Below are positions 1 through 10,348 of a stretch of DNA of 10,348 nucleotides, piece after piece. The first letter of the stretch is position 1. Each line of letters begins with the position of its first letter. Source of the stretch: Actinomycetes bacterium (lineage in GTDB: Bacteria > Actinomycetota > Actinomycetes > Actinomycetales > Beutenbergiaceae). The stretch spans positions 1 to 10,348 of the forward strand of contig JAJYRV010000044.1 in assembly GCA_021793935.1 (NCBI GenBank), in the 5' to 3' direction. Both the position numbers and the translations under genes were made by a program. The notes beneath the pieces were generated by a model, which saw nothing but the letters and a program-made list of their open reading frames with translations, had not been told where the DNA came from and made no database searches.

Positions 1-136
1 GGTTGCCGCTCGTGGGCACCTCGCGTTGCTGGCGGTTGGCGAGTGCTTCAGCGATCTTCTGCGGCGCCGAGGCGCGTACTTCGCGTATACGGGTGAAGTC
101 TTCTGCCTGAAGAGCCGGGACGTTGGCGCCGATCAT
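1..136 (-). CDS. Cgl0159-like (beta/alpha)8 aldolase-family protein, 5' end only
   Basis: Reading leftward from an ATG at 136-134, an open frame of 45 codons runs off the window edge. It starts MIGANVPALQAEDF and continues with a helix-like stretch, IREVRASAPQKIAEALANR. The start codon overlaps the stop of the upstream iolC in an ATGA arrangement (133-136), and an AGGA lies about ten bases before it, so translation is probably coupled. The 'IRE-R---P--IAEA---R' pattern resembles my recollection of the N-terminus of the Cgl0159 family, (beta/alpha)8 proteins found beside iolC in actinobacterial inositol clusters. Only the N-terminus is visible, so no catalytic residue can be checked. The reading frame is secure; the family name is a recollection supported mainly by context. 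It would act in the cytoplasm in inositol catabolism. Confidence 0.6.
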   Translation of the reverse strand, partial: MIGANVPALQAEDFTRIREVRASAPQKIAEALANRQQREVPTSGN

Positions 137-1086
137 GCGGAGGGTTTCCTTAGGATCGAATGGATTTCGTCGGTGGTGGGCATCGCTGTGGAGCACTCGT
201 GCCGCGAGGCGACGATCGCGCCGGCAACGTTCGCGAAGCGCAGCGTCTCCTCCAGGCCCCACCCGCGCAACAGTCCCAGGGTCAACGCCCCACCGAAGCC
301 GTCTCCGGCGCCCAGGCCGTTGACCACCTCGACGACGTGGGGCGGGACGACGACGGTCTCATCCGCCGTCTTGGCGAGCACCCCGTCCGGGCCCTGCTTG
401 ACGATCGCGATCTGTACCCCGCGCTCGAGGAGGGCATCGGCGGCGCGAACCGGATCGGTCTCGCCCACCGCGACCTCGCACTCCTCCTGATTCCCGACCG
501 CGACCGTGACGTATTCGAGCGCGGCTTGGATCTGCTCGCGGGCGTGTTGGGTGGAGTCCCAGAACACGGGCCGGTAATCGAGATCGAGGATCGTGTGGGT
601 CTTGCCCTCACGTGCCTTCAAGGCGGTGAAGTGCGACCCGCGGGACGGTTCTTCCGACAGCCCCGTGACCGTCAACCAGAACACTCGGCTCGACCTCACC
701 GCATCGAGGTCGAGGTGTCTTTCTTCGATGTTCAGATCGGGTGCTTTGGGGAAGCGGTAGAAGTAGATGGGAAAGTGGTCCGGTGGGTGGATCTCACAGA
801 AGGTCACCGGCGTGGGGTTGGTGTCATCGATGAAGATGTGGGAGGTGTCCACACCCAGGCGGGCGGCCTCGGCCGTGCAGAATTTGCCGAAGGGGTCGGC
901 GCCGACGCCGGTGATGACGCTAGCGTTCAGCCCGTGCCGTGAGGCGGCGACAGCGACGTTGGTCGCACTTCCGCCTAGGTAGCGCTTGAACGTCTCGACT
1001 TCATCCAGCCCCACTCCCCCTTGCAACGGGTAGAGGTCAATCCCAATCCGGCCCATCGTGAGCACGTCGTAGGGTGAAGACATCAT
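133..1086 (-). CDS. iolC: 5-dehydro-2-deoxygluconokinase (PfkB family)
   Basis: A 317-residue PfkB/ribokinase-family sugar kinase, a normal length for IolC. It phosphorylates 5-dehydro-2-deoxy-D-gluconate with ATP in the cytoplasmic myo-inositol degradation pathway. The N-terminus carries MGRIGIDLYPLQGGVGL, with Asp17 in the substrate-binding position. The first PfkB signature, GGSATN, is at residues 38-43. The second is NGLGAGDGF, with the GAGD anion hole and catalytic base Asp262 at 259-262. The 'GRIGIDLYPLQ' opening is typical of IolC rather than of ribokinase or fructokinase. Two adjacent ATGs (1086-1084 and 1083-1081) could start it and neither has a strong Shine-Dalgarno sequence; I kept the longer form. 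It is transcribed away from the GntR/ABC genes and overlaps the next gene by four bases. A ketodeoxygluconate kinase of the same fold is the main alternative. Confidence 0.88.
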   Translation of the reverse strand: MMSSPYDVLTMGRIGIDLYPLQGGVGLDEVETFKRYLGGSATNVAVAASRHGLNASVITGVGADPFGKFCTAEAARLGVDTSHIFIDDTNPTPVTFCEIHPPDHFPIYFYRFPKAPDLNIEERHLDLDAVRSSRVFWLTVTGLSEEPSRGSHFTALKAREGKTHTILDLDYRPVFWDSTQHAREQIQAALEYVTVAVGNQEECEVAVGETDPVRAADALLERGVQIAIVKQGPDGVLAKTADETVVVPPHVVEVVNGLGAGDGFGGALTLGLLRGWGLEETLRFANVAGAIVASRHECSTAMPTTDEIHSILRKPSA

Positions 1087-1121
1087 TGTTGCACCGCGTT
1101 TCTACTCGTAAACTTGATGAC

Positions 1122-1150
1122 ATCCTAATGTTAGGACAAAAGTCCGTCAA
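1122..1150 (-). promoter_or_regulatory. sigma70-type promoter of iolC
   Basis: On the minus strand a TTGACG hexamer (1150-1145) is followed after exactly 17 bases by TAGGAT (1127-1122). This is close to the TTGACA-N17-TATAAT vegetative consensus. Transcription would begin near 1115, leaving a leader of about 30 bases before the iolC ATG. Hexamers and spacing are seen directly; activity is inferred. Confidence 0.65.
1123..1145. promoter_or_regulatory. palindromic operator candidate in iolC promoter
   Basis: Two overlapping inverted repeats sit inside the iolC promoter. TCCTAA-TG-TTAGGA (1123-1136) is a perfect palindrome covering the -10 hexamer, and GGAC-AAAA-GTCC (1134-1145) fills the spacer up to the -35. 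A protein bound here would block RNA polymerase, so this is a good candidate repressor site. The binder could be the neighbouring GntR protein or an inositol regulator encoded elsewhere; the sequence does not decide. Confidence 0.5.
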
Positions 1151-1438
1151 GGTGAAGCGGGCGGAAATTACTAGGCGCGCCGCCACGCGCACGGCGTGCG
1201 GCCGGGCGCCTCGCCGCGCCGTGAGTTTTCGCCGAGTTGTGCGCGTTCCCGATCCGCCGACCGCGGGATCCTCGACGATGCTACCAGCCGGAACTCCGCC
1301 GGCCCGTGCCTCGCAGCGCGTCGCGGTGCCCCTCACGTTACGCGCCGACCTGCCTCGAGGGGAAGCGGTGTGAGGTTCTGGGCTTTGCTGCGGCGGTTCT
1401 GGTAATTCGCCGCGGCGTTTACCCGGCGCGGATCCCGT

Positions 1439-1454
1439 GAGATGTTAATATCTC
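1439..1454. promoter_or_regulatory. Palindrome GAGATGTTAATATCTC, operator candidate
   Basis: A 16-base near-perfect palindrome with a single mismatched pair (G1444 against T1449), about 105 bases upstream of the GntR start. It is AT-centred in GC-rich surroundings and has the size of a dimeric repressor site. Function is inferred from symmetry and position only. Confidence 0.35.
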
Positions 1455-1496
1455 GTGACAAAGGGTCCGAGAAATAACAAGGCCGTGCTCAGGGTC

Positions 1497-1513
1497 GATC
1501 AAAGGCCTTGATC
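1497..1513. promoter_or_regulatory. Inverted repeat GATCAA-N5-TTGATC before the GntR gene
   Basis: Perfect six-base arms separated by five bases, ending 44 bases before the GntR start codon. This is a position where GntR-family proteins commonly repress their own gene. It may be an autoregulatory operator or a small hairpin in the leader. Confidence 0.35.
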
Positions 1514-1557
1514 AGCGACGGCTGGTAGTACGTAGCGATTGTGAAGAGAGGCTGTTA

Positions 1558-2322
1558 ATGGCGCAGCTCGAGGAGACGGTGCTCCCACTGACCGTTTTTA
1601 TGGATCTCGACCGAAACGGTCCGATTCCCCTGTATTTCCAGATCTCCCAACGACTCGAGCAAGCGATCCACGATGAACTGCTCGTTCCCGGTGCCCGCCT
1701 GGAGAACGAGATCGCGCTCGCGGCGCGCCTGGGCCTGTCCCGCCCAACGATTCGGCGAGCGATCCAGGAGCTCGTCGACAAGGGGATGCTCGTGCGCCGC
1801 CGCGGTGTGGGAACCCAAGTCGTTCAAGGCCGGGTGAACCGCGATGTTGCCCTCACGAGTCTGCATGATGACCTGAAGCGGTCGGGCAAAGAGCCATCCA
1901 CGGTGCTGCTGTCCCACGAGGTGCGCGAGTGCACCGAGGAGGAGGCCGACCGCTTCGCCGTGCCCGCCGGGAGCGAGTGTTTGCAGATCCGGCGGCTCCG
2001 GATGGGCGACGGCGTGCCGTTGGCCATCCTCGAGAACGTGCTCACCCAGGAGCTCCTCGACATCTCGCGGCAGGACCTGGAGAAGTACGGCCTGTATCAG
2101 ATCCTTCGTTCCAAAGGGGTTTCCCTCCGCGTCGCGAAGCAGACGATCGGCGCCCGAGCCGCAACGCAGGAGGAGGCAACGGCCCTCGAGATCGACGAGG
2201 GGGCGCCGGTCCTCACGGTCACCCGAGTCGCCTTCGACAACACCGGTCGGACGATAGAAATGGGGCGGCACTGCTATCGCCCGGACCTGTACTCGTTCGA
2301 GGTCACGCTGGTCGATCGGTAG
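1558..2322 (+). CDS. GntR family (HutC-type) transcriptional regulator with UTRA domain
   Basis: A 254-residue protein of typical HutC-subfamily length. An N-terminal winged helix-turn-helix covers about residues 15-85: PIPLYFQISQRLEQAI, then a helix-turn-helix around ARLGLSRPTIRRAIQELV, then the wing VRRRGVGTQVV. The C-terminal part (about 100-245) is a UTRA ligand-binding domain, recognisable from segments such as ECLQIRRLRM and the ending EMGRHCYRPDLYSFEV. UTRA domains bind small effectors; characterised relatives respond to sugar phosphates, histidine-pathway intermediates or phosphonate-related signals. The start is the ATG at 1558, six bases after GAGAGG; a second in-frame ATG at 1600 would still give an intact DNA-binding domain. 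Its position between iolC and an ABC importer makes both likely targets. The ligand cannot be read from the sequence. Confidence 0.9.
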   Translation: MAQLEETVLPLTVFMDLDRNGPIPLYFQISQRLEQAIHDELLVPGARLENEIALAARLGLSRPTIRRAIQELVDKGMLVRRRGVGTQVVQGRVNRDVALTSLHDDLKRSGKEPSTVLLSHEVRECTEEEADRFAVPAGSECLQIRRLRMGDGVPLAILENVLTQELLDISRQDLEKYGLYQILRSKGVSLRVAKQTIGARAATQEEATALEIDEGAPVLTVTRVAFDNTGRTIEMGRHCYRPDLYSFEVTLVDR

Positions 2323-2506
2323 GGGCGGGGTGCCGGTGGAATCGGCCTCCTGCGCGGGGCGGTCCTCGCGGTAGGGGGTGGTGAGCGCGCGCCGGCGGGC
2401 CGCTCGGGTGCGCGCTGCCAACCCGGTCATGTGCTGCGAGATGGCGCCGTTTAGTAGCGGTCTGGTGGGCATCGTAGGGGTGCGATAAAAGCTTTCGCCG
2501 AGGGGT

Positions 2507-2535
2507 TTGAAACCCACGTCCATATGGTCTAACAT
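2507..2535 (+). promoter_or_regulatory. Promoter candidate for the ABC transporter operon
   Basis: TTGAAA (2507-2512), a 17-base spacer, then TAACAT (2530-2535) fits a vegetative promoter, with four of six -10 positions matching TATAAT. Transcription would start near 2542 and give an untranslated leader of roughly 260 bases, unusually long for this kind of operon. The hexamers are visible; promoter activity is inferred. Confidence 0.45.
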
Positions 2536-2543
2536 ATGTACAT
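2521..2543. promoter_or_regulatory. CATATG repeats and ATGTACAT palindrome, operator candidate
   Basis: CATATG occurs at 2521-2526 and again at 2533-2538, flanking GTCTAA. It is followed by the palindrome ATGTACAT at 2536-2543. The cluster covers the -10 hexamer and presumed start site of the ABC operon promoter. The core TGGTCTAACA resembles the TGGT...AC style of half-sites used by many GntR-family proteins, so the adjacent regulator is the natural candidate binder. This is an inference from symmetry and position. Confidence 0.4.
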
Positions 2544-2717
2544 GCATTCATTGGCGAATCATCGCACGCCCGGTCGGATCCCTGAGGAAGGGGATCGGCG
2601 CCGAGGCGTCGATTTGGTGGCCGCCCTGTTGATAGGTGCCGTTACGGAGGCAACGTGACTAGAACGAATCTCCCTGTGAGGAGCGATCGGCGTTAGGGTC
2701 AACCCCGCCGACGACGC

Positions 2718-2745
2718 AGCGGCTCTGTTCTCCCGTTGAGCCGCT
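2718..2745 (+). other. Leader hairpin upstream of permease gene
   Basis: AGCGGCTC (2718-2725) pairs perfectly with GAGCCGCT (2738-2745) across a 12-base loop, 59 bases before the permease start codon. No T-run follows, so it is not a standard intrinsic terminator. It may be an RNA structure affecting translation or stability of the ABC operon message. Confidence 0.4.
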
Positions 2746-2804
2746 CAAGGGTCGTGAATATCCGCGAAGAGAAGACAGCAACGGTCAAATAAAATTGGAA
2801 AACT

Positions 2805-4640
2805 ATGACGAAAGTCGACAATGACGTGAATCGGAGCGAATCCGCCCCCGCCTTGAAGGGGCGAATAAAATATAAATTGCTTCGCATTGCTAAGGAGCCT
2901 ACGACTGCGGTAGGAATCCTCACGGCTCTGCTGTTCACTTACCTTATTGTCCTGCCGATCATCAGCCTGCTCAGCGACGCGTTTCGGGTGCAGTACGGCG
3001 ACGAGCACCGAGCCGGCCAACCCGTCGGCTCCTTCACTCCGTATTACATACTGCGGATCTTCACCTCTGATGCCGCTTCGAAAACGCTGTGGAAGCCGCT
3101 GCTGAACACCCTGACGATCTCCTTCGGCGCGATCATCATCGCGCTCATCGTCGGTGGGTCGATGGCATGGTTCCTGAGCCGGACGAACATCTGGGGCCGT
3201 AAATGGCTCGCTACGGCACTGATCGTGCCCTACATGCTCCCGGCGTGGACGTTCGCCCTCGCCTGGACCACGGTGTTCAAGAACCGGAAGATGGGGGGAA
3301 CCTACGGCTGGCTCGAATCGATCGGGATCAATCCTCCGGACTGGCTCTCCTACGGCGCGGTCCCGATCATCGTCACGTTGGCGTTGCACTATTCCCCGTT
3401 CGTCATCCTTCTTTTCGGTAACGCTCTGAAGCGGTTCGACTCACAGCTCGAGGACTCCGCCCGAATCCTGGGGGCGGACCGCAAGACGGTCAACCGCAAA
3501 ATCATCCTGCCGCTCATGAAGCCCTCGCTGGTGTCGGCGAGTATCTTGATCTTCGCCAAGGGGCTCGGAGAGTTCGGTGTCGCCTACGTCCTGGGCGTCC
3601 CGGGGAACTACCACGTGCTCGCCACCTCGTTGTACGCGAACATCCAGTCCCGCAACACCGGGGCGGGCGCCGTGCTTGCCGGCGTGATCGTCATCATCGG
3701 TGCGCTTGCGCTGCTCGTCGACGCACGGATGCTGCGCGAAGGCAAACGCTTCGTCACAGTCGGATCGAAGGGAAGCATGAGCCGACTGCGCGACCTGGGA
3801 AGGATGCGCATCCCCGCCTTCGGCGCCGCCCTGACCGTATTCGCCGTGGGTGCTGTGCTGCCGATGTCGGTGCTCTTCCTTTCGACCGTGATGCGCAAGC
3901 CCGCAGACTTCTCGCTCTCGAACTTCACCTCCGAGTTCTGGATCGGCACGAACCTCGATACGATCGCCCTGGAAACCGGGGTACTGGTCACTCCGGCGTT
4001 CTGGGAGGCCGCCTGGAACACGTTGTGGATCGTGGGTCTCGCCGCGATCGTCGCGGGGATCCTCGGGCTGCTCGTCGGCTACGTCGTCGTGAGAACGCCC
4101 GTGAAATTCCTCTCCCAATATGTGCGACAAGTCGCGTTCTTCCCCTACCTGGTACCCGGGATCGCGTTCGCCGCGGCGATGCTTTCGTTGTTCGCCGTCC
4201 AACGCGGACCGATACCTGCCCTGTACGGCACCGGTCTGCTCTTGCTGCTCGCCTACATCGCCGACCAGATGCCCTACGCCTCCCGCGCCGGTATCTCGGC
4301 GATGATGCAACTGGGCAACGACCCGGAGGAAGCCGCGAAGGTGCTCGGAGCGGGATGGTGGCGCCGGATGGCAAGCATCGTCGTCCCGATCCAAAAGAGT
4401 GCGCTGAGCACGGGGGTCCTGCTGCCGTTCATCTCGGGGATCAAAGGCCTGAGCCTCGTGGTCTTGCTGGCGACCCCGGGCACCGACGTGTTAGCAACCT
4501 ATTCCCTGAACCTCGTTGATTACGGATACGACCAGGCCGCCAACGCCGTCGTATTGATGATCGCCATCCTCGCCCTTACCGGCACGCTACTCGGACAAAA
4601 ACTAACAAAGAGCAACCTCGCAGAAGGGTTAGGTGGTTAA
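2805..4640 (+). CDS. ABC transporter permease, fused double domain (Fe3+/sugar-phosphate/phosphonate type)
   Basis: A 611-residue integral membrane protein made of two fused binding-protein-dependent permease domains, as in FbpB/AfuB-type importers. Each half has several membrane helices (first at about residues 35-56) and one cytoplasmic EAA loop that docks the ATPase: EDSARILGADRKTVN at about 216-230 and EEAAKVLGAGWWRRM at about 508-522. A basic linker at about 320-335 joins the halves. Because both halves are in one chain, it should work with a homodimeric ATPase and needs no second permease gene. The ATG at 2805 is fixed by an in-frame TAA just upstream (2790-2792); its ribosome-binding site is weak (GGA at 2797-2799), and the first 30 codons are AT-rich compared with the rest. 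The ATPase gene begins one base after its stop. The family includes importers of ferric iron, hexose phosphates and 2-aminoethylphosphonate, so the substrate is not defined by this subunit. Confidence 0.9.
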   Translation: MTKVDNDVNRSESAPALKGRIKYKLLRIAKEPTTAVGILTALLFTYLIVLPIISLLSDAFRVQYGDEHRAGQPVGSFTPYYILRIFTSDAASKTLWKPLLNTLTISFGAIIIALIVGGSMAWFLSRTNIWGRKWLATALIVPYMLPAWTFALAWTTVFKNRKMGGTYGWLESIGINPPDWLSYGAVPIIVTLALHYSPFVILLFGNALKRFDSQLEDSARILGADRKTVNRKIILPLMKPSLVSASILIFAKGLGEFGVAYVLGVPGNYHVLATSLYANIQSRNTGAGAVLAGVIVIIGALALLVDARMLREGKRFVTVGSKGSMSRLRDLGRMRIPAFGAALTVFAVGAVLPMSVLFLSTVMRKPADFSLSNFTSEFWIGTNLDTIALETGVLVTPAFWEAAWNTLWIVGLAAIVAGILGLLVGYVVVRTPVKFLSQYVRQVAFFPYLVPGIAFAAAMLSLFAVQRGPIPALYGTGLLLLLAYIADQMPYASRAGISAMMQLGNDPEEAAKVLGAGWWRRMASIVVPIQKSALSTGVLLPFISGIKGLSLVVLLATPGTDVLATYSLNLVDYGYDQAANAVVLMIAILALTGTLLGQKLTKSNLAEGLGG

Positions 4641-4641
4641 C

Positions 4642-5751
4642 ATGCCTTCGATCGAACTTCAGAACATCACAAAAAACTATGGTGGCGGCACTCCCAACGC
4701 CGTCGAGGACCTCAATCTGACCATTGAGGACGGCGATTTCATGTGCCTCCTCGGACCCTCGGGTTGTGGGAAGACCACGACGCTGCGGATGATCTGCGGA
4801 CTCGAGAACCCCACCCGGGGAACGATCCGGATCGGCGACCGGGTCGTGGACTCGGTCGAGGACGGGATCTTCGTCCCGCCGGAGCACCGCAGGCTCGGGC
4901 TCGTGTTCCAAAGCTACGCACTGTGGCCCCACCTCAGCGTCTACGACAACGTCGACTTCGGGCTGAAGCTCAAGAAGATCCCGCAGCAGGAACGGAGCCA
5001 GCGCGTCGGGGAGACGATGGAGAAGCTCGGAATCTCGGCGTACGCGAAACGGTACCCCTCGGAGCTCTCCGGCGGTCAGCAACAACGCGTCGCCCTCGCC
5101 CGGATGCTCGCGATCAACCCGGAGATCCTTCTCCTCGATGAGCCCTTGTCCAACCTCGACGCCCGGCTGCGCCTGGAGATGCGCACGGAACTCAAACGCA
5201 TTCACGAGGAGTTCAATACCACCGTGGTGTTCGTTACCCACGACCAATGGGAGGCGATGACCCTGGCCACGCGTATCGCCGTCCTCAATGAAGGGGAGCT
5301 CCAACAGGTCGACACTCCGGTGAACATCTACGAGAACCCGAGCAACCAGTACATCGCCGAGTTCGTCGGGAACCCGCCGATCAACCTGCTGGAGGCCCCG
5401 GCGCTCACGAGTGCCGAGATCGATAGTCAGATCACGCAGCGGTTAAGCGGTCTCGGCGGGGATCAGGCCGCGGCGACGGTGGGGATCCGGCCCGAAGACA
5501 TCACCGTCTCCTACTCTCCGAACGAGGGGAGGAGCGATGCCTTAACAGTCAACTGCCGGATCGATGCGGTTCTTCCTACGGGAGGGAACTGGATCATCGA
5601 ATTGAGCACCAAGTACGGGAAGCTTTTCGCGGTAGCCCAGAATATCAACGGCTTGAAACCCGACACCGACGCGTATGCGAGCGTTCGGCTAGACAACCTG
5701 AAAATGTTTGATTCCAGCGGCGTTAATCTGAGCGCACTCGCCGCCGTTTAA
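4642..5751 (+). CDS. ABC transporter ATP-binding protein
   Basis: A 369-residue ATPase that powers the importer from the cytoplasmic face. All nucleotide-binding motifs are intact: Walker A GPSGCGKT (38-45), a Q-loop in LVFQSYALWPHLS, the signature LSGGQ (142-146), Walker B ILLLDE (162-167), a D-loop SNLDA and switch His200 in VTHD. The C-terminal third, including TVGIRPEDITVS, is a TOBE domain typical of the polyamine/iron/sugar importer group. I chose the ATG at 4642, preceded by AGGTGG (4631-4636), over an in-frame GTG at 4633 that would overlap the permease gene. The permease stop ends at 4640, so the two are almost certainly cotranscribed and translationally coupled. Automatic tools may call it FbpC or spermidine/putrescine PotA; substrate cannot be inferred from the ATPase. 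Confidence 0.92.
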   Translation: MPSIELQNITKNYGGGTPNAVEDLNLTIEDGDFMCLLGPSGCGKTTTLRMICGLENPTRGTIRIGDRVVDSVEDGIFVPPEHRRLGLVFQSYALWPHLSVYDNVDFGLKLKKIPQQERSQRVGETMEKLGISAYAKRYPSELSGGQQQRVALARMLAINPEILLLDEPLSNLDARLRLEMRTELKRIHEEFNTTVVFVTHDQWEAMTLATRIAVLNEGELQQVDTPVNIYENPSNQYIAEFVGNPPINLLEAPALTSAEIDSQITQRLSGLGGDQAAATVGIRPEDITVSYSPNEGRSDALTVNCRIDAVLPTGGNWIIELSTKYGKLFAVAQNINGLKPDTDAYASVRLDNLKMFDSSGVNLSALAAV

Positions 5752-5797
5752 ATCTGACCTTGAGCTAGTGCTCAATCTGAAAAAGGAGAAGACAGCG

Positions 5798-6985
5798 ATG
5801 TCACATTCGAAAAAGAGAAGGAACCCTGCCCTACCGCTGGTGGGGATACTAGGCAGTGCAGCGTTACTCCTGGGGTGCTCCCCATCCTCAGCTCCCGACT
5901 CGGGGGGCGGCGGGGAAGCCGCTGCCGGCGAGGACGTCTTGGGATCTGATGAGGACTACTCCCTCGAGGAACTGATCGAGGCTGCGCAGGAAGAAGGGCC
6001 GATCGTCGTCGCCGACTCGACGGGCCGGATCAAAGATGCAGCCGAGGCCTTCACCGAGAAGTACGGCATCGAAGCCGTGGGGGAGAAGATGAAGGCCTAT
6101 GAGCAGATCGAGGTGCTCATCCGCGAGTCGCAGGCGGGGAACGTGAAGACGGATGTCTCGTTCGTCGCCGACGTGCCGACGGTTGTCGCCGAACTCTTGC
6201 CCACGGGGGTTGCGACAACCTGGTTCCCGCCCGACATGGCCGAGGACGTGGACGAGGGCTATCAGGATCCGGCCGTCAATGCGCTCGACCCGAACGTGTG
6301 GACATACAATGGGGATGTCTACGACTCGTGCCCGATCTCGAACCTCTGGGAGGTCACCGAGGAGGAATGGCACGGTAAGGTCAGCCTCCAGGACCCCGAG
6401 CTCAAGACCGCCGTCACCTACATGTTCAACGAGATGGCGGCAAACGATGAGCTCATGCACGAGGCATACGAGGACCTCTACGGCGAAGAGTTGGTGACCG
6501 AGGAGGAGACGGCCACGGCGGAATGGGTGAAGCGGCTGGCGGAGAACGATCCGCTGGTGACGAAGTCCAGTTCTGATGCGACCGCCCCGATCGGTGCCCC
6601 GGGCTTGGATGACCCGTTCGTCGGGCTGATCGCAAGCGCGAAGTACCGTCAGAACGAATCCGAGGGCTACCACCTGACGGTGTGCGAAGGACTCGAACCC
6701 TGGGTGGGCCACGTGTACGGTAAGGCACCGGTGATCGCCACCGGTACGAGCAACCCGAATGCGGCGAAACTGTTCGTCCACTTCCTGTACACCGAGGAAG
6801 GAATGGCCTCCCAGACCGCCGACGGTAAGGTCTCCACCAACAATACGGTCCCGATCGACCCCACCGACCCGAGTGACGTCGAGAGCGTGTGGGACGACCT
6901 TCTGTTCGAAGATTCCAACCACTCCGACTCTGACTACGAGATGACTCAGGATTGGCAGGACTTCTGGGTGGGCTACGCCCGATAG
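5798..6985 (+). CDS. ABC transporter substrate-binding lipoprotein (iron/organophosphate-type fold)
   Basis: A 395-residue extracellular solute-binding lipoprotein. The start at ATG 5798 follows AAAAGGAGAA; a GTG at 5768 is in frame but would precede this ribosome-binding site. The basic MSHSKKRR start, hydrophobic stretch and lipobox LLLGC (Cys27) indicate a lipid-anchored protein, followed by a flexible Gly/Ala/Glu linker. The mature part begins near LIEAAQEEGPIVVADSTGRI and includes SNLWEVTEEEWHGKVSLQDP, a pattern common in the SBP_bac_6/8-like clusters that bind ferric iron, sugar phosphates or phosphonates. There is no adjacent Tyr-Tyr pair, which classical ferric-binding proteins use to hold iron. 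Two further cysteines, Cys178 and Cys296, could form a disulfide. The protein is acidic. It is the last gene of the three-gene ABC operon, 46 bases after the ATPase gene, and is followed at once by a large hairpin. Confidence 0.87.
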   Translation: MSHSKKRRNPALPLVGILGSAALLLGCSPSSAPDSGGGGEAAAGEDVLGSDEDYSLEELIEAAQEEGPIVVADSTGRIKDAAEAFTEKYGIEAVGEKMKAYEQIEVLIRESQAGNVKTDVSFVADVPTVVAELLPTGVATTWFPPDMAEDVDEGYQDPAVNALDPNVWTYNGDVYDSCPISNLWEVTEEEWHGKVSLQDPELKTAVTYMFNEMAANDELMHEAYEDLYGEELVTEEETATAEWVKRLAENDPLVTKSSSDATAPIGAPGLDDPFVGLIASAKYRQNESEGYHLTVCEGLEPWVGHVYGKAPVIATGTSNPNAAKLFVHFLYTEEGMASQTADGKVSTNNTVPIDPTDPSDVESVWDDLLFEDSNHSDSDYEMTQDWQDFWVGYAR

Positions 6986-6991
6986 GAATGC

Positions 6992-7076
6992 GCACGGACA
7001 CCTACGGCAACGACCGGGAGAACTCGCGCGGCCTGAGGGGCACGCTGGTGCCGACCGGGTTGCCGTAGGTGCGTGC
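6992..7076 (+). terminator. Large hairpin after the ABC operon
   Basis: CACCTACGGCAAC (6999-7011) pairs perfectly with GTTGCCGTAGGTG (7059-7071). It is extended by GCACG/CGTGC (6992-6996, 7072-7076) across a two-base bulge, giving 18 base pairs around a 47-base loop with its own small GGCAC/GTGCC stem. It begins seven bases after the binding-protein stop codon. No T-run follows. It may be a factor-independent terminator of the GC-rich actinobacterial type, or a stem protecting the message of the highly needed binding protein. Confidence 0.5.
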
Positions 7077-7221
7077 CGCCGCCAACAGGGTCGTCGTGCG
7101 ATTCACCGAGATCGGCGCGTTGTGGCTCTCAGACAGATCGCACTTGCCTCGGTCACTGGAAAAATACCTCGATCGTCAAATGAAAAACACAACACTGATG
7201 AGAAATCTGTGAAAGGGAGTT

Positions 7222-8040
7222 ATGAGTAACTCGACAAGTTATCGATTGACAGCGATTCGCGCTGCAATCGCCGCCCGCGCCGTGGTGATGAAGGGGTTTC
7301 GCCGGGCAATAGACAAAGAGTTCAAGCGCGACGCGCACGATATCGTCACGTTCTACGATCGGGCGGCGGAAGAACTCATCATCGAGGAGATCAAGAAGGA
7401 CTTCCCCGACTCCAGGATCGTCGGCGAAGAGGGCGGTGAGCGCGGGGGTGAGGACCCGACCTGGGTGATCGACCCGATCGACGGCACATCCAATTTCGCT
7501 GCCGGGATCCCCTTCTGGTGCATCTCGATCGGCGTGAGCGTCGAGGGCAAACTCGTCGCCGGCGTGATCTACAACCCCGTGGAGAACCTGCTGTTCAGCG
7601 CTGACGAACACGGGGCGCTCCTCAACGACCAACCGCTCAAGGTCGATTCGCCCGATGACCCGCTCGAGGCGACCCTGATCTCCAGCTTCCCCAACGTTAA
7701 GGATCTCGATCTGTTGGGAGACAAGGTCTTCGAAACGAGCAAGAAGCTCACGACGAGCTTCCAAGCGTCGAGGAACCTGGGGAGCGGCGCGCTGAACCTC
7801 GCCTACGTCGCCACGGGTTGGGCCGATGCCACGTTCGGGTTCTCCACCAGCCCGTGGGACGTGGCCGCGGGCGCGTTCATCCTGGAGAAGGCCGGCGGCA
7901 CCTTCCGCAGCTTTGACGGCGGCGTGGAAGTGGACAGCCCGCTGGAGGCCGTCGATTACTACGCGTTCGGCAGCAAGAACCCCTACGAGCCGCTGGGCGG
8001 TGAGGTGCAACGTCTGTCCACGCTGGCAGGCAAAGCATAG
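7222..8040 (+). CDS. Inositol monophosphatase family protein
   Basis: A 272-residue cytoplasmic, metal-dependent phosphatase of the IMPase/FBPase-like superfamily, normal in length. All metal-site residues are present: Glu69-Glu70 in VGEEGG, the signature WVIDPIDGTSNF with Asp84 and Asp87, and the second signature SPWDVAAGAFILEKAGG with Asp213. Members hydrolyse inositol 1-phosphate, but others prefer histidinol phosphate, fructose-1,6-bisphosphate, 3'-phosphoadenosine phosphate or other sugar phosphates, so the exact substrate is open. The ATG at 7222 follows AAAGGGAG with unusually short spacing (two bases after the GGAG). An AT-rich stretch lies upstream, and no strong promoter is visible. 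Its place between an importer and a second phosphatase-fold enzyme, near iolC, suggests that it dephosphorylates an imported inositol phosphate or sugar phosphate; this is inference. Confidence 0.9.
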   Translation: MSNSTSYRLTAIRAAIAARAVVMKGFRRAIDKEFKRDAHDIVTFYDRAAEELIIEEIKKDFPDSRIVGEEGGERGGEDPTWVIDPIDGTSNFAAGIPFWCISIGVSVEGKLVAGVIYNPVENLLFSADEHGALLNDQPLKVDSPDDPLEATLISSFPNVKDLDLLGDKVFETSKKLTTSFQASRNLGSGALNLAYVATGWADATFGFSTSPWDVAAGAFILEKAGGTFRSFDGGVEVDSPLEAVDYYAFGSKNPYEPLGGEVQRLSTLAGKA

Positions 8041-8138
8041 AGAGGTGAAGGTTGACGTGACGAAATTTGGGGTCGAGGTTCACACCGCTCCCCGGGTGAA
8101 TGTTGGAAATAGTGTGCGAGGAACAAGCAGGTGCGAAA

Positions 8139-8939
8139 ATGTTGAATAAGCCTAAGGCGCTTCTACTGGACTTCGGCGGCGTCGTCGCCGAGACGATCCC
8201 ACGGGAGGGGTGGCTCGAGGAGCTCTCCGCCCAGCTGCAGGAGGAGTTCCGGGCGGCCGGCGTGACCGCGTTGCCGTTGGAGCGCATCCAAGAAGGCATC
8301 GTCGGCGGCAGAAAGACGGCCTCCCGGTGGAAGAACGTGCAATCGCGGGTGTATAGCCCGCCGGAATTGCAGTACGAGACGTTCTGGGTGGACTTCGTGG
8401 CCGCGGACTGGCCACAGGATGTCCGCGACTACCTGTACGACAACGCCAAGCGACTGTGCCTGGACCTGGGAGAATACGTCTCCGAGCGAGTGCTGCGCAA
8501 CGGCATGCACGAACTGCTCGTGACCGCTCGGGAGGACGAGGTGCCCGTCATCATCGTCAGCAACGCCCTGATGGGGGACGTGCACCGCCGCTGGCTCGTG
8601 CGCAACGACCTCATCGATTACTTCCAGCACGAGGTGTACAGCGACGAGGTCGGGATTCGCAAGCCGAATCCGGGCATCATCGAACTCGGGGCGGCGCTCG
8701 CCGGAGTATCGGTCAGTGAATGCTGGTACGTCGGCGACACCTATGACCGCGATGTTGCGTGCGGCGGACGGGCGGGCGTCGGCGGGAACATCTTGATGCA
8801 CGCCCGCAGCACCAAGAACCCTCCCTTCAGCGTGCCCTACGAGCCGGACGCGGAGGTTGAGGATGGAGTCGGGCTCCTGGAACTGTACCGGGAAGCCGCA
8901 AACGTTGCGGAAGGTGCCGTGCCCGTCGCAACCAGCTAG
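8139..8939 (+). CDS. HAD-superfamily hydrolase, class IA-like
   Basis: A 266-residue haloacid-dehalogenase-fold enzyme. Motif I is LLLDFGGVV, with nucleophile Asp11. Motif II is VSN, with Ser141. Motif III is RKPNP, with Lys175. Motif IV is GDTYDRD, with Asp200 and Asp205. The residue two after the nucleophile is Gly13 instead of the acid/base Asp of typical HAD phosphatases. The same DxG pattern occurs in YihX-like sugar-phosphate phosphatases, so phosphatase activity remains possible, but a dehalogenase- or phosphonatase-like reaction cannot be excluded. An ATG at 8100 is in frame, but the ATG at 8139 has AGGTG five bases upstream and starts right before the fold, so I prefer it. It lies 98 bases after the phosphatase gene and probably shares its transcript. 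A strong hairpin follows its stop codon. Confidence 0.85.
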   Translation: MLNKPKALLLDFGGVVAETIPREGWLEELSAQLQEEFRAAGVTALPLERIQEGIVGGRKTASRWKNVQSRVYSPPELQYETFWVDFVAADWPQDVRDYLYDNAKRLCLDLGEYVSERVLRNGMHELLVTAREDEVPVIIVSNALMGDVHRRWLVRNDLIDYFQHEVYSDEVGIRKPNPGIIELGAALAGVSVSECWYVGDTYDRDVACGGRAGVGGNILMHARSTKNPPFSVPYEPDAEVEDGVGLLELYREAANVAEGAVPVATS

Positions 8940-8952
8940 CGCGAGGTGAGTA

Positions 8953-8993
8953 GCGACGGGCGGTTCTTGCTAAGAAGGAGAACTGCCCGTCGC
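8953..8993 (+). terminator. Strong hairpin terminator after the HAD gene
   Basis: Fifteen-base arms (8953-8967 and 8979-8993) pair with only one G-U wobble around an 11-base loop, starting 13 bases after the HAD stop codon. The stem is GC-rich at its base. There is no long T-run, as is common for terminators in high-GC Gram-positives. It most likely ends the IMPase-HAD transcript. Confidence 0.6.
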
Positions 8994-9011
8994 CTCCCAT
9001 TCACTGATGCA

Positions 9012-9038
9012 TCGGAACGGTTCCGCTAACCGTTCCGG
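9012..9038. other. Second hairpin/inverted repeat upstream of the phosphate transporter
   Basis: CGGAACGGTT (9013-9022) and AACCGTTCCG (9028-9037) are perfect complements around the five-base loop CCGCT, 19 bases after the previous stem. It may be a second tandem terminator or a palindromic regulatory site for the PiT gene 180 bases downstream. The pairing is certain; the role is not. Confidence 0.45.
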
Positions 9039-9216
9039 CAGGTCCCTATTCCCACGTTCGCTTTGCCGAGCGAATTCGCGCATCATCGTGGTCGACGGGG
9101 CCTGCGTCGATATTCCAGCTCAAAGCGCGGGTAGCCATCGCCCGCTGACCTGGTTGCCGGTTGCATGGATGAACGAGCTGAAAAGAGTTACCTAGAAGGC
9201 AGACAGGAATATCGCT

Positions 9217-10203
9217 TTGATTGACAGTATTGTACCCGTCATTCTCATTCTCCTCGCCATTTTCATGGCATATGTGAGTGGGGCGAACGACGGCGGGGCG
9301 ATCCTAGCCGTGCCGGCGAGAGTCGCGGATAACGGAGTAGGCAAGCACGTCGTCGTGCTCACGCTCGCCGTCCTCATCGGACCGTTATTGACCACGGACG
9401 TGGCGGCGACGCTGGTGAGCGGACTGTTCGACTTCAGTAGCGATAACTCTGCTGCGATATTCATGCTCGGTACGGGCGTGGGGCTTGCGCTGGTCACCCT
9501 GCTGACCCGGGTGGGGCTGCCGACCAGCCTGACGCTCGCGCTCGTGGGGGGACTGACCGGGGCGGGCCTCGGCGGAGGGGCGAGCGTCGATGGCCGCATG
9601 GTGCTTCGGGTACTGCTCATCGGGCTCCTCGCTCCACTCTTGGGATTCGGGTTGGCTGCGCTCGGGTTCGTTCTGCTCAGGCGGTTCGGTGGGATAGCGA
9701 GCAGCAGCCGGACGATGAAGCCGATGCAGGGCATCGCGTTTTTCTTGCTCGCGCTCGCGTACGCGATCAACGACGGCCAAAAAATGATTGCGATCGGCGC
9801 GGTGGCCGTGTTGAGCCTCGCTCCGTCCGTAGATATCCTCAGCGGCGGCGAGGTTCTGCCGCGGCTCGCAACGAGCCTCGTCCTCGTAGTGCTCTTCGTG
9901 CTCGGACTGTTCTCCCGGATCAGGAAGGTCGGCTACCGGCTCGGATTGGGACTGGCGCGGGTCGGGGCGATCGACGCGCTCGTTTCACAAGCGGCGGCCT
10001 CCAGTGCTGTGCTCGCCAGCGCCGCCTTGGGCGCGCCGGTGAGCATGACGCAGTCGATCTCCGGGGCAATCGTCGGTTCCACGATGTCTCAGGGCGCTCA
10101 CCGCGTCCGCTGGACCGCCGTTTCCAAGATGCTGGGAGCCTGGCTGATTACGTTACCGGCTACGTTCTTAGCCGGCTATGGATTGGGATTTTTGCTGACA
10201 TGA
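9217..10203 (+). CDS. Inorganic phosphate transporter, PiT family
   Basis: A 328-residue polytopic membrane protein of the PHO4/PiT family (low-affinity, cation- or metal-phosphate-coupled phosphate carriers). It contains the repeated family signatures: YVSGANDGG at about residues 19-27 (Asn24, Asp25), the inverted-repeat copy YAINDGQKM with Asn185 and Asp186, and PVSMTQSISGAIVG at 274-287 in place of the usual P-V-S-T-T-H motif. The first motif is GANDGG rather than GANDxAN, which marks a divergent bacterial branch. About ten hydrophobic segments cover the protein. The start is TTG at 9217, seven bases after AGGAA (9205-9209); the next in-frame ATG (9265) would cut into the first membrane helix. 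The gene is preceded by terminator-like stems, so it probably has its own promoter. It overlaps the next gene by four bases. Confidence 0.88.
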   Translation: MIDSIVPVILILLAIFMAYVSGANDGGAILAVPARVADNGVGKHVVVLTLAVLIGPLLTTDVAATLVSGLFDFSSDNSAAIFMLGTGVGLALVTLLTRVGLPTSLTLALVGGLTGAGLGGGASVDGRMVLRVLLIGLLAPLLGFGLAALGFVLLRRFGGIASSSRTMKPMQGIAFFLLALAYAINDGQKMIAIGAVAVLSLAPSVDILSGGEVLPRLATSLVLVVLFVLGLFSRIRKVGYRLGLGLARVGAIDALVSQAAASSAVLASAALGAPVSMTQSISGAIVGSTMSQGAHRVRWTAVSKMLGAWLITLPATFLAGYGLGFLLT

Positions 10204-10348
10204 GAATTTTATCGAAACTGAGTTTTAAGGGAGTCCGCTCCGGGGTCGGGGAGGCCGTCGGAAAGCGGGGGCGCCGGGTCATCTCGCTGCTCGACGACCA
10301 GCTCGACGCGACCGCTCGGGGCACCCGCCTGGCCATCGCGATGTCGGA
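10200..10348 (+). CDS. Probable DUF47/PhoU-like PiT accessory protein, 5' end only
   Basis: An open frame from the ATG at 10200 overlaps the PiT stop codon (ATGA at 10200-10203) and runs for 49 codons off the window edge. The visible start is a basic MRILSKLSFKGVRSGVGE segment followed by a helix, ISLLDDQLDATARGTRLAIA. PiT genes are often paired with a DUF47 (PhoU-like, all-helical) protein that controls the transporter, and the visible helix, with its spaced leucines and acidic residues, fits that. Only a third or less of a typical DUF47 protein is present, so the assignment rests mostly on context and coupling. The reading frame itself is well supported. Confidence 0.55.
   Translation, partial: MRILSKLSFKGVRSGVGEAVGKRGRRVISLLDDQLDATARGTRLAIAMS

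Follow-up and report, generated by a model that had tools for sequence, protein, structure and literature searches.

Among the major reserves of organic phosphorus in soil and in plant material are phytate and the lower inositol phosphates; phytate is a major phosphorus store of plants, and phosphorylated inositol is among its breakdown products. Among the described systems, the ABC protein Smb20712 of S. meliloti was predicted and tested for free myo-inositol, according to an extract of the source (PMC2597717). An extract of a second source names phytases of bacteria and iolT, a transporter of free inositol, and names no bacterial inositol phosphate importer (PMC12482443); for Streptomyces, the extracted text of PMC7866108 says that evidence is lacking for sugar phosphates being taken up with their phosphate attached. 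Among the papers listed by our literature searches, none showed an importer linked to MINPP for the products of MINPP, and intact import with internal dephosphorylation of inositol phosphates appears to have no earlier description in the literature searched. By sequence comparison, the operon analysed here probably allows inositol phosphates to be imported intact, dephosphorylated inside the cell and catabolised as inositol, under joint control with inositol catabolism.

Organization of the locus

The window, that is, the whole 10,348-nucleotide stretch of DNA analysed, contains the features below; gene identities were assigned by Pfam and NCBIfam profile matches.

133–1086, minus strand: IolC, 5-dehydro-2-deoxygluconokinase of inositol catabolism (TIGR04382, 371 bits; cut-off 300)
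1127–1140, no strand assigned: putative operator for GntR, AATGTTAGGACAAA, in the iolC–gntR intergenic stretch, the best-scoring site of the window
1558–2322, plus strand: GntR-UTRA regulator (PF00392 and PF07702)
2805–4640, plus strand: ABC permease of 611 residues with two fused transmembrane domains (PF00528, two BPD_transp_1 stretches)
4633–5751, plus strand: ABC ATPase (PF00005 and TOBE_2; Walker A and signature motif present)
5798–6985, plus strand: lipoprotein solute-binding protein, SBP (Pfam SBP_bac_8/11; lipobox LLGC)
7222–8040, plus strand: IMPase-family phosphatase (PF00459, 202.8 bits; cut-off 27)
8100–8939, plus strand: HAD hydrolase with motif I DFGG (PF00702/PF13419)
8953–8993, plus strand: very stable hairpin between the HAD and PiT genes (folding energy against shuffles)
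9217–10203, plus strand: PiT-type phosphate carrier with a TTG start (PF01384, 113.5 bits; cut-off 33.7)
10200–10348, plus strand: ORF whose start overlaps the PiT stop and which is ended by the window edge (49 codons, 10200–10346)

The iolC gene is divergent from the remaining genes. The permease and ATPase ORFs overlap by 8 bp, and gaps of 46 bp and 59 bp separate the ATPase from the SBP and the IMPase from the HAD, respectively. Because two BPD_transp_1 stretches lie within 611 residues, the permease is a single fused protein. Rfam and tRNA scans of the window gave no matches. An earlier, sequence-only reading of this DNA had listed a GntR-UTRA regulator, an ABC importer, an IMPase, a HAD hydrolase, a PiT carrier and a "probable PiT regulator". 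The profile matches bear out all of these families except the last: the ORF at 10200, a stub of only 49 codons, has no Pfam match at E 0.1, so that the regulator is unconfirmed.

The IMPase motifs GEEGG, DPIDGT (residue 84) and WDVAAG (residue 212) were all found, and the best PDB match of the protein was SuhB (4.4e-38). Its scores with the HisN model (149.8 bits; cut-off 275) and the inositol-1-monophosphatase model (135.1 bits; cut-off 332) were below the cut-offs, and thus the protein receives no curated substrate name. In HAD phosphatases, motif I usually reads DxD, the second Asp being the general acid. The window HAD has motifs II–IV (VIIVSNA, RKPNPG and YVGDTYDRDV), and its motif I, LLDFGGVV, lacks the second Asp; DFGG also occurs in the consensus sequence built from 6 related HADs. 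The earlier statement that the families have intact motifs is therefore too strong for the HAD.

Structure of the binding protein and the importer

The window permease is 69–71% identical to the permeases of 4 related cassettes (L006, L007, L009, and L011). The SBP sequence alone, searched against the PDB, had no useful match. The SBP structure model (pLDDT 87.3) had as its neighbours HitA (Z 27.5), MctA (27.0), FbpA (25.9), AfuA (24.8), and P5PA (23.8), which places the SBP in the ferric-binding/AfuA-like fold class. As judged from this model, the fold alone does not name the ligand. The residues compared with AfuA were the phosphate-holding Ser37, Thr60, and Ser148-Gly149-Thr150, and the sugar-holding His205, Asp206, and Glu229. 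In a weak alignment read by eye, the positions of Ser37 and of residues 148–150 are occupied by other residues in the SBP, and the stretch with His205, Asp206, and Glu229 was left unaligned. The analogy with AfuABC drawn earlier extends to the fold only, and the iron protein HitA and the metal-citrate protein MctA both outscore AfuA.

Conservation of the cassette

The closest loci span Actinomycetota, Alphaproteobacteria, and Gammaproteobacteria, and the cluster occurs in bacteria associated with soil or plants. Genes were counted by searching six-frame ORFs with HMMs (E < 1e-8), with families assigned on representatives; these HMMs derive from the very loci that were counted, so the counts and the sample are not independent. 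Among the 79 closest loci, a non-random sample representing the best 80 of at least 369 SBP relatives, the permease was found in 77 and the ATPase in 78, an IMPase lay within 9 kb of the SBP in 64, and at least 1 phosphatase or Na/Pi transporter lay within 9 kb in 66; a dual-specificity-type (DSP) phosphatase was present in 56, a metallophosphoesterase in 42 (and also in L007), a Na/Pi cotransporter in 32, and a HAD homologue adjoining the cassette in 17. The chance expectation for the IMPase linkage is about 3%, as estimated from 134 PF00459 matches, the cassettes' own included, in 20 genomes of about 4.4 Mb on average. A lack of conserved linkage in related genomes had been named as a result that would refute the sequence-only reading; in this sample, the linkage is conserved, and the reading withstands this test. 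Tandem SBP genes occur in clusters. In Microbacteriaceae, 5 of the 199 genomes drawn had the SBP at E ≤ 1e-50 (2 of the 5 were already known carriers), and the system is therefore sporadic there.

The PiT carrier had no tblastn match in 95 loci and was found in 0 of the 79 closest loci (best 80 of at least 369 relatives), with a Na/Pi cotransporter instead in many clusters, and it was rejected as a conserved part of the cassette. The HAD and PiT genes are separated by a 277-bp gap that holds the hairpin. The hairpin region (8936–9010) has a minimum free energy of −39.5 kcal/mol (z −5.59), and 0 of 200 shuffles were equally stable. The hairpin itself has no T-run and is absent from the terminator listing; it is a possible transcript end. 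PiT may be a separate unit, and its membership of the operon is uncertain.

The regulator and its putative operator

The window GntR is 60% identical over about 248 residues to the GntR proteins encoded divergently from iolC in L088, L089, and L090, and the window IolC is 61–73% identical to the IolC of 4 Microbacterium iol operons (L087–L090). The GntR-UTRA protein is likely a regulator of iol and inositol-phosphate genes. The site at 1127–1140 scored 19.1 bits (runner-up in the window, 10.9 bits) with a matrix trained on Microbacterium gntR–iolC sites only, which exceeds the maxima of 68 comparison stretches, all taken from proteobacterial loci of the same collection (top 16.6). Positions 1128–1139 have 1 mismatch to TTGTYAGGACAA. 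Across 112 loci that partly overlap (1.93 Mb), this pattern is matched exactly 7 times, each time in gntR–iolC intergenic DNA (L088, L089, and L090) or in a cassette promoter (L007 and L009); because the pattern was chosen after the iolC and cassette promoters had been viewed, these counts are not an independent test. With the gntR–iolC-trained matrix, the cassette promoters of L007 and L009 scored 24.8. By these matches, one operator motif, a putative GntR site, is common to the iolC and cassette promoters in Microbacterium. At the window cassette promoter, the best score was 6.4 bits (2523–2536) versus a median of 7.0 for the comparison maxima, that is, no operator was found there.

Linkage to inositol catabolism and to phytase

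In Microbacterium and Marinomonas, iol genes lie a few kb from the cassettes. The L006, L007, L009, and L011 loci include iolD and/or iolG, and iolG and iolB are found in the L043, L057, and L061 loci, the first two of which contain additional iol genes. Within 30 kb of the cassette, iolC was found in 8 of 69 genomes versus about 0.8 expected; most proteobacterial clusters have no iolC within this distance. In the SBP tree, a quick tree with long branches, the iol link occurs on both main sides.

Four related actinobacterial clusters (L006, L084, L088, and L090) contain homologues of MINPP, PF00328 being matched in 3 of the 4; the best PDB match of the L006 copy was 7zgf (E 1.4e-84). These linked MINPP-type phytases are predicted to be secreted, and operator-like sites lie upstream of the MINPP genes in L088, L090, and L006. 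No MINPP-type phytase was seen in the window, and the PF00328 matches of Marinomonas are on contigs other than that of the cassette. A beta-propeller phytase was found in 5 of 50 genomes, near the cassette only in Wenxinia; it was rejected as a partner, the Wenxinia ORF having no tblastn match in the loci of the other genomes. The earlier guess that the carbon part is inositol is strengthened by the likeness of the GntR to those of iol operons, by cassettes near iol genes in 2 phyla, and by the MINPP-type phytases of the 4 clusters.

Alternative cargoes

We consider it unlikely that the importer carries a different phosphomonoester, such as a hexose or glycerol phosphate, with the IMPase as a general phosphatase and the iol link incidental or limited to some members. 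The regulator and operator motif in common with the iol operon, the MINPP linkage, and the iol adjacency on both sides of the SBP tree all argue against such a cargo, whereas most proteobacterial clusters lack a nearby iolC, tandem SBP genes suggest several ligands, and the same-fold AfuA and P5PA, in the extracts of their sources, carry glucose-6-phosphate/fructose-6-phosphate and pyridoxal-5-phosphate, respectively (PMC4546632, PMC8427247). An inositol phosphodiester such as glycerophosphoinositol, cleaved inside by a phosphodiesterase and then by IMPase, is a quite improbable cargo. The metallophosphoesterase fold includes phosphodiesterases, and the metallophosphoesterases counted above would fit such a route; however, no phosphodiesterase family was found by Pfam in the 8 window proteins, and the linkage to a MINPP phytase favours inositol phosphate monoesters.

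The adjacency of the importer to inositol catabolism genes would also suit free inositol or another cyclitol, with the phosphatases serving other purposes, but this is very improbable: among the loci listed, the importer is usually accompanied by at least 2 phosphatase genes, and frequently by a Na/Pi carrier, and S. meliloti has a separate predicted binder of free inositol, Smb20712, according to the extract of PMC2597717, which we take to be distinct from the cassette SBP. We give an equally small probability to ferric iron, metal-citrate, or 2-aminoethylphosphonate (2-AEP), to which the top structural matches, the automatic name "iron ABC transporter permease", and the presence of PhnU2 and PhnT2 among the best permease and ATPase models would point. 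The window permease scored 150.6 bits with PhnU2 (cut-off 593.25) and the ATPase 324.3 bits with PhnT2 (cut-off 457.7), both well short of the curated cut-offs. The ferric-binding protein FbpA has an adjacent iron-binding tyrosine pair in its C-lobe; no such pair occurs among those columns of the SBP alignment A1 (20 sequences) that are invariant or nearly so. The recurrent neighbours among the loci listed are phosphatases, not iron or C–P genes. Ferric iron and phosphonate were dropped as the main cargo on the model scores and the tyrosine result, yet the fold ranks iron and metal-citrate proteins at the top.

Proposed route for inositol phosphates

In the route that we propose for inositol phosphates, the lipoprotein SBP would capture them outside the membrane, and the fused permease and the ATPase would carry them inward with the phosphate still attached. 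The IMPase and HAD, together with other phosphatases in relatives, would cleave the phosphate in the cytoplasm, the freed inositol would enter the iol pathway, and the GntR would respond to a signal derived from inositol. For several relatives, phytate degraded by a secreted MINPP-type phytase would be the source of the ligand. Many relatives would pass excess phosphate to the Na/Pi carrier; in the window, PiT possibly has this role. For this route, we infer the ligand, the enzyme substrates, the binding and effector of GntR, the direction of phosphate movement, and the role of PiT. Comparison supports the phosphoester-uptake core of the sequence-only reading (intact import, internal dephosphorylation, and inositol as the carbon part), and does not support PiT as a conserved component or the PiT regulator. 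A more specific version, on which we are evenly divided, is a dedicated importer for inositol polyphosphates that have lost part of their phosphate, approximately InsP1–InsP4, which forms one inositol regulon with cytoplasmic phosphatases and, in some species, a secreted MINPP. Phytate would then serve as carbon source for bacteria of soils, plants, and symbioses in 2 or more phyla, and the surplus phosphate would be discarded.

If true, an importer of phosphorylated inositol would close a gap in the cycling of phosphorus and carbon and explain the rhizobial clusters whose permease is annotated as an iron ABC transporter permease. For S. meliloti, the gene annotation used was that of RCAM1750.

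Comparison with known systems

The permease and ATPase families of the PhnSTUV and PhnU2–PhnT2 systems for 2-AEP are related to those of the window, but the 8 window genes include no phosphonate catabolic gene. IolT, the IbpA system, and Smb20712 are transporters of free inositol, as given in the extracts of PMC2597717 and PMC12482443, whereas the cassette importer is built around phosphatases. The hexose/heptose-phosphate importer AfuABC and the P5PAB system, both of Actinobacillus, have binding proteins with 14–18% identity to the window SBP in structural alignments; in contrast to them, the window operon includes phosphatases of its own and a regulator of the inositol type. The likeness to the iol operon lies in the catabolic genes linked to the cassette, in the related GntR and IolC of the window, and in the operator motif common to both in Microbacterium. 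The MINPP-type phytases (7zgf and 6rxd; BtMINPP) have a secreted homologue linked to 4 related clusters.

Gene content and layout of the window

Eight genes were read in the window and then matched to Pfam and NCBIfam families.

Genes of the window, assigned with Pfam and NCBIfam
133–1086, minus strand, iolC
1558–2322, plus strand, gntR
2805–4640, plus strand, ABC permease with two fused domains
4633–5751, plus strand, ATPase
5798–6985, plus strand, binding protein (SBP)
7222–8040, plus strand, IMPase
8100–8939, plus strand, HAD
9217–10203, plus strand, PiT

The permease and ATPase genes share 8 bp, the next gaps are 46, 236, and 59 bp as far as HAD, and the permease-to-HAD stretch is operon-like by this spacing. 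The permease is separated from gntR by 482 bp, and HAD from PiT by 277 bp. The latter gap contains an extremely stable hairpin without a T-run (8953–8993; the containing stretch folds at −39.5 kcal/mol, z −5.6), a possible terminator, attenuator, or processing site. The second Asp of HAD motif I is missing in the window protein and in 6 aligned relatives. Before the permease (2507–2544), a promoter-like TTGAAA-17-TAACAT overlaps the inverted repeat CACGTCCATATG/CATATGTACATG, the promoter-like matches in the window being no more numerous than expected by chance; the repeat is possibly a diverged cassette operator. The ORF starting at 10200, 49 codons before the window end, matched no Pfam family, and the PiT regulator proposed by the sequence-only reading is not upheld.

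Phosphatase genes linked to the SBP

The window SBP had 213 related proteins at E ≤ 0.001, 120 of them listed. An alignment of 20 sequences (the window SBP and 19 of these relatives) was used to search a single genome of each species, giving at least 594 stretches and at least 369 relatives, the best 80 of which were retained as 79 loci (L-numbers). Counted up to 9 kb from the anchor SBP in these 79 loci (best 80 of at least 369 relatives), with families assigned on representatives, the neighbors were (i) the transporter partners, permease (77) and ATPase (78); (ii) IMPase (64), dual-specificity-type phosphatase (56), metallophosphoesterase (42), Na/Pi cotransporter (32), and HAD (17), with a phosphatase gene, a Na/Pi gene, or both in 66; and (iii) a LacI-type regulator (61) or a PhnD-type binding protein (9), while PiT and the window-type GntR were found in none. 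Because genomes contain 3 to 11 PF00459 matches (20 genomes), a chance IMPase is expected within that distance in about 3% of loci; the claimed IMPase linkage is borne out. PiT, tied to the system in the window by position alone, is not supported as a conserved part of the proposed module.

The 13 loci without a phosphatase or Na/Pi gene comprise nine of the PhnD type, three from Alcaligenaceae, and L063, whose contig starts at the SBP. In the PhnD-type sister systems (L008, L010, L015–L017, L020, L022–L024), found in Brucella (Ochrobactrum-like), Paenochrobactrum, Ensifer, Aureimonas, Nitratireductor, and Roseinatronobacter, a PhnD-type phosphate/phosphonate binder precedes the same permease-ATPase-SBP set and IMPase is absent; they look like a second phosphorus-linked importer. 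Sinorhizobium, Devosia, and Shinella plasmids have gene orders similar to those of the 79 loci; the first plasmid match came from Ensifer and belongs with the PhnD-type systems, lacking IMPase.

Two or three, perhaps four, diverged tandem SBP genes per permease-ATPase pair occur in L028, L029, L004, L006, and others, which suggests several related ligands for one transporter. An MgtC-family gene adjoins the cassette in L006 (17073–17897, Pfam match) and L009 (4188–5048, similar sequence). A calcineurin-like phosphoesterase (VVGDVHGRW) recurs beside Microbacterium cassettes (L007:4934–5806, L006:17979–18884, L009:4991–5839), assigned by Pfam for the L007 copy and by clustering and sequences for the others.

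Association with inositol catabolism

Three Microbacterium genomes (L088, L089, L090) encode a GntR, divergent from iolC, that shares about 60% identity with the window GntR, and the window IolC is 61–73% identical to those of L087–L090; because of these resemblances, the window's gntR and iolC probably open an iol operon that continues beyond the left edge. In the L007, L009, and L011 genomes, the order is iolC-mmsA-iolB-iolD-iolG, with about 2.4 to 5.6 kb from the iolG end to the permease. In L006, iolC, mmsA, iolB, and iolD come first, and between them and the permease lie, in this order, genes for a xylose-isomerase-like protein, a GFO/IDH/MocA oxidoreductase, and a phytase. Unlike these arrangements, the window cassette lies on the gntR side of the pair. 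In Marinomonas (L043, L057, L061), iolG and iolB, with additional iol genes in L043 and L057, are located at the other end of the cassette and face it. In genome G164, homologues of iolG, iolD, and iolE lie no more than about 15 kb from a more distant cassette (SBP 40% identical). Two other Microbacteriaceae cassettes, in G083 (54 kb read) and G256 (36 kb read), showed no iol genes in the DNA covered. Across 69 genomes, with the nine PhnD-type genomes left out, iolC lies within 30 kb of the cassette in 8 (G001–G004, G016, G018, G043, G046) versus about 0.8 expected, and in 61 it was not seen at that distance.

The pattern TTGTYAGGACAA was selected post hoc after inspection of these same promoters. 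Its exact copies number 7 across 112 loci that overlap in part (1.93 Mb), and every one lies either between gntR and iolC or at a cassette promoter, that of L007 or L009; with one mismatch, the chance expectation in L007 alone is 0.02. A matrix trained on six gntR-iolC sites and nothing else scored 24.8 bits at the cassette promoters of both L007 and L009, 19.1 at window 1127–1140, 17.0 before L087 iolC, 16.1 before the L006 phytase gene, and 15.1 at the L011 cassette promoter. Maxima in 68 proteobacterial stretches of roughly 10 kb had a median of 7.0 and reached 16.6 bits, so scores of 15–16 are borderline. The matrix scan gave no good site at the window cassette promoter (best 6.4 bits) and none above 9.5 bits in L012, L019, L045, L084, and L106. 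In G256, an operator-like ATTGTCTTGACATT (L109:11721–11734; 16.1 bits, borderline) lies directly 5′ of the permease of a cassette whose SBP is about 40% identical and which has no iol genes nearby. Together, the related GntR and IolC, the iol genes near cassettes, and the shared operator pattern favor inositol as the carbon part, as first suggested from sequence.

A protein of about 480 aa, predicted to be secreted, is encoded beside Microbacterium clusters and matches solved MINPP enzymes (L006 copy versus 7zgf, E 1.4e-84); PF00328 matched all three copies scanned. Homologues occur in 4 of 9 actinobacterial loci, adjoining the permease in L006, beyond the cassette in L084, and adjoining gntR-iolC in L088 and L090 (the genomes of L007 and L011), where operator-like ATGTCCTGACAAA and ATGTCCGGACAAA stand immediately upstream of the phytase genes. 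PF00328 has a match in 9 of 50 genomes, at the cluster in 4 of these, and is absent throughout the L009 genome. In Wenxinia, an ORF directly 3′ of the Na/Pi gene (L050:16883–17644) has partial beta-propeller phytase (PF02333) matches and no tblastn match among loci of other genomes.

Proposed function and alternative cargoes

We consider it probable, from gene content and comparative sequence, that inositol phosphates are imported intact, dephosphorylated inside, and catabolized as inositol. An external phytase, the cell's own or its neighbors', would yield lower inositol phosphates, which the lipoprotein SBP would capture and the permease and ATPase take up; IMPase and HAD, in relatives also the dual-specificity-type and metallophosphoesterase enzymes, would strip the phosphates, and the released inositol would enter the iol pathway, with GntR coordinating these steps. 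The carbon-type regulators (GntR, or LacI-type in most related loci) and the PhoU domains of the Na/Pi carriers (one representative) suggest that the cassette serves carbon use with phosphate disposal; the window PiT may act in phosphate disposal or uptake.

Several observations weigh against this reading: the window SBP is at best 53–56% identical to its iol-linked relatives and sits on a long branch, most of the searched genomes show no iolC near the cassette (30 kb), the L009 genome lacks a PF00328 match, and the window itself shows no phytase and, among iol genes, iolC alone. Structural ranking of the SBP fold places metal binders first, an order that favors a metal as cargo; we regard a metal or phosphonate cargo as very improbable. 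The tandem SBPs hint that phosphorylated ligands of other kinds could be the cargo in many of the proteobacterial systems.

Comparison with known systems

Titles and abstract openings, in a coverage that excludes most subscription literature, revealed no bacterial inositol-phosphate importer. In PMC2597717, an HlyB-family transporter of Caulobacter is said, as speculation only, to possibly carry inositol phosphates; the comparison also covered passages of PMC4546632, PMC8427247, PMC12482443, PMC8812569, and PMC7866108. Within this coverage no description was found of the present cargo, gene set, and regulon, and ABC importers of phosphometabolites as such are already known.
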